From the NCBI GenBank assembly GCA_016342355.1, contig JAEINP010000020.1, positions 1 to 64,000 of the forward strand: a stretch of 64,000 nucleotides of DNA, written 5' to 3'. The position numbers and the translations under genes are program-made. How positions within the stretch are numbered: position 1 is the first letter of the stretch; each line of letters starts with the position of its first letter. Below are positions 1-64,000 of the stretch, piece after piece. This stretch comes from Desulfatibacillum sp. (GTDB lineage: Bacteria; Desulfobacterota; Desulfobacteria; Desulfobacterales; Desulfatibacillaceae). The notes beneath the pieces were generated by a model. It worked only from the letters and a program-made list of their open reading frames with translations. It ran no database searches and was not told where the DNA came from.

Positions 1-46
1 CCTGCTGATTACGAATCAGCTGCTCTACCAGCTGAGCTACGTCGGC
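1..46 (-). tRNA. tRNA-Thr(CGT), 3' part cut by window edge
   Basis: Read on the minus strand, the sequence starts with a 7-base acceptor strand (GCCGACG, 46 to 40), followed by TA, a D-arm (GCTC ... GAGC) and an anticodon arm with a 5-bp stem GCTGA/TCAGC around the loop TTCGTAA. The anticodon is CGT, which reads the Thr codon ACG. The variable arm, T-arm and acceptor 3' strand lie outside the window, so the assignment rests on the 5' half. Confidence 0.9.
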
Positions 47-699
47 GACTGGATGGAAAGGCATGTACCATGGGCTTTTATAAGGCGTCAAGCCGAAATT
101 GTCAAACCTCCAAAAAACGAGGGGTTTCATAGGCATTCTCTATGCGCTCCCTAAAGTGGCCTTGTTTCGTCCGCCTGCCCAGCGGATGATAGCATGGGTT
201 CTTGATCCACATTAATACTTCTTGACCAGAATGTATCCCGCAGGGATGCTCGTAGGAACGAGTATTTCCAATATGCGCTTTTCATGGATGGACGCGGACT
301 CGCTCATGCCAGGATTCGAGGGGAAGCATTTGATTTATTTACGGCAAGCACTTGAAATGAATTATTATTCCCTATTCCATGGGGAAATTTGAGGAATTGT
401 GGACTATTCAAGGATAAACAGGTATGCCCTATAAAAATTGGAACCAGCACACCCTCCTATACAGGGAAAATTTGCAAGGAGAGGCTTTCGCCTATAAAAT
501 GCAAAAAATAATGCCCCATATGGAGTTTGGAGAATGAAGGCGGTCACCCGCTTTTACAGGAATGTTGCACAGGGTGTTGATTCTGCCAGGATGAAGTACT
601 TTTGGTCAAATGGGGACTTGAACGTTTTCCTGTGTGTCAGATTGCTTCGACCGGGCATATCCAATCCGGGATTTGCCTCTCACCAAAATGGAGGACACC
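47..699. other. Long non-coding stretch without recognisable gene
   Basis: About 650 bases between the tRNA and the secreted isochorismatase-like gene. I see no conserved protein, RNA motif or strong terminator. The part from about 340 to 520 is AT-richer than the flanks and probably holds promoters for the downstream gene. A small reading frame from 534 has a Shine-Dalgarno-like sequence but overlaps the downstream gene and looks like no protein family, so I do not call it. Confidence 0.5.
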
Positions 700-1335
700 A
701 TGGCAAGATTTTCCATTATTTGTATGCTCCTGATTTTTGCCGCATGGCCGGGAGCAGTATCGGCCCAATCCATTGATATGCTTTGGAACGAGGTTCAGGC
801 TCCCCCTGCGCCTGCGCTGGAACAGGCGGCCCCGGATCCGGCCACAACGGCCTTGCTGGTCCTGGATATCGAACAACTGACCTGCAACCCGGAAAGGCGG
901 CCCAGATGTCTGGAAACCGTGCCTCGCATCGCCTCATTGATCGACAAGGCCCGTGCCGTCAAAATGCCGGTGATATACAGCCTTACTCCCCGGGGCGCCC
1001 TGGAAACCATCCTGGACCCGGTCAAGCCCCAGGCCGGGGAGCACATTGTCAGCTCCAGCGTGGACAAATTCTGGAACACGGACCTGGAGAAAATCCTCAA
1101 GGCAAAAGGCGTTACCACAGTCATCATTACCGGGACAGCTGCCCACGGGGCGGTTTTGCGCACGGCCACGGCGGCGGAATTCCGCAAGTTAAAGGTGATC
1201 CTTCCTGTGGACTGCCTGTCCGCGGCGGACCTGTACACGGAACAGGCCACGGTGCAGCTTTTGCTGACCGGTCCGGGAACCCGCAATGCCATCATCCTGA
1301 CCCGGAGCGATATGCTTGTATTTGCAAGCAAGTAA
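700..1335 (+). CDS. Secreted isochorismatase-like (cysteine hydrolase fold) protein
   Basis: A 211-residue protein starting at ATG 700, chosen because GGAGG lies just upstream and residues 1-22 then form a clean signal peptide ending VSA. The rest matches the isochorismatase-like hydrolase fold: the strand with the acidic residue (LLVLDIEQ, Asp about 56), a central region resembling the lysine segment, and the strand-turn VIITGTAAHGAVLRTAT. In active members the nucleophilic Cys sits in that turn (pattern G-x3-x-x-C-V-x-x-T-A). Here the position is Gly, so hydrolysis by the normal mechanism is doubtful. It stands alone between the tRNA and the bzaF riboswitch. A periplasmic binding or degenerate enzyme role is possible; the substrate is unknown. 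Confidence 0.75.
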   Translation: MARFSIICMLLIFAAWPGAVSAQSIDMLWNEVQAPPAPALEQAAPDPATTALLVLDIEQLTCNPERRPRCLETVPRIASLIDKARAVKMPVIYSLTPRGALETILDPVKPQAGEHIVSSSVDKFWNTDLEKILKAKGVTTVIITGTAAHGAVLRTATAAEFRKLKVILPVDCLSAADLYTEQATVQLLLTGPGTRNAIILTRSDMLVFASK

Positions 1336-1449
1336 ATCCCATGGCTACTGGCATCTGGAATTTACGGGCAGTCAGGTCAGGCACTCCGTGGCGGGTTTTC
1401 TTTCGAGGCCATTAGGTCTTCACGGTACCGGTCGAATATTTTTTCAGGC

Positions 1450-1479
1450 TTGACAAGCCTGGGTTGCCGATGCTACCAA
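1450..1479 (+). promoter_or_regulatory. Candidate sigma70 promoter of the bzaF leader
   Basis: TTGACA at 1450-1455 is a perfect -35 box. With an 18-base spacer, TACCAA at 1474-1479 preceded by TG gives an extended but weak -10. Placement just upstream of the cobalamin aptamer fits a leader transcript starting near 1486. Confidence 0.45.
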
Positions 1480-1489
1480 CTGCCAAAAT

Positions 1490-1680
1490 TCGAGCGGACG
1501 CAAGGTGATCCCTCCGGGGATTGAAAAGGGAAGCCGGTGCAATTCCGGCGCGGTCCCGCCGCTGTGAACGGGGACGAAACCCGCAAAATGCCACTGGGTT
1601 GCATATATAGCAGACCGGGAAGGCGCGGGGAATAGGATGATCCGTGAGTCAGAAGACCTGCCTGGCGTCCCGGAGTGTGA
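1490..1680 (+). promoter_or_regulatory. Cobalamin (AdoCbl-type) riboswitch
   Basis: The leader carries the hallmark cobalamin riboswitch segments in order: a GGTG-containing 5' part, AAAAGGGAAGCCGGTGC, the CCGGCGCGGTCCCGCC core with GCTGTGA, GCCACTGG, and the B12 box AGTCAGAAGACCTGCC at 1647-1662. An intrinsic terminator follows at 1699-1737, before the start codon at 1784. This predicts transcription attenuation when cobalamin is abundant. Exact boundaries are approximate. Confidence 0.92.
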
Positions 1681-1698
1681 ACTTGGAGTTATGGAAAC

Positions 1699-1737
1699 GC
1701 CCCAAGCTGATGAAGTTATGTCGGCTGGGGCTTTTTT
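1699..1737 (+). terminator. Riboswitch-controlled intrinsic terminator
   Basis: GCCCCAAGC (1699-1707) pairs with GCTGGGGC (1724-1731) with one bulged A, followed by six T residues (1732-1737). The upstream CTTGG at 1682-1686 can pair with CCAAG in the 5' arm and could be the antiterminator. Confidence 0.8.
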
Positions 1738-1783
1738 ATCGCCCTTGCCGGGAATCCTGCGTGTCAGGGAAAGGAAAGGGACA

Positions 1784-3100
1784 ATGGAACAGACTCAGGT
1801 TCAATTAGCCGTGCAGGGGCGGATCACTCCTGTCATGGAAGAAATCGCAGTTAAAGAGGGCGTGTCCGTCCAGGTGATTCGGGAGAACTTCGCCCGGGGC
1901 CGGATCGTATGCCCCCGGAACATCAACAGGCCTTGCCGAAACGTGGGCATCGGTATGGGCTTGTCCACCAAGATCAACGCCTCCATCGGCACCTCTACGG
2001 ACATCAATAACATTGATTTTGAAGTGGCCAAGGCCAGGGCGGCCCAGGAGGCCGGGGCCGACACCCTCATGGAGCTTTCCGTGGGCGGGGACCTGGACAA
2101 GGTGCGCCGAGAGGTTCTGGCGGCCGTGGATCTGCCCGTGGGCAACGTGCCGTTGTACCAGGCCTTTTGCGAAGCCATAAAAAAATACGGGGACCCCAAC
2201 AAGCTGGATTCCCAGATGCTGTTCGACATCATCGAAAAGCAATGCGCGGATGGCATTTCGTTCATGGCCGTCCATTGCGGAATCAACCTCTACACCATTG
2301 AGCGGCTGGAAAAGCAGGGGTATCGCTACGGTGGTCTGGTGAGCAAGGGCGGGGCGTCCATGGTGGCCTGGATGAAGGCCAACAAGCGGGAAAATCCCTT
2401 GTACGCGGAGTTTGACCGTGTGGTGGAAATTCTGCGGAAATACGATGTGGTTCTTTCCCTTGGCAACGGGCTAAGGGCCGGGTCCATTGCCGACTCCTTT
2501 GACCGGGCCATGGTCCAGGAACTGCTCATCAATTGCGAACTGGCCGAATTGGGCCGGAAGATGGGATGCCAGATGATGGTGGAAGGTCCCGGGCATGTGC
2601 CCATGGACGAGATCGAGGCCAACATCATCCTGCAAAAGCGCATGAGCAACTACGCCCCCTACTACATGCTGGGGCCTTTGCCCACGGACATTGGCGCGGG
2701 GTACGACCACGTGGCGGCGGCCATTGGCGCGGCCCAGTCCGCACGTTTCGGAGCGGATCTCATTTGCTACATCACCCCGGCCGAGCACTTGGCCCTGCCC
2801 AATGTCCAGGACGTGGTGGAAGGGGTCAAGGTGGCCCGATTGTCGGCCCATATCGGCGACATGGGAAAACTGCCGGAAAAAACCCGCATGCGCGACATCG
2901 CCATGAGCCGGGCCAGGCGGGACATGGACTGGGAAAAACAATTCGCCAACGCTTTGTTCCCGGAAGACGCCCGGAGAATCCGGGACGAACGGTCCCCCAC
3001 CTGTGACGAAAAGGTATGCACCATGTGCGGGGAGTTTTGCGCAAACCGGGCTTCGGGCAAATTGTTTAACGAGGCTTTGAATGCAGGGCGCAAGGGATAG
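1784..3100 (+). CDS. bzaF: ThiC paralogue, probable 5-hydroxybenzimidazole synthase BzaF
   Basis: A 438-residue radical-SAM enzyme of the ThiC superfamily. The start at 1784 is preceded by AAGGAAAGGG; the reading frame extends upstream only through the riboswitch. It shows ThiC-type landmarks: NIGTS-like ASIGTST, the AVHCGI strand, EGPGHVPMDEI, YYMLGPLPTDIGAGYDH, CYITPAEHLALP, and the C-terminal cluster motif CTMCGEFC. ThiC converts aminoimidazole ribotide (AIR) to the thiamin pyrimidine. BzaF is the known anaerobic paralogue that converts AIR to 5-hydroxybenzimidazole, the lower ligand precursor of cobamides. Control by a cobalamin riboswitch, plus a second ThiC under a TPP riboswitch at 34557, is the main reason for the BzaF call. 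No other bza or cob gene lies nearby. The alternative is a true ThiC with unusual regulation. Confidence 0.85.
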   Translation: MEQTQVQLAVQGRITPVMEEIAVKEGVSVQVIRENFARGRIVCPRNINRPCRNVGIGMGLSTKINASIGTSTDINNIDFEVAKARAAQEAGADTLMELSVGGDLDKVRREVLAAVDLPVGNVPLYQAFCEAIKKYGDPNKLDSQMLFDIIEKQCADGISFMAVHCGINLYTIERLEKQGYRYGGLVSKGGASMVAWMKANKRENPLYAEFDRVVEILRKYDVVLSLGNGLRAGSIADSFDRAMVQELLINCELAELGRKMGCQMMVEGPGHVPMDEIEANIILQKRMSNYAPYYMLGPLPTDIGAGYDHVAAAIGAAQSARFGADLICYITPAEHLALPNVQDVVEGVKVARLSAHIGDMGKLPEKTRMRDIAMSRARRDMDWEKQFANALFPEDARRIRDERSPTCDEKVCTMCGEFCANRASGKLFNEALNAGRKG

Positions 3101-3552
3101 GGCAGAGTATTACGGAACCTGAGGTTCGGAAAAGAATTTGGTATTTTCTAACTCCAAAAATTTCCGTAAAATGACAGGTATTACATGTTAAAAGCACATA
3201 AAATAAAGACGATATCCTCTGTGCTTTGATTTTTCTGAAACCATGGATGCTGATTTTCCCTGATCCATAATCTGAGACGGTTGATCACCCATCCCATGGA
3301 CCTGGCCGCCTTGTCGCGGCCACTCCTCGGGATGGGTGATTGGCATACGACACAAGTCTTGGTTTATTGTAGCAATTCAAGCAGGTGTGGATGATGCTTG
3401 AACAGACAGGTTGACGCTGAATTTTACACACTGCCAAAATGAGTCGCCGAGCCATACTGGAGTGGAGATTCCATGATAGAAAAGTATTTGTTTTACGGCA
3501 CGCATCGAATCTTTTAATTTGAGCATGAATATGCAGTCTAATGGACGGTAAC
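3101..3552. other. Non-coding stretch between bzaF and the CoA-transferase genes
   Basis: About 450 bases with no recognisable gene. The only clear structure is the long hairpin at 3284-3340, listed separately. It lies between the convergent ends of bzaF (+) and the CoA-transferase operon (-). Confidence 0.6.
3284..3340. repeat. Long two-tier hairpin (12-bp outer, 6-bp inner stem)
   Basis: ATCACCCATCCC (3284-3295) is the exact inverse of GGGATGGGTGAT (3329-3340). Inside it GGCCGC and GCGGCC form a second stem around CTTGT-type loop bases. There is no T-run, so it is not a standard terminator. It could be a bidirectional terminator, a dispersed palindromic element or a small structured RNA. 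Confidence 0.6.
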
Positions 3553-4377
3553 TTAAGTCTTGCCCAATTCCTGCAAAATCGACATGGCGTACTCAAATCC
3601 CAACTCAGCGGCCAACTCTCGGCTCATGGAATGGGTGGGGGCAAATCTGCGGATGAACGCAATTTCCTCGTCGGAAGGCGGATCGGTGACGCTCAAGTCG
3701 TCCGCGATTTTCAGGTCCCAGGGAACCACGGCCTGTACGTCCTCTAACCGGATCCCCGGGTGAATCCGGGCCAGGAAGATTTCCTTGGTTTCAGAATCAA
3801 AATGGAAAATCCCCTGAGTGGAAATAAGGGCGCAGGGACCGCTGTCCTTTGGAAAAAGCCTGCATTCATTGCGCTGGTTGCCGCCCTTCAAATGGCCTGG
3901 AGAGGTCAGGTAATCCAAGTTTTCAATGAACTCCCCGTTGCGCATGGTGAGCACGGTGCGTTTGGCATAGGAGATGAAGTCCGCCGCGCCTCCGGAGCCG
4001 GGCAATCGAAGATCGGGATTATAGTAGTCCCCGATGGTGGTGGTGTTCAGATTCCCGTACCGATCCACCTGCCCTACCCCCAAAAAGCAAACATCTACAA
4101 AACCCCGGTAAAGGGCCGTGAAAATGGAAAACAAATCCGTGTTGTACGAATAACCGCGCATGGCATGGGCGTCGGCGATGTGATTCAAAGGCGCCAGGGG
4201 TTCGAAATCCACAATGCCCGACTCCAGCATGAGCGTGGCGTTGGGCGCGTGCAAGGCCTTGGCGAGCGCCCCGGCCGTCATGGGCAGGCCTACGCCCAGG
4301 ACAATGTTTTCGCCGTCGTTGATTTCCCGGGCTGCCGCAATAATCAGCATTTCATTGAGTGTGAAGGGCTTAGCCAT
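3553..4377 (-). CDS. CoA-transferase beta subunit (glutaconate CoA-transferase GctB-like)
   Basis: A 274-residue protein, close to the usual ~265 of GctB-type subunits. I use the Met at 4377 (MAKPFTLNEM) rather than an upstream in-frame Met at 4470, because the latter would run deep into the alpha subunit gene. The family's active-site Glu segment is visible as LMLESGIVDFEP near residue 50, followed by GVGQVDRYGNLNTTTIG and a GSGGAADF loop. It overlaps the alpha subunit gene by 8 bases, so the two are translationally coupled and should form a heteromeric enzyme moving CoA between acyl groups, for example dicarboxylate or aromatic ring-cleavage products. The substrate cannot be told from sequence alone. 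Confidence 0.88.
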   Translation of the reverse strand: MAKPFTLNEMLIIAAAREINDGENIVLGVGLPMTAGALAKALHAPNATLMLESGIVDFEPLAPLNHIADAHAMRGYSYNTDLFSIFTALYRGFVDVCFLGVGQVDRYGNLNTTTIGDYYNPDLRLPGSGGAADFISYAKRTVLTMRNGEFIENLDYLTSPGHLKGGNQRNECRLFPKDSGPCALISTQGIFHFDSETKEIFLARIHPGIRLEDVQAVVPWDLKIADDLSVTDPPSDEEIAFIRRFAPTHSMSRELAAELGFEYAMSILQELGKT

Positions 4378-5416
4378 AAAGTTTTTCCCTTTGTTCCAGT
4401 ATGAGTTCGATTTCTTCCGGGGTTTTTCCTGTCGACCTGTCCCGCCCATCTTCATTCCAGGATGAGTCAAAGGCAGCCCCGTAATTGGCGGGAGAACTGG
4501 GCATGGTCTTGGCCCGCAGGGAGTTCAATATGGCCATGTGGAATACCTTGGCGTAACGATCCAGGTAGGCCAGCCTGTCCGAACATCCGAAAACCCATTC
4601 CTCCAGCCATTTATCCATGCCTTCGGCGGTTTTCATGGCCTCCAGGAAAAGACCGTAAAACAGCTTGTCCATGTTGTAATAACCCAGCACCTCCGAGGGG
4701 TGAGCCCCCCAGGGACATTCCACCACGGCGTCGACCCGGTATGCGGGAAGAATGGTCAGGTTGGGGCTGGACCGGATCACGCTTTCGTCCACAATCTCCT
4801 CGCAGGAGACGATGATCCGTTTGCTGGCCAGGGCTGCGGCAGCCACGCTGCCCAAGGCCCCCCAATACTGGGCGTTGCCGTTCCGGTCGGCACGCTGGAC
4901 GTGCAGGATACACACATCAGGGTTGGCGGCAGGAACAGTGAGGATTTCCTTCTTGGTGTAGGGGCATTGGATGATCCGGTATTTGTCGTCCCCCATGAAA
5001 GTGCGTTTGCGAAAGAGGTCGGTCTCCCGGATGCCCTCCAGCACTTGCATGAAGCTAAAACCATGCATACCAGCCACCATACGGGCGTTGTAATTGAAGT
5101 TACTGTAATCCTCGATTTCCAGAATCCCGGCCTTGAGCGCCCTTTCCACGGACGATCCGCCGCTTTTGCCTCCCGACCTTAATACGTAGGTTGTCACCAT
5201 ACGGGAAATGCACCCGGCAGCCACCAGCACGTCGGCGTCAAAAATGCCGGACTGGGTGTAAAGGGTGAGATTTTTGCGTTTTTGGCGCACCACCTCATAG
5301 ACCAATTCGGCGCAAGTGCCCACGGTGTAATTGCCGATCACCAGTTCATCGCCGTCATGGACCAGTCGGCTTATGGCTTCCCGGGCCGTGGTGATTTTTG
5401 ATTTTCGCCCCTCCAT
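4370..5416 (-). CDS. CoA-transferase alpha subunit (glutaconate CoA-transferase GctA-like)
   Basis: A 348-residue alpha subunit with the N-terminal glycine-rich CoA-transferase fold (GDELVIGNYTVGTCAELVYE, residues 22-41) and the HVQRADRNGNAQYWG strand typical of family I CoA-transferases. The start at 5416 is preceded by AAAGGAG. It is the first gene of a two-gene operon with the beta subunit and is transcribed away from a MerR-type regulator (start 5675). The AT-rich gap 5417-5674 must hold both promoters, so that regulator is the likely controller. The neighbouring Liv-type uptake operon suggests a pathway for an imported carboxylic acid that is activated by CoA transfer. Confidence 0.88.
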   Translation of the reverse strand: MEGRKSKITTAREAISRLVHDGDELVIGNYTVGTCAELVYEVVRQKRKNLTLYTQSGIFDADVLVAAGCISRMVTTYVLRSGGKSGGSSVERALKAGILEIEDYSNFNYNARMVAGMHGFSFMQVLEGIRETDLFRKRTFMGDDKYRIIQCPYTKKEILTVPAANPDVCILHVQRADRNGNAQYWGALGSVAAAALASKRIIVSCEEIVDESVIRSSPNLTILPAYRVDAVVECPWGAHPSEVLGYYNMDKLFYGLFLEAMKTAEGMDKWLEEWVFGCSDRLAYLDRYAKVFHMAILNSLRAKTMPSSPANYGAAFDSSWNEDGRDRSTGKTPEEIELILEQREKLYG

Positions 5417-5592
5417 TGGTTATCTCCTTTGCCTGAACACCTGGGGTGGGGCCGGAAAACTCCGGCATTTTGAATTCGCAAAATATTGAGGCCATTATTC
5501 AATAATACATTACGAACTATACATTATTCACATAAGCATAACTTTTTATTAAAATATCAGTCAAGCAAATTTTTTAGTTCTAAAATTTTTCC

Positions 5593-5620
5593 TTGACGAG
5601 CCCCCCTTAGATCCTATATG
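5593..5620 (+). promoter_or_regulatory. Candidate sigma70 promoter for the MerR-type regulator
   Basis: TTGACG (5593-5598), a 16-base spacer and TATATG (5615-5620) lie about 55 bases before the start codon at 5675. The upstream 100 bases are strongly AT-rich and probably hold the divergent promoter of the CoA-transferase genes. Confidence 0.4.
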
Positions 5621-5674
5621 GAATGAACCATGCCCTGGCCGGTCCTTCCCAAAAGCCAGGAAGGAGATGCTTGC

Positions 5675-6391
5675 ATGAAAATCGGGGAACTTGTCAGCCG
5701 TACCGGCGTTTCAAAACAACTGATCCACCACTATCTGCGCGAAGGCCTGCTGGCCAAACCTAAAAAAACCGGGATAAACTCCGCCACTTACGATGAGTCC
5801 CATGTCCAACAGATTGAGCTGATCAAAAATCTACGCGATAAATATTTCCTGCCCCTGCCTATGATCAAAAAAATCGTCAAGCGGCAAAAAAAACTTTCCC
5901 AGGCGGAAAAAACACTTTTTGAAATACAAAGCAGCCATCTGGCGCCCATAGACCGCTTTTTCCCCCATGACGTGAAAGGGGAGGAGGAGTTCCGGGAAGC
6001 CACCGGTTTGGGCAGGTTCTGGCTAAAAAAAATGCAAGAGTGGAGAATCATCACCCCTCGGGATGAGGATGGCGAACCAGTGTATTCCCAGACAGACATT
6101 GAAATGGGGCGGCTCATCCTAACCATGGACCTTTTAGGGGCTGGTCCCAAAAATGGGCACAACCCGGAGTTCCTGAGGCATATGGGAGACATGATACGGG
6201 AAACCCTGGCCAGCAGCACCAGGGAGTATATGGCCAAAAACATTGACAAGCTGGGCACAGAGGAATTCCGAATGATCGGCCAATGCTATTCGGAAGCGCT
6301 GAGCCTGTTCATTTATCTGTTGTTCAAAAAAATCATGACGGAAGAGGCCGAACATTTTGTGGAAAACCTGGCTAAAGACCGGCAGTCATAA
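5675..6391 (+). CDS. MerR-family transcriptional regulator
   Basis: A 238-residue regulator. The start at 5675 is set by AAGGAG ten bases upstream and by the MerR-type N-terminus MKIGELVSRTGVSKQLIHHY, in which the winged helix-turn-helix begins at once. The HTH domain covers residues 1-75. The C-terminal 150 residues are helical, without the metal-binding cysteines of MerR, CueR or SoxR, so the ligand is probably organic. It is divergent from the CoA-transferase operon and upstream of a Liv-type ABC operon on the same strand, so it may govern both. Confidence 0.85.
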   Translation: MKIGELVSRTGVSKQLIHHYLREGLLAKPKKTGINSATYDESHVQQIELIKNLRDKYFLPLPMIKKIVKRQKKLSQAEKTLFEIQSSHLAPIDRFFPHDVKGEEEFREATGLGRFWLKKMQEWRIITPRDEDGEPVYSQTDIEMGRLILTMDLLGAGPKNGHNPEFLRHMGDMIRETLASSTREYMAKNIDKLGTEEFRMIGQCYSEALSLFIYLLFKKIMTEEAEHFVENLAKDRQS

Positions 6392-6487
6392 GCGATAGAT
6401 GCATCCCGCGCCCGATCAGCCGTAGGAACGGCTTCCCGCATACAGCCGTATCCTGATTGTAATTCACAACAAATATGGAGAGTGGAA

Positions 6488-7822
6488 ATGAAAGTGTTGA
6501 ATGTAAAGGGGTATCTGTTTGTTTTGACCCTTCTGATGATGGGGTTAATTTTTTGCAATAATTGCATAGCCTTTCAGCCTTTGGCAGGGGATATAGAAAC
6601 GTTTAACCCCAGCTTTCAGTATTTTGACGAAGACGCGGACGACGTGATTAAAATTGGCCTGCTCTGGCCTTTCAGCGGCCCTGCAGCCGCCAACGGAGCC
6701 ATTTACTGGCTCCAGATCGGTTGGGCCGTACATGACATCAACACCCAGGGAGGGGTGATGGTGGATGGCAAGCAGAAAAAGATTGTACTAATCAAAGGAG
6801 ACACCCAGATGGAGCCTGCTGCAGCCAAGCGCGCCGCGGAAAAACTTTGCCTCCAGGACAACGTGGATATCATCATGGGCAGCACGGGTTCGCACATTGC
6901 GGCCATCGGCCAAAATGTGGCAGCCAAGTACAAAAAGATATTCGTCAACATGGCGTCCTATTCGGACACACTCATGGATCAGGACAAGTTCAATAAATAC
7001 ACCTTTCGCACTTGTTCCACCACCAGCATGCTCGCCAATGGCTTGGCTCATTTTTACGCCAATCGACCCGAAAAGGATTTTTATATCCTTTGCCAGGACT
7101 ATGCATATGGACATGAGTTCGCCGAAAACTTCGTCCAGGCCCTTGCCCAGGTCCGGCCTGACGCCAGAATAGTCGGGAAGGATTTTCACCCCTTGTTCGT
7201 GAAGGATTTCGCCCCGTACCTTTCCAAAATCCAAGGAGCCAACGCCCAGGTTATCATAACCGCGGATTATACGCCGGATTCCAACAACCTGACCAAGCAA
7301 TGGGACCAGTTGGGCATGACGATTCCCCTGGCCGGCCCCTTTGTCCTGAATCCCCTGGCGCTTCAATCCATCGGGGAGCCTTATGGTAAGGGTTTTGTGA
7401 CTGTCCAGTCCTGCCTATTGGACCTGGACAAGCCTGGAAACAAGGAATTTGCTCTGGCCTGGAACACCCAATGGAAAAGGTGGAAGGACCCCTTATATAG
7501 CACCAACCTGTTCCAATGGACGGGAAGCACCTTGGCTCAAGCCACCATCGGCACGTACTGGCTGATGCACGTGATCGAAAAGGCCGGAGAGTTGAACCCG
7601 GACAAGATTGTGGCAACCTGGGAAGGGGATCAGACAATAATCTTCGGAAACCTCTATTCCATGAGAGCCTGTGACCATCAGGCCATGTTCAACATGCATG
7701 TGAGTGAAATAGAATGGCCCAATGACTACTATGAAAAGTCTGCAGGCCCCATAAAGGTGACTGCTATCCCGGCGGAAAAAATCGTACCGCCTCCTCCCAA
7801 AGGTCTCAAGAATTGCCAATAG
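6488..7822 (+). CDS. Liv-type ABC transporter periplasmic substrate-binding protein
   Basis: A 444-residue periplasmic binding protein (type I fold, LivJ/AmiC class). The start at ATG 6488 has GGAG seven bases upstream; a GTG at 6482 is the alternative. Residues 1-31 form a signal peptide. The mature part opens with IKIGLLWPFSGPAAANGAIY, the usual first strand and ligand loop of this class, followed by IIMGSTGSH and the hinge region. It heads an operon with two permeases and two ATPases. A stable hairpin after its stop (7837-7861) probably lowers read-through and gives more binding protein than membrane components. Ligands of this class include amino acids, amides, aromatic acids and short acids; the ligand here is unknown. 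Confidence 0.9.
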   Translation: MKVLNVKGYLFVLTLLMMGLIFCNNCIAFQPLAGDIETFNPSFQYFDEDADDVIKIGLLWPFSGPAAANGAIYWLQIGWAVHDINTQGGVMVDGKQKKIVLIKGDTQMEPAAAKRAAEKLCLQDNVDIIMGSTGSHIAAIGQNVAAKYKKIFVNMASYSDTLMDQDKFNKYTFRTCSTTSMLANGLAHFYANRPEKDFYILCQDYAYGHEFAENFVQALAQVRPDARIVGKDFHPLFVKDFAPYLSKIQGANAQVIITADYTPDSNNLTKQWDQLGMTIPLAGPFVLNPLALQSIGEPYGKGFVTVQSCLLDLDKPGNKEFALAWNTQWKRWKDPLYSTNLFQWTGSTLAQATIGTYWLMHVIEKAGELNPDKIVATWEGDQTIIFGNLYSMRACDHQAMFNMHVSEIEWPNDYYEKSAGPIKVTAIPAEKIVPPPPKGLKNCQ

Positions 7823-7836
7823 GTGCACACCAGCAA

Positions 7837-7861
7837 CACGGGGCCGAAAAACGGCCCCGTG
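7837..7861 (+). terminator. Intra-operon hairpin after the binding-protein gene
   Basis: CACGGGGCCG (7837-7846) and CGGCCCCGTG (7852-7861) form a perfect 10-bp stem with an AAAAA loop, 14 bases after the stop. There is no T-run, so partial termination or mRNA stabilisation is likely, favouring the binding protein over the permeases. Confidence 0.7.
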
Positions 7862-7927
7862 ACATATTTTCGTCACAACTTTTCCACGTACGGACCATTT
7901 TCCTGCGTGGCCCTGGAGATTTGCCTT

Positions 7928-8809
7928 ATGAATCCGGCCACTGCCATGTATATCATTCAAGCCCTGCACGGGCTGGCCTACGGAATGCTGCTGTTTCTGG
8001 TTGCTTCCGGCCTAACCCTGATATTCGGCATGGTGGGCATATTGAACATGGCCCATGCCTCCCTTTTCATGCTGTCAGCCTATTTGTGTTACCAGGTCCT
8101 GGCGTTTACCAATAGTTTTTGGATGTCCTTGTTTTTGGCGCCCTTGATTACGGCCTGCCTGGGCCTGCTTTTGGAACGGTTTTTCCTTCGCAAGGTCCAG
8201 GCCCACGGATTGGGACACATTGCGGAACTTCTGCTCACCATGGGCATTTCCATGGTCATTGCAGAATCCGTAAAAAGCATTTGGGGTACGGAGTCCCTGG
8301 TGATTTCCATACCCCCTTCCCTGGATGGCCTGGCCAGCTTCGCCGGAATCCATTACCCCATCTACCGGCTGTTCATCATAGGCCTTTCCTTTTGCATCCT
8401 GGCTCTGCTGGTGACCGTTCTGTATAAAACCAAACTGGGCAAGATCATTCGCGCCACCGCCTCTGATCCTGGAATGGTGAGCATATTGGGCATTAATACG
8501 CCCAAGGTGTTCGCAGGGGTTTTCGCCTTGGGGGCCTGGATGGCGGGAGTGGCTGGCGTGGCAGCCGCCCCCATGCTTACCGTGTTTCCGGGCTTGGCGG
8601 ACCAAGTTGGCATGGACGCCTTTGTGGTGGTGGTGGTGGGCGGCCTGGGGAGCCTCTTGGGCGCGTTTGTGGTTTCGCTGACTCTGGGTGAGCTGAATTC
8701 CTTTGGAGTGCAATTCATTCCCAAGCTGGCCCCTGTCTTGGTTTTCGGCTTTATGGCCATAGTCCTTTCACTCAAGCCCAACGGGTTTTTTGGAGAGGGG
8801 GATCATTAA
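7928..8809 (+). CDS. Liv-type ABC transporter permease (LivH-like)
   Basis: A 293-residue polytopic membrane protein of the branched-chain amino acid permease family. The start at 7928 follows GGAG at suitable distance; the reading frame upstream contains the hairpin and is not coding. It has about eight hydrophobic segments, the GLTLIFGMVGILNMAHASLF signature of LivH proteins near residues 29-48, and a VVVVGGLGSLLGA segment near the C-terminus, which is the coupling region to the ATPase. It lies one base before the second permease. Confidence 0.9.
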   Translation: MNPATAMYIIQALHGLAYGMLLFLVASGLTLIFGMVGILNMAHASLFMLSAYLCYQVLAFTNSFWMSLFLAPLITACLGLLLERFFLRKVQAHGLGHIAELLLTMGISMVIAESVKSIWGTESLVISIPPSLDGLASFAGIHYPIYRLFIIGLSFCILALLVTVLYKTKLGKIIRATASDPGMVSILGINTPKVFAGVFALGAWMAGVAGVAAAPMLTVFPGLADQVGMDAFVVVVVGGLGSLLGAFVVSLTLGELNSFGVQFIPKLAPVLVFGFMAIVLSLKPNGFFGEGDH

Positions 8810-8810
8810 C

Positions 8811-9815
8811 ATGGCCGGAAACATAAAAAAACTGGTTTTAGGATTTATTCTGCTGGGGGCCATTGGCATCGCCCCCCGTTTTCTGGGCATTATTTCCTTA
8901 AACATGGCCGTGGAACTGGCCATCGGCGCACTGTTCGCCGTTAGCCTCAATCTGCTTTTAAGCTATACCGGACTGCTGTCGTTCGGGCATGCTCTGTTTT
9001 TTGGGATGGGCGCTTACGTGATGGGCATTTCCATCACCTACATGGATGGAATAACATTGATTCCAGCCATCCTTATGGGTTCTTTGGCCGCGGGCCTGAC
9101 AGCCTTGATTTTCACCCCCCTCTTGGTACGCGTGACAGGGACCGCATTTTCCATGCTGACCATGGCCTTTGGCCAACTCATGTATGTCCTGTGCATTAAA
9201 ATGCGGGGAATCACAGGCGGGGAGGATGGCCTGACCTTGTTTGACATGCCTCTCCTCTCCGTACCCGGGGTATTCAGCCTGGACATGACCGACCCCGCCA
9301 CCCTGTATTACACAGTCATGGGCGTGGTTTTGATAAGCATCGGATGCATGTGGTATTTCACCAAGACGCCCTTGGGAGGGGTTCAGGCCGGCATCCGGGA
9401 CAATGCCCAAAGAGTGGAATACCTGGGTTTCCACGTGTCTGCCAGCAAGGCTGTAATCTTCATCATTTCCGGTACCTTCGCCGGGCTGGCGGGCTGCCTT
9501 GCCGCCATATTCCAGCAGGTGATTAGCGTGGATGGATTTCTCCGCATCAATGTCTCCTTCATGCCCATCATGGCTATCATGATTGGAGGCCTGGGCCATT
9601 TTCTGGGACCCGTCATAGGAACGATTTTTCTTATGTTCCTTAACCAGATGGCCATGCGATACACCGACAAAGTGGAACTGGTATTCGGGATAGTGTTCAT
9701 TATGGTGGTCATGTATGCGCCTTACGGCATCCATGGGCTGTGGGTCAAGGCCCGGATATACTGGGGAATTTTTCGGCATAGAAAAGGGGCGTTGGGCAAG
9801 GAGGAAAGGACATGA
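8811..9815 (+). CDS. Liv-type ABC transporter permease (LivM-like)
   Basis: A 334-residue inner-membrane permease. Start ATG 8811, with GGAGAGGGGG upstream, sits right after the stop of the LivH-like gene. LivM landmarks are the LNLLLSYTGLLSFGHALFFG segment (about residues 45-64), GITGGEDGL, and IMIGGLGHFLGPVIG near the C-terminus. It ends with a four-base ATGA overlap with the following ATPase gene, so the operon is translationally coupled. Confidence 0.9.
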   Translation: MAGNIKKLVLGFILLGAIGIAPRFLGIISLNMAVELAIGALFAVSLNLLLSYTGLLSFGHALFFGMGAYVMGISITYMDGITLIPAILMGSLAAGLTALIFTPLLVRVTGTAFSMLTMAFGQLMYVLCIKMRGITGGEDGLTLFDMPLLSVPGVFSLDMTDPATLYYTVMGVVLISIGCMWYFTKTPLGGVQAGIRDNAQRVEYLGFHVSASKAVIFIISGTFAGLAGCLAAIFQQVISVDGFLRINVSFMPIMAIMIGGLGHFLGPVIGTIFLMFLNQMAMRYTDKVELVFGIVFIMVVMYAPYGIHGLWVKARIYWGIFRHRKGALGKEERT

Positions 9816-10567
9816 GCTTCATTCTGGAAACCCAGGATCTGCGACACGATTTCAAGGGAATGAAAGTGATCAGAGGGGTGGATCTCCAAATACGGCAGGG
9901 AGAACGGCACGCCATTATCGGCCCCAACGGCGCTGGCAAAACAACCCTGTTCAACCTCGTCACCGGCATGTACAGGCCAAGGCACGGACACATTTTGTTC
10001 AAAGGCCAGGACGTGACCAAACTCAAGCCATACAAACGCAACCGCCTGGGCATGGGCCGTTCCTTCCAGATCACCAGCCTCTTTGAACATCAGACTGTAT
10101 TCGAACATTTGCGCCTGGGCATTCTGTCCCGCATGGGGGTCCGGTACAACTTTTTCAAACCCATGACCATGGTAAAGGGTTTAACGGAGGAGGTGGACGC
10201 CATGCTGGCACGAGTCAACCTGAGCGAGTACCGGGATCAATGGGCCAGCCTTTTATCCTACGGCAAAAGCCGGGCTCTGGAAATGACCCTCACCATGGCC
10301 ACCAACCCGGACCTGGTCTTGCTGGACGAACCCTGCGCGGGCATGTCCGCCGAAGAGACCAGAAACGCCGTGGGCCTTATCCGGGAACTCACCACTGGCA
10401 AATCCATGATTATTGTGGAGCATGACATGGACGTGGTTTTCTCGCTGGCGGACCGGGTGACAGTGCTCCACTATGGTAAAATTCTCGCCTGCGACACACC
10501 GTCCGAAATCCAGAAAAACAAAGACGTCAAGGATGCCTACCTGGGCCACGGGATGAAAAAGCAATGA
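9812..10567 (+). CDS. Liv-type ABC transporter ATPase (LivG-like)
   Basis: A 251-residue cytoplasmic ATPase. It has Walker A GPNGAGKTT (about residues 37-45), Walker B LVLLDEP, and the H-loop IIVEHDMDVVF. The signature motif is LSYGKSRALE rather than the usual LSYGQQRRLE of LivG, a mild variant that keeps the core LSYG. It overlaps its neighbours on both sides by four bases (ATGA junctions) and pairs with the LivF-like ATPase. Confidence 0.92.
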   Translation: MSFILETQDLRHDFKGMKVIRGVDLQIRQGERHAIIGPNGAGKTTLFNLVTGMYRPRHGHILFKGQDVTKLKPYKRNRLGMGRSFQITSLFEHQTVFEHLRLGILSRMGVRYNFFKPMTMVKGLTEEVDAMLARVNLSEYRDQWASLLSYGKSRALEMTLTMATNPDLVLLDEPCAGMSAEETRNAVGLIRELTTGKSMIIVEHDMDVVFSLADRVTVLHYGKILACDTPSEIQKNKDVKDAYLGHGMKKQ

Positions 10568-11277
10568 TTTTGGAAGCACAAAACCTGCATGTTTATTACG
10601 GCCTGAGCCACGTCCTCCAAGGCGTTGATTTGTCCTTGGAAGAAGGCGAAACCCTTTGCCTCATGGGCCGCAATGGCATGGGCAAAAGCACAACCCTCAA
10701 AGCCCTGGCTGGAGTAATAAAGCCCAAACACGGTAAGGTGACCCTCAAAGGCCGGGATATCACCGGCAAACAGCCCCACCAGATCGCCCGGGCCGGGATG
10801 GGTTACGTCCCGGAGGAACGTCGCGTTTTCCCCAACTTGACGGTCATAGACAACCTGACCATGGGTGCCAAGCCACCTGCAGGAGACGGTAAAAACCAGG
10901 TTCTGTGGGATGTGGAAAGGGTGTTCAGACACTTCCCCAGACTGGCGGAACGATGCAACAACAAGGGCGCCAACCTTTCGGGGGGCGAACAACAGATGTT
11001 GGCCATTGCCAGGGCTCTTATGGGCAACCCGGATGTTCTCCTGGTTGACGAACCCAGCGAAGGGCTCGCGCCGATCATGGTCCTGGAGGTTCGGGACATC
11101 CTGGCGGAAATCAACAAGTCCGGCGTTTCCGTGCTGCTGGTGGATCATAACCTGGAAATGGCCATGTCCCTTGCCCACAAAGTGTGCCTCATGGGCAAGG
11201 GGCGCACCGGCTATTTTGATACCGCCGAAGCATTGCAAAAACACCCGGAAATCCTGGCCAAATACCTGGAGGTTTAG
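10564..11277 (+). CDS. Liv-type ABC transporter ATPase (LivF-like)
   Basis: A 237-residue ATPase with Walker A MGRNGMGKSTT, a canonical LSGGEQQMLAIARAL signature, Walker B VLLVDEPSEGLAP and the H-loop LLVDHNLEMA. Walker A with GRNGMGKST and the phrase PSEGLAP are typical of LivF. It is the last gene of the uptake operon; 160 bases without clear structure separate it from the convergent oxidoreductase gene. Confidence 0.92.
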   Translation: MILEAQNLHVYYGLSHVLQGVDLSLEEGETLCLMGRNGMGKSTTLKALAGVIKPKHGKVTLKGRDITGKQPHQIARAGMGYVPEERRVFPNLTVIDNLTMGAKPPAGDGKNQVLWDVERVFRHFPRLAERCNNKGANLSGGEQQMLAIARALMGNPDVLLVDEPSEGLAPIMVLEVRDILAEINKSGVSVLLVDHNLEMAMSLAHKVCLMGKGRTGYFDTAEALQKHPEILAKYLEV

Positions 11278-11439
11278 GTGTGATAAAACAATAAAAGCAA
11301 TAGCGTCTGCCTTCTCGAACCTCCGCCCGCCTTTGCCGACGCCATTTTGCCCTTCTCCCCCCGGGCAAACAGGTTGCCTGGGCTATCCGCCGAGGCGGGA
11401 TGCCGAACATGTCGACATCCCCTCACTATCTTTTATTTG

Positions 11440-12679
11440 CTATGCCCGGCGCTTTTTAAAGGCGTTTTGGCCCAGCTGGCGGAACATGTGTAATATGGTC
11501 AGCCAGGGGCTGTAATCCGGATCAGGGGACTTGCCCTTGCCCATGAGGGCCAGTTGGGCCTCGTACCAAGTAATGTCCAGCATGGCCATCTGGTTGAGGA
11601 ATTTCACCCCGGTGGTGGGCCGTTTGAGGGAAACCCCGAAGTTGGGATCGTCAAACAGCTTTTGCGGCAAATCCGGGAACAAGGCCAGAGGCCGGGCCAG
11701 ACCCACCATGTCCGTGTCCCCTTCGGCAATGGCCCGGTTCATGGCCGGGCCTGAGCGAAACCCGCCGGTCACCCCCAGAGGTACGCTGACAGTCTGGCGC
11801 ACCTTGTTGGCGTAGTCCAGGAAATAGGCTTCCCTGGCCAGGGTGCTGGCCTTGGCGACTCCTCCCACCATGGCAGGACGCTCGTAAGTGCCGCCGGAAA
11901 CCTCCACCATATCGATCCCTTCTTTTTCCAGGACAGCCACCACGTTCATGGATTCTTCCTCGGAAAAACCGTCCTTCTGGAAATCGGCGGAATTGAGCTT
12001 GATCCCCACGGGGTAATTCTCCCCTACCCTGGCCCGGATGGCCCGGTATACCTCTATCGCAAAGCGCAGGCGGTTTTCCGGGGAGCCGCCCCAGTCGTCC
12101 GTGCGCTGGTTGTGTCTGGGGGATAAAAACTGACTGACCAAATACCCGTGGGCCCCGTGTATCTGGACTCCGGTAAATCCCGCTTCCTTGGCCAGGGCCG
12201 CCGAAACGGCGAATCGCCGGATCAGATCCTGGATTTCCGTCTCTGTCAACGCCCTGGGAGTCTTGAATGCCTTTTCCAAACCATATCCCAAAGGAATGGC
12301 CGATGGCGCCACAGGCTCCTTGGACAGGAAACTCGGAATCTGCTTGCCCGGATGATTGATCTGCATCCAAAGCTGGGTATTTTACGGTTCCCGCCTTGGC
12401 CCATTGGATAAAGGCCTCCATGTCCCTGTCATCTTCCAGGGCAACGTTAAGCGGTTCTCCCAGAGCCCGACGATCTATCATCACATTGCCTGTGAACAAA
12501 AGCCCGGTTCCTCCCCTGGCCCAGGTTTCGTACAAGATGGGCAGGGCCTGGGTGGGCGCGTTGGAGCTATTCCCCAGTTGCTCGCTCATGGCGCTTTTAT
12601 ACAGGCGGTTTTTTATGGTCACCTTGCCCCGCAAGTCCATGGGGCTGGAAATATCCTGAATATTGTTTGTGTCATCCAT
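11440..12679 (-). pseudogene. NADH:flavin oxidoreductase (old yellow enzyme family), frameshifted
   Basis: Two overlapping minus-strand reading frames together make one OYE-family protein of about 412 residues. The N-terminal part (start 12679, after AAAGGACATGCC) runs MDDTNNIQDI ... MEAFIQWAKAGTV. The frame is then lost at a run of four bases (plus-strand TTTT, 12380-12383), and the family continues in the other frame as NTQLWMQINHPGKQ, with GVQIHGAHGYLVSQFLSPRHN, RTDDWGG and the flavin-binding VTGGFRSG. Removing one base from the run restores the whole protein. The rest of both halves is intact, so this is a very recent mutation, a phase-variable tract or a base-calling error. OYE enzymes reduce activated C=C bonds with FMN. 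Confidence 0.85.
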
Positions 12680-13015
12680 GGCATGTCCTTTCAATTATGG
12701 TCAGGAATTCACTCATCATAAACACCACTTTTTCATAGCACTATTTTATAAGCGTTGTGTGTAAAGATAATTCCGAAAATGAAAATGACAAACCCATTCA
12801 TGAAGTTTGCAATTCAATGTCTTGATTTTATTTTACTAATCCCCGAATCCATAGCTTCCTCCCGCATTGGCGCTTTTTTATGTAAACTAATCCCCCTCCT
12901 GTCTCGTCTCTACAGACAAAGGCTTTGTCCCAAGGACTTGGCTTAAGAAAAGGCTTGAAGCAGAGCATCTTGGCACACAAGCAGTTTGCGTTGCACCATA
13001 GATAGGAGGACAATT
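12680..13015. other. AT-rich divergent intergenic region
   Basis: About 335 bases between the divergently transcribed oxidoreductase and SH3-protein genes. It presumably holds both promoters. I see no RNA motif or conserved protein. Confidence 0.5.
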
Positions 13016-13936
13016 ATGATCGATATTATGGTAAAAAACAGAAAAAAAGCGGCCCTGGCCTTTCCGGCAATCCTGTTGGGAATGTTCCTGCTGATCGGGC
13101 AGGACGGTTGGGCCGGTCCACAGAATAAAGGGAGCGACCGGGAATCCCTCATAGTCAGGAGTTTAAAGGAAAAAAGCGCAAATCAGTCCAAAGGACAAGG
13201 AAAAAATCATTCTTCCCAACATCAGGGGGTGCAAAAGCCCCGAAATAATCCCAAGCCGGACAGAAACAATTCCTACCAGTCCCAAAACTATAGGCCCCAG
13301 CCCCCTGCCAGGCATCCTGAACAGAGGCAGTACCAGACTTCCCGGCATGACCACAGAACCAACTACCCACCCAAACAGGTATACAGAGCTCCCAGGCCTG
13401 CGGCCAGGCACTATGCTGTCCAACACAGGCCTCGTCATGTAAAGGCGCTCCCCGGAGGGTTCAGGAATATTCACGTGGGCCGGGTTCCGTATTATTACCA
13501 CAGCGGCATTTTTTATCAGAGGGCTGCCAGCGGATTCATTACGGTCCGTGCGCCATTGGGCGCCATAGTTCTCTCCCTGCCCCTGGGACACCGCACAGTA
13601 GTGGTTAACAGAGCGACATACTACTGCTACGATGACATCTATTACCAAAGGGTTCCCTCCGGGTACCGGGTGGTGAACACTCCGGCGGAAGTGGTTCCTA
13701 TTGAGCCCATAGGCTATAATCCCGGGGATGTCGTGCAGGTAAATATGGCCAGCCTCAACCTGCGCACCGGCCCGGGCAGGGATTTTGCCGTTAAAGGCGT
13801 GTTGGATCAATACCGGGAGTTGGAGGTCATGGGCGGGGCCACGGACGGCTGGGTCTATGTGAAGGTTTCAGACGAAAATTTCGGATGGGTGGGAGTGGAC
13901 TACATCATGCCCATGTACGCCTATCCTCAGGGATAA
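13016..13936 (+). CDS. Exported DUF6515-like protein with C-terminal SH3 domain
   Basis: A 306-residue exported protein. The start at 13016 follows a strong TAGGAGGACAATT. The N-terminus has a basic region, a hydrophobic segment (about residues 12-28) and a cleavage-like GWAG. Residues 30-150 are a low-complexity stretch rich in Gln, Asn, Arg, Pro and His. Then come two related blocks, YYYHSGIFYQR...GFITVRAPLGA and YYCYDDIYYQR...GYRVVNTPAE, a pattern I associate with DUF6515. The end (VNMASLNLRTGPGRDF ... WVYVKV) is a bacterial SH3 domain of the kind that binds cell-wall peptides. A periplasmic or envelope role is likely; the exact function is unknown. Confidence 0.75.
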   Translation: MIDIMVKNRKKAALAFPAILLGMFLLIGQDGWAGPQNKGSDRESLIVRSLKEKSANQSKGQGKNHSSQHQGVQKPRNNPKPDRNNSYQSQNYRPQPPARHPEQRQYQTSRHDHRTNYPPKQVYRAPRPAARHYAVQHRPRHVKALPGGFRNIHVGRVPYYYHSGIFYQRAASGFITVRAPLGAIVLSLPLGHRTVVVNRATYYCYDDIYYQRVPSGYRVVNTPAEVVPIEPIGYNPGDVVQVNMASLNLRTGPGRDFAVKGVLDQYRELEVMGGATDGWVYVKVSDENFGWVGVDYIMPMYAYPQG

Positions 13937-13965
13937 AAACAAATTGTTAACTATGGACAAGCAAG

Positions 13966-14709
13966 TCAGGCAGCCTCATTCTCCTCCATTTCCACATGGG
14001 GAATGATGCGCTGCCTGACCATTTCAGACAATTCCTCGTCCGAAAGATCCGCAAATTCCTCATAAGGGATTTCGTCCAGCACAGTAACCCATATTTCGTG
14101 CCTGCCGTGGAAATTCATGCTTTTTTTGGGTAGGGCGTGTGTGGTTCCCCGCACGGCAATGGGCAGGATGGGCAATTGCATCTTTTTGGCCAAAACAAAG
14201 GCGCCTGGCTTGAATTGCTTCACTCTTCCCGTGGCGGATCGGGTTCCTTCAGGAAAGAAAAAAACCGAACTGCCTTCCGCCAAGGTCGTTTCACAGGCGT
14301 CCATCATTTTCCGGATGCTTTCCTTGTCTCCACGGACCAATCTAATGTATCGATTGAGGACCATGTTCCAACCAATAAGGGGAACCCGGAAGATCTCCGC
14401 CTTGGATATCCACTTGAAATGAAAAAACAGCCCAAAGCATACCAGAATATCCAACTGGGACTGATGATTGGAAACAACCACATAGGTGGTCTTGCGGTTG
14501 ATCCGTTCTTTTCCCAAAAAATGCACCTGCCAGGCAGGCACAACCAACACATACAGGTAGGCCCAGGCCGAGGTGTAACGATGGAGAATAACCAGCCTTT
14601 TGTCAATCAGGACCGTAAGGAGCCATAACAATAGTGCTCCGCAATAGAAAAAAATGGATGTAATGGCTATAAAAACCAAAATGCTTATTGAAATTAATCG
14701 GTTAACCAT
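13966..14709 (-). CDS. 1-acyl-sn-glycerol-3-phosphate acyltransferase (PlsC family)
   Basis: A 247-residue membrane-associated acyltransferase. The start at 14709 follows GAGGAGGCT. An N-terminal hydrophobic region (residues 5-35) is followed by the catalytic HX4D motif NHQSQLD near residue 81 and the substrate-binding FPEGTRS near residue 153, both diagnostic of the PlsC/LPLAT family that makes phosphatidic acid from lysophosphatidic acid. It is convergent with the SH3-protein gene and follows the chemoreceptor gene on the same strand. Many anaerobes have several PlsC paralogues, so I give no gene symbol. Confidence 0.88.
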   Translation of the reverse strand: MVNRLISISILVFIAITSIFFYCGALLLWLLTVLIDKRLVILHRYTSAWAYLYVLVVPAWQVHFLGKERINRKTTYVVVSNHQSQLDILVCFGLFFHFKWISKAEIFRVPLIGWNMVLNRYIRLVRGDKESIRKMMDACETTLAEGSSVFFFPEGTRSATGRVKQFKPGAFVLAKKMQLPILPIAVRGTTHALPKKSMNFHGRHEIWVTVLDEIPYEEFADLSDEELSEMVRQRIIPHVEMEENEAA

Positions 14710-14774
14710 AGCCTCCTCGACAGTCGGTTATCTGTACACAGAAAGAATCCCGGCCAGATTCCCATTTTTGACGA

Positions 14775-16457
14775 CTATACCCTTATGCCTGCCACCATGG
14801 ACTTGAGAGCCTCCGCCAAGCTGACCAGTTCCCTGGTGCGGGATTCCATGAGCCTGGCCCCGGCGGTGTTTTGTTGTGTGGCGCCCTGAATGTCGGCCAA
14901 GGCATTGGTCACTTGGGAGACACCCACCAGTTCCTGGCGGGAGGTGGCGGCTATTTTTCGGGTAAAGGCCACGGCCCCTGAAAAACTGTCCGCCAGTTTG
15001 GCCATAGCCTCGGAAGCCTGCTTGTTGAGTTCGATGCCCTCTTGCACGGACAAGGCGCTTTGTTCCGCCGCCTTTGCCGCAGCCTCGGCGGCTTTTTGGA
15101 TTTCCTTGAGGATGGATCGCACCTGTTTGGTGGCGCCCTTGGACTGCTCCGAAAGGGTCTTCACTTCCGCTGCAACCACCTGGAAGCCCCGTCCGAATTC
15201 CCCTGCTTTGGCCGCCTCAATAGAGGCGTTCACGGAAAGCAACTCGGACTGATGGGCCAACTCGTCCACCATGTCGATTATTTCGGCAATACGGATAGCC
15301 TGGATGCTGAGATTGGCAATGCGCTCGCCCACGTCCACCACTTCCCGGTTAATCCGTCCCATGCCCACCCCCATTTCCTCAGTGGCGCTCTTACCTACTT
15401 CATAAATCTGGGCGGAATGCTCGGCGTAGGAGGCCACAGAATCGGCGTTTTCCGTGGAGGACTGAACCGCCTGTTGAAGCTCCCTGGCGGTCACGTTGAT
15501 TTCTGTGACGGAAGCCGAAGTTTCGGTGGCGGTGGCGGCGAACTGGTTCGCAGTGGCGGACAAGTCCTGGGCCGACTCGGTCAGGGAGGCTGCTCCCTTT
15601 ATGGCTTCCTTGGCCAAAATTTGCACGGCATCACAAATGGCGTTAATGGCGCTGGCCAAATTGCGGGTCTCATCATTGGTTTTCAGATTCAGACGGCGTT
15701 CCAGGCCACCTTTTGCAACCCTTTCCGCAAACCGTATGGCTTCCAGGATGGGATTCACAATGGCGCGGCCCATAAAATAAGAAAGGACCATACTCACAAC
15801 AAGAAACAACAAAAAGGCCCCTATAAACACCTTATGAATCACAGCGCTGGACCAATGGGACAAATCTGCAATGGCGGTCGCAAAACTCAGCTTGGCCTTG
15901 TTAAGCTCCTGAATGGCCAGCTCAATCTCGGGCCTGAGGGTAGAACGGGATGCAGCATCCCCGGCACTGTGATATCTCTCTGCCACATCCAACAAAATGA
16001 CTTCCTGGTCTGTGGACACCACACAGGCCTGAATCATGGCTTTCATCTTCGAATGGAACCCCATCCTTTTAGCCATTATAATATAGTCCTTGCCGTCCTC
16101 CACAGTCACTGTTTCCATCATAGGCGCCAACCTGCCAGCGATTTCATCAATGGATTGGGTTTTAAGCAACTCAGTGGCCGTGGCAAAGCCTTCGGAAATG
16201 CCTTTACACCGAAGCCTCAGTTCCCTAAACCGGACATAATCCTGTTCGTCCCCTTCGTAGGTATAGCGCAATAAATGGTCCAGGGATTGAAAATGCATCA
16301 TGGTGTGTTCGTGAAAGGCTTCTTCCAGGCCAACAATACGGTCCATCAATCTCAGGGAAAAAAGGCCGGTAAAAAGCAAAAAGGTGCACGCAATCATCCC
16401 GATTGCAGAAAGGACCATGTTCTTCTTTTTAAGGGAATCAGTTAAGGACAGACGCAT
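14775..16457 (-). CDS. Methyl-accepting chemotaxis protein
   Basis: A 560-residue chemoreceptor starting at 16457 after AAAGGAG. It has one TM segment (about residues 14-35), a ~170-residue helical periplasmic sensor, a second TM segment (about 208-228), a HAMP domain, and a long signalling coiled coil with the conserved hairpin tip (IIDMVDELAHQSELLSVNASIEA in two stretches, about residues 395-420). It lacks a C-terminal CheR/CheB-binding pentapeptide. The tip reads DELAHQSELLSVNASIEAA, where most receptors have IADQTNLLALNAAIEAA, so it belongs to a divergent class. Signal unknown. Confidence 0.9.
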   Translation of the reverse strand: MRLSLTDSLKKKNMVLSAIGMIACTFLLFTGLFSLRLMDRIVGLEEAFHEHTMMHFQSLDHLLRYTYEGDEQDYVRFRELRLRCKGISEGFATATELLKTQSIDEIAGRLAPMMETVTVEDGKDYIIMAKRMGFHSKMKAMIQACVVSTDQEVILLDVAERYHSAGDAASRSTLRPEIELAIQELNKAKLSFATAIADLSHWSSAVIHKVFIGAFLLFLVVSMVLSYFMGRAIVNPILEAIRFAERVAKGGLERRLNLKTNDETRNLASAINAICDAVQILAKEAIKGAASLTESAQDLSATANQFAATATETSASVTEINVTARELQQAVQSSTENADSVASYAEHSAQIYEVGKSATEEMGVGMGRINREVVDVGERIANLSIQAIRIAEIIDMVDELAHQSELLSVNASIEAAKAGEFGRGFQVVAAEVKTLSEQSKGATKQVRSILKEIQKAAEAAAKAAEQSALSVQEGIELNKQASEAMAKLADSFSGAVAFTRKIAATSRQELVGVSQVTNALADIQGATQQNTAGARLMESRTRELVSLAEALKSMVAGIRV

Positions 16458-16856
16458 TCTGCAAGCACTCCTTTGGTCTCAAGGGGAAAATCACCCGCCC
16501 CTGGCTGGGTTCTTTAGGGCCTATGACAGACTATAGGTTTGAAACAAACCCCGGAGGAATCGAGGCAAGAATTCACAATTAAAATGACGCCGAATATATT
16601 TATTACTAAATAGCATAAGGAATCGGTTTTTTCCACATTTCTAAACAAATATTGCACATTTACTAAAAAATATACCGGTTGGACTCCTACATGACTCATC
16701 ATGATAAATGACAATAATTGTCATAAAACAAAAAATTTAATGCATTTAAAATAATGCTTGGCTCTTAAATATAATGATAATTATATTTGAATTAAAACGA
16801 ATTTTACCCGAAAACACCCCGGCATTCTCCCTCAATCAAGCTCCAAATCTCCAAAT
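16458..16856. other. AT-rich intergenic region with a perfect 17-bp palindrome
   Basis: About 400 bases upstream of the chemoreceptor gene and downstream of the sigma54 activator gene, clearly richer in A and T than the flanks. The only structure I see is the palindrome at 16708-16724. No gene. Confidence 0.55.
16708..16724. promoter_or_regulatory. Perfect palindrome, possible operator
   Basis: ATGACAATAATTGTCAT is a perfect inverted repeat around a central A, 250 bases upstream of the chemoreceptor start. It is too AT-rich to be a terminator and has operator-like symmetry. The cognate protein is unknown. Confidence 0.35.
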
Positions 16857-18245
16857 TTATTGTCTAAGGGGAATCTCCCATTTTTTCATGTATTTCCAGA
16901 TAGCAGTTCGGCTCTTGCCCAATCTCCTGGCTACCTCGGCCTTGTTCCATCCGCTTTCGTGAAGTGTTTCCAGCAATAATTCCCGGGTGATTTGCTGAGG
17001 AAAGGAACGGGCATGCCCCATAGCCAGGGCGGAAAAGACCGGCCCGGCTTCCCGGATCTCCACAGGCAGGTCCTCCACATCGATTTCACCGGAGGCGCAC
17101 AGCACAAAGGCGTGCTCCATGGCATTCTCCAGTTCCCTCACATTGCCCGGCCACGGGTAGTCCATGAGCAGCCTCAACGCCGCATGCGAAACCCCGGACA
17201 GTTCCTTACCAGTCTTTTCATTTTGCAAAACCCGGAAATGGTTGACTAAAAGGGGGATGTCTTCCCTGTGTTCCCGCAAGGGCGGGATATGGATAGGAAA
17301 GACTTTGAGCCGATAGTAAAGATCCTGACGAAACAGGCCCTCCTGCACCTGGGCCAATAAATTCTTGTGTGTGGCCGCTATCACCCGGATGTTGATCTTG
17401 CGAATGGACGACTCCCCTACCCTTTCGATTTCCCGCTCCTGCAAGACGCGTAAAAGCCGTATCTGGACCGAAGGGCTGAGTTCCGCAATTTCATCCAGGA
17501 AAACCGTGCCGTCCGTAGCCTGCTCAAACCGCCCCACCCGGTCCCGAATCGCTCCGGTGAAAGCTCCCTTCACATGGCCGAACAATTCGCTCTCCAAAAG
17601 GGTCTCGGAAAGGGCGGAACAGTTCACAGTCACCAAGGGCCCCGCGGCCCGATTGCTATGAAAATGGATGGCTCCGGCTACCAATTCCTTGCCCGTGCCA
17701 GACTCCCCAGTCACCAAAACGCTCACGTCACTGGCCGCTGCCGCCTTGATGGCGGAAAAAACCTGCATCATCCCCTGACTCTTGCCCACAATGTTGGAAA
17801 AATTGTGCAACTCGCCTAAACGGCGGGCTGCTTCTTCTGCTTCTTCCCTAGCCCTTTTGATCTCGGTGAGATCCGTGATGGTTTCCACAATGCCTTCCAT
17901 CACCCCCTGTTCATTGAAAACTGGCCGGGCATTCTTGATCACAGGCACATCATGCCCTTCCTTATGGCGCAGGGCGCATTCCTTGCTCACGCCTTTCTTA
18001 TACTTCCGCACCCCGCAATCCTGGAAACTGGTGGGGCATCCCTGCTGCACGCACTGGTCAAACTGGAGCATCTGACAGGTCTTGCCCAGGGCTTCCCGGG
18101 CCTTATAGCCGGATATCCTTTCCATGGCCCGGTTCCAAGAGGTGACGCGGCCCTGGGAATCCAAAGTAAAGACTCCCTCGGCCATGGAATCCATGATGAG
18201 GTTGACAAAGCGCAGGTCCCAGATTTGGTGATTGCTGGTTTTCAT
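16857..18245 (-). CDS. PAS-domain sigma54-dependent transcriptional activator
   Basis: A 462-residue enhancer-binding protein. The start at 18245 (MKTSNHQIWD) follows GGAGAAAG. Domains in order: an N-terminal PAS sensor (residues 10-135) containing several cysteines (QFDQCVQQGCPTSFQDCG, about 60-77) that could bind a cofactor or sense redox state; a linker helix; an AAA+ module (about 150-385) with Walker A GESGTGKE, the sigma54-contacting GAFTGA loop and Walker B FLDEIAEL; and a Fis-type HTH at the C-terminus (WNKAEVARRLGKSRTAIWKYMKK). It is divergent from the thioredoxin-octaheme operon, whose promoter is of -24/-12 type, so it is the obvious activator of that operon. Three copies of a GGTAACG/CGTTACC motif lie in front of it. 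Confidence 0.93.
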   Translation of the reverse strand: MKTSNHQIWDLRFVNLIMDSMAEGVFTLDSQGRVTSWNRAMERISGYKAREALGKTCQMLQFDQCVQQGCPTSFQDCGVRKYKKGVSKECALRHKEGHDVPVIKNARPVFNEQGVMEGIVETITDLTEIKRAREEAEEAARRLGELHNFSNIVGKSQGMMQVFSAIKAAAASDVSVLVTGESGTGKELVAGAIHFHSNRAAGPLVTVNCSALSETLLESELFGHVKGAFTGAIRDRVGRFEQATDGTVFLDEIAELSPSVQIRLLRVLQEREIERVGESSIRKINIRVIAATHKNLLAQVQEGLFRQDLYYRLKVFPIHIPPLREHREDIPLLVNHFRVLQNEKTGKELSGVSHAALRLLMDYPWPGNVRELENAMEHAFVLCASGEIDVEDLPVEIREAGPVFSALAMGHARSFPQQITRELLLETLHESGWNKAEVARRLGKSRTAIWKYMKKWEIPLRQ

Positions 18246-18265
18246 GAATAATCTTTCTCCGGTTA

Positions 18266-18309
18266 GGTAACGAATTGTAACGTTACCGATTAACATAAAT
18301 TACGTTACC
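18266..18309. promoter_or_regulatory. Triplicated GGTAACG/CGTTACC motif, candidate activator binding sites
   Basis: GGTAACG at 18266-18272 and CGTTACC at 18281-18287 form an inverted repeat with an 8-base spacer. A second CGTTACC at 18303-18309 lies exactly 22 bases further, about two helical turns. Located between the activator gene and the sigma54 promoter at 18424, this fits enhancer sites for the activator and autoregulation. Confidence 0.55.
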
Positions 18310-18423
18310 CTTTTCGTCAAGCCGCATATTCAACACGCTCCACAATTTTTTTTGGGCACCCCCCCCTTGTAATTTAAAATAGTTATGACTCACTCTCACA
18401 AATTTTTCCCCCGGAATTCACAC

Positions 18424-18440
18424 TGGCACTGGTTTTGCTT
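18424..18440 (+). promoter_or_regulatory. Sigma54 (-24/-12) promoter of the redox operon
   Basis: TGGCAC (18424-18429), five bases, then TTGCTT (18435-18440) matches the sigma54 consensus TGGCAC-N5-TTGCW perfectly. It lies 50 bases before the thioredoxin start codon and about 115 bases from the candidate enhancer sites. Confidence 0.88.
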
Positions 18441-18489
18441 TATAATCAAACCGGGAGACAAAAAACCCTTTAACCAGGAGGACAAATTC

Positions 18490-18798
18490 ATGGAAATCAA
18501 CGAACACAGTTTTGAAAAGGTAACGGGAAAAGGCGTGTCCCTGGTGGATTTTTTCGCAACATGGTGCGGCCCCTGCAAGGCCCAGGAGCCCATCATCAAG
18601 GAACTGGAAAAAACCTTTTCAGGACGCGCTTTGGTTACCAAAATGAATGTGGACGAAAACCGCGACACGGCAGCCAGGTTGGGCATTTCCAGCATCCCCA
18701 CCGTGGTGGTGTTCAAGGACGGCAAAGAGGTGGAACGCTTCATCGGCCTCCAGACGAAAAAAACCCTGTCCGCGGCCCTGGAAAGTGCGCTGATATAA
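18490..18798 (+). CDS. Thioredoxin-like protein
   Basis: A 102-residue thioredoxin. The start at 18490 follows AGGAGGACAAATTC; the upstream reading frame would contain the sigma54 promoter. It carries the canonical WCGPC active site (about residues 25-29) after LVDFFAT, and the cis-Pro loop ISSIPTVVVF. It is the first gene of the sigma54-controlled operon, so it is probably a dedicated reductant or partner for the downstream redox enzymes rather than the housekeeping thioredoxin. No signal peptide, so it is cytoplasmic. Confidence 0.93.
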   Translation: MEINEHSFEKVTGKGVSLVDFFATWCGPCKAQEPIIKELEKTFSGRALVTKMNVDENRDTAARLGISSIPTVVVFKDGKEVERFIGLQTKKTLSAALESALI

Positions 18799-18825
18799 AG
18801 TTCAGGTATCAAAGGAGGGACAGTT

Positions 18826-19011
18826 ATGGGAAAATGCACCAATCATCCTGACAGGGAAACCAGCTACATGTGCATGAAAAACGGAGTCTACCTGTGTGAG
18901 GACTGCCTCAAGTGCATGAGCCCCAATGTCCACTGCAAATTCAGGCCGTCCTGCCCCATTTGGTTCATGGACAAAAAGGGCGGCAAAGACATTGACTCTC
19001 AAGCAGCCTGA
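18826..19011 (+). CDS. Small cysteine-rich zinc-finger-like protein
   Basis: A 61-residue protein with an excellent ribosome site (AAAGGAGGGACAGTT). Cysteines and histidines follow a B-box-like order: C4, H7, C16, C24, C27, C30, H36, C37, C43. This suggests one or two zinc sites or a redox-active thiol cluster. It sits between thioredoxin and a transporter in the sigma54 operon, so it may be a thioredoxin substrate or an assembly factor. I do not recognise a characterised homologue. Confidence 0.8.
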   Translation: MGKCTNHPDRETSYMCMKNGVYLCEDCLKCMSPNVHCKFRPSCPIWFMDKKGGKDIDSQAA

Positions 19012-19025
19012 GCAGGAGAAAAACT

Positions 19026-20033
19026 GTGTGGAAAATCCTGGCGAAAATCAATAAAAACCTTATTTTTGCAATAACTGTCATGATGCTGCTGGGCTTGGCC
19101 TTCGGCATTTTCACCCAAGCCTCGTATATGAAGGCGGCTATCATCCCCCTGACCTTTCTCATGGTTTATCCCATGATGGTCAACCTCAAGATCAAAAAGG
19201 TTTTTGAAGGCGGGGATGCAAAAGCCCAGATAATCACCCAGATTGTCAATTTCGGCGTGATCCCCTTTGTGGCCTATGGCCTGGGCAAGTGGTTCTTCCC
19301 GGACCAGCCCTATATGGCCCTGGGCCTGCTTCTGGCGGGCCTTGTGCCCACCAGCGGCATGACCATTTCTTGGACGGGTTTCGCCAACGGAAACGTGGCT
19401 GCGGCCATCAAAATGACCGTCATAGGCTTGACCCTGGGTTCCATTGCCACCCCTTTTTATGTGAAGGCTTTCATGGGCGCGGAGTTGGAAGTGAATATGG
19501 CGGCGGTTATGACGCAAATCCTGTTTATCGTGTTTCTGCCCATGGCGGCGGGCTTTGCCACCCAACAGGCCCTGATAAAAAGATACGGCCAGGAGCAGTT
19601 CCAGCAACACCTGGCGCCCCGGTTTCCCGGGCTTTCCACGGTGGGGGTTTTGGGCATTGTCTTTGTGGCCATGGCCCTCAAGGCCAAAGCAATTGCGGCC
19701 TCTCCCCAAATGCTGGCGTACATTTTATTGCCACTTGGCATACTCTATGCTATAAATTATTCATTAAGCACAATTTTGGGGAAATGGCTTTTGAATGAAA
19801 AGGACGCCAAGGCAATGGTCTACGGATCTGTCATGCGCAATCTGTCCATCGCCCTTGCCATTTCCATCAACGCCTTCGGCCCACAGGGTTCCACCGCGGC
19901 ATTGGTCATTGCCGTGGCTTACATTATTCAGGTGCAGTCTGCCGCTTGGTACGTAAAATTTTCCGAAAAAATATTTGCTCCAAAAGCAGACAAACCGAAG
20001 ATTTTGGTTCCGGTCCCGGAAAAGCCCCAATAA
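19026..20033 (+). CDS. BASS/ACR3-superfamily membrane transporter lacking cysteines
   Basis: A 335-residue protein with ten hydrophobic segments and a GTG start at 19026, preceded by GCAGGAGAAAA. The fold is that of the bile acid:sodium symporter/arsenical resistance-3 superfamily: GLVPTSGMTISWTGFANGN (about residues 101-119) is the discontinuous TM4 motif, where ACR3 has APCTAMVxxWS. The Cys that ACR3 needs for arsenite is Ser here, and I see no cysteine anywhere in the protein. Arsenite export is therefore unlikely. Within a redox operon, transport of a sulfur compound or other organic or inorganic anion is more plausible. Substrate unknown. Confidence 0.8.
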   Translation: MWKILAKINKNLIFAITVMMLLGLAFGIFTQASYMKAAIIPLTFLMVYPMMVNLKIKKVFEGGDAKAQIITQIVNFGVIPFVAYGLGKWFFPDQPYMALGLLLAGLVPTSGMTISWTGFANGNVAAAIKMTVIGLTLGSIATPFYVKAFMGAELEVNMAAVMTQILFIVFLPMAAGFATQQALIKRYGQEQFQQHLAPRFPGLSTVGVLGIVFVAMALKAKAIAASPQMLAYILLPLGILYAINYSLSTILGKWLLNEKDAKAMVYGSVMRNLSIALAISINAFGPQGSTAALVIAVAYIIQVQSAAWYVKFSEKIFAPKADKPKILVPVPEKPQ

Positions 20034-20168
20034 GGAACCCCAAGGGGTTGAGGACGGTTTTTCAAATTTTGCAAAACACCCGCCGCACTTCCATTCCAGG
20101 AGTTGCGGCAGTGGTGCATTTAACGCAGCAAATACAGTACAACGCATAATCAGGAGGAATTCTTTTTC

Positions 20169-21509
20169 ATGAGATTTTTAATTATTGGAGGGGATGCGGC
20201 AGGCATGAGCGCTGCCAGCAGGGCTAAAAGGCACTCCCCGGACATGGAAGCCATTGTATTGGAAAAAACCTCGGACGTATCGTATAGCGCCTGTGGCATG
20301 CCCTATAACATCGCCAATTCATCCAGGGACGTGGAAGACCTGGTGGTGCGAACCGCCCAGGCCTTCCGGGATAAACAGGGGATTGATCTCCGAACCGGCC
20401 ACGAAGCCAGGGCCATTGATCCCCAGGCAAAAACCGTCACCGGCATGACCTCCCAAGGCAAGGATTTTAGTTTCACCTACGACAAGCTCCTCATCGCCAC
20501 CGGAGGCTCTCCCATAATCCCCGACGTGGAAGGCATGGACAACCCCGGCATATTGCCCCTGAAAAGCCTGGATGACGCCCGGAAAATCAAGGCGTTCATT
20601 ACTGCTTCCAACGTAAAAAAAGCCGTGATCCTGGGCATGGGCTATGTGGGCCTGGAAATGTGCGAAGCTCTGGTGGAAAGGGGTGTTGAGGTGGCCATGG
20701 TGAAGCCCGGCCTGTTTTTCCTGCCCTGGATGGACCGGGATCTGGCGGAGCAAGTACAAAAGGAAGTGGAATCCCACGGGGTAAAACTCCACCTGGGCCA
20801 CGACCTCACCAAGGTGGAAAAAACCGCTTCCGGCCTGACCATCACCTGCCCTGGCCTATCTCTGGAGGCGGACCTGCTTATTCCCGCCATCGGCATCACC
20901 CCCAATAGCCAAATGGCTGTAAAGGCCGGGCTGGAAACCAGCGTGGGGGGCTCCATCAGCGTGGACCGGGGCCTTAAAACCTCGGACGAAAATATCTATG
21001 CCGCCGGAGACTGCGCAGACGCCTACCATGTGGTAACAGGCAAAAAAACCTGGATACCCCTGGCCCTTATCGCCAACCGGGCAGGCTGGGCCGTGGCGGA
21101 CAACGTGAACGGCAAAAACGTGGAGCTACCCGGAATTGTGGGGTCTGCGGTTTTCAAGGTCTTTGACTTGGAAGTGGCCCGCACAGGTCTGAATATGCGC
21201 GAGGCGGAAAAGACCGGATTTGATCCGGCCAGCGTCACCATAAAGGCCCGATCCCGCGCCCACAGCCATCCCGGAAACAGTACCATCTGGGTGCATATGG
21301 TGGGAGACAAAAAATCAGGCCGTCTTTTGGGAATCCAGATGGTTGGTAAGGAAGGGGTCGCCCACCGCATCAACGCCGGAGCCGTGGCCCTGCATAATCA
21401 CATGACCGTGGATGGCTTCAGCCTGACCGACATGGCCTATGCGCCGCCTTTCGGACCGGTTTGGGACCCCCTGCTGACAGCAGCCAATCAGTTGGTAAAA
21501 AAATTATAA
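20169..21509 (+). CDS. FAD/NAD(P) oxidoreductase, CoA-disulfide reductase-like
   Basis: A 446-residue flavoprotein starting at 20169 after CAGGAGGAATTC. It has the N-terminal FAD dinucleotide fold (FLIIGGDAAGMSAASRAKR), a second NAD(P) fold (VILGMGYVGLEMCE, about residue 155), the FAD-binding YAAGDCAD, and a C-terminal dimerisation domain (GSAVFKVFDLEVARTGL). The single redox Cys in SYSACGMPY (Cys42) marks the CoA-disulfide reductase/NADH polysulfide reductase/NADH oxidase branch that uses one Cys instead of a disulfide. A role in CoA-persulfide, polysulfide or CoA-disulfide reduction fits the operon. It lacks a C-terminal rhodanese domain found in some polysulfide reductases. Confidence 0.88.
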   Translation: MRFLIIGGDAAGMSAASRAKRHSPDMEAIVLEKTSDVSYSACGMPYNIANSSRDVEDLVVRTAQAFRDKQGIDLRTGHEARAIDPQAKTVTGMTSQGKDFSFTYDKLLIATGGSPIIPDVEGMDNPGILPLKSLDDARKIKAFITASNVKKAVILGMGYVGLEMCEALVERGVEVAMVKPGLFFLPWMDRDLAEQVQKEVESHGVKLHLGHDLTKVEKTASGLTITCPGLSLEADLLIPAIGITPNSQMAVKAGLETSVGGSISVDRGLKTSDENIYAAGDCADAYHVVTGKKTWIPLALIANRAGWAVADNVNGKNVELPGIVGSAVFKVFDLEVARTGLNMREAEKTGFDPASVTIKARSRAHSHPGNSTIWVHMVGDKKSGRLLGIQMVGKEGVAHRINAGAVALHNHMTVDGFSLTDMAYAPPFGPVWDPLLTAANQLVKKL

Positions 21510-21527
21510 GCCACAAGGAGACGGACC

Positions 21528-22505
21528 ATGGGAAAAATTTCCCGCAGATCCTTTATAAAAGGCAGTATTGCAACGGCCGGAGCCATGGGCGCTTCCGCGG
21601 TCCCCCTGCCCGCTTCCGCCAAGGGGGTGGGCGCCGGGGAACTGGCCACCCTCATCGACATTGGCAAATGCATAGGTTGCGGGGCATGCGTGGAAGCCTG
21701 CCGCGAAACCAACGGCCGCAAATTCCCCGAACCCAAAAAGCCCTTCCCCAAAATGTATCCCCCCAGAGTGAGGACGGCTGACTGGTCCGACAAACGGGAC
21801 GTGGACGACCGCCTGACTCCCTACAACTGGCTGTTCATCCAATACGCCACCGTCAACATTAACGGCGAGGAAACCACCCTTACTGTGCCCCGCCGCTGTA
21901 TGCATTGCACCAATCCGCCCTGCGCCGACCTCTGTCCTTTTGGAGCGGCCCGCAAACTGAAAAACGGCATCACCCGCATCCACCCGGACATCTGCCTGGG
22001 GGGCGCCAAATGCAAAATGGTCTGCCCCTGGGATATTCCCGAGCGCCAGACGGGCGTGGGGCCGTATTTGCAGGTCCTGCCCAATTTTGCAGGCAACGGC
22101 GCCATGTTCAAATGCGACCGGTGTTTTGACCGGATAGATCAGGGTCTTGTTCCAGCCTGCATTGAAGCCTGCCCGGAAGACGTGCAGACCATTGGTCCCC
22201 GGAACGAAATCATTGCAGCGGCCCATGCCAGGGCCAAGGAGATCAACGGCTATATTTACGGAGAAACGGAAAACGGCGGCACAAACACCCTGTACGTTTC
22301 CCCCGTACCCTTTGAAGAGTTGAACAAAGCCCTGGAAAAAGGCCCCGGCATGCCCCACATGGAGCCCGTGGCCGACTCCATGGCCCTGGCCGATAACCTG
22401 GGCATGGCCCTGCTGTTGGCGCCCATTGCCGGAATCGTCGCCGGATTCATCAAGTTCACCGGTTTTTCCAAACAGAAATCTTCCCAGGATAACAAGGAGT
22501 CGTGA
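21528..22505 (+). CDS. Tat-exported four-cluster ferredoxin subunit of a membrane redox complex
   Basis: A 325-residue protein with a twin-arginine signal (SRRSFIKGS, residues 5-13) and the DMSO-reductase-B type array of cysteines: CIGCGACVEAC, CMHCTNPPCADLC, CKMVCPWDIP and CDRC ... CIEACPED, enough for four 4Fe-4S clusters. A hydrophobic helix near residues 285-305 can anchor it at the outer face of the membrane. Related subunits carry electrons between membrane b-type subunits and a catalytic partner. Here there is no molybdopterin subunit; the octaheme cytochrome is the apparent catalytic partner. Confidence 0.9.
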   Translation: MGKISRRSFIKGSIATAGAMGASAVPLPASAKGVGAGELATLIDIGKCIGCGACVEACRETNGRKFPEPKKPFPKMYPPRVRTADWSDKRDVDDRLTPYNWLFIQYATVNINGEETTLTVPRRCMHCTNPPCADLCPFGAARKLKNGITRIHPDICLGGAKCKMVCPWDIPERQTGVGPYLQVLPNFAGNGAMFKCDRCFDRIDQGLVPACIEACPEDVQTIGPRNEIIAAAHARAKEINGYIYGETENGGTNTLYVSPVPFEELNKALEKGPGMPHMEPVADSMALADNLGMALLLAPIAGIVAGFIKFTGFSKQKSSQDNKES

Positions 22506-22507
22506 CC

Positions 22508-22987
22508 ATGGAAAAGGCCGCCTGCAATCCCTATCCGTCCAAGGCCATGACACGCTTTTACATGGCCGTGGTGGCCGTGCTGGCGTTCACCGGCTTTGGA
22601 CAAATGCCCATTTTCAAACGCTATTATCTGGCTGACATCCCGGGCCTTGGCTGGTCCGCAAATTTTTTTGTCACCCACGCCATTCACTATATTGGGGCCA
22701 GCCTGCTTTTCTTTATTATCGCCTACCAGATCACCGGCTATTTCATGCGCGGAAGACATTATTATTCCCTCACCAGATCCGGATGGGCCAGGGTCATCTT
22801 CCTGGTCGGCCTGGTTGTCACCGGGATATTCCGGGTTTTAAAAAACATGCCGGACATTGTTTTTTCGCCCAACTTCACCATGTTCATCGATTTTGCCCAC
22901 CTGGGCTTCGCCATGCTCTTTTTATTCTCGTGTTTGGGTTTTCTTTTATTTCACACCGGGTGGTGCGAGGAGGACGCCACCACTTAA
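22508..22987 (+). CDS. Membrane cytochrome b-like subunit (four TM)
   Basis: A 159-residue integral membrane protein. The start at ATG 22508 has AAGGAG eight bases upstream; a GTG at 22502 is possible. There are four hydrophobic helices (about residues 16-34, 53-76, 90-108 and 124-146). Histidines at THAIHY, in FAHLG and in FHTG are candidate haem ligands, as in formate dehydrogenase gamma-type diheme subunits. It lies between the ferredoxin subunit and the octaheme cytochrome and should link them to the quinone pool. Confidence 0.78.
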   Translation: MEKAACNPYPSKAMTRFYMAVVAVLAFTGFGQMPIFKRYYLADIPGLGWSANFFVTHAIHYIGASLLFFIIAYQITGYFMRGRHYYSLTRSGWARVIFLVGLVVTGIFRVLKNMPDIVFSPNFTMFIDFAHLGFAMLFLFSCLGFLLFHTGWCEEDATT

Positions 22988-23009
22988 TCTTTTAACAAGG
23001 GGAGGCTTT

Positions 23010-24635
23010 ATGTACAAAAAACTTGGCATTGCATTGCTGGTCGCTTGCCTGGCCACAGGACTGGGATTGGCCCTGTCCGCCAGCGCGGCGACCGGGGATG
23101 GAGGAACAGCTCCAAAGCCGCCGTTCGGGAATCCCAACTCCCCCAACAACACGGCGGATCATTCCAAATTCGAGGTCCTGCAAAAGGATTTCAAAACAGG
23201 CCCGGAAGTCACCAAAGCCTGCCTGAGCTGTCACAATGAGGCTGCGGAGCAATTCCAGAAAACCATCCACTGGAAATGGTTGTGTCCGGCCGCCAAACCC
23301 GAGGCCAAACTGGGCAAGGGCGGATACGTGGTCAACAATTTCTGCATCAGCATCTATTCCAACGAACCACGCTGCACATCCTGTCACGCCGGATACGGTT
23401 ACAAGGACAAAGACTTTGATTTTTCCGTGCAGGAAAACGTGGACTGCCTGGTTTGCCATGAGCAGACCGGAACCTACAAAAAATTCCCCACAAAGGCCGG
23501 GCACGTGATTACCGAGCCCACACCCTTTCAGGGTAACATGTGGCAGCCGCCGGACCTGGCCAAAATTTCCCAGTCCGTGGCCCTGCCCACCCGTAAAAAC
23601 TGCGGCGTCTGCCACTTCTTCGGCGGCGGGGGCGAAGGCGTCAAGCACGGGGACCTGGATTCCAGCATGCTCCAACCGGGCCGGAACCTGGACATCCACA
23701 TGAACAAGGACGGTGAAAATTTCACCTGCACCCGGTGCCACACCACGGTGCAGCACGCTGTTTCAGGACGGTGCTACAAGGGCACCACCATGACCGACCG
23801 CAGAAGCCTGCTGGATTCGGACCTGATCCACCGCATCACCTGCTACTCCTGCCATTCGGAAAAACCCCATAAAACCGAGGCCAAACTCAACGACCATACG
23901 GACAAGGTGGCTTGTCAAACCTGCCACATTCCGGAATTCGCCCGGGAGCATTCCACAAAAATGTCCTGGGACTGGTCCACGGCCGGCAAAAAAGATGATA
24001 AGGGCAAGCCCCTTGTTATCAAAAAGGATGGACGCAATATCTATGACGGTATGAAAGGCGATTTTGTGTGGGAGAAAAACGTAACGCCGGAATACAAATG
24101 GTTCAACGGCAAACTCACCTACCTCACCCTCACGGATAAAATCGACCCGGCCCAGCAACCCATTGTAATGAACACCCCCAGCGGTTCTTACGACGACCCC
24201 GATGCCCGTATCTTCCCATTTAAGGTCCACAGGGGCAAGCAACCCTTTGACAAGGGCAACAACACCTTTGTGGTTCCCCATCTCTTTGGCAAAGACGGCG
24301 CTGCCTACTGGAAAGGCTACGACTGGAGCAAGGCCATCCAGGCCGGTATGGACTATGCGGAACTGCCCTACTCCGGGGAGTACGATTTTATCAGCACCGA
24401 GTACCTGTACCAGACCACCCACATGGTGGCCCCCAAGGAAATGGCCCTTTCATGCGATGCCTGCCACGCTCCCAAGGGACGCCTGGCAAGCCTGACAGGC
24501 TTTTACCTGCCCGGCCGGGATGCCAGCAGTTTTGTGGATTATCTGGGCTGGTTCATCGTTCTTGCGTCCCTTATTGGAGTTTTGGGCCATGGCTTACTGC
24601 GTTTTGCCTCCAAAGGCGGCGGAAAGGGGAAATAA
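23010..24635 (+). CDS. Octaheme c-type cytochrome, tetrathionate-reductase (OTR) family
   Basis: A 541-residue exported multihaem protein, started at 23010 by GGGGAGGCTTT and a signal peptide (residues 1-27, ending SASA). There are eight CxxCH sites at about residues 71, 122, 146, 198, 240, 278, 302 and 482, the count and long C-terminal gap of the octaheme tetrathionate reductase family. A TM helix near 509-528 anchors it to the membrane. Family members reduce tetrathionate, nitrite or hydroxylamine in vitro. The neighbouring thioredoxin and CoA-disulfide-reductase-like proteins favour a sulfur substrate. It is the likely terminal enzyme of the operon. Confidence 0.92.
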   Translation: MYKKLGIALLVACLATGLGLALSASAATGDGGTAPKPPFGNPNSPNNTADHSKFEVLQKDFKTGPEVTKACLSCHNEAAEQFQKTIHWKWLCPAAKPEAKLGKGGYVVNNFCISIYSNEPRCTSCHAGYGYKDKDFDFSVQENVDCLVCHEQTGTYKKFPTKAGHVITEPTPFQGNMWQPPDLAKISQSVALPTRKNCGVCHFFGGGGEGVKHGDLDSSMLQPGRNLDIHMNKDGENFTCTRCHTTVQHAVSGRCYKGTTMTDRRSLLDSDLIHRITCYSCHSEKPHKTEAKLNDHTDKVACQTCHIPEFAREHSTKMSWDWSTAGKKDDKGKPLVIKKDGRNIYDGMKGDFVWEKNVTPEYKWFNGKLTYLTLTDKIDPAQQPIVMNTPSGSYDDPDARIFPFKVHRGKQPFDKGNNTFVVPHLFGKDGAAYWKGYDWSKAIQAGMDYAELPYSGEYDFISTEYLYQTTHMVAPKEMALSCDACHAPKGRLASLTGFYLPGRDASSFVDYLGWFIVLASLIGVLGHGLLRFASKGGGKGK

Positions 24636-24636
24636 C

Positions 24637-25260
24637 ATGAACCAAACACCCATGAAAAAAGCCTATCTGTACACGCGCTTCGAGCGCTTCTGGCACTGGG
24701 GCCAGTCCCTGTTAATCCTTTTCCTTCTGTTTACAGGCCTGGAAGTCCATGGCGTCTATCAGATTTTTGGATATGAAGAAGCCGTGGAACTCCATAACAC
24801 CGCCGCCTGGACATGGCTGATCCTGTATATTTTCATCCTATTCTGGGAAGCCACAACCGGCGAATGGAAGCAATACATTCCCACCACCAAAAAACTGGTG
24901 ACCGTGGCCCTGTACTACAGCATCGGCATCTTCAGGGGAGACCCCCATCCGGTTCCCAAGACCGAAAGGGCCAAGCACAACCCCTTGCAGCGCCTGACCT
25001 ACCTGGGCATCTCACTAATCCTGGTGCCCCTGCAGATCGTTACGGGGCTGTTGTATTACACCTTCAACCACTGGGCAGCCTGGGGGATCAACATGCACCT
25101 GGGAACCCTGGCAGCCATCCACATGTGCGGAGCTTTTTTGCTCCTGGCCTTTGTCATTGTCCATGTGTACATGACAACCACCGGCCATACCATCATGGCC
25201 CACATCAAGGCCATGATCTCAGGCTGGGAGGAAGTGCCCGACACACCCGATAAAAAATAA
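24637..25260 (+). CDS. Cytochrome b561-type membrane subunit
   Basis: A 207-residue protein with four hydrophobic helices. The start at 24637 follows the octaheme stop within a few bases. The N-terminal YTRFERFWHWGQSLLILFL, with its WHW histidine, HNTAAW, and the later MHLGTLAAIHMCGA and VIVHVYMT segments give histidine pairs typical of b561/thiosulfate reductase cytochrome b subunits. It is the last gene of the sigma54 operon and probably takes electrons from menaquinol for the octaheme cytochrome. Having two b-type subunits in one operon is unusual. Confidence 0.85.
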   Translation: MNQTPMKKAYLYTRFERFWHWGQSLLILFLLFTGLEVHGVYQIFGYEEAVELHNTAAWTWLILYIFILFWEATTGEWKQYIPTTKKLVTVALYYSIGIFRGDPHPVPKTERAKHNPLQRLTYLGISLILVPLQIVTGLLYYTFNHWAAWGINMHLGTLAAIHMCGAFLLLAFVIVHVYMTTTGHTIMAHIKAMISGWEEVPDTPDKK

Positions 25261-25273
25261 GCCTCAACCACAG

Positions 25274-25298
25274 CAGCCGGAGGCCACGCCTCCGGCTG
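25274..25298 (+). terminator. Hairpin after the octaheme operon
   Basis: CAGCCGGAGGC (25274-25284) and GCCTCCGGCTG (25288-25298) form an 11-bp stem with a CAC loop, 13 bases after the last stop codon. The T-run is missing, so termination may be factor-assisted. Confidence 0.65.
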
Positions 25299-25348
25299 TA
25301 AACCAAGCTGTCCCTTAAACTCCACTATTGGCATTGATCTTGCATAGC

Positions 25349-25394
25349 CCTGTCTTTTAAGGACAGGACTATTTCTTCCGGGTTTCCTGTCCTT
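25349..25394 (+). promoter_or_regulatory. Three-segment alternative hairpin in the leader of the serine hydrolase gene
   Basis: CCTGTC (25349-25354) can pair with GACAGG (25362-25367). The same central segment, AAGGACAGGA (25359-25368), can instead pair with TCCTGTCCTT (25385-25394). The two hairpins exclude each other, as in attenuators. It ends about 65 bases before the start codon at 25459. Confidence 0.35.
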
Positions 25395-25458
25395 TATACC
25401 CGGTTGTCGCTTTGAAAAGCGGCAGATGCTATCCATTCAAAAAATCAAAGGACGATCC

Positions 25459-26598
25459 ATGCCTGCTTTCAGCAAAAAAAGACTTTTCACCCTGCTCTGC
25501 CTTGTTTTCCTTATTCTTTTCACCGCATGTTCGGACGATGATGGTTTCGAAGGCTACTCCCTACCCCAGGCATTGCGGCACATGCTCAATGAGGTCATCG
25601 TCACATACCAAGCTCCGGGAGCAGCCATGGCCATCAGGTATGAAGACGGCTCGGTCTTCTCCTATGCCTCAGGCTTGGCTGACCGAAAAACCCAAACGCC
25701 CCTCACGCCCCAACACCTGTTCCGCATAGGAAGCGCCTCCAAGACCGTCACGGCCTCGGCGGTATTGATCCTCTATCAACAAGGCCTGCTTTCCCTGGAC
25801 GGCGCCGTGGAGTCCATCCTGCCGGGTCTGATCCCGGTTTACGGCAATCAGATAACCGTCCGAATGCTCTTGAACCACACCAGCGGCCTGGAAGACTACG
25901 TGGCCTGCCCCTATGAAGGCAGCTTTTTTTTCTATGTGCTCATCGACCAGCCCACCCGTTCCTGGACGCCCCAAGAGCTCGTGGCAATCTCCCTGGATTG
26001 CGGTCTGAACGCCCCTCCGGGTCAGACATTCCTGTATTCAAACACCAATTACATCCTACTGGGGCTGATTATCGAAGCGGTGAGCGGCCAGAACTACGAA
26101 GATTTTATCCAGACAAATATCTTCGATGTCCTAGGCATGCAAAACAGTGTGGTTCCCGTGCAAACAGGTTTCCCAGGCGACTTCGCCCACGGGTATTTTG
26201 AAAGAGACAAGGACGGCCTGCTCTACGACTATTCCATCCAAAGCCCCACCGCCGTCTGGGCTGCGGGTAGCATTATTTCCACCCCGGCGGACCTCCTGGT
26301 GTGGGTGGAAGCCCTCACCACGGGCAGGCTGTTAACCCAGGATGCCTTTGACCAGCAATTCCAACTGGTGGATATGGGCGAGGAAGGGGGCGGGGTGGCC
26401 ATGTACGGCCTGGGCATTCTGGCTGCGGGTAATGATATTGGGCACAATGGTTCGGTGTTGGGTTACCAGACCCAGATGTTCACCACCCGGGGTGTGCATA
26501 TTGTCGTCTACACGAATTGTTATTATCAAACCAAAGATAATGTCTCACAGGTTATCTTTGAAAAAGCCAAGGAGATTCTGGAAGCCTACGGAAAATAA
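25459..26598 (+). CDS. Serine hydrolase lipoprotein (class C beta-lactamase/DD-peptidase fold)
   Basis: A 379-residue lipoprotein. The start at 25459 follows AAAGGACGATCC, and residues 1-23 form a lipoprotein signal ending in the lipobox LFTAC. The catalytic SxxK appears as GSASKTVTAS near residue 95, and the YxN motif as YSNTNYILLG near residue 192, both typical of the beta-lactamase-related family (PF00144) that includes class C lactamases, esterases and D-aminopeptidases. An intact HNGSVLGYQT near the C-terminus replaces the KTG box, as in esterase-like members. Antibiotic hydrolysis is therefore unlikely; cell-wall or ester hydrolysis is more probable. Confidence 0.88.
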   Translation: MPAFSKKRLFTLLCLVFLILFTACSDDDGFEGYSLPQALRHMLNEVIVTYQAPGAAMAIRYEDGSVFSYASGLADRKTQTPLTPQHLFRIGSASKTVTASAVLILYQQGLLSLDGAVESILPGLIPVYGNQITVRMLLNHTSGLEDYVACPYEGSFFFYVLIDQPTRSWTPQELVAISLDCGLNAPPGQTFLYSNTNYILLGLIIEAVSGQNYEDFIQTNIFDVLGMQNSVVPVQTGFPGDFAHGYFERDKDGLLYDYSIQSPTAVWAAGSIISTPADLLVWVEALTTGRLLTQDAFDQQFQLVDMGEEGGGVAMYGLGILAAGNDIGHNGSVLGYQTQMFTTRGVHIVVYTNCYYQTKDNVSQVIFEKAKEILEAYGK

Positions 26599-26712
26599 GA
26601 AGGATCTGCGTATTGAGTGGAAAACGGATTGGCTTTTTGGTTAAAATCCCATCCATACATCCCCTTAAAGCCATGGATTAAATCAGCCAAAAATCAAGTC
26701 GGGATTTGCCCT

Positions 26713-27078
26713 CTAATCTTGATAGGGCTTGCCGCATTCCTTGCAATGGCCGTCCGGACCGATAACCCCGATGCAGGCGCCATCGCTGCACAGCTTGCGG
26801 TTTTCCCATTCTTCATCAGGTAAGGAAGAATCGTCAGATTCATCCGGGGAATCCTGATAGCCATCCGCAGCTTCCTCATCCTCCTGGATCGGCTCGTCCT
26901 CCAAATCCTCCTGGCCCGAAAAAGCCCCCTCTGTATCAAGGTTTCCACCATAGGGCTTGCCGCACTCCTTGCAACGGCCGTCCGGGCCAATAACGCCAAT
27001 GCAGGCGCCATCGCTGCACAGTTTGCGGTTTTCCCATTCTTCGTCTGTCATATCCTTTTCCAGCCGGTCTTCTTCCAT
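26713..27078 (-). CDS. Small acidic protein with a duplicated CxxC zinc-ribbon-like motif
   Basis: A 121-residue protein with a good ribosome site (AAAGGAATGGG). The same ~30-residue block occurs twice (about residues 12-43 and 88-119): EEWENRKLCSDGACIGVIGP, then DGxCKECGKPY. Each block has four cysteines (C-x4-C ... C-x2-C), suited to one zinc. The blocks are joined by an acidic linker rich in Asp and Glu. The near identity points to a recent internal duplication. It is convergent with the serine hydrolase and divergent from the hybrid histidine kinase. Function unknown. Confidence 0.75.
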   Translation of the reverse strand: MEEDRLEKDMTDEEWENRKLCSDGACIGVIGPDGRCKECGKPYGGNLDTEGAFSGQEDLEDEPIQEDEEAADGYQDSPDESDDSSLPDEEWENRKLCSDGACIGVIGPDGHCKECGKPYQD

Positions 27079-27257
27079 ATCCCATTCCTTTTCAAATTAT
27101 TGTTTCTGATAAATATCCATGATCTCAGTAAAAGTCAATATTCAAGAAAAACAGCCATCATGCCGAAAGCAAAATGGGGACAGGTATTCGCCGATCCCGC
27201 CGCAATTTATTCACGTTCCACATAACTTTTTGATATCAAATGGTTAGACGAGGCGCT

Positions 27258-29048
27258 ATGAATTTGAGTCCTATTCCGGAACCCTTCCGTCTTTTGATTA
27301 TTGACGACAATTCAGACATCCACAACGATTTCAAGACCATTTTGAACCATGACAGGGAAAACAACCCCACTTTAGATGCCATGGAAGAGGAACTGTTTGG
27401 AGAAAACCGGAATGTTCCTGTCCATGATCATCATTATGATTTGGATTTCGCACTGCAAGGCCAGGAAGGATTTGAAAAAGTTAAGGCAGCCCTTGATGAA
27501 GGTCGCCCTTATGCCGTGGCTTTTGTGGACATGCGCATGCCGCCCGGTTGGGATGGCCTTAAAACCATTAAAAATATCTGGAGCGTGGACCCCCATATCC
27601 AGGTCATCATTTGCTCGGCATATTCGGATTACTCATGGCAGGAAATCCGGCAACACCTGGGACATACAGAAAGCCTTTTAATCCTGAAAAAACCCTTTGA
27701 CGCCGCCGAAGTGGCCCAATTGTCCAGCGCCTTGGCCCAAAAGTGGAAATTAGCCAGACAGGCAACCATGAAAACAGCGGAACTGGAAGAAATGGTAAAA
27801 GGGCGTACTGAAGAACTGGCGCAGGCCAATTATGCCCTAAAACACGAGATAAATGAACGCAAGAGCGTTGAAACCGCCTTACGCCATGCCCAGAAAATGG
27901 AAGCCATCGGCACCCTGGCCGGAGGCATAGCCCACGATTTCAACAACATCCTGTTCGGGGCCATGGGTTTTGCGGAAATCGCCATGGAGGACGCTCAACC
28001 AGACTCCCGGATTCATAAAAGCCTCAAACAAATCATCAATGCCCACAAGCGCGCTGCAAGGCTTGTGGACCAGATTCTTTCCTTCAGCCGCCAGACAGAA
28101 CACGAGCCCCAGGTCATTCACATTCATCCGGTCATTAAGGAAGCCATGGGGTTGTTGCGCAGTTCCATCCCCTCCACCATTGAAATCCGAAAGGAAATCG
28201 ACGTCCGTTGCGGGACTGTCATGGCTGATCCCACCCGAATTTACCAGATTATCATGAACCTCTGCACCAATGCTTCCCAGGCAATGATGGATAAAGGCGG
28301 ATTGCTGGAAGTCCGGCTGCAGGAAGTGGCGTTGGACCGTTCAAAAGCTGAATTGCTGCAAATTCCCAAAGGAAAATATGCCTGTTTGTCAGTGCGTGAT
28401 GACGGGGTTGGTATGGACATGGAAACCCAAAATCGTGTTTTTGAGCCCTATTTTACTACCAAATTGAATGGACATGGGAATGGATTGGGTCTGGCGACCG
28501 TTTACGGAATAGTCAAAAATCACCATGGGGCCATCCACGTTAAAAGTCAAAGGGATAATGGTTCGGAATTCGAGGTATATTTTCCCATAGTAAACGACAA
28601 GCCAAAGGTGAACCTGGAGGACTTGGTGATACCGGCGCCTGCTACGGGCAACAAACACATTCTCATTGTGGACGATGAAGAACCGATCACATTGATGGAA
28701 GAGGCCACCCTTGTCCATTGGGGCTATCAGGTGACCTCAACAAACGACAGCCTGGAAGCCCTGAGAATCTTCATGGGCAGCCCGCACACATACGATGCGG
28801 TGGTCACGGACCAGACCATGCCCAACATGACAGGAATCGACCTGGCCAGAGAAATGCTCAAAATCAGACCGGATCTTCCCATAATCCTGGTGACCGGCTA
28901 CTCCGTGGACATCACCCGGCAAAAGGCTCCTGACCTGGGACTTGCCGCCTATCTGGAAAAACCCGTGCAAACGCACATTCTGGCCCAGGCCGTGGACCAG
29001 GCGGTATCTCGCCGTGATGCAACTGTAACCAGGGGGTTTGCAGCCTGA
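27258..29048 (+). CDS. Hybrid histidine kinase with N- and C-terminal receiver domains
   Basis: A 596-residue cytoplasmic sensor protein. I use ATG 27258, preceded by GAGG, over 27240, which has no ribosome site. Domains: a receiver-like domain (residues 10-155; [32 protein letters not shown]) with an unusually long insert after the first helix; a coiled coil; HisKA with the phospho-acceptor His in [11 protein letters not shown]; HATPase_c with [17 protein letters not shown] and GNGLGLATV; and a second receiver ([25 protein letters not shown]). With no TM or periplasmic domain it must sense through its N-terminal receiver. No adjacent response regulator was found. Confidence 0.92.
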
Positions 29049-29087
29049 AACCTGCCAATCGCCGCGGTGCTGTCCGAATTTCCTGCC

Positions 29088-29255
29088 CTATAACCTATCG
29101 CACGGGATGGAGGCCAACAGATCTTCCAGGTCGTCATCCAGCAGTTCACTTAGTTTTTCAAGATTGAATTGAGTTTTGCAGGACCTGCAAAAGAATTTGA
29201 CCTCGCGTCAGGAGCGGTTGAGGTACAACCGCCCCCCACATTCAGGGCATTTCAT
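29088..29255 (-). CDS. Candidate dual-CxxC small selenoprotein (in-frame UGA at codon 16)
   Basis: Reading from ATG 29255 (GGGGA upstream) to TAG 29088 gives 55 codons if the in-frame UGA at 29210-29208 is read through. The protein has a CPEC pair (residues 3-6), the UGA at residue 16, a CRSC pair (23-26) and an acidic helical tail. The family-like zinc-ribbon pattern continues without a break across the UGA, so this is one gene. A hairpin (29174-29192) lies 23 bases after the UGA with a GUC loop, as expected of a bacterial SECIS. The alternatives are a CGA-to-TGA nonsense mutation or a base error. I recall small dual-CxxC selenoproteins being catalogued in this phylum but could not check. 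It follows the GT9 gene on the same strand. Confidence 0.6.
29171..29210 (-). promoter_or_regulatory. SECIS-like element downstream of the in-frame UGA
   Basis: On the minus strand, UGA (29210-29208) is followed after 23 bases by the loop GUC of a stem with arms UUUUGCAG and CUGCAAAA (29192-29174). Bacterial SECIS elements have an apical loop containing an early G, 16-37 bases after the UGA. The GCAGGUC core also resembles that of E. coli fdhF. Confidence 0.55.
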
Positions 29256-29432
29256 TCCATTCCCCACAGGGTTTCTTATGGAGCTTCGCAGGGAAAATAT
29301 GGATTGTGACATCGTGTAATCCCATTCAAAAAAAAGGCGGAAAATCCCGCTCTTGTTGACCTGAAAGAACCACCTCATGCTCACGCGAGATGCAAGTAGC
29401 AGCAGCAAACATGCCTTAGAACGGGGGCAATG

Positions 29433-30404
29433 TCAACAGACCGCGATTGGTAAATGAACGCCCAAATCCTCCAAAGCCTTCAAGACCGCCCCGGGGCTTG
29501 TGTTTTGCAAACAAAGGACATTTTCGCAATTTTCCGACAGAGTTTCAAAGCAGGGATCACAGGTTAGGGAGGGCTGCAAAACACAGGCGCGGGACCCTAC
29601 AGGACGCCACCGGGCCGGATCGGACGGACCAAAGATCGCCACCGTGGGCGCGCCCAACATGGCTGCTAAGTGGGTGGCGCCGGAATCATTGCCAACATAT
29701 GCCCTGCTATCCAGCAAACAGGCCTTCAACTCAAGAACAGACTCCGGTTGTTTTAAAACAGCATCCTGCAGTAATTCTCTTAAGGGAATTTCAAGTGCAT
29801 GGTCGTCCGGTCCCAGGACAAATTTTCCGGGAATTCCCTTGCTTTCCAGGGCAAAGTACAAATCAGCAAAATGGTTCAGTGACCAGTTTTTCCTCGGGCT
29901 GCCTGATCCGGGATGGATCAACACGGGTGAGTCAGGTTTTCGGGTATGGAGGGAGTGTAGGTCAAAAACATTTGGCAGCGCATTGTGTTGTTTCAGGCAT
30001 GAATATTTTACCATACCCGCCTTATGGAGATGGCCAAGGATATGATCCAGGACATGGATTGTTTCGCCCGCCAAGGGTCTGGGGAGGATCTGAACGGCTT
30101 TTGTAGCCAGGGCATCAACAGATTGGAACAGGTCCTTTGAGAACGAAAAAACCAGGACCACGTCATGAGATTGAATTTGATCCTTCACCCAAGGGGAGGG
30201 ATCAACCCCATAGAGAGAAGCCATTTCCGGCGACTGGACAGAATAGGCGGATTGGGCCAAGCCCAGGTCCATGGCCAAAGCGCCCAAACCAGGGGCGCAA
30301 ACCAAGCTCAGCAGACAGCTTGTGTGGTCCGCCACCGCCTTCAGGCCCCACAGGGCCATGATTCCGTCCCCCAGGGCGCCCTGAATAATGGCAAAGACCT
30401 TCAC
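29433..30404 (-). CDS. Glycosyltransferase family 9 (heptosyltransferase-like)
   Basis: A 323-residue cytoplasmic glycosyltransferase with GT-B fold. The N-terminus MKVFAIIQGALGDGIMALW is the usual GT9 acceptor-side start. The C-terminal half has the diagnostic sugar-nucleotide motif YVGNDSGATHLAA followed by PTVAIFGPSDPARWRP. These enzymes add heptose or similar sugars to the LPS core. A Cys-rich stretch (CDPCFETLSENC) near the end is also common in the family. It lies 31 bases after the sirtuin gene, at the end of a run of minus-strand genes. Confidence 0.9.
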   Translation of the reverse strand: MKVFAIIQGALGDGIMALWGLKAVADHTSCLLSLVCAPGLGALAMDLGLAQSAYSVQSPEMASLYGVDPSPWVKDQIQSHDVVLVFSFSKDLFQSVDALATKAVQILPRPLAGETIHVLDHILGHLHKAGMVKYSCLKQHNALPNVFDLHSLHTRKPDSPVLIHPGSGSPRKNWSLNHFADLYFALESKGIPGKFVLGPDDHALEIPLRELLQDAVLKQPESVLELKACLLDSRAYVGNDSGATHLAAMLGAPTVAIFGPSDPARWRPVGSRACVLQPSLTCDPCFETLSENCENVLCLQNTSPGAVLKALEDLGVHLPIAVC

Positions 30405-30435
30405 GCCGCCTGCTCCCGCATTAGCACACTGGGTT

Positions 30436-31176
30436 TCACAGGCCCATTTCCGCCAGGATGCGGTTCATTGTCATCCCTGCCCCGCCAAACAAGGAGTAGT
30501 CCGCCACCCGGCCCGTAAGGGGGGTACGCTCCATGTTGATCTCCACCACAACGGCTCCGCTGGATTTGGCAATGCGGGCCATACTGGCTGCGGGTTCCAC
30601 AACGGCGGAGGTGCCTGCCACCAGCATGAGGTCACATTGCTCGGAAAGATCCCGGGAACGCCACAGGGCGTCTGTAGGGATCATCTCGCCAAAGAACACG
30701 CAGTCAGGCCTCAGCATTCCACCGCAGGAGCACCTGGGGGGAATAACTTCCAGGGATACCTCGCTGGTGGGTATGCTCTTGTTGCATTCCATGCAGCGCT
30801 GCATGGCGAATGTTCCGTGGAATTCGATGACATCCTTGCTGCCGGCTGCCTGATGAAGCCCGTCCACATTCTGGGTGATGATGGAGCTCAGGTTGCCGGT
30901 TTCCTCCAGCTTCGCCATGCCTTTATGTAAATCATTGGGCTTGGCTTTGTCTATGATGCCTTTCATTTCAGCCACCAGGATTCTCCATACCTTTTCCGGG
31001 TTGGCCAAAAAGGAATCAATATGGGCTATTTCCATGGGATCGAACTTTTCCCACAGGCCGCCCTTGCCCCGAAACGGAGGAATACCGCTTTCCACGGACA
31101 CTCCGGCACCGGTCAGGGCCACCACGCTCCGGGCGTTTTTAATATCCCGGGCCGCCTTTTGAATCATTTCGTCCAT
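30436..31176 (-). CDS. Sir2-family NAD-dependent protein deacylase
   Basis: A 246-residue sirtuin. It has the NAD-binding GAGVSVESGIPPFRG (about residues 23-37), the catalytic region TQNVDGLHQAAGS, and EFHGTF with the general-base His. The zinc site is CMECN plus RCSCGG. The second pair is spaced C-x-C instead of the usual C-x2-C, which is worth checking but may still bind zinc. LRPDCVFFGE follows as in other sirtuins. It lies three bases after the upstream adenosine-specific kinase-like gene, so the two are probably co-transcribed. It removes acyl groups from lysine residues using NAD. Confidence 0.93.
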   Translation of the reverse strand: MDEMIQKAARDIKNARSVVALTGAGVSVESGIPPFRGKGGLWEKFDPMEIAHIDSFLANPEKVWRILVAEMKGIIDKAKPNDLHKGMAKLEETGNLSSIITQNVDGLHQAAGSKDVIEFHGTFAMQRCMECNKSIPTSEVSLEVIPPRCSCGGMLRPDCVFFGEMIPTDALWRSRDLSEQCDLMLVAGTSAVVEPAASMARIAKSSGAVVVEINMERTPLTGRVADYSLFGGAGMTMNRILAEMGL

Positions 31177-31179
31177 GGG

Positions 31180-31662
31180 TTACCTTTTATATGCGATTTT
31201 TTGCAAAAGATCCTTGCGTGCGGCCTTGTTTTCATCGTTTTCCACGCCCTTGGGAGCAAACCCGTCTATCACACCCATTATGCCGGCCCCCTGCTCGCTC
31301 ACAGCCACAATCACCTCCACCGGGTTGGCGGTGGCGCAATAAATGCTGCACACCTCCTGACAGCACTTGACGGCATTGAGCACGTTGATGGGGTAAGCCT
31401 TTTTCATGAGCAAATAAAAAGTATGGCCAGCCCCCACCGCCAGGGCGTTTTTAACGGCAGCCTCAATGAGTTCCTGGTCATTTCCATCGGTGCGCACAAG
31501 GCATTCCATGGAGGCTTCGCAAAAAGCCAAGCCAAAGTCCACGCCGGGCACCGAACCCACCATGACTTCGTAGAGGTCTTCAACGGTTTTGATGAAGTGG
31601 GACTGACCCACAATGATATTGGCTTCTGCCGGGATTTCCAGACGCACGGATTTCAATTCCAT
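31180..31662 (-). CDS. Adenosine-specific kinase family protein (PF04008/DUF355)
   Basis: A 160-residue compact protein that closely follows the adenosine-specific kinase family: IIVGQSHFIKTVEDLYE at the N-terminus, then FGLAFCEAS, AVGAGHTFYLLM and CATANPVEVIVA, ending GVIDGFAPKGVE. Members of this small family, mostly from archaea and anaerobes, bind adenosine or AMP; the physiological reaction is poorly established. It is clustered with a sirtuin, which also handles adenine nucleotides. The start at 31662 follows AAGGAGATTCCTT. Confidence 0.9.
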   Translation of the reverse strand: MELKSVRLEIPAEANIIVGQSHFIKTVEDLYEVMVGSVPGVDFGLAFCEASMECLVRTDGNDQELIEAAVKNALAVGAGHTFYLLMKKAYPINVLNAVKCCQEVCSIYCATANPVEVIVAVSEQGAGIMGVIDGFAPKGVENDENKAARKDLLQKIAYKR

Positions 31663-31716
31663 AAGGAATCTCCTTGTGGTTATGGTTATTTTTTAAGTCT
31701 GATTCGGACAGGTTGA

Positions 31717-32556
31717 TTATAACTCGAAAACCTGGTCACAGGCAACCGCTGAAACCTGGGTATCCGACCCTTGCTGTGTCAGGATGTTCCGGCAATCTTC
31801 CACCACTCGGTCCATATCCTGGTCAAACCGATCCTGATTAAGGTGAAAAAGGCCCAACTCCTTAACTCCCGCCAAGGTAGCCAGTTCCACAACTCTGGGA
31901 TAAACGGAATGCCCCCACCCTCGGGTTAGCTCATATTCCTTGGGAGTGAATTCGGCATCGTGGATGAGCAGGTCAACCCCCCTGGAGAACTCCAAATAAT
32001 CCTCAAATGTTTTGGCGTTGTTATGGGGATAGCCCAGTTCGTTGTCGGTTAAAAAAACAAAGGACTTGCCGTCCTCTTCGAACTTGTAGCCGGAGCCCCC
32101 GTTAGGATGGGTAATGGGAATGGGGGTAATGGTAATGGTGTCGATGTCAAAACTCATGGGGCATACGGGCATGTACTCCACATTGGCCATGATGGCGGTG
32201 GGGCGGATAGGAAAATTTGGCGGCGCCATAACCCGGGAGATGAGTTTTTCCACATACTGTTTGGCGAAAGGACAACCTTGCATGCGGATGTTGGCCGCAT
32301 TTTTATACAGAGGCTTGAAAAAGGGAAAGCCCATAAGGTGATCCCAGTGGGCGTGGGTGAAGATAAAATCGTACTCAAAGCAATTTTCTTCCATAAGCTG
32401 GTTGCCAAGGCGGCGGATTCCCGTGCCTGCATCCACAATGATCACATGCCCGTTCTTGCTCCGGATTTCCATGCACGTGGTATCGCCACCGTATTTCAAA
32501 TAATCTTTACCGGAAACCGGGATGGACCCTCTCGAACCCCAACACTTGATGAACAT
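31717..32556 (-). CDS. Metallo-beta-lactamase-fold hydrolase (phosphodiesterase-like)
   Basis: A 279-residue protein with the MBL fold: the N-terminal CWGSRGSIPVSG and GGDTTCMEI are typical of the PhnP/RNase Z-like branch. The metal motif is FTHAHWDHLMG (HxHxDH), followed by VFLTDNELGY and LIHDAEFTPKEY with the later Asp and a final HLNQDRFDQDM-type His. This group includes cyclic-phosphodiester hydrolases and receptor-type domains. It lies in the prmA-to-GT9 gene run, 51 bases downstream of prmA. Substrate unknown. Confidence 0.88.
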   Translation of the reverse strand: MFIKCWGSRGSIPVSGKDYLKYGGDTTCMEIRSKNGHVIIVDAGTGIRRLGNQLMEENCFEYDFIFTHAHWDHLMGFPFFKPLYKNAANIRMQGCPFAKQYVEKLISRVMAPPNFPIRPTAIMANVEYMPVCPMSFDIDTITITPIPITHPNGGSGYKFEEDGKSFVFLTDNELGYPHNNAKTFEDYLEFSRGVDLLIHDAEFTPKEYELTRGWGHSVYPRVVELATLAGVKELGLFHLNQDRFDQDMDRVVEDCRNILTQQGSDTQVSAVACDQVFEL

Positions 32557-32607
32557 GGCAACTTCCTCTCATGGAAAACGCCCTTAGGTTCCGGGCCCGG
32601 GGAGACA

Positions 32608-33432
32608 TCATCCGTTCTGTCCTGCGCCCATTATGGTGAACCAGGTATTTTCCTGTTCCCACTCCTTATGGACTGCGGCTCCCAATCTTATGATTTTTTC
32701 TTTGATATCCCGGATCTCAGAGCGTAGGAGTCCGGACAAAATGAACTGCTTTCCACGCAAAAACGAGGGGTTGGACACCATATCCTTCATGACCGCATAA
32801 TGAATATTGGCCACCACCAGATCAGCCGGTTCCAATAGATAATCCAGGGCGCTGCCGCGGACAGCCTGAATTGCATTTCCCATGTCATTTAACTCCACAT
32901 TGCGGGCTGTGGTTTTGGCAGCCAATGGGTTGAGGTCAACGGCAACCACTTCCTGAGCCCCAAGTGCCACGGCGGCCAAAGCCAAAAGCCCGGTTCCCGT
33001 GCCGAGATCCAGAACACGCCGGGGTTTTACTTCCCCATAGAGCAATTCCAGGGCCAGCATGCAATCCCGAGTGGTGGGATGGGTGCCTGTGCCAAAAACC
33101 ACTCCCGGGTCCATCCAAAGCCTGGTTTTACCGGGCGGAACCTCATGGCCCATCCAGGGCGCGCACACGGAGAATCTGCCAATATCCAGAATCTGATCAT
33201 AATCCTGCTGCCACTGGGTATAAGGCATGCTGTAGTCATCCAGTAAAACCAATCCCGGATTTTGGCTTACAAGGTCAAAGACCGCCTTCCGGGCGGGCTG
33301 GGAGAAAAACAGGAAGCTGGTTCCATCTTCCTCCCAGTTGCCCAAAAAATCATCCCCCAGCCTGTGTTCCCACCGGGGGTCCAGGCAGCCCTGGATATAA
33401 TAGATAAAAAGATCGCGATAGGGGCATTCCAA
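32608..33432 (-). CDS. prmA: Ribosomal protein L11 methyltransferase (PrmA)
   Basis: A 274-residue SAM-dependent methyltransferase. The diagnostic PrmA motif DPGVVFGTGTHPTT (about residues 109-122) is followed by VLDLGTGTGLLALAA, the SAM-binding motif I, VAVDLNPLAAKTTARN and the post-I acidic residue, and DLVVANIHYAVM, the variant of the N-(I/L) catalytic loop. The N-terminal 100 residues are the small alpha/beta domain that binds L11. It is 12 bases after the CooC-like gene on the same strand. Confidence 0.88.
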   Translation of the reverse strand: MECPYRDLFIYYIQGCLDPRWEHRLGDDFLGNWEEDGTSFLFFSQPARKAVFDLVSQNPGLVLLDDYSMPYTQWQQDYDQILDIGRFSVCAPWMGHEVPPGKTRLWMDPGVVFGTGTHPTTRDCMLALELLYGEVKPRRVLDLGTGTGLLALAAVALGAQEVVAVDLNPLAAKTTARNVELNDMGNAIQAVRGSALDYLLEPADLVVANIHYAVMKDMVSNPSFLRGKQFILSGLLRSEIRDIKEKIIRLGAAVHKEWEQENTWFTIMGAGQNG

Positions 33433-33444
33433 GGGATGGTTTCC

Positions 33445-34197
33445 TTATTTTTCCACTATCTGATCAAATATGGCAAAGGCCGCCTGCTGTGACACGGAAT
33501 CTTCCGGCAATTCTATCGTGGGTTGGCCATTCAGGTCAAATTCATATACCAGGGGATCTTCCGGCACCACACCTGCCAGGATCAGGCCTTCGTCCTCAAT
33601 GACCTTGAGCAGGGTCTCGGAAGGTGCGCCCTTTGCCTGATTAAGAATAAGAAAACTCTTGCCCATGCCAATGCTCAGGTTCTGGGCCAGCTTGTTGATC
33701 CTGCCCGCAGCCTGGAGCCCGCGCCTGGACGGGTCGGACACAATGAGAAGAATGTCCACGTCCTTGGTGGTGAGGCGGCTGATGTGCTCCATGCCGGCTT
33801 CATTGTCTATAACCAGGTAATTGTAATTTTCGGCCAGGCGCTCCAGGAAACGGATCAACAGGGAGTTGGCGGCGCAATAACACCCGGACCCTTCGGGCTG
33901 ACCCATGACAATGAGGTCGAAATTGTCGGACTCGGCAATCGCCTCTTCCATTTTCATTTCAATAAAAAGGTCTTTGGTCATGCCCTGGGGCACGTCGCCT
34001 TTTTTCATTTTTTCCCGGGCGCCGCCCAAAGTCTCTTCCACTTCCAGGCCCAGGACTTCGTTGAAGTTGGCGTTGGAGTCGGCGTCTACGGCCAGGATAG
34101 GCTTCTTGCCTTTGCTAATCATGTATTTTACCAGCATGCCTGCGATGGTGGTTTTACCAACGCCGCCTTTACCCGCAAGGGCTATGGAATATTTCAT
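33445..34197 (-). CDS. CooC-family P-loop ATPase (carbon monoxide dehydrogenase maturation factor)
   Basis: A 250-residue deviant Walker A ATPase of the MinD/CooC group: KGGVGKTTIAG (residues 10-20), VDADSNANFNEVLG with the switch residues, and GQPEGSGCYCAANSLL, in which the CxC pair is the CooC metal site. Such proteins help insert nickel into CO dehydrogenase/acetyl-CoA synthase. No cooS or acs gene lies in the window, so it may act on a partner encoded elsewhere. It starts the minus-strand run that continues with prmA and is divergent from the thiC leader. Confidence 0.87.
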   Translation of the reverse strand: MKYSIALAGKGGVGKTTIAGMLVKYMISKGKKPILAVDADSNANFNEVLGLEVEETLGGAREKMKKGDVPQGMTKDLFIEMKMEEAIAESDNFDLIVMGQPEGSGCYCAANSLLIRFLERLAENYNYLVIDNEAGMEHISRLTTKDVDILLIVSDPSRRGLQAAGRINKLAQNLSIGMGKSFLILNQAKGAPSETLLKVIEDEGLILAGVVPEDPLVYEFDLNGQPTIELPEDSVSQQAAFAIFDQIVEK

Positions 34198-34355
34198 GTT
34201 ACAGTTCGCTTCCTTTCCCTAAAAAAGTCCAAAATAAAAAAAATCCGGCGCTTCTTGGCCGGTTATTGATGAAAAAGCCAATACTACGCGTGATTATTTG
34301 AAAATAGGTCACAGGGTCTGATCCGTCAAGAAACTTTTAATCCTGCAACATTTCC

Positions 34356-34384
34356 TTGACAAGCATCGGCAGGGTTTCTAAACT
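34356..34384 (+). promoter_or_regulatory. Sigma70 promoter of the thiC leader
   Basis: TTGACA (34356-34361), a 17-base spacer and TAAACT (34379-34384) lie right before the TPP aptamer, which begins at about 34392, so transcription should start at its 5' end. Confidence 0.7.
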
Positions 34385-34391
34385 GACCCAG

Positions 34392-34476
34392 ACTCATTAG
34401 GGGTGTTCCTTGACTGAGAGCCCTTGCGGCAACCCTTAAGACCTGAACAGGGTAATTCCTGCGTAGGGAAATGAGC
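34392..34476 (+). promoter_or_regulatory. TPP riboswitch (THI element)
   Basis: All core segments are present in order: AGGGGTG, CTGAGAG, ACCCTT, ACCTGAACAGGGTAAT and CTGCGTAGGGAA. The closing stem is CTCAT (34393-34397) with ATGAG (34471-34475). A strong terminator follows at 34502-34540, so repression by thiamin pyrophosphate is expected to act on transcription. Confidence 0.95.
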
Positions 34477-34501
34477 CAGAGGTTATTTGTTTATTACCCC
34501 T

Positions 34502-34540
34502 GCCGTTTCCTGATTTTTTTGGGAAACGGCTTTTTTATTT
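34502..34540 (+). terminator. TPP riboswitch expression-platform terminator
   Basis: GCCGTTTCC (34502-34510) pairs with GGAAACGGC (34522-34530) and is followed by a long T-rich tract, just before the ribosome site GGAGG (34544-34548) of thiC. Confidence 0.9.
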
Positions 34541-34556
34541 TTTGGAGGCAGTGACC

Positions 34557-35846
34557 ATGACACAACTTATTTGGGCCCGTGAAGGCCGTATTACAGAGGC
34601 CATGCGCCAGGTGGCGGAAGCAGAAGGCTACACCCCCGAGGAAATCCGGGCTAAAATCGCCGCCGGAGTGGCCATCATTCCCATCAACAAAGGCCGCAGT
34701 TTTCCGGCTCGCGGCATTGGCGAAGGTCTGAAGACCAAAGTCAACGCCAATATCGGCACCTCTCCCAGCCACTTCAACCTGGAGGAAGAACTGGAAAAGT
34801 TGCAGGTGGCAGTAAAAGCCGGGGCAGATGCGGTCATGGACCTCTCCACAGGCGGAGACCTGGAAAAGGTTCTCAAAACCGTGTTGGAGAATTCCCCCAT
34901 CCCTGTTGGAACCGTGCCCGTATACCGGGTGATCGGCGAACTGCTGTGCCAGGGCAAAGGCACGGCCGACATGACCGCCGACGCTCTGTTTGAGGAAATC
35001 GAAAACCAGGCGAAAATGGGCGTGGACTTTGTCACGGTCCATTGCGGAGTAATCCGGTCCACGGTCAAAACACTGGCGGGTTGCGAACGGGTTATGGGCA
35101 TGGTTTCCCGGGGCGGGGCCATCATGGCCGAATGGATGGCCATTCATAAGCAGGAAAACCCCCTGTACGAACAATTCGATCGGCTCTTGGGCATCTGCGT
35201 GGAATATGACCTCACACTGTCCCTGGGTGACGGCCTGCGTCCCGGCGCAATCCATGATGCGGAAGACCGGGCTCAACTGAGTGAAATGATGATCCTGGGC
35301 GAACTGGCGAAAAGAGCCCGCAAGGCCGGAGTCCAAGTGATGATAGAAGGCCCGGGCCATGTGCCCCTCCACCGCATCGCCGGAGATGTCAAAACCCAAA
35401 AACGCCTGTGCGACGGGGCGCCTTACTACGTGCTTGGCCCGCTGCCCACGGACGTGGCCCCAGGCTACGACCACTTGGTGAGCGCCATTGGCGGAGCCAT
35501 TGCGGCCGCCAGCGGAGTGGATTTCCTGTGCTATGTGACCCCGGCCGAACATTTGCACCTGCCCAGCATCGAGGACGTGCATACTGGCGTCATCGCCTCA
35601 CGCATTGCCGCCCACATTGGCGATCTGGAAAAAAACCTCCCCGGAGCCCATGACTGGGATCTTGCCATGTCCCAAGCCCGCCGGGACTTCAAATGGGAGA
35701 AGATGTTCGAACTGGCCATTGATCCCGACCTGGCCCGCAAACGCCGCCACCAGTCCGAAGACCATGAAAGGGATGTGTGCACCATGTGCGGCGACATGTG
35801 CGCCCTCAAGTCCTACACACGGGCCACCGAAGCTGAAGACAAGTAA
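34557..35846 (+). CDS. thiC: Phosphomethylpyrimidine synthase ThiC
   Basis: A 429-residue radical-SAM enzyme making the thiamin pyrimidine (HMP-P) from aminoimidazole ribotide. The start at 34557 is fixed by GGAGG nine bases upstream. Landmarks: NIGTSPSHFN, MDLSTGGDL, VTVHCGVI, EGPGHVPLHRI, YYVLGPLPTDVAPGYDH, CYVTPAEHLHLP and the C-terminal cluster motif CTMCGDMC. It is controlled by a TPP riboswitch, unlike its paralogue at 1784, which has a cobalamin riboswitch; the two share the overall architecture. The gene stands alone and ends before a strong terminator (35861). The cluster motif here is C-x2-C-x3-C in both paralogues, one residue shorter than in many proteobacterial ThiC proteins. Confidence 0.95.
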   Translation: MTQLIWAREGRITEAMRQVAEAEGYTPEEIRAKIAAGVAIIPINKGRSFPARGIGEGLKTKVNANIGTSPSHFNLEEELEKLQVAVKAGADAVMDLSTGGDLEKVLKTVLENSPIPVGTVPVYRVIGELLCQGKGTADMTADALFEEIENQAKMGVDFVTVHCGVIRSTVKTLAGCERVMGMVSRGGAIMAEWMAIHKQENPLYEQFDRLLGICVEYDLTLSLGDGLRPGAIHDAEDRAQLSEMMILGELAKRARKAGVQVMIEGPGHVPLHRIAGDVKTQKRLCDGAPYYVLGPLPTDVAPGYDHLVSAIGGAIAAASGVDFLCYVTPAEHLHLPSIEDVHTGVIASRIAAHIGDLEKNLPGAHDWDLAMSQARRDFKWEKMFELAIDPDLARKRRHQSEDHERDVCTMCGDMCALKSYTRATEAEDK

Positions 35847-35860
35847 TTCTTTTATTAAAG

Positions 35861-35887
35861 GCCCCGGACCTCCCGGTCCGGGGCTTT
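35861..35887 (+). terminator. Intrinsic terminator after thiC
   Basis: GCCCCGGACC (35861-35870) and GGTCCGGGGC (35875-35884) form a perfect 10-bp stem with a TCCC loop, followed by TTTC. Confidence 0.88.
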
Positions 35888-36059
35888 CATATATAGCCGC
35901 CTTTTCGTAACTTTCAACCTCTTTTTGAATATTGAGATCGGTTAAGAATTTGACAGGAATTCTTTGCTGTGAGTAATATTCATTTCACCATAACTTCCGA
36001 TGTTTTTCCTGATTTGTTTACGTTTTTTTAGGATTGCCTTGACCTACCGAGGTCTTCTT

Positions 36060-38375
36060 ATGAGTTTTTTCAACAATTCAAAGGGACCCAAACTGACGAT
36101 AACACTGGCGGTTGCAAGTGTCTTTGCCCTGGCCATGGGACTTTTTTCCACCACAAAGACCTCATCACAGGGTTATTCAGGCTGGACCATTCTTTTGGCC
36201 ATGCTGGGCACAGCCCTTGGATGCTTAGCGATTGAGGTGTCAGGGCGCAATTTTTTTGTTTCCGGGCAAAAAAAGGATGAAGTAGTATTTGAACAATCCC
36301 GTCTTAAAACCCTGGTGACACTTAGCTGCATGACTGACGCCCCCTTGGAGGAAATAGCAAATTTTTCCCTGGATGAAGCTATACGCCTGACAAAAAGCGA
36401 GGTGGGATACCTGGCATTCATGAACGAGGATCAAACCGCATTTACTATGCAGGCATGGTCCAAAGACGCTTTAAAACAATGTTCCATGGATGACAAGCCG
36501 ACGGTTTACAACGTGGAGGAAACCGGTTTATGGGGGGAGGCTTTCCGGCAAAGGCGGCCCATAGTCACGAACGACTACTCAGCGCCCCACCCGGGCAAAA
36601 AAGGATATCCTCCGGGACATGTGAAAATCAAACGGCACCTTAACCTGCCTGTCATCACCGGGGATAAGGTGGTCGCCATCGCCGGTGTGGGTAACAAGGA
36701 AGCGCCGTACAACGAAACGGATGTTCGCCAGTTCACCCTACTCATGCAGGGCATGTGGCGCCTGGTTGAAAAACATCAAGCCAAAATCAACCTGGAAAAG
36801 GAACTCCATGAAAGCGAACGCAAGCTCACCACCCTCATGAACAACCTGCCGGGCATGGCTTACCGTTGCCGGAACGACTCGGACTGGACCATGGAGTTTG
36901 TCAGCCAGGGATGCCTGGACCTGACCGGATATGACGCAGATGAAATCCTGAAAAACCAGATGGTTGCCTACAATTCTCTTATTCATCCCGATGAACAGGC
37001 CATGGTCTGGAAGGAAGTACAGGAAGGAGTTGCTCAAAAAACGCCTTTTCTGGTGGTATACCGCCTGATCACCAAAGAGGGTAAGGAAAAATGGGTTTGG
37101 GAAAAAGGTCAGGGGATCTATTCCGAGGACGGGAAACTTGTGGCCCTGGAAGGCTTTGTCACCAGCATCACCGAACGCATCCAGGCACTCCAGGACCTGC
37201 GCCACCTCCAAAGCCTGCTTTCCAATATCGTCAATTCCATGCCCTCAATTCTTGTGGCGGCGGATGAAAACGGCCTTGTAACCCAATGGAATCTGGAGGC
37301 TGAAAAGATTACCGGGATTGCCTCCGAGTATGCCGAAGGGCGCCCCATAGAGGTAGTCCTCCCAAGGATGGCAGACAAGATACATATGGTGAGTGAGGCC
37401 ATCTCCAGCAGCAATCCCATAAAGCAAAGCAAAATTCCCGGAGATAACCCTGCAGACGAGCACTATTACGACTATACGGTTTTCCCCCTGATTTCCGAAG
37501 GTCACAAAGGGGCTGTCATCCGAATAGATGATATCTCCGAGCAGGTTCGCATGGACGAAATGATGATCCAATCGGAAAAAATGCTATCCCTGGGTGGGCT
37601 GGCCGCCGGGATGGCCCATGAAATCAACAATCCCTTGGGCGGGATCATCCAGAATTTACAGGTGGTCCTTCACCGCCTTACCTGGAAAAGCAAAAAAAAT
37701 CTGCAGGTTGCCGATGAAAGCGGGCTTGAAATGGAAGCCCTGCAAAAATATTTGGAAAACAGAGGGATCTTGCAATTGTTGGAGCTTATTGCAGATGCGG
37801 GAGAAAGGGCCGCATCCATTGTGGAGAACATGCTGGACTTCAGCCGCATGAACCGGCAAAGCTCCCTGCAAGAGGTGAGCCTGGACGCCCTCATGGACAA
37901 AACCATAGAACTAGCAGCCAATGACTTAAGCCTGCAACGCAATTCCAATTATACCAACATCACTATTCATAAGGAATACACCCCTGGCATACCCACGGTT
38001 CCCTGCGAGCCCGGCAAAATCCAACAGGTCTTGCTCAACCTTATAAAAAACGCGTCCCAGGCCATGGAAATAAATCAGGACCAGGGCCGAGACTCTTCTC
38101 TATGGCTGCGTGTATTGGACGAGCAGGATGCTGTCCGTATTGAGGTGGAAGACAATGGTCCGGGCATTTCTGAGGATGTCCGGGCCAAAATCTTTGAACC
38201 GTTTTTCACCACAAAGGCCAGGGGGTTGGGAACGGGCCTGGGTTTGTCGATCTCATATTTCATTATCACCCAGAATCACAAGGGCGCCCTGGAGATTGAA
38301 TCCCCTCCAGGTAAAGGCGCCAAATTCATCATTCGCCTGCCCAAACAAAGACCCGCCGATGACAAACACCAATAG
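36060..38375 (+). CDS. Membrane sensor histidine kinase with GAF and two PAS domains
   Basis: A 771-residue kinase. I prefer ATG 36060 (GAGG upstream) over 36000. Two short TM helices (about residues 13-30 and 41-57) are followed by a GAF domain (about 75-230; [20 protein letters not shown]), a first PAS (about 260-380) with a PAC-like tail, a second PAS (about 390-510), HisKA with [13 protein letters not shown] (phospho-acceptor His about residue 520) and HATPase_c ([32 protein letters not shown]). No response regulator is next to it. GAF plus PAS suggests a small-molecule or redox signal. It is followed by the M24 remnant. Confidence 0.92.
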
Positions 38376-38429
38376 GGAACAATCCCCTGCCCTTCCGGCG
38401 CCTGCATAGAAGGGCCATGGTTTAAAGTG

Positions 38430-38487
38430 TTACAAATCCACCACAGTCATGGCCAAGGGGGTGGAGATGAGCATTTTGCCGCCTGAC
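38430..38487 (-). pseudogene. 3' remnant of an M24 peptidase gene
   Basis: Read on the minus strand this short piece encodes GKMLISTPLAMTVVDL and a TAA stop, the same C-terminus as the intact M24 peptidase at 43152-44321 (GGEMLSSTPLAMTVVDL). Over 59 bases (38429-38487 against 43151-43209) the two agree at 53 positions. Nothing upstream of it matches the peptidase, so it is a truncated paralogue whose body has been lost. Confidence 0.85.
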
Positions 38488-38626
38488 ATCCCTGGCCTTA
38501 ACAATCTTTTCGAACGCCCTTTTTGCGCTCACGCGTCGTGGCTGCATTTAAAGTTATTTCAAAAAGTTAATGGGTAATACAACCAAATCTCCCCACGCAT
38601 CCGCAAAAGGATTATAAATGAGTACT

Positions 38627-39655
38627 TCAATTTGTAGCACGAAGATCCTTTCGATACGTAATGGGTGACATGTTAAACCAACGCCGAAACGCCCGGCTAA
38701 AATTGCTTGAGTCTGAATATCCTAGTTTGAAGGCCACTTCCGTAACTGACAGGTGAGGCTGTCGGATATAAAGGTCTGCAAGGTGTTTGCGCGTGTCATC
38801 CAAGATATCTCTAAAAGCGGCGCCCTGGTTTTGCAGGTATCGATGTAGGCTTCGTCTGCTCATGCCCAGGGATTTTGCCGTGATTTCCATACTGGGCTCC
38901 CCCAGTGGCAGCAGTTCGATCAATTTCCTCCGAACCTGCTGGTCGATCCTGGCTTTCTTATATCGCGCCAGATAATTCATGACGATCTTGTCATTCTGTC
39001 TGGCGATTTCCGCATTTGCAGTGGGTAGGGTTCGATGGACATCATGATTACTGAACAATATGAGATTATCGGGTTTTGCAAAATAAACCGGCGCGCGAAA
39101 AAGATCTGTATACCTTTTTAACTCTCCTGCGGGTTCATGCATAAATTCCACTTTAACCGGGTTTAGGGATGCATCATCCAACATCCTTGCGTAAGATATT
39201 GCGACAGCCATGAAGGCGTCAACCGAGGGGCCGACAGGTAAAGGGCATCCCGGAAAGGGGGTGAAGCATAAAGTCATGCCTTCATCCAACCAAGCAATCC
39301 TAACTTCAACTTCATCACTAATAATGGGATAATCCCGACAAAGGCGTTCCAACGCTTCTTGAAGGTTGCGGCTGGCCAGTAGCGCTGGCCCAAGGGCGTG
39401 AAAGGTTATGGGATGAAGATATTTTACAACTCCCAGGCCCAAACAGGGGTCTCCCGACCTTTCAACAGCCAACTCCCACAATCGCCCCATTTTCTCTATC
39501 CCAATCCTCCCGTCAGGGTCTGAAAGGCATTTATCATCGATTCCTGCATCAACCAAAAGCCTCTTTTTATTGAGACCATGGGATGCACAGGTCCTTAAAA
39601 TGACAGTGGCCCATGACCCGATATTCGTGGAGTTCGCGTGACAAACAGGTTTCAT
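38627..39655 (-). CDS. AraC-family transcriptional regulator
   Basis: A 342-residue regulator; I use the Met at 39655 (MKPVCHANST), seven codons into the longest frame. The N-terminal ~220 residues match the arabinose-binding-domain-like sensor of the OruR/ToxT-like AraC group (GRIGIEKMGRLWELAVE, HPITFHALGPALLAS). The C-terminal ~100 residues are the two HTH motifs, with MSRRSLHRYLQNQG and the signature VAFKLGYSDSSNFSRAFRRWF. It is divergent from the membrane protein and SDR genes (39861, 40273) across 205 bases, so it probably regulates them. Confidence 0.88.
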   Translation of the reverse strand: MKPVCHANSTNIGSWATVILRTCASHGLNKKRLLVDAGIDDKCLSDPDGRIGIEKMGRLWELAVERSGDPCLGLGVVKYLHPITFHALGPALLASRNLQEALERLCRDYPIISDEVEVRIAWLDEGMTLCFTPFPGCPLPVGPSVDAFMAVAISYARMLDDASLNPVKVEFMHEPAGELKRYTDLFRAPVYFAKPDNLILFSNHDVHRTLPTANAEIARQNDKIVMNYLARYKKARIDQQVRRKLIELLPLGEPSMEITAKSLGMSRRSLHRYLQNQGAAFRDILDDTRKHLADLYIRQPHLSVTEVAFKLGYSDSSNFSRAFRRWFNMSPITYRKDLRATN

Positions 39656-39860
39656 AGTTTTGGCTCTGGCGCCCAATGAATGTAAATTGGCTTTCTCTGA
39701 CCTGAAAATGGAAACAAATCCGATTAGTATCCCTACAGCTCATTTAATCTTAATCGAGTTTAATTCCCCGCAGCTTGCTGTGGAGAGTTTCATGGCGTTT
39801 GAAACTGTAACGCCTAACTACCATAAATATTCGCCCTTTTTCAAGGTTAGGAGCAATGTC

Positions 39861-40295
39861 ATGGAAAAAAACAAGTGGGTCAGGTTCGGCTTCATTTTGG
39901 CGGGAGGTGTCAATGTTATCGGGATTCTCATTTTCAGCAAATTTTTTACCAATGATTTCATGCAGACCCTTGATCCGGCAGTATGCTCCCATGTCGGGGT
40001 ATTTTCTATTGTTTTGTGGGGCATGGCGTATGTTTCCGTAATGATGCATTTTGAAAATGCGCCGTTTATTGTGGGGGTCTTTGCCATAGAAAAATTCTTT
40101 TACGCCATTGTCTGGGGAAGATGGGTAAAGGAACACTTTGGCGACCTTTGCTGGATTTATCAACAAGACCCAATCACCGGTTTTTTCTACTCCATCTATG
40201 GGGTGAATGACTTTGTGTTCGGTGTGTTTTTTACGGTTGTTTTCATTATGTGCATTCGAAAGGGGACTCAACATGACGCAATTGGCAAACGCTAA
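39861..40295 (+). CDS. Small integral membrane protein of unknown function
   Basis: A 144-residue protein starting at 39861 (TAGGAG nine bases upstream). Hydropathy suggests four TM helices (about residues 7-26, 44-61, 65-85 and 115-137). Charged loops are short. It resembles no family I can name. Its 3' end overlaps the SDR gene by 23 bases, so the two form an operon, probably under the divergent AraC-type regulator. Confidence 0.7.
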   Translation: MEKNKWVRFGFILAGGVNVIGILIFSKFFTNDFMQTLDPAVCSHVGVFSIVLWGMAYVSVMMHFENAPFIVGVFAIEKFFYAIVWGRWVKEHFGDLCWIYQQDPITGFFYSIYGVNDFVFGVFFTVVFIMCIRKGTQHDAIGKR

Positions 40296-41103
40296 AGCCA
40301 TCATCACCGGCGGAGCCATGGGAATCGGCCTGGCAACCACCAAACGCCTTTTGAAAGAAGATTGTCAGGTGACAATCTGGGATATTAACGAGAAAGCCAT
40401 GGAGCAGGCCAGGCGGGAACTGGCGCCCTGGGAGGGAAGTGTTTTTTTTCATCTCTGCGATATTTCGGACGAAAAGCAGGTCAATCATTGCGCCAAACAA
40501 GCAGAACGTGAAATGGGGCGGGTGGACATTTTAATCAATAATGCGGGGATGGTTGTTCCAGGGAGATTCTGCCAACATGAACCGTCCGTGCGAGTGAAAG
40601 AAACCTCCGTAAACCTGCTGGCCATGTATTATACCATTTACGCCTTTCTCCCCGGGATGTACGAGCGAAATTTTGGTCACATCGTCAACATTTCATCAGG
40701 AGCAGGCTTGGTGGGAATGCCGGACCTATCCACCTATTGCGCCGCCAAATGGGCGGTGTACGGCCTGACGGAATCCCTTCGATTTGAGGCCATGGTGGAT
40801 GGAAAGAATGGAGTCCATTTTTCATCCGTTCACCCTGGAATCCTAAAACACGGCATGTTTGAAGGCAGCAAGCTGAATGTGTTTGGAGAGATAATGATAC
40901 CCCGCGTAAATAATCATGATGGAGTCGCCAGGGTGATTGTTGATAAGGCCCTCAAGAAAAACCGCTATATCGTCAAGTATCCCAAAACGCTCCACTTGGG
41001 GACTCTGTCCCGGGGCCTGATGCCGGATCGCATGATGAACCGCGTGATGCTGTTGGCTGGAATAGGGGACTCAATGAAACATTGGAGCGGTGGGAAAAAA
41101 TAG
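40273..41103 (+). CDS. Short-chain dehydrogenase/reductase
   Basis: A 276-residue SDR. It has the cofactor motif TGGAMGIG near residue 13, NNAG (DILINNAGMV), the catalytic Ser in NISSGAGL and the YxxxK pair in STYCAAKWAVYG. An Asp in the loop after the second strand (VTIWDINEKAM) favours NAD(H). A hydrophobic C-terminal region may associate with the membrane. It starts inside the end of the membrane-protein gene. Oxidation or reduction of a hydroxyacyl or lipid substrate is likely but not determined. Confidence 0.9.
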   Translation: MTQLANAKAIITGGAMGIGLATTKRLLKEDCQVTIWDINEKAMEQARRELAPWEGSVFFHLCDISDEKQVNHCAKQAEREMGRVDILINNAGMVVPGRFCQHEPSVRVKETSVNLLAMYYTIYAFLPGMYERNFGHIVNISSGAGLVGMPDLSTYCAAKWAVYGLTESLRFEAMVDGKNGVHFSSVHPGILKHGMFEGSKLNVFGEIMIPRVNNHDGVARVIVDKALKKNRYIVKYPKTLHLGTLSRGLMPDRMMNRVMLLAGIGDSMKHWSGGKK

Positions 41104-41109
41104 AGAAGA

Positions 41110-41150
41110 GGGGGCAAATCCAGGCATAACGTTTAACGTGATTTGCCCCC
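41110..41150. terminator. Hairpin between convergent SDR and FG-GAP genes
   Basis: GGGGGCAAATC (41110-41120) and GATTTGCCCCC (41140-41150) form an 11-bp stem with a 19-base loop. It lies between two convergent genes and may end both transcripts. Confidence 0.6.
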
Positions 41151-41170
41151 CCAACCCACAAAATTCCGGT

Positions 41171-42547
41171 TTAGAATTGTGACGAATGGTATGGGGTTAA
41201 GGCCTTTATAAAACAATCTCCACTGCCATCCCCACCGCCACTCCCCCCACTGTCGCCTCCAGCGTCATTTTCATCTTCCTTGACCTGAAAAATATAAACT
41301 GAACCAGAGTCACTCCCATTGTCATCATCAGCATATGCGCCCACCAGGGCGTAATCACCACTCAGGGATACTGAACCCCCAAACTGATCGCCCATAGCCC
41401 CGTCATCTGGCACGAGCTTGTATGCTTGCGTCCAGGTCTCTCCATTCCGTTTAAAGATATAAGCTGAGCCCGAATTAGTCCCATTATCATCATCCAAAGA
41501 TGCGCCTACCAGGGCATAATCTCCATTCAGGGAAACACTGTATCCAAAATAGTAATTCGTACCCCCATCATTTGGCGTAATTTTATCTGTTTGCGTCCAG
41601 GTTTCACCACTCCGTTTAAAAATATAGGCTGAACCCGAGTCACTCCCTTTGTCGTCATCAGCATATGCCCCCACCAGGGCGCAATCACCACTCAAGGAAA
41701 CACTGCATCCAAAAAAATCAGCAATCGTGCCATCATCTGATAGAATCTTGTCTGTTTGTAGCCAAATCTCTCCATTCCGTTTAAAAATATAAGCTGAACC
41801 CGAACTGCTCCCATTGTCGTCATCCATATAAGCACCTACCAGGGCATAATCACCATTCAGGGAAACACTGCATCCAAAATGGTCGTTCGTACCCCCATCA
41901 TTTGGCGTAATCTTATCTGTTTGCGTCCAGGTTTCACCACTCCGTTTAAAAACATAAGCTGAACCCGAACTGCTCCCATTGTCATCATCCCGAGATGCGC
42001 CTACCAGGGCATAATCTCCATTCAGGGAAACACTGTATCCGAAAGTGTCGCTCGTCCCCCATTCATTTGGAGTAATCTTATCGGTTTGCGTCCAGGTTTC
42101 ACCACTCCGTTTGAAAATATAGGCTGAGCCCGAATCAGAACCATTATCGTCATCCATATATGCGCCCACCAGGGCATAGTCTCCATTCAGGGAAACACTG
42201 CATCCAAAATAGTCATTCGTAGCCCCATCATTTGCCGTAATCTTATCTGTTTGCGTCCAGGTTTCACCATTTCGTTTAAAAATATAAGCTGAACCCGAAT
42301 TGGTCCCATTGTCGCCGCCCAAATATGCGCCCACCAGGGCATAGTTCCCATCCACGGAAACAGAATAGCCAAATTGGTTATCCGCAGAACCGTCATCAGC
42401 AAGCAGCTTGGCGATTTGGGTTACTTGTTCATCCTCGGCGGTATAGCTTGTGTGTATCCCAGCCGATACCATAAAAAAAACAAAAAACATTAACGCCAAA
42501 TAAAAAGACTGTGTTTTGCTGAATCTTGTAATGTCGCCGTACCCCAT
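41171..42547 (-). CDS. Exported FG-GAP repeat protein
   Basis: A 458-residue exported protein. I use ATG 42547, preceded by TGGAGGGTACAAC. A hydrophobic signal segment (about residues 13-33) is followed by seven FG-GAP-like units of 55 residues, each of the form FGxSVSLNGDYALVGAxxDDDNG, then SGSAYIFKRxGETWTQ and a linker. The DDDNG loops are likely calcium sites, and seven units would close a beta-propeller. The C-terminus (GGSGGGDGSGDCFIK) has a Gly-rich linker and a short Cys tail similar to sorting tails of exported proteins in this phylum, but truncated. The near-identical units at DNA level suggest copy-number change by recombination. Confidence 0.85.
   Translation of the reverse strand: MGYGDITRFSKTQSFYLALMFFVFFMVSAGIHTSYTAEDEQVTQIAKLLADDGSADNQFGYSVSVDGNYALVGAYLGGDNGTNSGSAYIFKRNGETWTQTDKITANDGATNDYFGCSVSLNGDYALVGAYMDDDNGSDSGSAYIFKRSGETWTQTDKITPNEWGTSDTFGYSVSLNGDYALVGASRDDDNGSSSGSAYVFKRSGETWTQTDKITPNDGGTNDHFGCSVSLNGDYALVGAYMDDDNGSSSGSAYIFKRNGEIWLQTDKILSDDGTIADFFGCSVSLSGDCALVGAYADDDKGSDSGSAYIFKRSGETWTQTDKITPNDGGTNYYFGYSVSLNGDYALVGASLDDDNGTNSGSAYIFKRNGETWTQAYKLVPDDGAMGDQFGGSVSLSGDYALVGAYADDDNGSDSGSVYIFQVKEDENDAGGDSGGSGGGDGSGDCFIKALTPYHSSQF
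41300..42420 (-). repeat. Tandem 165-bp repeats inside the FG-GAP gene
   Basis: Seven head-to-tail units of about 165 bases encode the FG-GAP blades. Phrases such as TCCATTCAGGGAAACACTG recur almost unchanged in the middle units, and the outer units are more divergent, which fits recent internal duplication. Confidence 0.85.
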
Positions 42548-43101
42548 GTTGTACCCTCCAGATAGAGTCCTGCACAGTAATGAGTTTTTCAACCCTCTAC
42601 CAACTTTTCACACTGTTAAAAGTATAGCAAAAGGTGCAATTTTTAGACATATTTGTGTGTATTTGTCAAAGCAAATTTCGAAATAATGTATAAATAGTAT
42701 TTTTTATTGATGAAATGAGTGTGAGCTTTTCTAAGCTGGAAAAAATTGCTGATGAAAAGGACGGAGCGCCAATCATACATTGAGGACACTCCTGACAAAT
42801 AGGACGCCCTCAAAGAAACCATCTTGTTGAAATTTACATTCACACAGGGGCGCCATTTGTGGCGTTTTTGCCAATGATTGTGCGTCCGGCATCCTTGTTA
42901 AAACGGCCAGCAGCCCGAACCATGGTTGCTTGCAAGGCTTCGTGCATCAAGAAATCAACACCAACAGCCTGCTTACGCAACGAGTCGCAGGGCAATGCGT
43001 CTCCACTGCTGGATGTCCTGGCAGCCAATGTTTTAAAGGAGGAAGGAATTAAAAAACGCCGGGCAGGAGAAAAGATCATTTTCACAGCTTAAATCACTAA
43101 A
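42548..43101. other. Long non-coding stretch, possible decayed coding sequence
   Basis: About 550 bases between the FG-GAP gene and the M24 peptidase terminator. The stretch 42600-42800 is AT-rich. The part 42840-43092 keeps open frames on both strands and has a coding-like base composition, including DVLAANVLKEEGIKKRR on the plus strand, but I cannot match it to a family or find a proper start. It may be the end of a decayed gene. Confidence 0.45.
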
Positions 43102-43126
43102 CGGGAGGGGATATCATCCCCTCCCG
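43102..43126 (-). terminator. Terminator of the M24 peptidase gene
   Basis: CGGGAGGGGAT (43102-43112) and ATCCCCTCCCG (43116-43126) form an 11-bp stem with a 3-base loop. In the minus direction it is followed by TTTAGTGATTT, 25 bases after the peptidase stop. Confidence 0.75.
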
Positions 43127-43151
43127 CTGTAATATGGTCAATGTTTTCCCG

Positions 43152-44321
43152 TTACAAATCCACCACAGTCATGGCCAGGGGCGTGGAACTGAGCATTTCG
43201 CCGCCGGACGGAGTCACCCTGATGGGACACTCCAGGCGCATGCCCCCTACCCCGGGCACGGTGATGGACAAAAATCCCACTTCGATCACGTTTTCCTCAA
43301 AAACAATTTCCGTGTAAGGGTCGCTGTTTCCTATAGGCGGGTACCATTCGTGCCCCAGCACTCCCAGGCCATGGCCGAAAAAGGGCACCGTGTATTGGAT
43401 GTACCCGTCCTTGGTCAGGCTGTCGTTCACGGCATGCCATACCTTGCCCACGGTGTTTCCCGCCTTGAGGTGGGCGACCAGGGTTTCTGCGGCCCGCAAA
43501 TAGGCGTCGGCCAGTTTTTGCTGGGCCGCGTTGGGTTCTCCCAGGATGTAATTGTGTGAAAGATCCGACATAAAGGTCCGGTACATGGGATGGAAATCCA
43601 CAATCATGTTGTCCCCGGCCTGGAGAATTTTGTCCGTAGGCTGGGTGGTGCCGCACATATTATAACAGGTGCGGTATCCGGACGCCGCCTCGCTGGAGCC
43701 GGTCACTGCCCAATGGTATTCGCTGCCCAGGCGGCGCAGCTCCATTTCGCCAATGCCTATGGCCTCTGCTTCGGTCATGCCCACGCACAGGGCTTGGCGG
43801 ACCTCCTCAATGGCGCTGTCGGCCATGGCTGTGGCCTGGCGCATGAGCATGATTTCCCCGGGGTCTTTGATGTAACCGGCCCGGTCCACCACGGAAAGGG
43901 CGTTGACAAAGGTGGCCTGGGGCAGGCCTTCCTTGAACATGTCAAATTCCGTGGAGGTGAGGTAGCCCGTGTTTCCCCGTGGGGAATGGCCCAATTCCAC
44001 GCCGATAGCGGCCTTTTCCAAGCCAAGCTCTCGAATGCGGTGCAGGACCATATCAGGCATATCCATGCCAGGAATGGGGGCGTAGGGCGTTATGTTGTCC
44101 ATCCACGATTCCGCCTTGACCCGTTCCTGATCAATCATAAAATTAACCAACTCCACATGCCCCTCCCTCGTGACCACAACCGCCGCGCGCCAGGGAACAA
44201 AGGCTCCGGCTACAAAGGTGACGCTCACCATGCGGGTGCCGATCAGGACATCTATGCCCACAGCCTCCATTTCTTTCTGAATCCGTTGAATCCGTTTGGA
44301 ATGGTCTACCTGAATGTTCAT
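43152..44321 (-). CDS. M24 family metallopeptidase (Xaa-Pro aminopeptidase-like)
   Basis: A 389-residue pita-bread-fold protein; start 44321 follows AAAGGAGCAACCCC. The N-terminal creatinase-like domain (residues 1-150) is followed by the catalytic domain with metal ligands in VDFHPMYRTFMSDLSHNY (two Asp), GHGLGVLGHEWYPP (His), and the Glu residues in FEENVIEVGFL and MRLECPIRV. All five ligands appear present, so it should be active with two metal ions. Substrates of the family range from Xaa-Pro peptides to creatine and similar compounds. A 59-base copy of its 3' end occurs at 38430. Confidence 0.9.
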   Translation of the reverse strand: MNIQVDHSKRIQRIQKEMEAVGIDVLIGTRMVSVTFVAGAFVPWRAAVVVTREGHVELVNFMIDQERVKAESWMDNITPYAPIPGMDMPDMVLHRIRELGLEKAAIGVELGHSPRGNTGYLTSTEFDMFKEGLPQATFVNALSVVDRAGYIKDPGEIMLMRQATAMADSAIEEVRQALCVGMTEAEAIGIGEMELRRLGSEYHWAVTGSSEAASGYRTCYNMCGTTQPTDKILQAGDNMIVDFHPMYRTFMSDLSHNYILGEPNAAQQKLADAYLRAAETLVAHLKAGNTVGKVWHAVNDSLTKDGYIQYTVPFFGHGLGVLGHEWYPPIGNSDPYTEIVFEENVIEVGFLSITVPGVGGMRLECPIRVTPSGGEMLSSTPLAMTVVDL

Positions 44322-44565
44322 TGGGGTTGCTCCTTTTTTTCGCGGGTTGGGAACGATGATCGTTCATAAATATCAGGCGTCATACTTATCATCTTACCGA
44401 TTGACGGGCAAGAATAAGGTCCCCGTAAAAGGGCCATTATGGATGGTGTATCTGTACGCCCTGGACTGGGCGTGAGTTTTGAAACACTTTTGAAATTGGC
44501 GTTTCTTGCCATGCCCATTCCTCCATGATATACATAGAGCTTATGACTATAAGGAGTTTCTATCA

Positions 44566-45009
44566 ATGAACGATAATGAAATAATCACCTGCCTTGCCAA
44601 TATTCTTTCCATTGCCGGAGTTGACCAAAAACTCCTGCCTCAGGAAGAAGACGCCATCGAGTGCATTCGACAGGAATTGGGGGCGGAACACTCCCTCTTG
44701 GAAGAGGCCATCGCCTTGATCCATGGAGGAGAATACACTATAACGCCAGCCGGAAGGTTTTCCGACCAAATTCGAAACCTGGAGGATATGCTTTTTGTTT
44801 CCATGGCCGATAATGAACTTGCTTTGGAGGAAAAACGGGAAATCCTTCATTTCGCCAAAATGCTCAAACTCACCCAGGACCAAATCAACGGAATGCTTGC
44901 CCAGACAAAGGCCCTGATAAGGAATAAATGCAGCGCCTGCCCAGCGTGCGGGGCTGTGCTTGATCCCACGGACAATTTTTGCACGGAGTGCGGCGCCAGG
45001 ATCAGTTAA
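44566..45009 (+). CDS. TerB-like helical protein with C-terminal zinc ribbon
   Basis: A 147-residue cytoplasmic protein started at 44566 by AAGGAG. Residues 1-115 are helical and resemble the TerB/tellurite-resistance-like domain (LANILSIAGVDQKLLPQEED, and MADNELALEEKREILHF with its acidic metal-binding loop). The last 30 residues form a zinc ribbon with CPACG and CTECG pairs. Such fusions are seen in proteins that monitor metal or membrane stress, but the function is unknown. It is monocistronic. Confidence 0.7.
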   Translation: MNDNEIITCLANILSIAGVDQKLLPQEEDAIECIRQELGAEHSLLEEAIALIHGGEYTITPAGRFSDQIRNLEDMLFVSMADNELALEEKREILHFAKMLKLTQDQINGMLAQTKALIRNKCSACPACGAVLDPTDNFCTECGARIS

Positions 45010-45301
45010 CCCTGCTGACTGGCTCAGGAAAGACAGAACCTGTATTGGAATTTGGCAAATTTTTCTTGTGACCGGAAAAGGCTTTCCCATTAGCGGACTT
45101 CCAAGGGCATTTTGCCCTTGTGCTCCTCGAATGACAGACATCCCCTTCCCAATTCCTTGACCAAAGTTTTTTTCAGCCCCTGAATGGCGCTGAATAGGAT
45201 CGAAAATACACAATGATTTCAGCATGTAATATGGTTATATATCCAGATGTGTTTTTTCCGCAAAAAAGTATTAAAACCCCTTTTCTCCAGCATTTTTTTT
45301 C
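45010..45301. other. Intergenic region before the cold-shock genes
   Basis: Nearly 300 bases with no recognisable gene; AT-richer from 45200 onward. The promoter at 45302 and the leader of the first cold-shock gene follow it. Confidence 0.5.
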
Positions 45302-45330
45302 TTGACTTCAACAACAGAGTGATTTATTGT
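45302..45330 (+). promoter_or_regulatory. Sigma70 promoter of the first cold-shock gene
   Basis: TTGACT (45302-45307), 17-base spacer, TATTGT (45325-45330). It predicts a 5' untranslated leader of about 120 bases, as usual for temperature-regulated csp genes. Confidence 0.55.
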
Positions 45331-45457
45331 CGTATCTACCCCATGCACAAAAAATAACGCAGGGCTGGTTTCAACAAGGGATCGCTCCTTTTTGTTTGAG
45401 AGCGACCTGAAGTTCGAAGCCGCATTTTCTTTTCACTATCAGTAGGAGGTCAGTGCT

Positions 45458-45658
45458 TTGGCAAACGGAACAGTAAAATGGTTTAATGACTCAAAGGGTT
45501 ATGGTTTTATCGAACGCGAAGAAGGCGGAGATGTTTTCGTCCACTATTCCGCAATTGCTGGTTCGGGTTTTAAAACCCTCAATGAAGGGGACCGGGTTAG
45601 TTTTGACGTGGAAGATGGTCAAAAAGGCCCTGCCGCTGCAAATGTAGTTAAGCTGTAA
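45458..45658 (+). CDS. Cold-shock domain protein (CspA family), TTG start
   Basis: A 66-residue single cold-shock domain: [21 protein letters not shown] holds RNP1 (KGYGFIE) and DVFVHYSAI holds RNP2 (VFVHY). The start is TTG at 45458, with TAGGAGG upstream; no ATG or GTG would give the conserved N-terminus. It acts as an RNA chaperone. A paralogue with the same start codon lies 307 bases downstream. A hairpin terminator follows at 45693. Confidence 0.95.
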
Positions 45659-45692
45659 CCAGACCAGTCGGCCCATGGGCCTGAGAAAATAC

Positions 45693-45726
45693 GGCATCCC
45701 GTTCTCGGGCGGGATGCCTTCTTTCC
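45693..45726 (+). terminator. Intrinsic terminator after the first cold-shock gene
   Basis: GGCATCCCG (45693-45701) and CGGGATGCC (45710-45718) form a 9-bp stem with an 8-base loop, followed by TTCTTTCC. Confidence 0.8.
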
Positions 45727-45965
45727 TAACAAGCCAAAAATGGCTTTCAAATTGATGTGCTCAAAATGACAGGTATGGCCGCCGAACCCGAGCCTGCCCG
45801 TTCCCAGGAAAGACTTCCCACGCTTCTTCCATTGCCCTGGCCTCAGCGGCTTGCATCAGGATAGCTAATGCGAACGGGGTGCACATCTCACCATGATCCG
45901 GCAAAAAATCTTTCCTACGGATATTTGATATCCGTCCCGTTAACACCAACCAGGAGGACAGTAAA

Positions 45966-46166
45966 TTGGCTCAAGGCACGGTTAAGTGGTTCAATGACGC
46001 AAAGGGATATGGTTTTATTGAACAAGAAGAAGGCGGAGACGTTTTCGTTCATTACACAGCCATCGTAGGAACGGGTTTCAGAACACTGTCTGAAGGCGAC
46101 GCGGTTTCTTTTGAGGTGGAGCAAGGACAAAAAGGGCCTGCGGCAACCAATGTGACAAAAGGCTGA
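45966..46166 (+). CDS. Cold-shock domain protein (CspA family), TTG start
   Basis: A 66-residue cold-shock protein, about 80% identical to the one at 45458 by eye ([30 protein letters not shown]). It also starts with TTG, at 45966, after CAGGAGGACAGTAAA. It has its own leader, since a terminator separates the two genes. The shared rare start codon shows that the pair arose by duplication and may keep synthesis low or under translational control. Confidence 0.95.
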
Positions 46167-46317
46167 TTTCCGGCCTGAAAGGCGCAGCAGCAGTACATCG
46201 GTGACGGTAACAGGTTTCCTGCGTCCGCAGGATGCTCATGCCCCAAACAACATTCAACCTGACACATTAAGCTCCCACATGGCTTGCCGGAATATTCTTC
46301 GGCGGCGTACGGGATAG

Positions 46318-47100
46318 TTATGCCCATAACGGGTCGGCAGGCCGAACCGGGAAGCCGCCCAGGTCTCCCAAGACAGCCTGAACCAGGGTACAGGCCACCA
46401 GGGCGGCGGTTTCCGCCCGAAGAATGCGTGGCCCCAGACCGGCGTGTATCATACCGGCCTGCTCCAGTTGCGCCATTTCGCCATCTTCAATTCCCCCTTC
46501 CGGGCCAATCACAACCAATACAGACCCGGGGGGGGGATTTGTTGAAGATTGAATTATGTGGGCAAAGGGAACCCGGGATTTTTCCCAAAAAACAATGCCC
46601 AGGTCATAGTCCGCACAACGGGCCAGCAATCCTGCAAAATCCCCCGGGGGGGCGATTTCCGGCAGGCGAACCCGTTCACACTGTTTGATGGCTTCTGCGG
46701 CTATCTTGACCCATCGGGCTTGGCGCTCTTCCGGGTCCTTGGCTTTGGGCACAGACCGGGCGGCATAAAAGGGGTACCACCCGTGAATACCAACCTCGGT
46801 GACCGCCTTGAGCATCTTATCCATCTTACTGGTCTTGATCATGGCCTGGGCCAAGTCAATTTTCAGGGGACTTTCGGTCAGCCCTTTTTTCCGTTCCCCT
46901 AACTCCACCTCCATGTCCTTGGAGGCTATCCTTTGTATGATCCCGGAATATTCGTAGCCGCTGTTGTCCACCAGGATAACAGGATCACCAACTCCCAGGC
47001 GCAAAACCTTCCTTGCATGCCGGGCATCCTGGCCCGTAATCATGGCCTTGTCTCCGGAAATTTGATCAGCCTTGATATAAAAGCGCCTTATTTCAGCCAT
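46318..47100 (-). CDS. rsmE: 16S rRNA (uracil-1498-N3)-methyltransferase RsmE
   Basis: A 260-residue SPOUT-class methyltransferase. I use the Met at 47100 (MAEIRRFYI), the normal RsmE N-terminus; the frame extends 35 codons upstream without family similarity. The N-terminal PUA-like domain shows DARHARKVLRLGVGD, and the C-terminal knot VVIGPEGGIEDGE ... LGPRILRAETAAL is diagnostic. It methylates U1498 of 16S rRNA with SAM. Confidence 0.92.
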   Translation of the reverse strand: MAEIRRFYIKADQISGDKAMITGQDARHARKVLRLGVGDPVILVDNSGYEYSGIIQRIASKDMEVELGERKKGLTESPLKIDLAQAMIKTSKMDKMLKAVTEVGIHGWYPFYAARSVPKAKDPEERQARWVKIAAEAIKQCERVRLPEIAPPGDFAGLLARCADYDLGIVFWEKSRVPFAHIIQSSTNPPPGSVLVVIGPEGGIEDGEMAQLEQAGMIHAGLGPRILRAETAALVACTLVQAVLGDLGGFPVRPADPLWA

Positions 47101-47315
47101 GGCGTCTCCCCCTTCCCCATCCAAGGGGAATTGATCGGTATTTTCAGCCTGAAACCATGCGAACCGCTGGTATAAGGATATTACATATGGCCAGGGCCTT
47201 AACACAGCCCACCGCTATCCGGCGAGTCCGATGCAAAATTCGTTTTTTCAATAACATAAGGCTATTAACTCTTCAAGACAAAGCCCGCCCAGCATAGGCT
47301 TGCCCACTAATTGTC

Positions 47316-47344
47316 TTGACAGATATCACACTTCTTGGTAAAGT
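47316..47344 (+). promoter_or_regulatory. Sigma70 promoter upstream of the acidic protein and valS
   Basis: TTGACA (47316-47321), 17-base spacer, TAAAGT (47339-47344), ending 50 bases before the start codon at 47394. Confidence 0.55.
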
Positions 47345-47393
47345 CCGCAAAATTGTTGTCATATCCGCCAAGAAACCCTACGGAGAGAGGCAC

Positions 47394-47771
47394 ATGGATA
47401 ACCGTTACGCCCCTTCTACAAATAGAGGCAACACCACCGCACAAAATGATTCGGATGACTCCGGCGCTTATGGCGCTTTGGCCGAAGACGACGACCTTAT
47501 GGGTGCAATCGGCATTGATCTGGAATCGGACATATCTGATCCTGGTGATGTTCTGCTGGATGATCCAGAGGTAATGATGGATCCCGATGTCTATGCTTCC
47601 GACGACATGGACATGGACGATTACAGTAATCTGGATCCTTACGCCATTGGTGCAAACGTTGCGGCAGTTGTCCGCCAGCTTGTTTCCCAAAAGATCGACC
47701 GAATCATCACGGTCGCCGTGGAACAGGCCGTAGCCAAGGAATTACGAAAAATTCAAGGAAAGCGTGAATAA
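47394..47771 (+). CDS. Acidic protein of unknown function
   Basis: A 125-residue protein started at 47394 after GGAGAGAGGCAC. Residues 20-85 are extremely acidic (many Asp, with MDMDDYSNLD). The last 35 residues form one basic-amphipathic helix (VVRQLVSQKIDRIITVAVEQ), which looks like a multimerisation or binding helix. I do not recognise the family. It sits between its own promoter and valS, with 135 bases before valS. Confidence 0.65.
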   Translation: MDNRYAPSTNRGNTTAQNDSDDSGAYGALAEDDDLMGAIGIDLESDISDPGDVLLDDPEVMMDPDVYASDDMDMDDYSNLDPYAIGANVAAVVRQLVSQKIDRIITVAVEQAVAKELRKIQGKRE

Positions 47772-47906
47772 CGCTTGTCATAATCCGTTTTATCATGGAC
47801 TGGGGATTAAGCGATTGATCCCCTTTTTCACGTTTTAGGGCAACTGATTATTTGCAATCTATACCGTGTTTTAGTTGTCAAAGCTGTGCAGGAGATATGA
47901 AAAATC

Positions 47907-50573
47907 ATGGATTCCAAACTCGATAAAGGCTATGAGCCCCACGATGTGGAAGCGCACTGGTATGCATTTTGGGAATCGGAAGGACTTTTTGCCGCCAAGG
48001 AAAGCGGAGATGAAAATGCCTACTCCATTGTCATCCCTCCACCTAATGTTACTGGCGTACTCCATATGGGCCACGCATTGAACGTCACCTTGCAGGACAT
48101 CCTGTGCCGGTACCGCAGGTCAAAGGGAGACAATGTACTTTGGATGCCCGGAACCGACCACGCAGGAATCGCCACCCAAAACGTGGTGGAAAGACAGTTG
48201 GCCACTGAAGGTACGGACAGACACAAAGTGGGCAGGGAAGCCTTTATAGAAAGGGTCTGGGAATGGCGCAAGCAATATGGCGGCGCAATTATCAACCAGC
48301 TTAAACGCCTGGGAGCCTCCTGTGACTGGGACCGGGAACGTTTTACCATGGACGAGGGCTTGTCCCGGGCAGTCCGCAAGGTCTTTGTGGACCTTTACGA
48401 CCAGGGACTTATTTACCGGGGGGACTACATCATCAACTGGTGCCCCCGCTGTCACACGGCCCTGGCTGACCTGGAAGTGGAGCACGAACCAACAGATGGC
48501 AAGCTCTACCAGATCCTCTATCCCTTCGCCCAAGGGGAAGGCGGCTTGGTTGTGGCCACTACGCGGCCCGAAACCATGCTGGGCGACACGGCCGTGGCCA
48601 TCAATCCAAAAGACAAACGCTATGCAGAACTGGAGGCCGACAAGGTCATCCTGCCCATCATGAACCGGGAAATCCCCATTGTGCGGGATTCCTATGTGGA
48701 TACCAAGTTCGGCACCGGCGCACTTAAAGTGACCCCGGCCCACGACGTAAACGACTTCGAAATCGGCCTGCGCCATGACCTCCCCCGGATCAAGGTCATC
48801 GGAGAAGACGGCTGCATGACCGAAGAAGCCGGCGACTACCAGGGCATGGACCGGTTCGAGTGCCGCAAAAAAGTTGTGGAAGACCTGAAAAAACTGGGCC
48901 TGCTGAAAAAGATTGAACCCCACGAACACGGTGTGGGGCAATGTTATCGCTGCAAAACCACTGTGGAGCCCAACCTGAGCAAGCAATGGTTTGTGAAGGC
49001 CAAGCCGTTGGCGGAAAAAGCCATCAAGGCCGTGGAAACCAAAAAAACGCGGATTATTCCCGAAGTGTGGGAAAAAACCTATTTTGAATGGCTTTACAAC
49101 ATCCGTGACTGGTGCATTTCCCGCCAAATCTGGTGGGGACACAGAATCCCGGCATGGACCTGCGCCGATTGCGGCGAAGTTATGGTCCGCCTGGAAGATC
49201 CTGAAAAATGCGCCTGCGGCTCCACCAACCTGGAGCAGGAATCCGACGTTCTGGACACTTGGTTCAGCTCGGCCCTGTGGCCCTTTTCCACCATGGGCTG
49301 GCCCGAGAACACCGAATTGCTCAAGACCTATTATCCCACGTCCGTGCTCATCACCGGGTTTGACATCCTGTTCTTCTGGGTGGCCCGCATGATGATGATG
49401 GGACTCCATTTCATGGACGACGTGCCCTTTAAGGATGTGTACATCCATGCCCTGGTCCGGGACGAAGAAGGCAAAAAAATGAGCAAATCCAAGGGGAACG
49501 TGATTGATCCCCTGGAAGTCATTGAATCCCAGGGCACGGACGCCTTCCGGTTTACCCTGGCCTCCTTTGCCGCCATGGGCCGGGATATCAAGCTCTCGGT
49601 CAAACGTATTGAAGGCTACCGCCACTTTATCAACAAGCTGTGGAACGCGGCCCGGTTCACCCTTGGCCATATTGAAAAAAATCCGGACGCCGCCGCCAAT
49701 GCCAGCAAACCCACAGCCATACCGGATCGGTGGATTCTTTCCCGTCTGCACCAGGTCACACAACAGGTGGAAGAAACCCTGGACTCCTACCAGTTCAATG
49801 AAGCAGCCAACATCCTGTATAAGTTTGTATGGCATGAATTCTGCGACTGGTACCTGGAAGCCGTCAAACCCATTCTTTACGATGAAACCGGCAAGTTCGA
49901 CCGCAACACAACCATTGCCACCCTGCAAAGGGTGTTGACCAATACCCTGGTTCTGCTGCACCCCTTTATTCCTTTTGTGACCGAGGAACTGTGGCACCAC
50001 ATGCCCGGGACCCAGGGCTCCATCATGAAAGCCCCCTTCCCTGCGGATACGGACGAAGCCATTGGCCTTTGTCCGGATAAGGAAGCCGAAGGGGAAATGG
50101 AACTGGTCATGGGAATGGTCACTGCCATCAGGAACATCCGTGGCGAAATGAACATTCCGCCCAACATGGCCCTTGCCACCGTGGTCCAGCCCTCTGACGA
50201 GGCCAATTCCATCATTATTGAAAGAGAAAAGGATCTGATTGCCAACCTGGCCCGCCTGTCTTCCATGAAAATTGACCTAAACCGCCCCAAAGGCGCCGCC
50301 ACGGCGGTTGTGGATGGAAACACCGTTTATGTGCTCCTGGAGGGCGTGATCGACCTGGACAAGGAAGAAGCCCGGCTTGAAAAAGAAATTGCCAAGCTCA
50401 CCAATGAACTGATAAAGTTGGATAAAAAGCTCAACAATGAGGATTTCCTGGCAAAAGCCCCGGACGATGTGGTTGAAAAAGTACGGGGACAACAGGCCGA
50501 ACTGACAGAAAAAAGAGATCACCTGGAATCCAACCTGGAAAAGGTACGCCAAATTCATGGAGACAAAGGATAA
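47907..50573 (+). CDS. valS: Valyl-tRNA synthetase
   Basis: An 888-residue class I synthetase of normal length. Landmarks: [16 protein letters not shown] with the HIGH-like HMGH (about residue 53), the editing domain [17 protein letters not shown], the zinc-like CADCG ... CACGS, the KMSKS loop [14 protein letters not shown], and the ValRS-specific C-terminal coiled coil ([20 protein letters not shown]). The start at 47907 follows GGAGATATG. Its 3' end overlaps nadC by 17 bases. Confidence 0.98.
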
Positions 50574-51447
50574 AACATCCGGCCCGGCCCCTGGCATCTG
50601 GCGCCCGGGGCTGGAAGCCTCCAATATTGTAAAAAGACTTGTGAACCTTGCCCTGGAAGAAGACCTTGCCACCGGGGACATCACCACCGATCCCCTGGTT
50701 CCGCCGGATCGCACAGGCACAGCCATCATCAAAGCCAAGGAAAACCTCCTGGTTGCAGGCATGGACATGGTCCTGATGGTCTTTGACATCCTGGACCCGG
50801 CTATTTCCATCCAGGTCCAGTGCCAGGACGGGGCCCACGCCAAACCCGGAGATGTGTTGGCCACACTTACGGGCAGGCTTCGCCCTCTTTTGTGGGGCGA
50901 AAGAACAGCACTCAATTTTCTTCAGCGGCTTTGCGGCATCGCCACTCATACCCATTCGTACATGCAGGAAACCCATGGGCTTGATGTCAAACTGGCAGAC
51001 ACCAGAAAGACCACCCCGGGCTGGCGCTTACTGGAAAAATACGCCGTAAGGGTCGGAGGAGCCGCCAACCACCGCATGGGCCTTTTTGACGGCATCCTTA
51101 TCAAGGACAACCATATAGTGGCGGCAGGCGGCATCACCCGGGCTGTAATACTGGCTCGTCAGGGCACACACCACTTACTGCGCATCGAAGTGGAAGTGGC
51201 GACCATGGAAGAACTCCGGGAAGCCCTGGACGCCAAGGCGGACGTCATCATGCTGGACAACATGGATGCAGAGCAAATCCGCCAGGCCGTTGCCCTGATT
51301 GACGGCAGGGCGTTGGTGGAGGTTTCCGGGGGCATCAGACGGGAAACCATTCGGGAAATGGCCCGGGCCGGGGTGGATATTCTTTCCTGCGGCGCCCTGA
51401 CCCATGCAGCCCGGGCTGTGGACATCAGCATGAAAATCACGGTATAA
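50557..51447 (+). CDS. nadC: Nicotinate-nucleotide pyrophosphorylase (carboxylating)
   Basis: A 296-residue quinolinate phosphoribosyltransferase, the third step of de novo NAD synthesis. Motifs: [51 protein letters not shown] (split motif), [15 protein letters not shown], the VEVEV-like EVEVATMEE strand, DVIMLDNM and EVSGGI. It begins inside the 3' end of valS, so translation is coupled. Confidence 0.96.
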
Positions 51448-51537
51448 ATAATGCCGGATAGAACGATCCCATCCTTTTGGGATTCCTGACAAGTCCAGTG
51501 TGACAATACGGGGCCGTGCCCGAAAAACGAGCGCATT

Positions 51538-53604
51538 ATGTTCCAGGTGGAAAAAACAAAAACAATCATTTTGGAGGAGGACAATACCACCTCCACCAAA
51601 CATCCGGAAAAACACTCGGACAAGCCTCGCCCGGAAACCACCAAACTCGATGTGGTCAATTTCTTCTTGAACCTCTATAAAAAACAGTTGGGCGCGCCCC
51701 CGTTTTCTCCCGGGGAATGCACGGTTCTGGACTCGGACACCCACGGCCCCGAGTCCCTGTTTGAACTCAAGGTAAAACTTGGGGATGACGTGCACACCCG
51801 ACGCATGACCATCACCCCGTTGGGCGAAGACACTGGCAGCCGCAGCAAGTGCTTTTTTGTCATTTACGACGTGCACATGGTCCTCAAAATTCCTCCCATG
51901 GTTCAAAACAATCTCCAGGAATACATTGAGAGCATACGGCGAGACGCCCGGATTGTGAATCGCCTCACCCCCAGGGAGTGCATTGTCCCTCGGGTTTCGG
52001 TCATCCTGAAAATGATCCGAACCTTTGACCGAACGGAAAATCTCTCTCCCATAAAACTGGAAGAAACCTATATCCAATGGCTGATGGAGGACCCCGGAAC
52101 CCAGGAGTTCCTTAAAATCAAAGGTTGCTTTGTGTATTTTATGGATCTTGCCAAATATTATTTCCTGGGCGGCATTGTATCCAAAATGCAGGACGACAAG
52201 GCCAGAAACGCCGATGAAATCCTTAATCACCAGGAAATCATTTGGGAAACAGATGCTTTTGAAGGCCGTTATGGCTACCAGTACAGCACTCTGTGTGAAG
52301 ACCTTCAACACCTCTATGGCAAGTGCCGCGCCGCCACCAGTTCAGTGCTCATACGCCATAAACTGGCCAGTTCGGTGCAGGATTACCGCATACGCAAATG
52401 GTTTCTCCTGCATCTTGCCGGGCGGACAATCCAGGCTGCAGACGCCGAAGGCAAAACAGAAATCCTGGAGAGTGTCAATCTGGCCATCAGAGGTTTGATG
52501 GAGGAAAACGCGTCCACAGTAAAGTCTTACAGAAAAATGATTAATGAATACGTCCGTGACAAAATGTTTTTCCGGAACAAGCCCCAAATGGAAACTATTA
52601 TCATCAACTTGCTGGAATTATTGGCTTGGTTGCGGCAATCAAAGGTTTCCATCAGGGATTTAAAGCCTGACAATCTACTTGTGGCTGGCAATGCGGACGA
52701 CTATCCCCATTTCCTGAATAGTGCCGGGGAGTACAATATCGGACTCATTGACGTGGAGACCGCCACGGATTTTTCCGGCGACAAACCAGGCTCCATTGAG
52801 CAGCCCCTGTTGGGAGGTACGCCCACCTACGCCACCCCAAGCCATCTTTTTGCCAACGAACTCATAGCCATGGCCTGGGACGATGTGGGACGCACACTCC
52901 ATTACCAGGACTGGCAGGCGACTCTGGGCATGATATACCGGGTTGCCACGGGCAGAGCCTTGTTTTCCAAAACAGGAAAAATATTGCCCAAACTGCCCAG
53001 AATGTTCAGCCAGGCCCCCAAGGGAAAATCGCCCCTGGACCTCATCAAGGAAACTGGCAGGCTTTTCTGGCAATCGGCCATTGCCGAGTTTGATGCTAAA
53101 CGTAAAGACAAAGAGGAAACTCTCAAGGCCCTCAAGATAACCCTGGATGAAACAGCCGTGATGATGCTGCAGGAAGAACTGGCCATTGAAAGTGGAATTG
53201 TGCTTCAATCTTTGAAAAACAGGGTCCTCAACCAAAAAATCTACGGTAGCCATGACGCCAAAAAAAAGCTGTTCTCCGCTTCCGCCAAAAGTCTGAACCA
53301 ACAAAAAGTACGCCTTGCCAGCAGCCCGGACGGCAACGCCTCCCAAATCCGGGTCAAACGCCAGGCCCTCAAGTTCTTCGGGGACCTTGAAAGGATGAAA
53401 AACCATCTGGCCCGCTTGGCATGGGCCCAGAAACAGCTTGCCAAGCCCACCCCCTCCTTTACCGTTTTTGAAATCATGGGAATCCTTTTTGACGCTATTC
53501 TGGTGACCATGCACAATCCCGATTGGCCCGACCTCTCCGGCGGAGACGTGGGCACCTTCGGCCCCTCTACCAAGGACGCCACCTACGAACACGCCACCAT
53601 CTAA
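51538..53604 (+). CDS. Divergent protein-kinase-like protein
   Basis: A 688-residue cytoplasmic protein. The middle third has a eukaryotic-type kinase catalytic core: SIRDLKPDNLLV (about residues 371-382), in which the HRD His is replaced by Ile but Asp, Lys and Asn are kept, and IGLIDVETATDF (about 401), where the usual DFG reads DVE. GGTPTYATPSHLF matches the activation and APE-like segment. The glycine-rich loop is not obvious; the N-terminal 350 residues are unusually long and contain FVIYDVHMVLKIP, a possible ATP-lobe strand with Lys. A predicted coiled-coil C-terminus follows. Activity is uncertain. It lies after nadC, 90 bases away. Confidence 0.7.
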   Translation: MFQVEKTKTIILEEDNTTSTKHPEKHSDKPRPETTKLDVVNFFLNLYKKQLGAPPFSPGECTVLDSDTHGPESLFELKVKLGDDVHTRRMTITPLGEDTGSRSKCFFVIYDVHMVLKIPPMVQNNLQEYIESIRRDARIVNRLTPRECIVPRVSVILKMIRTFDRTENLSPIKLEETYIQWLMEDPGTQEFLKIKGCFVYFMDLAKYYFLGGIVSKMQDDKARNADEILNHQEIIWETDAFEGRYGYQYSTLCEDLQHLYGKCRAATSSVLIRHKLASSVQDYRIRKWFLLHLAGRTIQAADAEGKTEILESVNLAIRGLMEENASTVKSYRKMINEYVRDKMFFRNKPQMETIIINLLELLAWLRQSKVSIRDLKPDNLLVAGNADDYPHFLNSAGEYNIGLIDVETATDFSGDKPGSIEQPLLGGTPTYATPSHLFANELIAMAWDDVGRTLHYQDWQATLGMIYRVATGRALFSKTGKILPKLPRMFSQAPKGKSPLDLIKETGRLFWQSAIAEFDAKRKDKEETLKALKITLDETAVMMLQEELAIESGIVLQSLKNRVLNQKIYGSHDAKKKLFSASAKSLNQQKVRLASSPDGNASQIRVKRQALKFFGDLERMKNHLARLAWAQKQLAKPTPSFTVFEIMGILFDAILVTMHNPDWPDLSGGDVGTFGPSTKDATYEHATI

Positions 53605-53817
53605 TCCGCCGCCCTGCCCTTTCCTTCCATATTCCGTGGAATTCTGACTTGCCATTGCCCCTGAAATATGGCAAAGATTTATATTTAATGAGCCGCCCAT
53701 CCAATCCCCCCCTCCGGGGCAGGACGTTTTGGGCGTAAAGGTTAATTCCTGTTTTCTAAAATATATGATAATCAGCCATGCTCCAGGGCTTTGGGCTGGT
53801 TTCAGGAGGTTGTCACC

Positions 53818-55104
53818 ATGAAAGAAGCGGTAATCGTCAGCGGCGCACGGACTGCCATTGGTTCCTTTGGAGGCGTATTGAAAGGTGTTTCCGTTGTGCA
53901 ACTGGGCAGCACGGTCATGAAGGAAACCCTCAAGAAGGTCAATCTCAGGCCTGTTGTCAGTGAAGCCATGCTTTCCGCCGCGCCGGACTCTCTCAAGGAC
54001 CAGGGAATCATCGAACTGGAAGAAAAAGCCCGGGACTGGGACGATTCGGCCCAGCCCATCACCATAGACGAAGTGATCATGGGCAACGTGCTCACATCAG
54101 GCCAGGGCCAGAACCCGGCCCGCCAGGCCATGATCCAGGCAGGCCTCTGCAAGGAAACCCCTGCTTTCACCATCAATAAAGTGTGCGCTTCCGGTTTGAA
54201 AGCCATCGCCCTGGGCGCGGCTTCCATCATGACCGGTCAGGCTGACGTGATTCTGGCGGGCGGCCAGGAAAGCATGAGCAATGTGCCCATGGCCCTTCCT
54301 CTGGCGCGTTGGGGATACCGCATGGCCATCTCGGGCAAAGGCGAAATCGACGACCTCATGGTCCTGGACGGCCTGTACGAAATCTTCTACGGCTATCACA
54401 TGGGCATGACCGCCGAGAATATCGCCAATAAATACGGCATCACCAGGGAAGAACAGGACGCCCTGGGCGTGCTGAGCCATACCCGCGCCCGGAAAGCCAT
54501 CACCGATGGCCTGTTCAAAGACGAAATCGTGCCCGTCACCTTTATGGAAAGAAGAAAAGAAGTGACCGTGGACACGGACGAGCGCCCCATGGACACCACC
54601 ATGGAAAAAATGGCCAAACTCCGCCCTGCCTTTACAAAGGACGGCACAGTGACCGCCGGAAACGCATCGGGCATCAACGACGGTGCGGCCTCGGTCCTGA
54701 TCATGAGCGCGGAAAAAGCCAAGGAACTGGGCCTGGAGCCCCTGGCGAAAATCAAGGGATTCGCCTCCGCAGGCATGGACCCGGCCTATATGGGCCTTGG
54801 CCCCATCCCGGCTGTGCGCAAGGTCCTGAAATCCACAGGCATGAGCATCAACGACATCCAAATGCTGGAAGTAAACGAAGCATTCGCCTCCCAGGCTATC
54901 GCCTGCCTACGGGAGCTTGGCATTGATACAGAAAAACCCAATGAGCTTGGCAGCGGCATTTCCCTGGGGCATCCCATCGGCTGCACCGGCGCACGCCAGA
55001 TGGTCACCGCCATCCATCACATGAAGCGTAAGGGCTACAACACCGGCCTCATCACCATGTGTATCGGCGGCGGCATGGGCATGGCTATGATCATTGAAAA
55101 ATAA
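53818..55104 (+). CDS. Thiolase (acetyl-CoA C-acyltransferase family)
   Basis: A 428-residue thiolase; the start at 53818 follows CAGGAGGTTGTCACC. It has the nucleophilic Cys in NKVCASGLKA, the NEAF motif, the His in GHPIGCTGAR and the second Cys in CIGGGMG, so both half reactions should work. It is ~35 residues longer than typical thiolases because of a polar insert at about residues 45-80 (SEAMLSAAPDSLKDQG, EELEEKARDW-like) between the first strand and the TIDEVIMGNV segment. It can split 3-ketoacyl-CoA or condense two acetyl-CoA. Confidence 0.93.
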   Translation: MKEAVIVSGARTAIGSFGGVLKGVSVVQLGSTVMKETLKKVNLRPVVSEAMLSAAPDSLKDQGIIELEEKARDWDDSAQPITIDEVIMGNVLTSGQGQNPARQAMIQAGLCKETPAFTINKVCASGLKAIALGAASIMTGQADVILAGGQESMSNVPMALPLARWGYRMAISGKGEIDDLMVLDGLYEIFYGYHMGMTAENIANKYGITREEQDALGVLSHTRARKAITDGLFKDEIVPVTFMERRKEVTVDTDERPMDTTMEKMAKLRPAFTKDGTVTAGNASGINDGAASVLIMSAEKAKELGLEPLAKIKGFASAGMDPAYMGLGPIPAVRKVLKSTGMSINDIQMLEVNEAFASQAIACLRELGIDTEKPNELGSGISLGHPIGCTGARQMVTAIHHMKRKGYNTGLITMCIGGGMGMAMIIEK

Positions 55105-55256
55105 GTGGGCCAAATGTTCAAAATGGGTTAATGGGCAATCAACCCGTTGCATGGATTATGCCTTCCCATGCAGGAGCATGGGAACGAAATAGCACATATA
55201 AATATTCCGGGGCGCACAATCGCCCCGGACATCCCTTGCCAATCAGGAGACAGAGT

Positions 55257-55454
55257 ATGAAAAAGTTTTTAGCAGCGATAACCAGGCCCCGCGCCCTTGG
55301 CATCCTCATTGTTACCGGCGTTCCGGCCATCGTTGGCGGCGGCCTGATCTGGTGGGCCTCCGGCCATTCGTACAGCCTGGTGTTTCCTTATGAAATCATC
55401 CTGTACACGGTCTCCGTGATTGTGGCCTCAAAGGCTGGCGACCTGGAACACTGA
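55257..55454 (+). CDS. Small two-TM membrane protein
   Basis: A 65-residue protein started at 55257 after CAGGAGACAGAGT. A basic N-terminus (KKFLAAITRPRALG) precedes two hydrophobic segments (about residues 17-34 and 41-58). I do not recognise a family. It is 150 bases downstream of the thiolase. Confidence 0.6.
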   Translation: MKKFLAAITRPRALGILIVTGVPAIVGGGLIWWASGHSYSLVFPYEIILYTVSVIVASKAGDLEH

Positions 55455-55654
55455 TTTCGTTTCATGGTATGGACCTGATTTTCAGGAATCCGTGCAGCCA
55501 GGAAATTTTGGATAACCAAAATGCCCTGATGCCGGATTGCATCCCATGCCATGGGGCGATGCATTTTTCCGTTACTGTAAACAAGGGCAAGGTGCCTCCA
55601 GGCAGCCGTCCCTTTTTTGCACAACCCGTACTATGACCTGATTCCGTGTAATGA

Positions 55655-56371
55655 ATGATGACTTCTTACGATAAAATTATCCGCTGGCCCATTTCCATCC
55701 GTTTTTGGGAAACAGGCCGTATTTACGCCAAAGGCCGTATTGAAGACGGTCTGCGCCAGGGCATGTGGACTTTCTACTACCGCACCGGCGCAAAACAAAT
55801 GGAAGGCCTGTACAAGGACGGAGTCCAACAGGGCCTTTGGACCAAATGGTGGCCAAACGGAAACATAACCAGCCAGGGCGGGTTTGACGAAGGCTGGATG
55901 CACGGAACCTGGATCGACTATTTTGACAACGGGGAAAAAGCCCAGGAAAGCCATTGGGACCGGGGCCGTATTACAGGAACCACCACCGTATGGAAAAAGA
56001 ATACCGGCAAGGTTTTAAAACAGCAAAAGCATAAAGACGGCAAGGAAGAACGCAAATATTACCCCCTCATGAGCAACCGCGACACGGCCTTTGCCATGGC
56101 CACAGCCCAAAAAATGGGCATGAAAATGGCCTGGACCAATCTGGTGGGGGAAAAAATCGCCCAATACCTGGAACCCTGGCAATGCGCCCTGTGGGTGCTG
56201 CTTTTTGTACCCGCCTATGCCCTGCTGGAACCCCGCATCGGCTGGATTGCCGTGCCCGCAGGCATGGCTGGCGCGGCAGTAATCGCCCTTTGCGTGGTGG
56301 TGGCCAGCGTGATTCACGACAGCATAACCCGGCCGGACATCGGAATAAGCAGGCCCAAACCCAAGGATTAA
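55655..56371 (+). CDS. MORN-like repeat membrane protein
   Basis: A 238-residue protein. Residues 15-120 contain about five 23-residue MORN-like units of the form G(R/K)xxxKGxxxDGxxxGxWxxYYxxG, for example EDGLRQGMWTFYYRTGAKQM and KDGVQQGLWTKWWPNG. The C-terminus has two TM helices (about residues 178-195 and 202-222). Similar repeats occur in YwqK-type antitoxins and envelope proteins, but no toxin gene is adjacent. It is one base before the AI-2E family gene, so the two are an operon. Confidence 0.72.
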   Translation: MMTSYDKIIRWPISIRFWETGRIYAKGRIEDGLRQGMWTFYYRTGAKQMEGLYKDGVQQGLWTKWWPNGNITSQGGFDEGWMHGTWIDYFDNGEKAQESHWDRGRITGTTTVWKKNTGKVLKQQKHKDGKEERKYYPLMSNRDTAFAMATAQKMGMKMAWTNLVGEKIAQYLEPWQCALWVLLFVPAYALLEPRIGWIAVPAGMAGAAVIALCVVVASVIHDSITRPDIGISRPKPKD

Positions 56372-56372
56372 T

Positions 56373-57443
56373 ATGATGCAAGACCAGAAAACCCACCAGA
56401 TGATCCTCATCTTTTTTCTGGCCATGTACATCATATCCATTGGATTCATGGGCTGGCTGTTGCAGCCTTTTTTTCCCATCCTGATCCTGGCCTTTGTGGT
56501 CACCGGGGTTTTCGCGCCCATTTACCGGCTTTTTGCAAAAAAAATTAGCCCGCCCCTTGCCTCGGGCCTGACATGCATCCTGATTTTCTTTGTCCTGTTC
56601 ATACCCACCCTGCTGTTTGCGGGCATTGTGGCCTCCGAGGCCGTGGGGTTTCTGGACATGGCCAAAAACGCAGCCCTGCCCGAACAAATCCGCACTTTCT
56701 TCAGCAACAGCACCTTGATTGAAAGAGCCAACTCCTTTTTAAGCGACTACGGCATTGTGATTTCCGGCGCGGAAATCACCCGGACCGCCTCCCAGATAGG
56801 CCAGTTTGTGGGGGGATTTTTGTTGGACTCAGGCAAGGCCGTGTTGTCCAATGTCCTTAGCTTTGTCGCCAATTTCATTTTTATGCTGCTGATAATATTC
56901 TTTATCCTGATCGACGGCGGCAGACTGGTGGAATACCTGGTGGATATGTCTCCCCTGCCCCAGGATCAGGACGAAAAACTGGTGGCCAAATTCAAGGATA
57001 TGTCCGGCGCAGTGATTTTAGGCAACGGTTTATGCGGGCTGGCTCAGGGCGTTGCGGGCGGGGTGGTTTTCACAATATTCGGCCTGCCCTCGCCGTTTTT
57101 GTGGGGGGTGGTCATGGGCATCCTGGCGTTTCTGCCTATTGTAGGGATCGGCGTGGTTTTCCTGCCTGCGGCCCTTTTTATGTTCATCAAGGGGAACGTC
57201 GCCACGGCTATCTTCTTTGTGGTTTTTTACGCACTCCTGTCTTTTTCCGTGGAATACATGGTCAAGCCCAAACTGGTGGGAAACCGGGTCCAGATGCACC
57301 CCCTGCTGGTATTCCTGGCCATTGTGGGAGGCCTGAAACTTTTCGGCATCCTGGGGGTCATCTACGGCCCCCTGGTGGTCACATTCTTCCTTACCCTGGC
57401 AGACATCTACCGGGCCAGTTATAAGGAAATTGTGGAGTCGTAA
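56373..57443 (+). CDS. AI-2E family transporter (PerM-like)
   Basis: A 356-residue membrane protein with eight hydrophobic segments. The family pattern is the N-terminal helical pair, a long amphipathic periplasmic domain (about residues 80-150), and the C-terminal block with GVVMGILAFLPIVGIGVVFLP, VEYMVKPKLVGNRVQMHPLLVF and GGLKLFGILGVIYGPLVV. Family members export autoinducer-2, sodium or other solutes; the substrate is not decided here. AAGGA precedes the start. Confidence 0.92.
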   Translation: MMQDQKTHQMILIFFLAMYIISIGFMGWLLQPFFPILILAFVVTGVFAPIYRLFAKKISPPLASGLTCILIFFVLFIPTLLFAGIVASEAVGFLDMAKNAALPEQIRTFFSNSTLIERANSFLSDYGIVISGAEITRTASQIGQFVGGFLLDSGKAVLSNVLSFVANFIFMLLIIFFILIDGGRLVEYLVDMSPLPQDQDEKLVAKFKDMSGAVILGNGLCGLAQGVAGGVVFTIFGLPSPFLWGVVMGILAFLPIVGIGVVFLPAALFMFIKGNVATAIFFVVFYALLSFSVEYMVKPKLVGNRVQMHPLLVFLAIVGGLKLFGILGVIYGPLVVTFFLTLADIYRASYKEIVES

Positions 57444-58000
57444 TTTCTATCCCCGTCAACTAATAACAATATTTTGCAGGGCGCAGGGTTTCCCTGCCCT
57501 ATGGTTGGGGACCCAACCCATGCAAAAATCAAAGGCATTCCATGCCACCGATGGTTTCAATCAATCGCATGCCTTTCATTTGAACCGTAGGGCGCAGGGT
57601 TTCCCCGACCTGGGACGCGGGGACCGCGCAACTACATACGGCGACAATTCCGCCTGAGGCCGTAGGGGCAGGGTTTCCCCCGACCTGGTTGATACCACCG
57701 CGTAGGGGTTGCGCTTTTCTCCCTCCCCCTTGACGGGGGAGGGTCGGGGTGGGGGTGATATTCATTCATATTTCCAGATACTTACCCCCCATCCTGCCCT
57801 TCCCCCGCAAGGGGGGAAGGGACGAAGATTCATGGATGTCGACCTTCGAATGGCCGCCAATTTGCCGGTTGAATAACCACTTGTTTATTCGCCACTCAGC
57901 CTGAAACCATGAAAAAAACAGGAGAAGTTGCACCCGCTTCCGGGAGCGTTGGCTTGCTCCGCGCTTAGGGCAAAGGGTAAAAGGGTAAAAGGGCGCAGGG
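57444..58000. repeat. Repeat-rich non-coding stretch downstream of the KAP-FGE gene
   Basis: About 560 bases with no gene. GGGCGCAGGGTTTCCC-like sequences occur three times (57479-57494, 57587-57613, 57662-57688); the last two also share CGACCTGG. A G-rich hairpin with CCCTCCCCCTTGACGGGGG (from about 57721) and a second with CTTCCCCCGCAAGGGGGGAAG (from about 57798) are the kind of dispersed palindromic boilerplate found scattered in many genomes. AAGGGTAAAAGGGTAAAAGGG lies right after the variable-repeat stop codon. Confidence 0.65.
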
Positions 58001-60082
58001 TTATTTTTTTGTCCTGACGCAACGAAATCCGACAACGTAGTACCTGTTACTCGGATCGACCCTGTCGCGGTACGCGCAACGGGCAATGTCCTGGCCACTG
58101 TCCCAAGAACCGCCCCGCAGAACCGGTCTCTGATCAAGATCAAAGTCGTCCAGGTCTTCATCCGGGTTGTAATTGCTGCGGGTCCATTCCCATACATTGC
58201 CCGCCATGTCGTAGCAACCGGCCTCGCTGATTCCGTTGGGATACCGGGTGACCCGGGTGGTTTTACCTATGCCGGACTCCTTTATATTGCATTTCTCCTT
58301 GTCAAATTCATTTCCCCAAGGATATGTGCGGCCATCCGTGCCCCTCGCGGCCCGTTCCCACTGTTTTTCCGTAGGCAGGTCCTTGCCCGCCCACTTGGCG
58401 TAGGCCTTGGCCTCGTACCAGTTTACGCCCACCACCGGATGCTCCGGCTGGTTCCATTTTTCATCCTTCCAATAGCGGGGTTCTCTTGCACCTTCTTTTT
58501 CTTTCCATTTCCGGCCACTGGGGGTCCAGTATTCCTCTGTTTGATACCCCCCGGCCCGAATAAATTTTTCAAACTGGCTGTTGGTGACGGGGTAGACATC
58601 AATTTCAAAGTCATCAACAATAGTAGCCTTGCGGTCCTGATAAATAAACTCTCCGGCTGGCACCACAACCATGGCATCCAATCCGTCAGACAGTTCCCTT
58701 TCCTTTTCCTTTTCCTTTTCCTTTTTAGCAGAGGGTTCCTCCACCATGCCTGCAAAGGAAATGAGCTGTAAAAACTCCTTTTTCTCCAAATCCATGACCG
58801 CAAGAATGGAAACCAGATCCGAATGAATAAAGAATTTTTTCAGGCTTTCCTCTTTTATGGTTGCGTCATTATCCGGTTGAAGTTCCTTATGGGACTCCCT
58901 ATTGACAAAAGACTGGGCGTATTCCCGGATTTTCTTGTACGAATACTCGCTATCCTTGGCCTCCCGGGCGAAATCATCGGCCAGAGATGGATAGCAGAGC
59001 TTGAACAGGGACCAATAGGTGACATATTTTGACTCCACGTCCATGGCGCCAGCCGCCAACAGTCCTTTCAATAATTGGGTGTTATTGATAAACCGCTTCA
59101 TCTGGCGGGGATTATGCTTAATGGCAGGCAAAACCAGTGCCATGCATTCCTTGATGTCCTCACTTGACTCTGCGCACAGGCCTTCCACATATTGGCTGAA
59201 ATCCCTTTCTTCATAATAAGGCGGCAAGGAAAAGGAAACCTGGACTATTTTTTCCATAAATTTACCGGCATCCTCAGGGCTATATCCTTTTTCATTTTTC
59301 AGGGCCTTTTCAATGATATCCGTGGCCGCGCCTATGACGAACATGCACCCTTCCTTATCCAGAAAGAGCTTGATGGTTTCCAGAATTTTCACGATTCGGT
59401 CTTCCGGGCACCGGTCAAGGTCGTCTATGAACACCACCATCACCCCTTTGGTATCGTCAAGTTGGTCTATCTTGCTTTTTGGAGGCAACCAAGCGGCATA
59501 ATCAAGCACAAGGCTTTCAAAAAATTTCTCAAAACTGCTGTAAAAACAAAGTTTCTGCTTGTGCTCCAACTCAGAAAACAGATCCAAAAGCTCCAGGCCT
59601 GAACATTTTTCCAACACCTTCCCCACTGCCTTGAATGGATTAAATTTTGAAATCAACTCTTCGATATGGGCTTTGGCTTCGGAAAGGTAGTCGTCACGTT
59701 TCATCGTCATCAAAATACACTCAATCAAAGCCGCCAATATGGCGTCTTCGTCCGCGTATTTCCAGGCCTGGAACCAAACGGTTTTGCACCTGCGGCAGTT
59801 TTCCTGGCCAATTAATTCTTCCAGGGTCTTCTCATTCTGCCCCATATCCTGTCCATTACCGGGCTCGGAAACCTTGCCGCCTTTGAGGATGCGCTCCACG
59901 TTTTTCATGAGCGTGGTTTTGCCCGATCCCCACGGGCCGTGAACGCCAATCACCAACGGCGTTTCATTTTCCTTGTTGGCGATGATCCCGGCAATGGTCT
60001 TGGCGTACACTTGAAAATTGAATTTCTTTGTGTTGTCCTCGGCAGAATCAGTGATGATATGAACCGGTTCAAAATCTGACAT
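58001..60082 (-). CDS. KAP-family P-loop NTPase fused to FGE/C-type-lectin domain (candidate DGR target)
   Basis: A 693-residue two-part protein; I use the Met at 60082 (MSDFEPVHII). The N-terminal ~450 residues are a KAP P-loop NTPase: Walker A GVHGPWGSGKTTLMKN (about 47-62), Walker B VVFIDDLDRCPEDR (about 215) and LPPYYEERDFSQYVEG. A Lys/Glu-rich linker near residue 450 leads to a formylglycine-generating-enzyme-like domain (VPAGEFIYQDRKATIVDDF to GFRCVRTKK) with YPVTNSQFEKFI, EHPVVGVNWYEAKAY and GNVWEWTRS. The end has the LRGGSW ... GFR framework of retroelement-diversified lectins. Such fusions are proposed conflict or sensing proteins. It is divergent from gyrA. Confidence 0.88.
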   Translation of the reverse strand: MSDFEPVHIITDSAEDNTKKFNFQVYAKTIAGIIANKENETPLVIGVHGPWGSGKTTLMKNVERILKGGKVSEPGNGQDMGQNEKTLEELIGQENCRRCKTVWFQAWKYADEDAILAALIECILMTMKRDDYLSEAKAHIEELISKFNPFKAVGKVLEKCSGLELLDLFSELEHKQKLCFYSSFEKFFESLVLDYAAWLPPKSKIDQLDDTKGVMVVFIDDLDRCPEDRIVKILETIKLFLDKEGCMFVIGAATDIIEKALKNEKGYSPEDAGKFMEKIVQVSFSLPPYYEERDFSQYVEGLCAESSEDIKECMALVLPAIKHNPRQMKRFINNTQLLKGLLAAGAMDVESKYVTYWSLFKLCYPSLADDFAREAKDSEYSYKKIREYAQSFVNRESHKELQPDNDATIKEESLKKFFIHSDLVSILAVMDLEKKEFLQLISFAGMVEEPSAKKEKEKEKERELSDGLDAMVVVPAGEFIYQDRKATIVDDFEIDVYPVTNSQFEKFIRAGGYQTEEYWTPSGRKWKEKEGAREPRYWKDEKWNQPEHPVVGVNWYEAKAYAKWAGKDLPTEKQWERAARGTDGRTYPWGNEFDKEKCNIKESGIGKTTRVTRYPNGISEAGCYDMAGNVWEWTRSNYNPDEDLDDFDLDQRPVLRGGSWDSGQDIARCAYRDRVDPSNRYYVVGFRCVRTKK
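58031..58102 (-). repeat. Candidate variable repeat (VR) of a diversity-generating retroelement
   Basis: Minus-strand codons after RGGSW are GAC, AGT, GGC, CAG, GAC, ATT, GCC, CGT, TGC, GCG, TAC, CGC, GAC, AGG, GTC, GAT, CCG, AGT, AAC, AGG, TAC, TAC, GTT, GTC. The 15 codons at likely variable positions all end in C or T and can be made from AAC or AAT by changing only A. The codons between them fit the conserved lectin framework. This is the expected result of adenine-specific retrohoming. Confidence 0.65.
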
Positions 60083-60190
60083 GGCTGCTCCCAGGCAATT
60101 GGACTCTGGATACGATAAAGGGCGCAAATTTTTTATCAGGGGGGATCTTGGAATTATATACAAAATGATATGGCATATGACAAGCATTAG

Positions 60191-60400
60191 ATGGTGGCGT
60201 TGGGATTAAATACTATTTATGGGGTGATTGGTGCGGGGGGCGTAAAAACATCCAAATCCAACGGATTTTTCAGCCTGCCTGAATACACTGAATACGCCGC
60301 CCTATCCCTGCGGAATCCGGCGAAATACCACGATTATCAGGGAGTTCTTTCCTATATAAAATCCCTTAAAGGCCTTGACTATCGGGCCTTTATTGACTAA
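60191..60400 (+). CDS. Possible small protein, low confidence
   Basis: A 69-codon frame between the KAP-FGE gene and gyrA, with an ATG at 60191 but no ribosome site. The C-terminal half (FSLPEYTEYAALSLRNPA ... LDYRAFID) looks protein-like, but I cannot match it to a family. It may be a remnant or non-coding. Confidence 0.25.
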   Translation: MVALGLNTIYGVIGAGGVKTSKSNGFFSLPEYTEYAALSLRNPAKYHDYQGVLSYIKSLKGLDYRAFID

Positions 60401-60508
60401 AAGTATCTATTTTCCTTTCAAGGGAATTAGCGTCTTAAAAATGGGGCGGGGAAATCCCTCCGGCCCGGCTTCGCAAGGCAATCTTTCCAACCCTATACAG
60501 GAGTAACC

Positions 60509-62944
60509 ATGGACTTGGGAGAAAACATGCTCGAGATCAGCATCGAGAGCGAGATGAAAAAATCGTATCTCGATTACGCCATGAGCGTGATAATAGGCCG
60601 GGCCCTGCCGGATGTGCGGGACGGCCTGAAACCGGTTCACCGGCGTGTGCTTTTCGCCATGCGGGAACTGAAGAACGATTACAACAAGCCTTATAAAAAA
60701 TCCGCCCGCGTGGTTGGTGACGTCATTGGTAAGTATCACCCCCACGGCGACTCTGCGGTTTACGACACCATCGTGCGTATGGCCCAGGATTTTTCCCTGC
60801 GCTACCCCTTAGTGGACGGCCAGGGCAACTTCGGGTCCGTGGACGGGGACCCCGCCGCCGCCATGCGTTACACGGAAATCCGCATGATGAAGTTGTCCCA
60901 GTCCATCCTGGAAGACCTGGACAAAGACACGGTGGATTTCACCCCCACGTATGACGAATCCATGGAAGAGCCCACCGTCATGCCCACCCGGATTCCCAAC
61001 CTCCTGGTGAACGGCTCCTCGGGCATTGCCGTGGGCATGGCCACCAACATCCCTCCCCATAACCTGGGAGAGATTGTGGACGCCTTGTGCGAGATCATTG
61101 ACAATCCCCAGGTCACGCCATTGGAACTGCTAAAGCATGTTCCGGGGCCGGACTTTCCCACAGGCGGCATCATCTATGGCCGTTCAGGCATCCACAGCGC
61201 CTATTCCACGGGACGGGGCATCGTCAAGGTACGCGCCCGGATTATGGTGGAAAAGGATAACCGCACAGGCAAGGAAACCCTGGTGGTGACCGAACTGCCC
61301 TACCAGGTGAACAAGGCCCGGGTTATTGAAAAAATCGCCCAGCTCATGAAGGACAAAGTGATCGAAGGCCTTGCCTTTGTGCGGGACGAATCCGACCGGG
61401 AAGGCATGCGCATCGCCATGGGGCTGAAAAAAGATGAGATGGCCACCATCATCATCAACAAGCTCTATAAGCACACCCAGTTGGAGAATTCTTTCGGCAT
61501 TATCCTCCTATCCATTGTGAACAACCGGCCCGAACTGCTCAACCTGAAGGAGACCCTGCAATATTTTATCGCCCACCGCAAGGTGGTGGTGATTCGTAGA
61601 ACCCGTTACGAGCTTGCCAAAGCCGAGGCCCGCGCCCATATTCTGGAAGGCTACAGGATCGCCATCGACAACCTGGACGAGGTGGTGAAGCTCATCCGGG
61701 CCAGCAGCACACCCCTGGAAGCCCGGGAAGGCCTCATGGCCCGTTTCAGCCTTTCCCAGATTCAGGCCCAGGCCATTCTGGACATGCGTCTGCAAAAGCT
61801 CACTGGCCTGGAAATTGAAAAGGTTGAAGAAGAATACAAGGAACTTATCAAGGCCATTTCCTGGTACATGGAAATCCTGGGAAACGACCTGTTGGTCCTG
61901 AAAATCGTCCGGGATGAATTGCTGGAAGTCCGGACGGAATACGCCGACGCACGGCGCACGGAAATCGTGGATGACTCAGGCGAGATCACCATTGAAGACA
62001 TGATCGTGGAAGAGGACATGGTGGTGACCATTTCCCAACGTGGCTACATCAAGCGAAATCCGCTGACCCTGTACCACAGCCAACGCCGGGGCGGAAAAGG
62101 CAAGATTGGCATGGGCACCGGGGAAGAGGACTTTGTATCCCGCCTGTTTGTGGCCTCCACCCACCATACCCTGCTCTTCTTCACCAACCTGGGCCGGGTG
62201 TACTGGCGCAAGGTTTACGAGATCCCCCAGGCCGGACGGGCCGCCAAAGGCAAGTTTATTTCCAACCTGCTTGACCTTGCCCCCAACGAAGAACTGGCCA
62301 CAGTACTGGACGTGAAGGAATTCGAGCCCGGATACAACATCATTATGGCCACCAAGGACGGGCTGGTGAAAAAGACCGACCTTCTGGCGTACAGCAATCC
62401 CCGGGCCAACGGAATCATCGCCCTGGACCTTTCGGAAGGGGATCAGCTTATTACGGCCCGCATCAGCGACGGCACCCAAAACGTTTTCCTGGGTTCGGCC
62501 TTTGGCAAGTCCATCCGTTTCCATGAGTCCGACGTGCGGACCATGGGCCGTGTTTCCCGAGGCGTGAAGGGCATCACCCTTTCCAAGGGCGACCATCTGG
62601 TGGGCATGGAGGTTCTTACCCATGGCAAGACCCTGTTCTCCTGCACGGAAAACGGGTTTGGAAAGCGTACATCCCTGGACGAATACCCTTTGCAAAAACG
62701 GGGCGGCAAGGGTGTTATCACCATCCGCACCCACGAACGCAACGGGAATGTGATTGCCATCCTTGTGGTATCCAACGACGATGATCTCATGCTCATGACC
62801 GATGCGGGCAAGATCATCCGCATGCCCATAGGGGATATTTCCGTTATCAGCCGAAATACCATGGGCGTCAGGCTTATGGGCATGGAGTCTACGGAAAGGC
62901 TCATTGGAGCTGCGCGTCTGGCTGAAAAGGACGAGGAGAATTAA
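60509..62944 (+). CDS. gyrA: DNA gyrase subunit A
   Basis: An 811-residue type II topoisomerase subunit; start 60509 after CAGGAGTAACC. The catalytic Tyr is Tyr121 in AMRYTEIRM. The quinolone region [17 protein letters not shown] keeps wild-type Ser82 and Asp86 (Ser83/Asp87 in E. coli). The C-terminal DNA-wrapping beta-pinwheel is visible ([24 protein letters not shown]-like) with the GyrA box QRRGGKG. gyrB is not in the window. It is followed at once by gpsA. Confidence 0.98.
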
Positions 62945-62950
62945 CCATAC

Positions 62951-63997
62951 ATGGCATATTTGTTTAATAAGAGCATGGATGATTTGAAGGTTGCTGTTGT
63001 TGGCGGAGGGAGCTGGGGCACGGCCCTGGCTCAATTGATGGCCTCCAAAGGATACTTGACGTCCCTGTGGGTTCTTGAAGAGGAAGTGATTGAATCCATA
63101 GCCAAGGAACGGGAAAACAAAGTGTTTTTGCCGGGCATCCCGTTGTCGGAAAACATCGTCCCTACCCTGGACCTGGAAGAAGCGATTAGGGATAAGGACC
63201 TGATTATCACCGTAGTGCCCTCCGAATGGCTGCGGGAAACGTCGGAAAAGATGGCTCCGCTCATTAAACCGGACGCCATTGTGGTTTCGGCCACCAAAGG
63301 AATTGAAATCGGCACGCGGATGACCATGTCAGACATTCTGCGCGAGACCCTGACCGGGCTGCCCGAGGAAAATATCTGCGTGGTTTCCGGTCCCAGCTTC
63401 GCCCGGGAGGTTGCACAGGGAATGCCCACGGTGGTCACCGTGGCGGCCATTGATCCCCGGGTTGCGGAGTTGGTGCAGGAGGCCTTCGCCACCCCGTATT
63501 TCAGGGTCTATACCAACACCGATTTGCTTGGGGTGGAAATTGGCGGCGCAGTGAAGAATGTCATGGCCATTGCTTCGGGTATTTGCGAAGGACTTGGTTT
63601 TGGCGCCAACACCCGGGCGGCCCTTATCACCCGGGGTTTAAACGAAATGCGCCGGCTTGGCCTGGCTATGGGCGCCAAGCCGGAAACCTTCGGGGGACTG
63701 GCGGGCGTGGGGGATCTGGTGCTCACGTGCACGGCGGATCTTTCCCGGAATTATTCCTTTGGAAAAAAAATCGGCCAAGGCATGAAGCGCCAGGAGATTC
63801 TCTCTAAAATGCGCATGGTGGCCGAGGGTGTGCGTTCCTCCAAGTCTGTTTATAATTTATCCCTGAAAATGAATGTGGAAATGCCCATTGTGGAGCAGAC
63901 TTATAAGGTATTGTATGAGGATGAAGATCCTGCCAAGGCCTTGTACAACCTCATGACCCGCAAGTTGCGTGACGAAACCGACGACCAGTATGGCTGA
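62951..63997 (+). CDS. gpsA: Glycerol-3-phosphate dehydrogenase [NAD(P)+]
   Basis: A 348-residue enzyme that makes sn-glycerol 3-phosphate for phospholipids. The N-terminal Rossmann motif is AVVGGGSWGTALA, followed by NKVFLPGIPL, SATKGIE, SGPSFAREV, the catalytic Lys in GGAVKNVMAIASG and GLAGVGDLVLTC. The start at 62951 follows GAGGAGAATTAACCATAC; a later Met at 62975 is possible. It is six bases after gyrA, so the pair is co-transcribed. The stop is the last three bases before the window edge region. Confidence 0.97.
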   Translation: MAYLFNKSMDDLKVAVVGGGSWGTALAQLMASKGYLTSLWVLEEEVIESIAKERENKVFLPGIPLSENIVPTLDLEEAIRDKDLIITVVPSEWLRETSEKMAPLIKPDAIVVSATKGIEIGTRMTMSDILRETLTGLPEENICVVSGPSFAREVAQGMPTVVTVAAIDPRVAELVQEAFATPYFRVYTNTDLLGVEIGGAVKNVMAIASGICEGLGFGANTRAALITRGLNEMRRLGLAMGAKPETFGGLAGVGDLVLTCTADLSRNYSFGKKIGQGMKRQEILSKMRMVAEGVRSSKSVYNLSLKMNVEMPIVEQTYKVLYEDEDPAKALYNLMTRKLRDETDDQYG

Positions 63998-64000
63998 ATG

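Follow-up and report, generated by a model that had tools for sequence, protein, structure and literature searches.

The locus and its product

The window, the 64,000-nucleotide stretch of Desulfatibacillum sp. DNA analyzed here, carries on its minus strand an intact open reading frame (ORF) of 693 amino acids with its ATG at position 60082 (Table 1). The preliminary description had identified this ORF as a fusion of a KAP NTPase with an FGE domain; the coordinates given were correct, and the fusion was borne out by Pfam matches and by intact Walker A (GPWGSGKT, residue 49) and Walker B (VVFIDDLDR, residue 216) motifs. Weaker matches of the KAP domain to QatA, PifA and PDC-S20 were detected with PADLOC, while sequence matches of the FGE domain in the PDB included FGE, EgtB and TvpA (2y3c), a protein of a diversity-generating retroelement (DGR). 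The C-terminal stretch of the protein has the sequence VLRGGSWDSGQDIARCAYRDRVDPSNRYYVVGFRCVRTKK. A C-type-lectin-fold domain, with the fold assigned from sequence only, is thereby located at the C terminus and ends in the equivalent of a variable region (VR), as in DGR targets; structure prediction of the FGE domain from a four-sequence alignment gave a mean pLDDT of 44 and was set aside.

The KAP-FGE gene sits between a permease-type gene (56373-57443, plus strand) and a gyrA-like gene (60509-62944, plus strand), both named from their translations. A sister species of the same genus (G067) has the same two flanks in the same order, about 0.7 kb apart, and lacks the KAP-FGE gene; no full-length copy of the gene was detected in a search of nine genomes of the family. 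The GC3 value of the gene was 0.59 versus 0.63 to 0.73 for neighboring genes, a difference weakly compatible with lateral arrival. The spacer 3′ of the gene contains three imperfect 29-nt direct repeats (GTAGGGCGCAGGGTTTCCCCGACC type) at 57474-57688. The short repeat GGGCGCAGGGTT occurs at either end of the spacer and could have marked a deletion junction, but this idea was dropped, as 5 of 100 shuffles reached an equal count. Elsewhere in the window, a 688-amino-acid ORF (51538-53604, plus strand) had a weak match to protein kinases (E 1.5e-4, below the cut-off) and to no other Pfam family.

Table 1. Features of the KAP-FGE locus (positions within the window)
Feature	Position	Strand	Basis or remark
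Non-coding spacer, site of Avd, RT and TR in relatives	57444..57971	.	Any remnants undetectable by tblastn
CT-rich tract CCCTTTTACCCTTTTACCCTTT	57972..57993	-	Directly 3′ of VR/stop codon; common to DGR-bearing relatives
KAP NTPase-FGE (C-type lectin fold) fusion gene, intact ORF, probable former DGR target	58001..60082	-	PF07693, PF03781, Walker A/B, homologues
FGE-sulfatase/C-type-lectin-fold domain, residues 469-690	58013..58678	-	Pfam PF03781, E 9.9e-55
VR equivalent, 37 codons (VLRGGSW...GFRCVR), ending in VR-type CAGG	58013..58123	-	Aligned codon by codon to VRs and TRs of relatives
Twelve codons, probably once adenine-mutagenized, residues 661, 662, 663, 666, 671, 673, 675, 676, 678, 681, 682, 683	58034..58102	-	AAY in TR of G333
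KAP_NTPase domain, residues 24-339	59066..60013	-	Pfam PF07693, E 7.4e-40

Relatives with complete cassettes

Among 389 genomes of the order that were searched, eleven besides that of the window encode complete or almost complete KAP-FGE homologues, with 44 to 52% identity to the window protein in ten of these and 40% in G112; other homologues in the order were interrupted by contig ends. Searches with the RVT_1 profile showed that three family members have a reverse transcriptase (RT) gene some 600 bases away on their 3′ side. In genome G333 (L094), the KAP-FGE gene is followed by Avd (NF033474 above the cut-off and also PF22296), an RT with the motif IPIGNLTSQ and then a template repeat (TR). 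Comparison of this TR with its VR revealed changes in 14 of 30 adenines and in none of the 81 other bases. Similar comparisons gave 20/38 adenines and 1/80 other bases for G363, 21/37 and 1/80 for G364 and, for a NACHT-FGE target in G212, 16/33 and 1/86. Second targets in G363 (a NACHT-FGE protein) and G364 had changes in 21/38 and 17/38 adenines, respectively, and the loci of G363, G364 and G212 exhibited a one-base IMH-type difference at the end of the VR. By their architecture and adenine specificity, the loci of G333, G363 and G364, each an orthologue with a TR and RT in cis, are genuine DGRs. Neighboring or related targets in the relatives contained NACHT/nSTAND, caspase-like and metallophosphatase-like domains.

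Two other loci were noted. In G060 (L097 502-7540), long near-identical direct repeats surround a 521-amino-acid DGR-type RT (LPIGNLTSQ), and the differences between these repeats cluster near the 3′ end of another kind of target gene; no DGR footprint was seen in the KAP-FGE gene of this genome. An FGE-domain target with a VR signature also occurs in a MAG of candidate division WOR-3 (L026), together with a CT tract and an Avd that seems to be frameshifted; its presence in a different phylum points to lateral spread.

A CT-rich tract 3′ of the VR

The CT-rich tract of the window was the single occurrence of this sequence in the 5.26-Mb genome at up to 2 mismatches. A CT tract was found in the equivalent place in G333, G363, G364, G128, G214, G341, G347 and others, and most relatives with a VR have the core of the tract, TTTTACCCTTT, at this site; in G363 and G364 it follows both targets. 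This core was absent at this place in G060, G112 and G279. In the larger loci, nearly all occurrences of the core fell at VR ends.

Phage DGRs have a GC hairpin of 7 to 10 bp located 3′ of the VR (PMC3240598). The window has only a 5-bp stem with an 8-nt loop at this position, shorter than the phage hairpin, and some other relatives have only short GC stems of 5 to 6 bp. No 7- to 10-bp GC hairpin was found within 95 nt of the stop codon in G333, G363 or G364 either, and hence its absence is not diagnostic for this lineage. As the known hairpin is lacking and the CT tract occupies its place, we hypothesize that the tract may be a target-recognition element of this DGR lineage.

Footprint of adenine mutagenesis in the VR

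The preliminary description had counted fifteen variable codons in the C-terminal stretch. When the variable codons were instead set by alignment with the AAY codons of the G333 TR, twelve core codons were obtained, which in the window gene read GAC AGT GGC ATT TAC GAC GTC GAT AGT TAC TAC GTT; all twelve are NNY and none is AAY. A permutation of the window gene reached 12/12 NNY in 2 of 100,000 draws. Across nine sequences, the mean pairwise mismatch at codon positions 1, 2 and 3 was 0.72, 0.65 and 0.32 for the twelve TR-adenine columns, 0.08, 0.07 and 0.41 for the VR framework and 0.28, 0.26 and 0.59 for the FGE domain upstream of the VR. The twelve codons thus vary at positions 1 and 2 and are restrained at position 3, the opposite of the remaining gene. 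This inverted pattern was reached in 0 of 100,000 draws of equally variable background columns for the family, a test in which the columns were picked from G333, itself one of the sequences, and in 1 of 100,000 draws for the window versus the other sequences; the window's own NNY count is independent of the choice of columns.

The codon endings alone are less telling. Nineteen of the 24 codons from 6 to 29 of the C-terminal stretch end in C or T, compared to 51% gene-wide (P about 0.005), a modest bias that, on its own, would be suggestive of a DGR without establishing one. The preliminary description had added that these codons can arise from AAC or AAT, but this is not a second, independent fact, since AAY can give rise to any NNY codon. 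In this genome, other FGE proteins have 13 to 18 NNY codons among the 20 to 22 at this place, as might be expected if the window gene were an ordinary FGE protein that had never been a DGR target, with a surface loop varied by selection and C/T endings due to chance. Such an origin does not account for the inverted codon-position pattern at the twelve TR columns, for orthologues with DGRs in cis or for the unique 3′ tract common to these orthologues and the window. Moreover, the KAP-FGE genes of G112 and G060, neither of which has the tract or adjoins DGR parts of the G333 kind, also lack the full pattern (10/12 and 5/12 NNY, respectively). We therefore consider an origin without any DGR to be very improbable. 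As the orthologues in relatives adjoin Avd, RT and TR and share their footprint with the window codons, the evidence supports the C terminus of the window protein being a DGR-made VR. The DGR signature proposed earlier is, hence, genuine, but it is carried by the cis DGRs of the relatives and the codon-position footprint, the argument from NNY codons being weak.

Search for DGR machinery in the genome

The genome is a 142-contig draft of 5.26 Mb, listed as 100% complete, and the whole-genome tests rest on searches of this assembly. The RVT_1 profile, which recognizes the BPP-1 RT (Brt) well, gave two matches, adjacent to each other on contig C40 (L003:10131-13371). These were identified as DRT3a and DRT3b (E 1e-116 and 3e-194, respectively), have the motifs RGLPVSA and IGPEVSR and lack the DGR motif [IVL]GxxxSQ; they were, therefore, rejected as DGR candidates, being an antiviral defense pair. 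Searches of the genome with either BPP-1 Brt or the G333 RT as the query detected only DRT3a, and weakly.

The 48 bases in the middle of the VR, written as an A-degenerate pattern with up to 3 further mismatches allowed, matched only the VR itself in the whole genome; a TR with more than 3 non-A divergences over these 48 bases would escape this search. No second copy was detected by blastn with the VR, and no TR-like pair was present near the gene. A blastn search with the G333 TR was uninformative because this query did not detect the window's own VR. Since non-adenine positions have to agree in a working TR, such a repeat would have been picked up by the degenerate pattern and is, on the evidence of these searches, excluded from the assembled sequence; a decayed TR may persist elsewhere in the genome. 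Searches by tblastn of the 14 kb around the gene (50001-64000) with three Avd proteins found nothing beside the gene, and with Avd and RT gave a single weak, chance-level match near 52.4 kb. No relative was found in the viral contigs searched. With neither a DGR-type RT nor a TR detected in the genome and no Avd detected beside the gene, the locus as read from its sequence is not a complete DGR.

The earlier statement that the window contains no RT or template was correct and, as regards a DGR-type RT and a TR matching the VR, holds for the entire assembly; the genome-wide check proposed with it, for a DGR RT and an adenine-mismatch template, was run and found neither. Diversification in trans had been suggested instead. 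The DGR responsible would lie elsewhere in the cell, in an unassembled stretch, a plasmid or a prophage. Trans diversification with matching TRs has been reported for Thiohalocapsa PB-PSB1 (PMC10907252), the VR and 3′ tract of the window gene look intact, and in a draft of 142 contigs a cassette could lie wholly within a gap. However, the genome is listed as 100% complete, its only RTs are DRT3a and DRT3b, and no TR differing from the VR at adenines and up to 3 other bases is present; a working one would have to match at non-adenines. Continued diversification in trans thus lacks support and appears very unlikely.

A probable orphaned target

We conclude that the KAP-FGE gene is very probably an orphaned target of a DGR and is no longer diversified. 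Its ancestor would have belonged to a cassette of KAP-FGE, Avd, RT and TR, in many cases with a second NTPase-FGE target behind it. In copying the TR, the RT would have inserted random bases opposite adenines, and the resulting cDNA would have replaced the 3′ end of the gene, thereby remodeling the surface with which the lectin-fold domain binds its ligand, as suggested by the A-only differences between TRs and VRs of the relatives. Transcription of a TR RNA, A-mutagenic cDNA synthesis and replacement of the VR form an established mechanism in BPP-1. The lineage of the window would then have either shed Avd, RT and TR or received only the target, inserted between gyrA and the permease gene, and the VR would now be one fixed version altered by ordinary mutation only.

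We infer that the machinery was lost from this lineage rather than never present. Loss in place is not directly visible, as no remnant of Avd, RT or TR is detectable beside the gene, and the order of gain and loss cannot be read from the KAP-FGE protein tree due to its poor resolution. Partial losses in three relatives, G128, G214 and G341, in which Avd is present and an RT with the DGR motif was not found, indicate that loss within the family seems to be recurrent, with some of these genomes also being drafts. In G128 (L098 3125-17322), four NTPase-FGE genes lie in a row, three with the exact core of the 3′ tract, together with two Avd pieces; one gene encodes caspase-like, nSTAND1 and TPR domains, and no RT was found in the genome. 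G214 has kept an apparently complete Avd, and none of the five inspected RT matches out of its eight was DGR-type. In G341 (L100 6382-9486), the second target ORF runs from the FGE domain into an Avd remnant, a configuration that looks like a deletion junction.

The orphaned gene could be a passenger of the former cassette that is drifting towards a pseudogene and has no present function. In the tree, no VR-bearing member has a longer branch than the window gene, which speaks for relaxed constraint and possible decay; the partner target and the machinery are missing, and GC3 is below that of the neighbors. On the other side, no internal stop interrupts the 693-codon ORF, the FGE framework and the two Walker motifs are preserved, and positions 1 and 2 of the VR framework differ by only 5 to 6% from relatives. 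An intact ORF and a conserved framework speak for use; we regard a dying gene as possible but unlikely, and the gene may still be used by the cell.

Homology makes a role as sensor or effector plausible. Similar NTPase-lectin targets have been argued to be conflict sensors (PMC10907252, PMC7159879), and the NTPase-plus-lectin layout, in conjunction with the NACHT/nSTAND, caspase-like and metallophosphatase-like domains of the relatives, suggests the same here. In the most likely scheme, the window protein would act in the cytoplasm as a sensor driven by its NTPase: the lectin domain would bind a foreign or stress ligand and the KAP NTPase would relay the signal, as in NTPase conflict systems. 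A wider and rather speculative proposal, which we advance with low confidence, is that NTPase-lectin sensors of this lineage have repeatedly been freed from the hypermutation machinery and kept as fixed, germline-type innate receptors, with the CT tract replacing the hairpin for recognition. These analyses show that a DGR footprint is legible by statistics where a genome no longer has a recognizable DGR, and orphan targets thus permit the recovery of DGR histories that RT-based surveys miss. They raise the question of whether former hypermutation targets are kept as fixed immune-type receptors or are simply decaying.

Comparison with known systems

The window protein belongs to the same NTPase family as QatA, PifA and PDC-S20, with the matches confined to the KAP part. 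It is not a Qat component by its score with the QatA model (104.7 bits versus a cut-off of 600) or by its surroundings, in which no QatB, QatC or QatD neighbors were found. The FGE-type lectin fold is common to TvpA of Treponema denticola (PDB 2y3c; sequence match E 7e-7), itself a DGR protein. To our knowledge, TvpA (a chain of 294 amino acids) has no KAP domain. As in the Mtd/Avd/Brt system of BPP-1, the relatives have Avd, an RT with [IVL]GxxxSQ, a TR and A-only changes; unlike in BPP-1, the target is a probable NTPase sensor rather than a tail protein, and a CT-rich tract is found in place of the hairpin in G333, G363 and G364.

The closest parallels are the DGR targets of Thiohalocapsa PB-PSB1 and clade 5D, among which are KAP NTPases, two-target loci and incomplete loci (PMC10907252), and some of which match a remote TR (PMC10907252). 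Like these targets, the window protein has an NTPase fused to a C-terminal C-type-lectin/FGE domain with a VR. In contrast to Thiohalocapsa PB-PSB1, no RT or TR of a DGR was found in the genome of the window, the gene stands alone among housekeeping-type genes, and the locus has no second target or effector. A description of an orphan DGR target of this type was not found in the literature, which was covered in part and is weak evidence on this point. NTPase-FGE targets, including those with KAP domains, and incomplete or remote loci were already known (PMC10907252), and the window protein is such a target as judged by its footprint and orthology. As far as checked, the new elements are a DGR fossil that is statistically readable in a genome with no recognizable DGR and a conserved CT tract at the end of the VR.
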